A stretch of 6,218 bases of DNA from Candidatus Altarchaeota archaeon (GTDB taxonomy: Archaea; Altiarchaeota; Altiarchaeia; JAFGQM01), in the NCBI GenBank assembly GCA_016935655.1, contig JAFGQM010000013.1, positions 1 to 6,218 of the forward strand, read 5' to 3'. A program made the position numbers and the translations under genes. The notes under the pieces were generated by a model. The model did not search any database. It was given only the letters and a program-made list of their open reading frames with translations, and was not told the origin of the DNA. Of the stretch, positions 1-6,218 are shown one piece after another; within the stretch, counting starts at the first letter, position 1, and the number at the start of each line of letters is the position of its first letter.

Positions 1-569
1 AAACCCTGTTTTTTCAGATAATCCAATACGAAACTGACCAATGCGAACTCCAGGGTGACGGCCTCGTTCTTGAGATAATAGAAGCGCGCGCCACTGACCT
101 TTGCCGCCCTCTCTATGTCGATCAAGTCAAGGTCCTCGCCGAGCTCTATGTGGTTCTTCGGCTTGAAACTGAACTCCGGGGGCTTGCCCCATGTCTTGAT
201 GGTCTCGTTGTCATCCTCGCCCGCCCCTGCAGGCACGGACTCGTGGAGTATGTTGGGCATCTCGAGCATCATCGTGTTTATCTTCTCCCTGATCTTTTCC
301 ACTTCCTCCTCGGTCTTCGAGATGCTCTGGCTTATCTTCTTTACTCTTCCAATCCCGGACTCTATGTCCTTGCCCCCCTTCTTCGCAGCAGCTATCTCCT
401 GGTTTATGACATTCCTCTCGTGTTTCAAATCCTCCACCTTCTTCAGGTCCAGCCTCCAGTCCTCGTCCAGTTTCCTTATCTGGTCCACGACTGAGGTGTC
501 CATATCCCTCCTGCTGAGGGACTCCTTCACTACCTGCGGGGTCTCCCTTATCAGCTTGATGTCTATCAT
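1..569 (-). CDS. serS: Seryl-tRNA synthetase, N-terminal part (runs off window)
   Basis: Charges tRNA-Ser with serine in the cytoplasm. The first ~189 residues are visible, from ATG at 569-567; the frame is open to position 1 and the rest lies outside. It begins MIDIKLIRETPQVVKESL, the usual start of the bacterial-type SerRS. Residues ~30-105 are highly charged and helical, matching the long antiparallel coiled-coil arm that grips the tRNA-Ser variable arm (LDLKKVEDLKHERNVINQEI, then ISKTEEEVEKIREKI). The linker into the catalytic domain follows, with MPNILHESVPAGAGEDDNET and a WGKPPEF segment. Next come H-I-E-L-G-E-D-L-D-L-I-D and a GARFYYLKNEAVTLEFAL stretch, both family signatures. Motifs 2 and 3 are not in the window. 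The start overlaps the stop of the upstream 37-residue ORF (ATGA), so translation is probably coupled. This is not the rare methanogen-type SerRS, whose N-terminal domain differs. Confidence 0.95.
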   Translation of the reverse strand, partial: MIDIKLIRETPQVVKESLSRRDMDTSVVDQIRKLDEDWRLDLKKVEDLKHERNVINQEIAAAKKGGKDIESGIGRVKKISQSISKTEEEVEKIREKINTMMLEMPNILHESVPAGAGEDDNETIKTWGKPPEFSFKPKNHIELGEDLDLIDIERAAKVSGARFYYLKNEAVTLEFALVSFVLDYLKKQG

Positions 570-679
570 TTTTTTGCCATATATTCGTCCAGGAGCTGGA
601 TCATGTCATCGAGGACTACTGCGTCGAACTTCTTCTTCTGCCCGTCCACTTCGACGATGGCCTCGATTTTCTTGATCAT
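566..679 (-). CDS. 37-residue ORF translationally coupled between rps15 and serS
   Basis: I do not recognise this protein. It starts at ATG 679-677, overlapping the rps15 TGA (678-676), and ends at TGA 568-566, overlapping the serS ATG (569-567). It therefore sits in the operon with 4-nt ATGA overlaps on both sides. The peptide starts MIKKIEAIVEVDGQKKKFDA and ends VVLDDMIQLLDEYMAKK. Residues 2-22 alternate in a way that suggests a beta-hairpin (IEAIVEV, turn DGQKK, KFDAVVL), followed by an amphipathic helix (residues 24-36). There is no signal peptide, membrane segment or cysteine. The exact double overlap and the strand-strand-helix pattern argue for a real small protein rather than spacer. 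It could also serve only to pass ribosomes from rps15 to serS. Function is unknown. Confidence 0.6.
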   Translation of the reverse strand: MIKKIEAIVEVDGQKKKFDAVVLDDMIQLLDEYMAKK

Positions 680-1131
680 TTTAGAAGTAGCTCTATCTGA
701 TTGACGTCATAATAGAAGTCGGCTGCTATGATCTCCCTCTTCTTATAATAGCGTACCAGTCTTTTGATCTTCGCCTCCACTAGCTGCAGGCCCCTCTTGT
801 TCCCGGTGTCGTGGGGGTTTTTCTCGAGGTGCTTCCTCAGCTTCAGGGCCTTCCGCAGAAGGTTCTCGAAGGTCTCGGGCAGATCGGGTTTCAAGTCGTT
901 CTTTTCCAGGATGGCTGTTATGGTCTGGCCCGTGATGGCCTTCACATCAGGGATGCCATACTGGTCCCTCAGCTGGAGGCCTATCTCCGATGCTGACAAA
1001 TCCTTCTTCGCCAAGTCCACGATTAGTGATACTATCTCGTCGTTCGAGTACTCAAGCCACTGGTCTACGTTGCTTACATTGGGCTTGACACTCCTACTCT
1101 TACCCTTTCTGCGCGCATGCATTCGTGCCAT
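676..1131 (-). CDS. rps15: Small ribosomal subunit protein S15 (archaeal uS15, S13e-like)
   Basis: Structural protein of the 30S subunit that binds the central domain of 16S rRNA. The 151-residue length is typical of the archaeal/eukaryotic form; bacterial S15 is ~89 residues. It begins MARMHARRKGKSRSVKP, the standard basic archaeal N-terminus, which fixes the start at 1131. The middle carries IVDLAKKDLSASEIGLQLRD and YGIPDVKAITGQTITAIL, the extra N-terminal helical domain. The C-terminal S15 core includes H-D-T-G-N-K-R-G-L-Q-L-V-E-A-K-I-K-R-L-V-R-Y-Y-K, the conserved rRNA-binding helix-turn region. It is the first visible gene of a cluster continuing to the 37-residue ORF and serS, joined by an ATGA overlap. 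A long leader of ~90 nt is predicted if the TATA element at 1246-1253 drives it. Confidence 0.97.
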   Translation of the reverse strand: MARMHARRKGKSRSVKPNVSNVDQWLEYSNDEIVSLIVDLAKKDLSASEIGLQLRDQYGIPDVKAITGQTITAILEKNDLKPDLPETFENLLRKALKLRKHLEKNPHDTGNKRGLQLVEAKIKRLVRYYKKREIIAADFYYDVNQIELLLK

Positions 1132-1142
1132 GTCATTCTGTA

Positions 1143-1161
1143 AAGGGACTGATGCCCCCTT
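1143..1161 (-). promoter_or_regulatory. Small hairpin in the rps15 5' leader
   Basis: On the minus strand AAGGG (1161-1157) and CCCTT (1147-1143) can form a 5-bp stem with a 9-nt loop, ending 11 nt before the rps15 ATG. The GGAGG-like sequence at 1168-1164 lies just upstream of the stem, too far (about 32 nt) to act as a direct ribosome binding site unless the hairpin brings it closer. Whether it folds or regulates is inference. Confidence 0.3.
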
Positions 1162-1245
1162 ATCCTCCTATTGAAACGGATTCTCGGTCCAGGTTAGCCG
1201 GAGCCGGCCTGGCCTAAGAAATAGCGTGGAATATTACAAAGGTCA

Positions 1246-1253
1246 TTTATAAA
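1246..1253. promoter_or_regulatory. Palindromic TATA box TTTATAAA, possibly shared by two divergent genes
   Basis: The octamer TTTATAAA reads the same on both strands. On the plus strand it predicts transcription start near 1275, about 22 nt before the ATG at 1297. On the minus strand it predicts start near 1222-1225, giving rps15 a leader of about 90 nt. The minus-strand flank is A/T-rich upstream (AAAACG) and resembles a BRE only weakly. Direction would be set by the BRE side; both directions are possible. Confidence 0.5.
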
Positions 1254-1274
1254 AACGTTTTTAAGGGGAATTTC

Positions 1275-1291
1275 ATTAGTTTGTTGCTAAT
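1275..1291 (+). repeat. Inverted repeat just upstream of the small membrane protein start
   Basis: ATTAG (1275-1279) and CTAAT (1287-1291) are a perfect 5-bp inverted repeat with a 7-nt spacer, 5 nt before the ATG. It overlaps the predicted transcription start, so it could be a leader hairpin or a small operator. No Shine-Dalgarno sequence is seen here. Confidence 0.35.
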
Positions 1292-1296
1292 CCGCC

Positions 1297-1569
1297 ATGG
1301 ACCAGAAATTCAAAAGGATGTTTCTTTCCAGCTATAATACCAAAGCTCTTGTTTTTGTACTAGCAGTCGCATTATTTGCCTTCTGGTTCCATGGCTTAGG
1401 TGTGTGTTGAGATGGTGGGATAGGACCTTACGATTACTGCGACATTGGCTGCCACACTCTGATAGACTGCGAGACCCACGGAGTGATAAAGGAGGCTTGG
1501 TTCATCCCGATAATGATTCTGGTTTCTTATGCGATAGTATTTGCCATATTCTACTTTAAGACTAAATAG
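1297..1569 (+). CDS. Small two-TM cysteine-rich membrane protein with an in-frame TGA at codon 38
   Basis: Function is not recognised. Reading from ATG 1297 in one frame to TAG 1567-1569 gives 90 codons, broken only by TGA at 1408-1410 (codon 38). Before it: a basic start (MDQKFKRMFLSSYNTK) and a hydrophobic helix (residues ~17-34, ALVFVLAVALFAFWF), then G-L-G-V-C37. After it: a polar loop DGGIGPYDYCDIGC with Cys48, Cys52 and Cys58, then a second helix (WFIPIMILVSYAIVFAIFYF, ~68-87) and a basic K-T-K tail. The two halves make one coherent protein with both ends inside and a Cys-rich loop outside. No good start codon lies shortly after the TGA for a separate downstream gene. TGA is a normal stop for at least five other genes in this window. 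The TGA may encode selenocysteine (C-U pair), be a TGG/TGC-to-TGA nonsense mutation, or be a sequencing error; a pseudogene is quite possible. Confidence 0.6.
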
Positions 1570-1600
1570 GTCGCCCTATTCTGCGCGCAGTTGGCTTTTT
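1565..1600 (+). terminator. Hairpin over the stop codon followed by a T run
   Basis: AATAGG (1565-1570) and CCTATT (1575-1580) form a perfect 6-bp stem with a TCGC loop; the TAG stop (1567-1569) lies in the 5' arm. A TTTTT tract follows at 1596-1600. Archaeal termination mainly needs the T tract, so this is a plausible terminator of the plus-strand small gene. The hairpin may alternatively act on translation near the stop. Confidence 0.4.
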
Positions 1601-1749
1601 CTCGATTTCCCCGTTAGAGAAAACATTATAAAATGCGCCCCAGAAAACCTCCAAACCCGAGGACCCGCCTGTCAGCCCTGGAACCGGGTATTATAAAGGA
1701 AAGCATGTGATTTAAAACAGTTATTCTAAGATATCATTATTCTAAGCTC
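1570..1749. other. Non-coding gap between convergent genes
   Basis: No convincing coding frame, tRNA or rRNA is seen. It contains two ATTATAAA elements (1625-1632 and 1690-1697), an ACCCG/CGGGT inverted repeat (1655-1659 with 1685-1689) around a C-rich segment, and a 10-bp direct repeat (1721-1746). T-rich minus-strand stretches around 1700-1719 could end the permease operon. The TATA-like elements could promote a short unannotated RNA, but nothing here proves one. Confidence 0.5.
1721..1746. repeat. 10-bp direct repeat TTATTCTAAG, 16-bp period
   Basis: TTATTCTAAG occurs at 1721-1730 and again at 1737-1746 with a 6-bp spacer (ATATCA). It lies just past the stop of the permease gene. It may be a protein-binding site, part of the 3' end signal, or a chance AT-rich duplication. 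Confidence 0.45.
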
Positions 1750-2805
1750 CTATTTGCCTACGATATTGCCATACAACAGACCGGATAGGGTGGTGAACAC
1801 TATTATCAAAAGTATATAGACAAGCGTCCTCTTGCCGCCCATAAGTTTCCTTATGACCAATATCGTAGGTAGTGAGATTACGGGGTCTGCCAGTAAATAC
1901 GCGAGCAGCGGGCCCTTCGCCATGCCGAGCCCAAGGAACATCTTCGCCATCGGCACCTCTACAAGAGTGGGGAAGTACATGAAGACGCCGAAGAGGACTG
2001 CTGCTAACGTCGGTAGGAGCGTGTTAGTTCCGACATAGGTCCCCAGGAAGTTCTCGGGTATCAAAGCCGTGAGCACGCCTGCTGCAAACACCCCGACGAG
2101 TAAGAGCGGGAATATTATCCTAAGGAACATCTTGGTCTCATTCAGCCAGCTGCGTATCTCGTCTTTGGTGAAACATAATTTGAGTTGGACCACGAGGAAC
2201 GCGATCAGAGCCAGCATGCCACCTGTCTTCACGTCCAAACGTATCCCGGACGCACCGACTATGAGTATTGCAAAAAGTGTTACGAAGAACATGAGCAATT
2301 TCTTATAATGGCCCTTGGGTACCTTAACGTGGTCACAAGCCAGCTCCTTCTCTTCCTTTCTTTCCTCCTCCTTGAACAAGCGGCTTATTACGATGCCGAT
2401 GAGTATAGCGAATGAGACTGACAGGAGTATCCTGAAAAATGCAAAATCCCATCCGATCACGCTGCCGGTGAGGGTTATCGCGAGTATGTTGGTCGCAGGG
2501 GCCGTATAGAGGAACGCTATCGCGGGGCCTATGCCAGCTCCCTTCTTCTTTATACCTGCAAAGAGGGGAAGTATCGTGCACGAGCAGACAGCAAGGAACA
2601 GCGCAGCGCCGACTGCAAGGGGATATGCCTTGTAGATAGGGACTTTGCAGCCGAGGCGTTTTGTGATTATCTCCTTGGGCAAGAGAGCTGACATTGCACC
2701 TGCAATAAAGAAAGCTGGAATTAGACAAGTCAATACATGCGCCCAGAGGTAATCGCCAAGGGCTGCGATTCCAGCTCCAAATGCCTGAAACCATATGTCC
2801 GTCAT
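1750..2805 (-). CDS. ArsP-type permease (DUF318 family membrane transporter)
   Basis: Polytopic inner-membrane permease of 351 residues, full length for the family (ArsP_1/DUF318, which includes ArsP, an exporter of trivalent organoarsenicals). The signature is clear in the N-terminal half: AVCSCTILPLFAGIKKKGAG (residues 72-91) followed by G-P-A-I-A-F-L-Y-T-A-P-A-T-N. The mirrored half holds F-P-T-L-V-E-V-P-M-A-K-M-F and a D-P-V-I-S-L-P-T segment (~278-314). Roughly eight to ten hydrophobic helices flank a charged central loop (~142-168) with Cys157 and His159. Cys74 and Cys76 form a CSC motif inside a membrane segment. It is the last gene of the operon and overlaps the thioredoxin-like gene by 4 nt (ATGA). 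Substrate is inferred only from context: arsenicals, or another soft metal(loid), since some relatives have been linked to Cu/Zn export. Confidence 0.85.
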   Translation of the reverse strand: MTDIWFQAFGAGIAALGDYLWAHVLTCLIPAFFIAGAMSALLPKEIITKRLGCKVPIYKAYPLAVGAALFLAVCSCTILPLFAGIKKKGAGIGPAIAFLYTAPATNILAITLTGSVIGWDFAFFRILLSVSFAILIGIVISRLFKEEERKEEKELACDHVKVPKGHYKKLLMFFVTLFAILIVGASGIRLDVKTGGMLALIAFLVVQLKLCFTKDEIRSWLNETKMFLRIIFPLLLVGVFAAGVLTALIPENFLGTYVGTNTLLPTLAAVLFGVFMYFPTLVEVPMAKMFLGLGMAKGPLLAYLLADPVISLPTILVIRKLMGGKRTLVYILLIIVFTTLSGLLYGNIVGK

Positions 2806-3020
2806 TTTTTGAGTTTTCTTATATCTTCTGGGGACAACACCTTCCCGGAACTAACGACTTTTCCATCAACGACTAATGCAGGTGTCATCATAACACCGGC
2901 TTCGAGTATTTTGTCTAGGTCCTCCACTTTCTCCACCTTTGCCCCTGGGAAGGCCTTCTTGGCGTTCTCCAGCAGCTGTTTGCATTTTGGGCATCCCGTC
3001 CCAAGAACCTGTATGTTCAT
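2802..3020 (-). CDS. Small thioredoxin-like redox-active disulfide protein (CPKC)
   Basis: A 72-residue cytoplasmic mini-thioredoxin of the glutaredoxin-like Thioredoxin_3 type common in archaea. It opens M-N-I-Q-V-L-G-T-G-C-P-K-C-K, with the catalytic pair Cys10-Pro-Lys-Cys13 straight after the first beta strand. The cis-proline loop is M-M-T-P-A-L-V-V-D-G-K-V (Pro47), and the C-terminus ends in the usual V-L-S-P-E-D-I-R-K-L helix. There is no signal peptide. It starts 17 nt after the CcdA-like gene and overlaps the permease start (ATGA). Proteins of this type often sit next to DUF318 permeases. The inferred role is thiol exchange with the CcdA-like protein or reduction of substrate before export. 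Confidence 0.9.
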   Translation of the reverse strand: MNIQVLGTGCPKCKQLLENAKKAFPGAKVEKVEDLDKILEAGVMMTPALVVDGKVVSSGKVLSPEDIRKLKK

Positions 3021-3037
3021 TTTAGACTATTCCCAGT

Positions 3038-3745
3038 TTAAGCGAAAACGAGTATCAAATAATAGCCACCTATCACCAAGAAGATTACCCCCACGGCCTT
3101 GCGCATATACGCCTCAGCCTTTTGGACCTTCTTCACCGCAGACGCCAGCTTTGAGACACTCTTTGCGAGGATTATAGAGAGGATTATCACGGGCAGGCCC
3201 GTGGCGAAGGCAAAGACCGACGGTATTATTATCGCGTCACCAGCCCGCATCGCTATCGGTATCAGCATCGCGAAGAAGAGGACAGCACTGAACGGGCAGA
3301 AGGCAAGGGCGAAGACCGCGCCAAGGAAGAACGCCCCGAGATACCCCTTCTGGGCAAGCTTGGCCTTCAGCGAGTCCATGCGGCCGGAGCTGGGCAGCTT
3401 GAGCTTGACTATCTCCAGCATGACCACCCCCGCGAATATCATCAATGGGCCAAGGATTATATCGCCGTACTGCTGGAGCGCCAATGAAATGGAGCGGGTG
3501 CTAAGGCCGGCCCAGACTATCAGGACGGCTATTGTAGTATACGTGAACACGCGGCCGAGGGTGTACAAGAAACCGGTTATGAGGGTCGCTTTCGCGCTCT
3601 GCATCTTCCTCGAGGTATATGCTATCGCCGCTATGTTGGATGCGAGGGGGCAGGGGCTGATGGCGGTCATAAGGCCGATGAAAAAGGCTGCTATTATGGG
3701 GATATTGCTAGTTCCCATAGCTTCCATAAAACCCATAAAGTCCAT
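3038..3745 (-). CDS. CcdA/DsbD-like membrane thiol transporter (ArsG-like family)
   Basis: Integral membrane protein of 235 residues with about six helices, matching CcdA (the DsbD transmembrane domain), which passes electrons across the membrane through two buried cysteines. Those cysteines are visible in paired motifs: A-I-S-P-C-P-L-A-S-N (Cys32) in helix 1 and A-F-C-P-F-S-A-V-L-F (Cys150) in helix 4. The SPCPLASNIAAIAY form together with an ArsF-like neighbour fits the ArsG-like subgroup. I chose ATG 3745 because a start at 3805 would overlap the cupin gene by 38 nt and add a 20-residue polar extension not expected of the family; 3745 leaves a 22-nt gap. Inferred job: supplying reducing power to the ArsF-like extracytoplasmic domain, or moving the toxicant itself. 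Whether ArsG-like proteins transport substrate or only electrons cannot be told from sequence. Confidence 0.85.
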   Translation of the reverse strand: MDFMGFMEAMGTSNIPIIAAFFIGLMTAISPCPLASNIAAIAYTSRKMQSAKATLITGFLYTLGRVFTYTTIAVLIVWAGLSTRSISLALQQYGDIILGPLMIFAGVVMLEIVKLKLPSSGRMDSLKAKLAQKGYLGAFFLGAVFALAFCPFSAVLFFAMLIPIAMRAGDAIIIPSVFAFATGLPVIILSIILAKSVSKLASAVKKVQKAEAYMRKAVGVIFLVIGGYYLILVFA

Positions 3746-3767
3746 CTTAGTTTTAATCAAATAATTC

Positions 3768-4079
3768 TCAAGACTTGGCCCTGTCTTGTATGCCGAGAAC
3801 AACAAGGTCCTCTTCCGCCTTTATGCCCCTTGTCTCGCCCTGCTTGATGTATATACTCTGGTTTTTTTCCAATGTGAAGGCGCCCCTCCCGTCGGTGAAC
3901 ACGCCCCTTCCACTGAGAACCGTCAGGAGCACCCCGTAGTCTTCAGCATGGGGCTCAAGCTCGAAGCCGGCTTTAAAGTAGATCACAGCTGCGTGAAAGC
4001 CCTTTGCGTTCAGGAAATGCCTCTTGATCGGCTTCTCCGGGGAAAACGCAATCTTTTCGTTCAAGTCATATGTTTTCAT
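3768..4079 (-). CDS. Small single-domain cupin protein
   Basis: A 103-residue cytoplasmic protein with one cupin barrel. Motif 1 is recognisable as K-A-G-F-E-L-E-P-H-A-E-D-Y-G-V-L-L-T-V-L, followed by S-G-R-G-V-F, with His44. The second expected histidine of the usual HxH is Glu46. Motif 2 (S-I-Y-I-K-Q-G-E-T-R-G-I-K-A) lacks the normal P-x-x-H histidine, so metal binding is probably weak or different. I chose ATG 4079 (MKTYDLNEKIAF), 16 nt after the ArsF-like stop; the upstream ATG at 4115 would add a basic 12-residue tail and overlap the previous gene by 20 nt. Its operon position suggests a part in thiol or metal handling, or ligand sensing, but nothing in it shows a reaction. Confidence 0.8.
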   Translation of the reverse strand: MKTYDLNEKIAFSPEKPIKRHFLNAKGFHAAVIYFKAGFELEPHAEDYGVLLTVLSGRGVFTDGRGAFTLEKNQSIYIKQGETRGIKAEEDLVVLGIQDRAKS

Positions 4080-4095
4080 CTTGCTTCGTTTTTTC

Positions 4096-4698
4096 CTAGG
4101 ACATGTCGCCGGCAAGCCGCTTATCGAGAACGCCCTTAAGGTAGCTCAGATAGCCCTTCTCATCGCTAAGCTTGTACCAGACAGTCGTGTCCTCCTCTTT
4201 GTGGAATTCACTGCCTACAGTCGTCCCTATCCAAAGGGAAGATCCCGTGGCACCAAACTTGTCAGCGAGCGCGGAGTTCTCGGAAAGGTCATAATTGATA
4301 TGACCGAACACCAGCCCCCCAGAGGCCATCTCATCTGCAAAATAGGTCTTCACCGTCTTCTCGGCCAGCTGTCCCAAAAGGACGCATGAATAACATTGGT
4401 GGTCGCCGTGGAAGTGGTAGACTTCGACCTTTACGCTTGAGGAACTATTATCTAAGCTCTCACAAGAATTTTCAGGGGACCAATCACATGCCTCAACTGA
4501 GCTTTGATTGTTCGACCCCCTATCAGAACCCATGGAAGGAGTATTATCTGCAATACCAGCCGTACAACAGGGCCCCATGGTACCAACCCATATAAAAGCT
4601 ATTATTAAACCGGCAAGTATTGCTATGATGACCATCGTTTGCAGATCCCAACGTTTCTTTTTTCCAGATTTTTTGTTTGGTTCTTTCGGGGCCATCAT
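4096..4698 (-). CDS. ArsF-like membrane-anchored thioredoxin-fold protein
   Basis: A 200-residue protein. A Lys-rich start (residues 1-17) and one hydrophobic helix (~20-40, TMVIIAILAGLIIAFIWV) should anchor it with the C-terminus outside. Next comes a Ser/Asn-rich linker (~45-88) containing Cys44, Cys45, Cys71 and Cys79. The thioredoxin-like domain (~89-195) opens V-E-V-Y-H-F-H-G-D-H-Q-C-Y-S-C, giving a Cys102-Tyr-Ser-Cys105 active-site pair; the YxFHG-x-x-x-C-x-x-C pattern resembles the ArsF family of arsEFG operons. No proline is present anywhere in this domain, so the usual cis-Pro loop is absent; the equivalent place reads T-G-S-S-L-W-I-G. Start ATG 4698 overlaps the ArsR stop (ATGA); a second Met follows at 4695. 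A role as partner of the CcdA/ArsG-like protein is inferred from gene order. Confidence 0.8.
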   Translation of the reverse strand: MMAPKEPNKKSGKKKRWDLQTMVIIAILAGLIIAFIWVGTMGPCCTAGIADNTPSMGSDRGSNNQSSVEACDWSPENSCESLDNSSSSVKVEVYHFHGDHQCYSCVLLGQLAEKTVKTYFADEMASGGLVFGHINYDLSENSALADKFGATGSSLWIGTTVGSEFHKEEDTTVWYKLSDEKGYLSYLKGVLDKRLAGDMS

Positions 4699-4961
4699 TT
4701 GCAGGTTTTTATGTTCTTTGAAAAATCGATCAGTCTCAGTACCTCAGGGCAGCAGACGCTGTACATAATCTTCGTACCATCGCGGCGGGATTTAAGAATC
4801 CGAGCCTCTTTAAGCACCTTCAGATGTTGGGAAACAGTCGGCTGCGCACGCCCTACAGCCGGGGGTATCTCGCAGGCGCACCTCTCCTTATCCCTGAGGA
4901 ACAACACTATCCTGAGGCGGGTCTCATCCCCCAAGGCACTGAATATTCTTACCGAGTCCAT
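4695..4961 (-). CDS. arsR: ArsR/SmtB-family metal(loid)-responsive repressor
   Basis: An 88-residue dimeric winged-helix repressor, of normal length for the family. It begins MDSVRIFSALGDETRLRIVL, the standard first helices. The recognition helix region is R-A-Q-P-T-V-S-Q-H-L-K-V-L-K-E-A (39-54), and the wing is R-R-D-G-T-K-I-M-Y-S-V (59-69). The metal-site helix reads E-R-C-A-C-E-I, giving Cys28-x-Cys30, equivalent to the Cys pair of ArsR that binds As(III)/Sb(III). Extra cysteines at 70, 71 and 87 could add ligands. It is the first gene of a six-gene operon and overlaps the next gene (ATGA). A palindrome over its own start and TATA box suggests self-repression, released when metal(loid) binds. 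The exact inducer cannot be told from sequence. Confidence 0.93.
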   Translation of the reverse strand: MDSVRIFSALGDETRLRIVLFLRDKERCACEIPPAVGRAQPTVSQHLKVLKEARILKSRRDGTKIMYSVCCPEVLRLIDFSKNIKTCK

Positions 4962-4991
4962 ATATCGCTATATTTGGATATACAGATATAT
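4960..4991. promoter_or_regulatory. Imperfect 32-bp palindrome, candidate ArsR operator
   Basis: Centred at 4975.5. Outer arms ATATATC (4960-4966) and GATATAT (4985-4991) match perfectly, as do inner arms TATAT (4969-4973) and ATATA (4978-4982); 12 of 16 base pairs are complementary. It spans the downstream part of the TATA box, the predicted start of transcription and the first bases of the arsR start codon, so bound repressor would block initiation. The region is AT-rich, so part of the symmetry may be chance. Confidence 0.6.
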
Positions 4992-5001
4992 AAACCTTTA
5001 A
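4987..5001 (-). promoter_or_regulatory. BRE/TATA promoter of the ArsR operon, near-leaderless
   Basis: On the minus strand the sequence reads TTAAAGG (BRE-like, 5001-4995) followed by TTTATATA (4994-4987), close to the archaeal consensus. Transcription should start ~26 nt downstream, near 4964, only about 0-5 nt before the ATG at 4961. No Shine-Dalgarno sequence fits there, which supports leaderless translation. Confidence 0.75.
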
Positions 5002-5049
5002 TCAGTCGTTTTCCTACCCAAAAGAGTCTACCATAAGTGCACGGGTAAC

Positions 5050-5057
5050 TTTTTATC
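5050..5057 (+). promoter_or_regulatory. Weak TATA-like element for the beta-helix gene
   Basis: TTTTTATC lies ~36 nt before the ATG at 5089, predicting transcription start near 5080 and a very short leader. The match is weaker than the divergent ArsR promoter and I see no clear BRE. No convincing ribosome binding site is present just before the ATG. Confidence 0.4.
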
Positions 5058-5088
5058 TTCCCTCCGTTTAAGGAAAACCGTTATTGAA

Positions 5089-6218
5089 ATGGCTAAGGAT
5101 GTACTATTGGGCTTGTTCGTGATTCTGTTGCTACCGACAGTCCTAGCCACCGACTACTACGTGGACAAGTCCGGTATAAGCGGGACTTGCGCAGATGCCA
5201 ACCCCGGAACTATAATGCAACCCTGGTGCACGATAAACAAGGCCGTCCAGACTGTAAGGGCCGGCGACACCGTTTACATAAGGCAGGGCGTCTATTACGA
5301 GTCCCTGACCATGCAGAACTCCGGCGCGCCCGGGAACCCCATAACCTTCAAGGCCTACCCAGGAGACGAGTGCAAGGGCGAGTATGCCGGTTTGAAGAGC
5401 GATTGTGGAGTGGTAATCGATGGCTCATATGTATTAAGCGGCACATGGCAGAGGGACGGCGGGGACATTTATTATATTGACGTCCCGGACGGCGTCCTAA
5501 CCCAAGCGGGCAAGGACTCGGTCTTCGTGGAGGGCGATAGATTCCGGTATGCTACAGAACCGGACCAGGCGACCCCCTACTTCAACTACGGCAACTACAA
5601 CATTGCCCAGAGCATGACCGAGTCCAGCGTCTACGACCCGGTAAACCTTAACCAAGCCAACGGGTTCTGGACGGGAGGTTACGTGAAATTCAGGTTCACG
5701 GACAGCTCGCACCGCATAAGGGAGATCACAGGTTTCACCTCGAACACGCTCTCGTTCGACCCGCTTGACATCGATATAGGCAATTTACATGACGGGAAGT
5801 ACACTTACATCATGATAAACCACCTGTCCTTATTAGACCAGCCGGGCGAGTTCTACATAGACTACAAATCCAGCCCCAAGAGGCTTTATCTTATAACTCT
5901 GGACCGGCAGTCGCCGCAGGGGCAAGTAGTCTCCATAAACCACAGGTCTAAGGGTATCTACATGAACTATAAGAGTTATATAAGAATAGAGGGCCTTGAG
6001 ATCAGGAAACACCGGGGTGGCGCGATAGACATCCAAGATTACTACCACAGCGACATAGACGGCATAGATGTAGTGAACAACTACATACATGACAACGGCA
6101 ACCCGGAGGGGATATTCTACGAGGGCGGCGACGGCGTGGCGGCTCAGAACGTCAGGGGCCTCCTGGTGGAGAACAACGAGTTCTTCAGGAACTCCATCAG
6201 CGCCATAGTCTTCGGGGG
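5089..6218 (+). CDS. Secreted right-handed parallel beta-helix protein, N-terminal part (runs off window)
   Basis: Extracellular or cell-surface protein; 376 codons are visible and the frame is open at the window end. Residues 1-20 (MAKDVLLGLFVILLLPTVLA) form a signal peptide, probably cut after L-A. Residues ~22-112 carry the typical first coil of pectate-lyase-like proteins: T-D-Y-Y-V-D-K-S-G, P-W-C-T-I-N-K-A-V, A-G-D-T-V-Y-I-R-Q-G-V-Y, then A-P-G-N-P-I-T-F-K-A-Y-P-G-D and V-V-I-D-G-S. A long insert (~113-265) follows, then L-L-D-Q-P-G-E-F-Y-I-D, common in this family. From ~290, coil repeats appear (S-Y-I-R-I-E-G-L-E-I, I-D-V-V-N-N-Y-I-H-D-N-G, L-L-V-E-N-N-E-F-F-R-N). Such proteins include polysaccharide lyases, glycan-binding proteins and archaeal surface adhesins; catalytic residues cannot be assigned. 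Cys34, Cys47, Cys95 and Cys106 could form disulfides. It is divergent from the ArsR operon and probably unrelated to it. Confidence 0.88.
   Translation, partial: MAKDVLLGLFVILLLPTVLATDYYVDKSGISGTCADANPGTIMQPWCTINKAVQTVRAGDTVYIRQGVYYESLTMQNSGAPGNPITFKAYPGDECKGEYAGLKSDCGVVIDGSYVLSGTWQRDGGDIYYIDVPDGVLTQAGKDSVFVEGDRFRYATEPDQATPYFNYGNYNIAQSMTESSVYDPVNLNQANGFWTGGYVKFRFTDSSHRIREITGFTSNTLSFDPLDIDIGNLHDGKYTYIMINHLSLLDQPGEFYIDYKSSPKRLYLITLDRQSPQGQVVSINHRSKGIYMNYKSYIRIEGLEIRKHRGGAIDIQDYYHSDIDGIDVVNNYIHDNGNPEGIFYEGGDGVAAQNVRGLLVENNEFFRNSISAIVFG

Follow-up and report, generated by a model that had tools for sequence, protein, structure and literature searches.

The small ORF and its in-frame TGA

Does the in-frame TGA of a small membrane-protein gene encode selenocysteine (Sec), or is it an ordinary stop codon? 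The question is raised by an ORF at nt 1297–1569 on the plus strand of a 6,218 nt stretch of DNA, all of which was analysed (the window). The ORF has 90 codons from the ATG at 1297 and is open save for a TGA at codon 38. The sequence-only reading had offered it as a candidate for recoding, and its description of the frame was confirmed: 37 residues are followed by TGA (1408–1410), 52 further residues and a TAG (1567–1569), and the codon just 5′ of the TGA is TGT (1405–1407). The features of the region are as follows.

1246–1255, + strand: TATA-box-like sequence TTTATAAAAA, about 42 bases 5′ of the ATG; a candidate promoter for the small ORF
1297–1407, + strand: N half, 37 codons with a basic N-terminus and a single hydrophobic helix, read from the frame; weak codon score (−4.6)
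1408–1410, + strand: in-frame TGA, codon 38, read from the frame
1411–1566, + strand: C half, open for 52 codons that specify a Cys-rich loop, a second hydrophobic helix and a Lys-rich end; codon score +4.7
1567–1569, + strand: TAG closing the joined frame, read from the frame
1570–1749, + strand: stretch between the TAG and the convergent ArsP-like gene, in which a search gave no SECIS element

The two hydrophobic stretches and the Cys-rich loop that had been described are present, the maximum 19-residue Kyte-Doolittle means being 2.3 and 2.44, and the joined product would probably be a two-helix membrane protein with its Cys-rich loop outside the cell. An AlphaFold2 model of this product, made from the single sequence, has helices at residues 3–32, 63–67 and 69–89, with a low-confidence mean pLDDT of 62.7 and values below 50 at residues 39–57 and 59–62. 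It consists only of helices and a loop without confident structure and, given the low pLDDT and the single-sequence input, adds little. The TTTATAAAAA element has a single exact match in the window; the chance expectation is 0.44 matches at one mismatch or fewer, and 59 of 200 shuffles had at least one, so the promoter reading is weak.

With one hydrophobic stretch per half, the region might instead specify two separate membrane peptides, one of 37 residues and another starting from, e.g., GTG 1483 (28 residues, comprising the second helix). However, no in-frame ATG is present close to where the C half begins, and initiation at 1483 would leave the Cys-rich loop untranslated despite the same open frame, so that this arrangement is considered improbable. 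An alternative ORF from GTG 1404 was also rejected, the other two plus-strand frames of the C half scoring −43 and −74 against +4.7, differences that are partly due to the stop penalty.

Neighbouring genes and the use of TGA

Elsewhere in the window TGA is an ordinary stop, as had been claimed: of the eight complete neighbouring ORFs accepted as genes, five have TGA as their stop, and four of these five share an ATGA with the start of the following gene. From this gene arrangement, TGA is read as a working stop in the organism. Between the genes for rpS15 and SerRS is a 37-codon ORF (566–679, minus strand) that overlaps each of its neighbours by an ATGA; tblastn at 1e-3 gave no match to it in the first 36 loci.

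The ORF had been placed beside a thiol-redox operon, an identification that has to be replaced. By their Pfam and NCBIfam names, the minus-strand neighbours are ArsR, an ArsF family protein, ArsG, an ArsE-type thioredoxin and an ArsP-like permease, i.e., an ars operon on the opposite strand. This operon (1750–4961) also holds a weak cupin match. The ArsP-like gene and the small ORF converge, ending at 1750 and 1569, respectively, and the small ORF lies outside the operon. Its neighbour on the other side, rpS15, is divergent. At the right of the window (5089–6216, plus strand) is the start of a large right-handed beta-helix protein (Beta_helix, E 1.8e-8), probably secreted, which runs off the window.

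Placement of the window

The window rpS15 groups with that of locus L009 in genome G001 (support 99/97; 62% identity over 115 residues). In a 37-row rpS15 tree, four Altiarchaeota/Altiarchaeales rows are apart from the window–L009 pair, the deeper branching of which is unsupported. The genome collection assigns G001 to a phylum of 29 genomes that also includes G005 (L004) and G010 (L023), titled Altiarchaeota and Altiarchaeales. For the N-terminal part of SerRS, identities are 52% with G001, 38% with G005 and 37% with G036, and the other three of the six genomes searched gave no match.

The ArsG-like gene is 54–59% identical to genes in five of the 29 genomes of the phylum, G001 not being among them. 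In regions fetched round the ArsG-like matches, the best identities are 52% for ArsR, 57% for the thioredoxin, 60% for ArsG, and 64% for both ArsF and ArsP. A tblastn search of plasmids with the ArsP-like protein found a single record, from Leptolinea (51%), which was uninformative. The ars genes may have moved between lineages. Based on rpS15, SerRS, the collection phylum of G001 and the ars gene identities, the source of the window is best placed in or near Altiarchaeota.

Search for relatives

Intact orthologs were not found in the collections and genomes searched. The joined 90-residue frame had no match in the protein collection, the genome contigs or the viral contigs, nor in Pfam, NCBIfam, PHROGs, PDB sequences or phage records, and the protein collection gave no homolog with Cys at the TGA position. 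A search with the C half alone was empty, and neither half taken separately matched PHROGs.

Among 388 distinct genomes (G001–G388), searched with E limits of 1, 0.01 and then 0.001, no relative was accepted, and hence no residue could be aligned to codon 38. Only three weak matches appeared, and the empty answers from the other genomes, lacking a positive control, show little. The match in G001 (E 0.04, 27% identity) lies, by its reckoned place in L037, antisense to a 355-codon ORF; that in G005 (E 0.05, 31%) has two internal stops, and that in G019 (E 0.008, 23%) has one internal TAG. All three were discarded. When both halves were compared with all fetched loci by permissive tblastn, the best E values were 0.017 (L039) and 0.022 (L038), both at the places of weak matches already discarded.

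Gene order gave the same outcome. Upstream of rpS15 in the nearest genome (L009) is a long divergent ORF (377 aa, 8659–9792), with no recognisable small membrane gene, and in the ars-carrying regions L062–L069 the best BLAST match to the small ORF reached only E 0.54.

Coding character of the two halves

The sequence-only reading held that the two halves belong to one protein. A codon model was trained on 1802 codons from ten window genes. In the proposed frame the C half scores +4.7, and its five alternative frames score −3.5 to −74.3; the N half scores −4.6 against −19.9 to −29.0. These advantages are partly due to the stop penalty. The −3.5 frame of the C half is antisense and only about 8 below the proposed frame, so the strand of the C half is told less sharply than its phase. 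The GC3 of the N half is 0.43, against 0.67 in window genes.

Of 5000 dinucleotide shuffles of the C half, 119 were open, and none was open with a codon score at least as high as the real one or with equal hydrophobicity. The N half is less distinctive: 697 of its 5000 shuffles were open, six of these reaching its codon score and nine its hydrophobicity. The TGA is thus flanked by coding sequence on both sides, clearly so in the C half and weakly in the N half, a feature looked for in selenoprotein genes.

An empirical null was built from 660 kb of fetched loci, which represent several archaeal groups and partly overlap. It consists of 64 ORFs of 25–70 codons that begin with ATG, end at any stop and lie outside large ORFs; those with a GTG or TTG start, those sharing more than 30 bases with a 100-codon ORF and those cut by the edge of a locus were left out. 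Of the 64, 10 stayed open for at least 45 codons past the stop, so an open extension alone is common, while in none did both parts reach 2.0 on the hydrophobicity scale used above.

These figures bear on whether the frame is one of chance, in which the TGA is the true stop of a 37-codon ORF, whether this encodes a short peptide or is not a gene at all, and the next 52 codons are untranslated. The negative codon score of the N half, the frequency of long open extensions past the stop in short intergenic ORFs, and the lack of homologs for the joined frame and C half and of PHROGs matches for either half are all compatible with this. Against it stand the C half shuffles, none of which matched the real sequence, and the absence of doubly hydrophobic ORFs among the 64. 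The coding character of the C half makes one interrupted gene likelier than chance, and the chance frame, although unlikely, ranks next after it. The claim that both halves form one protein is thus upheld by the statistics of the C half and the empirical null, and left weak by those of the N half.

Selenocysteine machinery

A TGA that follows a Cys codon within a Cys-rich loop, with the second half intact, speaks for decoding of codon 38 as Sec, which would give a Cys-Sec pair in the outer loop. Four components of the Sec pathway were searched for in the 29 genomes of the phylum, which are relatives of the source genome and not that genome itself, and for which completeness is not given. None reached the curated cut-offs for tRNA-Sec (47 bits), SepSecS (224.85), SelD (125) or PSTK (290.5); in 15 of the 29, scoring for tRNA-Sec covered only 100 of the tRNA candidates from the first look. 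Among 14 known genomes used as controls, five exceeded the cut-off for tRNA-Sec, two for SelD, one for PSTK, and only Methanocaldococcus jannaschii for SepSecS.

Matches below the cut-offs were frequent: tRNA-Sec in 26 of the 29 genomes (best 46.5 bits), SepSecS in 13 (best 27.5), SelD in all 29 (best 91.8) and PSTK in 14 (best 66.5). The 46.5-bit match is read by ARAGORN as tRNA-Ser, and the loci of the other best tRNA-Sec matches (ten genomes in all) as Leu, Ser, Arg, Lys, Gly, Cys, Pro and Gln; the anticodon TCA was absent from the tRNAs in the loci of these ten genomes' best matches. The SelD and PSTK matches may reflect related PurM-like proteins and kinases. Two of the PSTK-like matches are at G016:C44:27876–28400 (L073, 66.5 bits) and G014:C30:8195–8662 (L074, 60.3), and the former has one in-frame TGA.

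In the relevant passages of the literature, Sec use in archaea before the Asgard archaea is described as detected only in Methanococcales and Methanopyrales (PMC11227280), the AK8/W8A-19 group is added to the users, and Altiarchaeales are named for SepRS, not for Sec (PMC5424206).

SECIS and RNA structure

A SECIS element of the archaeal type was sought as a GAA_A bulge with three S-S pairs in the upper stem, constraints taken from a passage of PMC11227280. A scan of 1132–1749, made without indels, gave no strong candidates and one loose match, at 1699, with a single S-S pair. The matches to Rfam families in the window all fell far short of the cut-off, and no SECIS family was among them; the Asgard type of SECIS, which is eukaryote-like, was sought via Rfam only. 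The 1570–1749 stretch, pointed to earlier as a place for such an element, yielded no SECIS and folds like its shuffles (z −0.37), and the sequence around the TGA also folds no better than shuffles (z +1.24).

With no machinery over cut-off in 29 relatives, and neither a SECIS nor a homolog for comparison found, the proposal of Sec recoding is not sustained, and we consider it highly improbable. It would be possible only if the organism has machinery not found in the sampled relatives. Least probable of all is that a two-helix membrane protein with a Cys-Sec pair represents a selenoprotein family not seen before, in a lineage close to Altiarchaeota that, in contrast to its 29 sampled relatives, possesses Sec machinery of its own. 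The intact second half would also suit programmed or leaky read-through of the UGA by a near-cognate tRNA (e.g., that for Trp), yielding a little 90-residue protein beside the 37-residue peptide. However, the structure near the TGA is no stronger than in shuffles and the relatives searched show no counterpart, and such read-through is judged very improbable.

A probable interrupted gene

The second half of the frame is open and has coding character. The reading we prefer, with a probability of about 0.6, is a lineage-specific gene for a protein with two transmembrane helices, in which codon 38 is an ordinary nonsense codon produced by mutation or by sequence error. The sequence-only reading had named a nonsense mutation or sequencing error as an alternative equally open; the alternative is taken up here, and the equality is not, as the lack of machinery in relatives and of a SECIS ranks it above recoding. 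Since nothing was found that shows read-through as Sec, an ordinary broken gene or sequence error is most likely.

Such a gene would have about 90 codons and specify a small two-helix membrane protein with a Cys-rich, probably extracellular loop. In this contig it would carry a nonsense codon at position 38, the TGA acting as an ordinary stop at which translation presumably terminates, so that at most a 37-residue, one-helix peptide would be made. The cause could be a recent point mutation, an allele carried by a minority of the population or an erroneous base in the assembly. The change is probably recent because the second half has no further stop or frameshift. As no intact relative was found in anything searched, the former uninterrupted form of the gene is inferred rather than seen. 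The weak statistics of the N half and the close antisense score of the C half are points against the interrupted gene.

Comparison with known systems

Like the archaeal selenoprotein genes of Methanococcales, Methanopyrus and Asgard archaea, the small ORF has an in-frame TGA near cysteines in a frame that is otherwise open. In contrast to them, neither an eaSECIS nor a Cys homolog was found for it and it has no Pfam or NCBIfam match, and the 29 genomes of the phylum have no Sec machinery over cut-off. If the codon were recoded, Sec use would extend to a phylum without machinery over cut-off in the 29 genomes searched, and a membrane selenoprotein family would be added. A single in-frame TGA without relatives or machinery should not be taken for recoding. 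Interrupted genes (nonsense alleles, young pseudogenes) differ from the small ORF in that no intact relative of the latter was found for comparison. With these, and with base errors in metagenome assemblies, it shares a lone stop and a second half that is still coding-like, and an orphan gene with a nonsense codon is the most likely explanation.
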